Assembly: GCA_026416715.1 (NCBI GenBank)
Contig: JAOAEQ010000046.1
Location: 1 to 5,252, forward strand
Direction of reading: 5' to 3'
DNA from: a bacterium
GTDB lineage: Bacteria; UBP4; UBA4092; JAOAEQ01
DNA: 5,252 nucleotides
The notes below the pieces were generated by a model, which was not told where the DNA came from, did not search any database, and was given only the letters and a program-made list of their open reading frames with translations. Each line of letters begins with the position of its first letter. Within the stretch, counting starts at the first letter, position 1. This document shows positions 1 through 5,252 of the stretch, piece by piece. The position numbers and the translations under genes were made by a program.

Positions 1-13
1 TTGCATTCTTTTT

Positions 14-64
14 CCCAGCATTGCATGCTGGGCTAGAATCAGACGCCCCGTTATCGGGGCTAAC
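14..64 (-). repeat. REP-like two-hairpin unit, copy A (inverted)
   Basis: Read on the minus strand, this unit starts GTTAGCCCCG and continues through a GC-rich hairpin, the linker GATTCTAGCC and a second hairpin. The first hairpin is GCCCCG (45-50) with CGGGGC (55-60) around a 4-nt loop. The second is CCCAGCA (14-20) with TGCTGGG (26-32), extendable by one pair. The same order of elements recurs on the plus strand at 77-128 and 150-198, which is why I call it a repeat unit and not an isolated terminator. It lies head to head with copy B, 12 bp away. There is no T-run directly after the hairpins in the minus-strand reading except a short A/T patch at 9-13, so terminator function is possible but secondary. 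No transposase is visible nearby. Confidence 0.65.
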
Positions 65-76
65 AAAATGCATTGG

Positions 77-128
77 GTTAATCCCGAAGGGATGATTGAT
101 TCTAGCCCAGCTATTCATAGCTAGCTGG
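77..128 (+). repeat. REP-like two-hairpin unit, copy B
   Basis: The unit starts GTTAATCCCG and has a short hairpin, ATCCC (81-85) with GGGAT (89-93). The linker GATTGATTCTAGCC follows, then a second hairpin, AGCTA (109-113) with TAGCT (118-122) around the loop TTCA. An alternative pairing is CCAGCTA (107-113) with TAGCTGG (122-128). The linker GATTCTAGCCCAG matches copy A exactly. The element is a direct repeat of copy C at a 73-bp offset and an inverted repeat of copy A. Confidence 0.7.
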
Positions 129-149
129 AAATACCAAATAGAGCTTCTT

Positions 150-198
150 GTTAATCCCGTTAGGGATGATTGATTTTAGCCGAGTCATTCATGGCTGG
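150..198 (+). repeat. REP-like two-hairpin unit, copy C
   Basis: The unit starts GTTAATCCCG, pairs ATCCC (154-158) with GGGAT (163-167), and continues GATGATTGATT then TTAGCC. Its second hairpin is AGTCA (183-187) with TGGCT (192-196) around TTCA, containing one G-T pair. Both arms differ from those of copy B, yet pairing and the TTCA loop are kept. The distal end is more diverged than in the other copies (GCTGGTGA instead of a full closing arm), so this is probably an older copy. Confidence 0.65.
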
Positions 199-205
199 TG
201 AGATG

Positions 206-260
206 GGTTATGCAGTAAATTTACCACAGTAACCTATGGCGTTTGCGGTAATTTTACCGC
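206..260. promoter_or_regulatory. Paired 16-bp palindromic operator or enhancer-like sites
   Basis: Two near-palindromes, GCAGTAAATTTACCAC (212-227) and GCGGTAATTTTACCGC (245-260), match at 13 of 16 positions. Their centres are exactly 33 bp apart, about three helical turns, so bound dimers would sit on roughly the same face. The second has perfect 7-bp arms (245-251 with 254-260). The first is nested in an outer pair, GGTTA (206-210) with TAACC (230-234). This is the usual look of tandem dimer sites for a transcription factor. They lie about 190 and 158 bp upstream of the start predicted for the sigma-54-like promoter at 383-400, a normal enhancer distance. The second also overlaps a possible sigma-70 type -35 box (253-258). 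Which regulator would bind is unknown. Confidence 0.5.
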
Positions 261-281
261 ATTTACGGCGGCGAGTATACT
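253..281 (+). promoter_or_regulatory. Possible sigma-70 type promoter overlapping a palindrome
   Basis: TTTACC (253-258) serves as a 4/6 match to the -35 box, and TATACT (276-281) as a 5/6 match to the -10 box, with a 17-bp spacer. The -35 lies inside the second 16-bp palindrome (245-260), so a bound protein could repress it. Such matches arise easily in AT-rich DNA, so confidence is low. If real, the transcript would start near 288 and meet the terminator at 428-472. Confidence 0.25.
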
Positions 282-382
282 AATTTCAACCTTAAAATAA
301 ATTATTCAGTTTTTATATTTAACTCTTGTTAAACCAGATATATAAACTCAGTAGAATTTATCTGATTGCCAGAAGTTCAAAT

Positions 383-400
383 TTGGCATAATTGTTGCTT
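383..400 (+). promoter_or_regulatory. Sigma-54 (-24/-12) promoter
   Basis: TTGGCATAATTGTTGCTT carries the invariant GG (385-386) and GC (397-398) at the spacing of the RpoN consensus (TTGGCAC-N5-TTGCW). It matches in both the TTGGCA and the TTGCT blocks. The predicted start is near 410. A sigma-54 promoter needs an enhancer-binding protein, and the paired palindromes at 212-260 are at a suitable distance. The sequence downstream has no start codon before the terminator at 428-472. The product would therefore be a short RNA of about 60 nt, or a leader read through into the gene at 582. No rpoN or activator gene is in the window. Confidence 0.6.
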
Positions 401-409
401 CTCTATTTT

Positions 410-472
410 ACCAACACAATTCATCATAAGAGCAGAGATAAAATCACTCCCCCTTCAACTCTGCTCTTTTTT
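410..472 (+). ncRNA. Candidate short sigma-54-dependent RNA or leader
   Basis: This is the interval between the start predicted from the sigma-54-like element and the T-run of the intrinsic terminator. It contains no ATG and no credible reading frame. Most of it folds into the terminator stem, AAGAGCAGAG (428-437) with CTCTGCTCTT (459-468), enclosing a 21-nt loop. The loop carries the C-rich run CTCCCCCTT (447-455), which is complementary to purine-rich ribosome-binding-site sequences. Exposed C-rich loops of this kind are known in several regulatory small RNAs. The existence of the transcript is inferred purely from promoter plus terminator. I do not recognise it as a known RNA family. Confidence 0.35.
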
Positions 473-480
473 ATTTTTAT
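428..480 (+). terminator. Intrinsic (rho-independent) terminator
   Basis: A perfect 10-bp stem, AAGAGCAGAG (428-437) with CTCTGCTCTT (459-468), is followed directly by Ts (467-472) and a further T-rich stretch to 480. The 21-nt loop is longer than average. No coding region precedes it on the plus strand within the window, so it either ends a non-coding transcript or acts as an attenuator about 110 bp ahead of the gene at 582. Confidence 0.65.
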
Positions 481-566
481 AGGATTTCCAACCGAATTAT
501 AAAAACAGCTACCCGATAAAACGCAGATAGATATCATCCATAATTCAACCATAATTTCATTATTTA

Positions 567-572
567 GAGGAG
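567..572 (+). promoter_or_regulatory. Ribosome binding site of the NamZ-family gene
   Basis: GAGGAG lies 9 bases before the ATG at 582, a strong Shine-Dalgarno match. It fixes the start, because an in-frame TAG at 576-578 rules out any upstream extension. It contrasts with the poor sites in front of the minus-strand genes. Confidence 0.8.
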
Positions 573-581
573 AAATAGCCT

Positions 582-1751
582 ATGTCAGTTCAACCTGGGA
601 TCAATGTTTTATTAAAAGAATATCAGCAATTAATTCACGGAAAACGCGTTGGATTGATCACCAATCCGACTGGGATAACAGCGCAGGCTATCTCGAGCAT
701 AGATATCCTGAGTCGATTGCAGGGAAGTAAACTAACCGCATTATTTGCACCGGAACACGGGATTCGTGGCGATATTTTCGCTGGTGAAAACGTCGATACC
801 TATACAGATAAAAAGACTGGCGTACCGGTATATAGTCTCTATGGTAAAACGCGAAAACCGACTCCGGACATGCTGCAAGAAGTAGACGTGTTCGTGTTCG
901 ATATTCAGGATGTTGGCGCTCGATATTATACCTACGTTTACACAATGGCATACGCTATGGAAGCGGCGAAAGAAAACGGGATACCGTTTATTGTTCTCGA
1001 TCGACCGAATCCGATTAACGGAATTGTCGTTGATGGACCGATTCTTGACCCGAGATTCAGTTCGTTTATCGGATTATATCCGATTCCGGTTGTGCATGGA
1101 TTAACCGTTGGTGAACTCGCGCTATTGTTCAACACGGAATTCAAAATCAACTGCGAATTACATATTGTCCCGTTAAAAGGATGGAACCGGAAAATGACCT
1201 TTGCGGAAACCAATCTGCCGTGGGTGATGACATCGCCCCATATACCGCAGTCGAGCACTGCGTGGTATTATGCGACAACGGGGTTTATTGGCGAACTTCA
1301 TACGATTTGTGTCGGAGTCGGATATACGGTACCGTTCGAAATCGTTGGCACGAACTGGCTCGATAGCGATACCTTAGCGAACGAATTGAATCGGAAACAA
1401 CTGGCTGGGGTAGTGTTTCGTCCGATAACGTTTCGTCCGTATTATTATATTTTTAAAGACCAAATCTGCCAAGGGGTTCAGTTGCATATAACCAACGTGA
1501 CCGAGTTTTCTCCTGTTGCGACGGGACTCCACATTCTATCAACCATCTATACGATGTATCCCTGTCAGACCATTTTCCCTAACGATGCCGATAAACCGAA
1601 TAGTAGATTGAAGATGTTCTATCAGGCAATCGGAACTGATACCGTGCGAACGATGATAGAACAAGGGAACTCCGCTGAAGAGATTATCGCTTCTTGGCAA
1701 GACGGGTTAGAAACGTTTAAAAAAGTTCGCGAGAAATACCTGCTCTACTAA
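582..1751 (+). CDS. namZ: DUF1343 / NamZ-family exo-beta-N-acetylmuramidase-like protein
   Basis: The 389-residue product belongs to the DUF1343 (NamZ) family. Characterised members remove N-acetylmuramic acid from the non-reducing ends of peptidoglycan fragments for cell-wall recycling. Family hallmarks seen are GLITNPTG (24-31), LFAPEHGIRG (54-63), FDIQDVGARYYTY (107-119), LDRPNPING (139-147), the segment around SPHIPQSSTA (218-227) and PFEIVG (261-266). An N-terminal domain of about 225 residues and a C-terminal domain to the end fit the family layout and usual length. The segment that in members I recall reads like EGTN-S-GRGT is here GELHTICVGVGYT (247-259), so this is a divergent subgroup and its exact activity is uncertain. 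No signal peptide is visible, and an upstream stop prevents a longer start, so the protein is probably cytoplasmic. It is convergent with the glycan cluster, 18 bp between stops, with no clear terminator between. Confidence 0.88.
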   Translation: MSVQPGINVLLKEYQQLIHGKRVGLITNPTGITAQAISSIDILSRLQGSKLTALFAPEHGIRGDIFAGENVDTYTDKKTGVPVYSLYGKTRKPTPDMLQEVDVFVFDIQDVGARYYTYVYTMAYAMEAAKENGIPFIVLDRPNPINGIVVDGPILDPRFSSFIGLYPIPVVHGLTVGELALLFNTEFKINCELHIVPLKGWNRKMTFAETNLPWVMTSPHIPQSSTAWYYATTGFIGELHTICVGVGYTVPFEIVGTNWLDSDTLANELNRKQLAGVVFRPITFRPYYYIFKDQICQGVQLHITNVTEFSPVATGLHILSTIYTMYPCQTIFPNDADKPNSRLKMFYQAIGTDTVRTMIEQGNSAEEIIASWQDGLETFKKVREKYLLY

Positions 1752-1769
1752 CGGCAAGCTGCACAATGA

Positions 1770-2771
1770 TTAGATTCGGTCGTCCGCTTCTTCCGGCAGT
1801 TTGGAAGCGAGCAGTCCTTTAACGAACCAGATTCCATACGTGAAATGGGTTAAAATTATGCCGGAAAAAACCGCTAATTTCAACTTAAGATTATGGGGGT
1901 ATTGTTCGGTTCGAGCTGTAAGTCCGGTTAAGATTGCTGCGATGAGATAGGAGATAACGCCGAATAGGTAGAGGTTAAACAGGAACGGATGAATGAATCG
2001 GGTTAACCAGCCGAAGAGAATGGCGAACGTCAATAATGACGGCAGGAAATACGATACCCGCAACGAGGTTGCGGGGAATCGTTTGACGAAATATCCACGA
2101 TGAAGACCGTAACTTAAGATTTGTTTCAGATGACCACGGAACAATCGGCGTCGATGATGGTAAACGAGAACGGTTGGCGCATATACAATTTTTTTCCGTA
2201 GTTTTTGCACGATTTCGAGGCATAATTTCGTATCTTCGCCAGGCCAGAATTTGGTATTAAATCCGCCGAGTTCCTGCAAAACCGATTTGCGAACTAACAG
2301 GTTGCAGGTCGGATAATCATCCACGTCACGGCGGGATTGCGGTATATACCGATAGCGATAACTCCCGCCGACTAACCACGAGCTATAAATCAATCCGCTC
2401 GCCTGTTGCATCACATCGTTACTCGGCGGTGTTACCGCCGGACCGGAAACAGCTGCGATATCCTCGTTTTCTAGAAAGATTGTTACCGCATTCTTCAGCC
2501 AATCTTTCTCTGGGTAGGTATCGTCGTCTAAAAACGCGATCACTTCACCACGAGCATATTCGATACCGATATCACGTTTTTTCGCTGGCAGTTCTTTCCC
2601 CGTCGGGATAATCGTAACCGACGCCGGATATGAATGATTCCCGTTTTTATCCGGCAGAACCAAAATTTCGAATCTCGGATAATCTAACGCAAGACATGCT
2701 CGGATACATTCCTGCAGGTTCGGATTATTTTCTCCGACGGCAATGATAATCGAAACAAACGGATAGTTCAT
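1770..2771 (-). CDS. Membrane-anchored GT2 family glycosyltransferase
   Basis: The 333-residue product has a GT-A fold start (FVSIIIAVGENNPNLQECI, 5-23). It also has the region PAKKRDIGIEYARGE (62-76) leading to the metal-binding FLDDD (80-84) and the acceptor-side NLLVRKSVLQELGGF (167-181 region) with the probable catalytic pair ED (179-180). After a basic patch (HHRRRLFRG, 205-213) come about three hydrophobic spans (near 239-258, 265-288 and 308-331), anchoring it in the inner membrane. This layout resembles ExoA/WcaA-like transferases that add a sugar from a nucleotide donor to a lipid-linked glycan. Donor and acceptor cannot be read from the sequence. The start is 3 bp after the stop of the preceding GT gene. 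The only purine-rich site (GAGG) overlaps that stop and lies too close to the ATG for a good site, which suggests translational coupling. Confidence 0.85.
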   Translation of the reverse strand: MNYPFVSIIIAVGENNPNLQECIRACLALDYPRFEILVLPDKNGNHSYPASVTIIPTGKELPAKKRDIGIEYARGEVIAFLDDDTYPEKDWLKNAVTIFLENEDIAAVSGPAVTPPSNDVMQQASGLIYSSWLVGGSYRYRYIPQSRRDVDDYPTCNLLVRKSVLQELGGFNTKFWPGEDTKLCLEIVQKLRKKIVYAPTVLVYHHRRRLFRGHLKQILSYGLHRGYFVKRFPATSLRVSYFLPSLLTFAILFGWLTRFIHPFLFNLYLFGVISYLIAAILTGLTARTEQYPHNLKLKLAVFSGIILTHFTYGIWFVKGLLASKLPEEADDRI

Positions 2772-2774
2772 ACC

Positions 2775-2813
2775 TCAGGATTTGGGGTTGAGATTTCGGA
2801 TTTCGGATTTTTT
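2775..2813 (-). repeat. 7-bp-period repeat forming a gene's C-terminal tail
   Basis: On the plus strand, two exact tandem copies of GATTTCG (2792-2805) are flanked by degenerate heptads (2778-2791 and 2806-2812). On the minus strand this reads as repeated AATCCGA-type units. The repeat encodes the final residues of the DPM1/ALG5-like transferase (KKSEIRNLNPKS) and ends at its stop. Such heptad runs are familiar as intergenic low-complexity DNA in several uncultured lineages; that comparison is from memory. Confidence 0.6.
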
Positions 2814-3554
2814 CGTATCGTAGTATTTCAGGATATGCATACGATAGAATACCGCCATGGTTTCAAACCACGTTTGCCAGATTGCGCGCAGGCCGATATG
2901 CGCGCGCATTTTCCCACGATAATTGACGATAACCGGTGATTCCGCAATGGTATATCCGAAATGATGGATATTCGCTAATAACTCTAAATCGAACGCAAAC
3001 CGTTTGACCAACAGCACCGGCATAACCTCATCGAGCACGTTCCGTTTGAATAGTTTCAATCCGGTTTGCGTATCGCGAATCGGTAATCCGAATAAGAGTT
3101 TAACGAGGAAAAAATATACCGCACTCACGATACGCCGTTTTAACGGATAATCGAGTTTCGATTGCGGATGTCGTTTACTGCCGATAACCACGTCTGCGTG
3201 CTGCTGCTGCATAATTTCGAACAATAATTTGATTTGGTTCGGATGCAATTCCAAATCGCTATCGAGAAAAACGACCATATCGCCGGTAACCAGTTTAAAT
3301 CCTTCTCGAATAGCAAATCCTTTCCCGATATTCGTGGTATTTCGGGTTAGTTTAATGATTTCCGGCGCGCACGCCACGGCGCGTTGCGCTTCCGAGAATG
3401 TATTATCCTGACTGCCGTCATCGACGACGATAATTTCATACCGGCAACCGGCACCATCAAACAACTGTTTCGTTTCCATAATATTCGCATAAATATGGTT
3501 ACCTTCGTTATATGCCGGCATGATAATTGAAATTTTACCTCGGTAATTCTGCAT
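2775..3554 (-). CDS. GT2 glycosyltransferase, DPM1/ALG5-like (polyprenyl-phosphate glycosyltransferase type)
   Basis: The 259-residue product has the classic order: ISIIMPAYNEG (8-18), EIIVVDDGSQDNT (40-52), RNTTNIGKGFAIREG (71-85), FLDSDLE with the DxD metal site (96-102), DVVIGSKR (121-128), DTQTGLKLFKR (161-171) and RFAFDLELL (195-203). This is the pattern of enzymes that move a sugar from a nucleotide donor onto polyprenyl phosphate at the cytoplasmic membrane face. The sugar is not predictable. There are no strong C-terminal membrane spans, unlike DPM1-GtrA fusions. The last 12 residues (KKSEIRNLNPKS) are encoded by a 7-bp-period repeat and look like an acquired tail, not conserved protein. 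The Shine-Dalgarno is weak. It sits between the flippase (56-bp gap) and the second GT (3-bp gap), so it is probably part of one operon. Confidence 0.87.
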   Translation of the reverse strand: MQNYRGKISIIMPAYNEGNHIYANIMETKQLFDGAGCRYEIIVVDDGSQDNTFSEAQRAVACAPEIIKLTRNTTNIGKGFAIREGFKLVTGDMVVFLDSDLELHPNQIKLLFEIMQQQHADVVIGSKRHPQSKLDYPLKRRIVSAVYFFLVKLLFGLPIRDTQTGLKLFKRNVLDEVMPVLLVKRFAFDLELLANIHHFGYTIAESPVIVNYRGKMRAHIGLRAIWQTWFETMAVFYRMHILKYYDTKKSEIRNLNPKS

Positions 3555-3593
3555 AATTGCGCACTCGGATATCGAATAGAGTTGAGAAAATGG

Positions 3594-3610
3594 TTCGTTC
3601 CGTGAACGAG
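3594..3610 (-). other. Short hairpin just after the flippase stop
   Basis: TCGTTC (3595-3600) pairs with GAACGA (3604-3609) around a 3-nt loop, immediately downstream of the flippase stop. In the minus-strand reading a short ATTTTCT stretch follows a few bases later. This is at best a weak terminator or an mRNA-processing hairpin within the operon. The next gene starts 40 bp further on, and no separate promoter is evident. Confidence 0.3.
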
Positions 3611-4885
3611 TTACGTTTTCCCTTGTAGCATCTTTTCTTTATATACCATCAACGCATAGTTAGCGATACTCTGGATAACCCCACTGATGAAAATGACCGA
3701 TAAAACCTGATATACCGTTTGATGGAATATCCAGAGTAGGATACCATGGAATATGACTCCGCCAATGAGAACATAGATACATGCATATTCCGCTTTTGCG
3801 AGATGATAATTGAGCAGGACATTCGCTAACGCCAATGGCGTTATACAGACCGAGAACCATTGGATTAACGGCGCCATAATTTCAACCGGATATTTCGCTC
3901 CGTATAAAATGGATATGACCAATTTCGGGAACAGAAAACAACCTGCAATTCCGATACCGCAGAGGATACCGCTGAAGAAAAGACTTTTTCGAATCAGATG
4001 GAGTGGACTTAGGTTTTTTGCGTGGGTATGCGCTACTTTCGGGAACATGACTGTGATAATGGCTGTCGGTAACGACCAGAACGCTGCACCGATTAACGCT
4101 GCTGCGGTATAATATCCACGAAACTGTTGGTTTTCACCGGCAAGGTAGCGGCTGACGATGAAAATATCCAATCGCGCAAACAATTCTTTTCCTAAGAAAT
4201 AGAGCAAGACTGGAATAGCGTACATCAGGATAGGTTTAACTTCGAGAGGAATCGATTGCGATTCAGGTTTTTTCACATAGGATGATAACGGGAACCCTGA
4301 CAGAATGAACCCGACCATGAGAACGACTACCGACGCTCCTAACGCTCCCGCTATCTGGAATCCATGATAAACCAAGATAATGCCGGCAATCAGTCGAATA
4401 CTCGCATCTGCGATAATGTTTAATCCGAGCAGGAGAAACTGTTGCAATCCTTGGAGCCCGCCACGGAAAACCGGTAGAACCCAACCGAAAGCGAATAGGA
4501 TCGCGAGAATGAGCATAGGCGTGTTCGAGTCTAATTGAATCGCGAGCGATTGTAAAATCATATGTCTGGCAGCGAATAAAACGATTCCGCCAGAGCAACC
4601 GATGACGAACGTTACTGCGATTGCGTGACGTAATAACGATCGGATCCGATCCAAGTCATGCTTTGCGGAATAGTAGGCGAGATAGCGGGCGATCGTCAGT
4701 TGCACGACACTGCTTGGAATAGCGATCACCGCTAGCACGGATAGGAGCGTTTCAAAAATCCCATAGTGATACGGCCCGAGACTTCGCGTCATCACGAGGT
4801 TAAACAGCACGTTGCAGACGTTTCCCGCCATTGCGATACCGACGAAAAAGGTTCCCTGCCGAATCAGTCTATCCGTTTTTTCCAT
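3611..4885 (-). CDS. Polysaccharide / lipid-linked oligosaccharide flippase (Wzx-like, MOP superfamily)
   Basis: The 424-residue, highly hydrophobic product has roughly 12 predicted membrane spans. The first are near 10-33, 41-63, 86-106 and 122-141; others lie near 218-232, 251-280 and 301-320, with several more to residue 413. The N-terminus (LIRQGTFFVGIAMAGNVCN, then NLVMTRSLGPYHYG at 29-42) is the standard opening of polysaccharide biosynthesis/flippase proteins, in which RxLGPxxYG closes the first span. The family moves undecaprenyl-linked glycans across the inner membrane. Length is typical. It lies directly upstream of two GT2 genes, fitting glycan assembly and export. No Shine-Dalgarno precedes the ATG at 4885 (the upstream bases are pyrimidine-rich, GGTTCTTTTTTCTT), so initiation must be SD-independent or weak. 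I keep this start because it precedes the first span at the usual distance. Confidence 0.88.
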   Translation of the reverse strand: MEKTDRLIRQGTFFVGIAMAGNVCNVLFNLVMTRSLGPYHYGIFETLLSVLAVIAIPSSVVQLTIARYLAYYSAKHDLDRIRSLLRHAIAVTFVIGCSGGIVLFAARHMILQSLAIQLDSNTPMLILAILFAFGWVLPVFRGGLQGLQQFLLLGLNIIADASIRLIAGIILVYHGFQIAGALGASVVVLMVGFILSGFPLSSYVKKPESQSIPLEVKPILMYAIPVLLYFLGKELFARLDIFIVSRYLAGENQQFRGYYTAAALIGAAFWSLPTAIITVMFPKVAHTHAKNLSPLHLIRKSLFFSGILCGIGIAGCFLFPKLVISILYGAKYPVEIMAPLIQWFSVCITPLALANVLLNYHLAKAEYACIYVLIGGVIFHGILLWIFHQTVYQVLSVIFISGVIQSIANYALMVYKEKMLQGKT

Positions 4886-4895
4886 AAGAAAAAAG

Positions 4896-4929
4896 AACCA
4901 CAGAGAACGCCGAGAACACCTGAAACCAC
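4896..4929. repeat. 9-bp-period degenerate tandem repeat
   Basis: On the plus strand three units, CCACAGAGA (4898-4906), ACGCCGAGA (4907-4915) and ACACCTGAA (4916-4924), follow each other with partial identity; a fourth start, ACCACC, follows. The reverse reads like GTTCTCTGTGGTTC. I recall such sequences as dispersed intergenic repeats in many bacterial genomes, without an agreed function. It ends about 10 bp before the flippase start codon and so forms most of its proximal leader. Confidence 0.5.
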
Positions 4930-4962
4930 CAATCTCCCCTCGTATGTTCTATCGCTCGAAAT

Positions 4963-4994
4963 ATTGGCTATCATATCTGGCAGCAATAGCCAAT
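4963..4994. repeat. Perfect 9-bp inverted repeat
   Basis: ATTGGCTAT (4963-4971) and ATAGCCAAT (4986-4994) are exact reverse complements around a 14-nt spacer. A related partial copy, AATGGCTAT, lies at 5007-5015. There is no T-run on either side, so an intrinsic terminator is unlikely. It overlaps the candidate minus-strand promoter at 4970-4999 and could be an operator. Confidence 0.5.
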
Positions 4995-4999
4995 GCGAA
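4970..4999 (-). promoter_or_regulatory. Candidate promoter for the flippase-GT operon
   Basis: On the minus strand, TTCGCA (4994-4999, 4/6 match to the -35 box) is followed after 18 bp by TATGAT (4970-4975, 5/6 match to the -10 box). This predicts a start near 4963 and a leader of about 78 nt ahead of the flippase. It overlaps the 9-bp inverted repeat. Support is by matching only. Read-through from the upstream radical SAM gene is equally possible. Confidence 0.3.
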
Positions 5000-5062
5000 T
5001 GGTGCTAATGGCTATGAGTTCTCTCGGTACCCTGTGGGTATATATGAATTCGTCTCGAGAAT

Positions 5063-5252
5063 TTAACGTTCCTGATGATAATCTCGCAGATGGCCGAATA
5101 ATGACCGGATTGCGCGAAATAACAGTTTCATATCGTCCAACGATCGAATTGTCACCATCGATTTCAGGATAAACCGTGGTTCATAGTATATTTTCCACAT
5201 TTTTTTACACCATTTCTCGGTATCAATCTCTGTTTTCAGCACCGGTTCGGTC
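5063..5252 (-). CDS. C-terminal end of a probable B12-binding-type radical SAM protein (partial)
   Basis: An open frame runs from the window edge (reading begins in-frame at 5251) to a TAA at 5063-5065, giving 62 residues. It ends with WCKKMWKIYYEPRFILKS and MVTIRSLDDMKLLFRAIRSL, then a short hydrophilic tail. The pattern of an aromatic-rich YYxPRFIL followed by SLDDxKxLFRAI resembles the extreme C-terminus of B12-binding-domain radical SAM proteins (the BchE/HpnR-like group), often found in lipid or surface-glycan clusters. The Fe-S CxxxCxxC motif and cobalamin domain would lie outside the window, so the assignment rests only on this tail. It is on the same strand as the flippase with 177 bp between them. 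Confidence 0.6.
   Translation of the reverse strand, partial: TEPVLKTEIDTEKWCKKMWKIYYEPRFILKSMVTIRSLDDMKLLFRAIRSLFGHLRDYHQER

Follow-up and report, generated by a model that had tools for sequence, protein, structure and literature searches.

Which RNA is made from the intergenic region 5' of namZ in this UBP4 genome, and does it serve namZ or act on its own? The window, 5,252 nt long, is a whole contig (C46) from a genome of 2.96 Mb; besides namZ, it carries genes for two glycosyltransferases and one polysaccharide transporter, and the intergenic region 5' of namZ measures 581 nt. A preliminary description had pointed to a sigma-54 promoter running straight into an intrinsic terminator, and had proposed either a non-coding RNA of roughly 60 nt or an attenuator of the gene at 582. 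We conclude that positions 410-472 probably encode a small trans-acting regulatory RNA, about 63 nt long and driven by sigma-54, the loop of which would block Shine-Dalgarno sequences. The RNA at 410-472 is firm; its target is a prediction. The locus was compared in detail with UBP4_UBA6127 (G001), the sole genome of the same class among those compared. The features concerned are as follows.

211-228 (no strand): palindrome 1, TGCAGTAAATTTACCACA, 18 bp, centred at about -190 from the predicted +1, enhancer-like
244-261 (no strand): palindrome 2, TGCGGTAATTTTACCGCA, 18 bp, centred at about -157, enhancer-like
383-399 (+): sigma-54 promoter TTGGCATAATTGTTGCT, with -24 GG at 385-386 and -12 GC at 397-398, conserved in UBP4_UBA6127
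410-472 (+): predicted 63-nt non-coding RNA, from the +1 spacing rule, direct reading and conservation
428-437 (+): 5' arm of the terminator stem, AAGAGCAGAG, fold z -6.1, with the core GAGCAGA the same in the relative
438-458 (+): terminator loop ATAAAATCACTCCCCCTTCAA, 21 nt, holding the conserved TCCCCCTTC at 448-456, a predicted anti-Shine-Dalgarno seed
459-472 (+): 3' arm of the terminator, CTCTGCTCTT (459-468), and T-run, from direct reading, the fold and the relative
582-1751 (+): namZ, exo-beta-N-acetylmuramidase family, with NamZ_N/NamZ_C by Pfam

At the end of the contig, two repeat copies, at 14-61 (+) and 80-125 (-), do not reach the Rfam threshold for Acido-Lenti-1 (36.8 bits for the better copy vs. 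a threshold of 37). They contain an inverted repeat (27-41/97-111), and a similar 35-nt repeat is found again at 162-196.

Promoter, upstream palindromes and terminator hairpin

The near-consensus -24/-12 element of the preliminary description was recovered by direct reading. Its GG and GC are 10 nt apart, as a sigma-54 element of this type demands, and the spacing rule (12 nt after the GC) gives A410 as the predicted +1, in line with the start near 410 that had been announced. The objection foreseen at that time, a genome lacking rpoN, falls, as rpoN is encoded in this genome, which also has nine strong sigma-54 activators. When the 581-nt intergenic region was shuffled 2000 times with its dinucleotide composition kept, the exact motif TTGGCAYN5TTGCW never appeared. 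Genome-wide, YTGGCAYN5TTGCW gave 7 exact matches vs. 3 for the reversed control, and six of the seven are intergenic and oriented into a gene or into the RNA at 410-472. These six precede glnA (glutamine synthetase), a type IV pilin gene adjoining a sigma-54 response regulator, an L,D-transpeptidase, a small lipoprotein-like protein, a 48-aa protein and the RNA of the window. The looser TTGGCA-N6-TTGC showed no genome-wide enrichment (7 matches vs. 17 for the control); the promoter call is therefore drawn from context and conservation, the string by itself being insufficient. In addition, TACCA at or near +1 is common to the predicted starts of the RNA (window 405-416), glnA and the pilin gene (L120, L122).

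The preliminary description had missed the two palindromes, which are arranged in tandem, 33 bp apart. Their common pattern, TGNNGTANNNNYACNNCA, is present in the sample of the window's genome (461 kb) only as this tandem pair at 211-261, and in the UBP4_UBA6127 sample (425 kb) only as a tandem pair at the orthologous RNA (TGGGGTAATATCACCCCA at -175 and TGGGGTATTTATACCCCA at -143, a spacing of 32 bp). Their distances fall within the range for upstream activator sites (about 100-200 bp), and their pattern and spacing are conserved. The layout is that of sigma-54 promoter enhancers, and position and conservation suggest that an activator may bind there.

Downstream of the promoter, the perfect 10-bp stem and the T-run to 472 are present as previously reported. 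The region 410-474 folds at -13.4 kcal/mol (z = -6.1), a value equalled by none of 200 shuffles, into one dominant structure, a single hairpin preceded by a short unstructured leader of 18 nt. Within this fold, as in the centroid fold of UBP4_UBA6127, TCCCCCTTC is unpaired, and the C-rich loop is the longest conserved unpaired stretch of the RNA. The view that no reading frame lies between promoter and terminator also stands: ATG, GTG and TTG are all absent from 410-472, and the UBP4_UBA6127 copy is likewise without a start codon. The preliminary description had recognized no family here, and an Rfam check of 400-480 gave no match above the gathering score. With rpoN, a conserved promoter and stem, and an intergenic context, the reading as a sigma-54-driven non-coding RNA of about 60 nt is well supported.

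We thus propose the following sequence of events for a trans-acting RNA. A sigma-54 enhancer-binding activator would bind the palindromes at 211-228 and 244-261 and remodel the sigma-54 RNA polymerase at 383-399; transcription would run from about A410 into the intrinsic terminator, ending at about 472. The large terminator loop would then expose the conserved UCCCCCUUC, which may pair with G-rich Shine-Dalgarno sequences and block translation. In the window's genome, the best predicted target would be the mRNA of a single-span membrane protein of 48 aa, the gene of which also lies behind a sigma-54 promoter. The transcription layout is established by the sequence and its conservation, while the activity is inferred.

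Predicted pairing of the loop with candidate targets

The candidate target gene was found at the following positions.

L121:1319-1465 (-) and L177:1492-1638 (+): gene of the 48-aa protein (a single hydrophobic span predicted), behind its own sigma-54 promoter

The loop stretch CACTCCCCCTTC is perfectly complementary over 12 bp to GAAGGGGGAGTG, in the Shine-Dalgarno region of this gene, a match that had also escaped the preliminary description. The pairing reaches -26.0 kcal/mol, while 333 sampled genes tested against the loop gave a mean of -7.0 (sd 3.4) and a best value of -18.6 kcal/mol, these statistics coming from about 0.45 Mb sampled in each genome, in which gene starts were picked by a simple rule. 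None of 5000 shuffled loops paired with the 48-aa Shine-Dalgarno region as well as the real loop. Apart from the loop's own complement, GAAGGGGGAGTG occurs twice in the window's genome, one occurrence being this Shine-Dalgarno region. The 48-aa protein has no Pfam match in either genome, and its gene looks real, since UBP4_UBA6127 has an ortholog of equal length behind a perfect sigma-54 promoter.

However, the pairing of the 48-aa gene falls to -4.5 in UBP4_UBA6127. Because the relative does not share this target, it stands as a prediction, and as the 12-bp match was noticed post hoc and the fit in the relative is poor, it may be due to chance. The type IV pilin mRNA ranks behind it as a candidate and is best placed in UBP4_UBA6127, where its Shine-Dalgarno sequence pairs with the loop at -19.3 (top 0.7% of 302 genes; equalled by 1.9% of shuffled loops). 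Among the other pairings computed, namZ is a poor target for the loop (-5.8), and the leader of the RNA pairs only weakly with the 48-aa mRNA (-5.8 and -7.3). Translational repression through Shine-Dalgarno pairing is the likeliest action, though any one target could well be a chance match.

The C-rich loop could also be a binding site for a protein, the sigma-54-driven RNA sequestering for example an RNA-binding regulator, like CrcZ. Such RNAs do exist under sigma-54 control (CrcZ/CrcY; PMC8657755), and a conserved loop with an unconserved best mRNA target is what this explanation would accommodate. However, the 63 nt hold a single copy of the motif, and the pairing of the loop with a sigma-54-controlled mRNA is far above chance. 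Sequestering RNAs usually bear several motif copies. We consider protein binding unlikely.

The unit in UBP4_UBA6127 and its probable independence from namZ

The whole unit has an ortholog in UBP4_UBA6127, with two palindromes, a perfect -24/-12 element (TTGGCATGCCTCTTGCT), the hairpin and the T-run; the sigma-54 site is followed by CGGAGCAGAGCACGCCAATCCCCCTTCGGGTTCTGCTCCTTATTTTTTT. We used a structure-fitted alignment of the two sequences, as a plain alignment put the promoter or the stem in the wrong place. The stem core GAGCAGA/TCTGCTC (7 bp) and the 9-nt loop sequence TCCCCCTTC are identical in both genomes. From the window to UBP4_UBA6127, the stem shows one two-sided change (A-U to G-C), one one-sided change and the loss of one outer pair. 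The conservation evidence consists of these two genomes, and 243 of 500 shuffles reach the same level; support for stem pairing is therefore suggestive, short of statistical proof. Loss of the GG/GC elements or of stem pairing in relatives had been named as the outcome that would count against the promoter and hairpin, and both are kept, with the two-sided pair change, in the one relative available.

A covariance model recovered both copies and no credible third among 386 genomes (384 others). Four weak matches in other genomes, without promoter, stem or loop, were rejected as chance. With a single-sequence covariance model, the glnA leader (28.7 bits) outscored the true ortholog (25.0 bits), and that model alone is therefore non-discriminating. 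No RNA copy was found at the NamZ loci of 80 other records except in UBP4_UBA6127, and no viral contig carries the hairpin.

The surroundings of the unit in UBP4_UBA6127 bear directly on the second proposal of the preliminary description, an attenuator of the gene at 582. Transcripts started at 410 would then mostly stop at 472, a factor permitting some read-through into namZ, as in Klebsiella nasF, where a leader attenuator consists of a sigma-54 promoter followed by a terminator. The gene is suitably placed, on the same strand and 110 nt 3' of the terminator, and the leader behind the sigma-54 promoter of glnA in the window's genome likewise contains a weak hairpin plus T-run (L224:3114-3229 (-), ATGCTA...TAGCATTTTTAT), itself a possible attenuator. 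However, in UBP4_UBA6127 some 2.9 kb separate the unit from the namZ homolog downstream of it, and the next gene after the unit is an unrelated 808-aa fn3-domain gene with its own strong terminator. An attenuator would be expected to keep its downstream gene and to have an alternative antiterminator fold; we found a different gene and one dominant fold. Moreover, the leader is only 18 nt in the window and about 12 nt in the relative, with no apparent antiterminator pairing, and an attenuator could do without the loop, where the longest unpaired conserved stretch lies. A two-hairpin recognition site of the ANTAR type, in which nasF differs, is also missing. We therefore do not favour attenuation of namZ and give it a low probability; namZ is probably a neighbour outside the 410-472 transcript. 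Because an unrelated gene and a terminator intervene in the relative, the RNA seems to stand alone, and it has the attributes of a small RNA: it is non-coding, has its own promoter and terminator, and is conserved independently of the next gene.

That the hairpin terminates an upstream gene and is preceded by chance by a sigma-54-like string is very improbable: although the contig starts at base 1, so that such a gene would lie outside the sequence, and exact TTGGCA-N6-TTGC is unenriched genome-wide, about 430 nt before the hairpin are gene-free, promoter, palindromes, hairpin and loop are kept together in UBP4_UBA6127, and a gap of about 170 nt separates the upstream gene there (prephenate dehydratase) from the promoter.

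Relation to known RNAs and wider meaning

Among known systems, the Qrr small RNAs of Vibrio (LuxO/SypG) combine a sigma-54 promoter and upstream activator sites with post-transcriptional repression (PMC10162802). The RNA of the window resembles them as a stand-alone RNA made from such a promoter with upstream activator sites, and differs as a single hairpin with no Rfam match. Qrr RNAs are longer and have several stem-loops. GlmY/GlmZ, CrcZ/CrcY and Pxr are also non-coding RNAs with a sigma-54 promoter, but they are longer, and multi-stem or protein-sequestering. In LhrC, which is LisRK-controlled and has two stem-loops, three redundant CU-rich motifs, one of them in the terminator loop, pair with the Shine-Dalgarno region (PMC4132741). 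The predicted covering of Shine-Dalgarno sequences by a C-rich terminator loop is common to both, whereas our RNA has one hairpin, one motif and sigma-54 control; it would work like the LhrC type and is not one of its members. It is a new family of an already known kind.

Tentatively, and with more doubt than confidence, we propose a new UBP4 family of minimal one-hairpin RNAs, with a terminator-loop seed, a dedicated sigma-54 activator and translational control of the sigma-54 regulon (48-aa membrane protein, type IV pilin). If this is true, the RNA would connect sigma-54 activators to one another.

Upstream of mutS in UBP4_UBA6127 (L195:1501-1705; G001:C62:33119), another perfect sigma-54 site is followed by a region of about 150 nt with strong structure, which ends in a long hairpin and a T-run (fold z -4.2) and has no Rfam match. 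This region is a candidate for a second sigma-54-driven non-coding RNA.

Sigma-54 is known to drive few small RNAs, and the examples that we found in the literature come from Proteobacteria and myxobacteria. With one hairpin of 63 nt and the seed in its terminator loop, such a regulator would approach the minimum size, and our result offers one concrete RNA-mRNA pair open to testing. A conserved case in an uncultured candidate phylum suggests that enhancer-dependent transcription is coupled to RNA control more widely.
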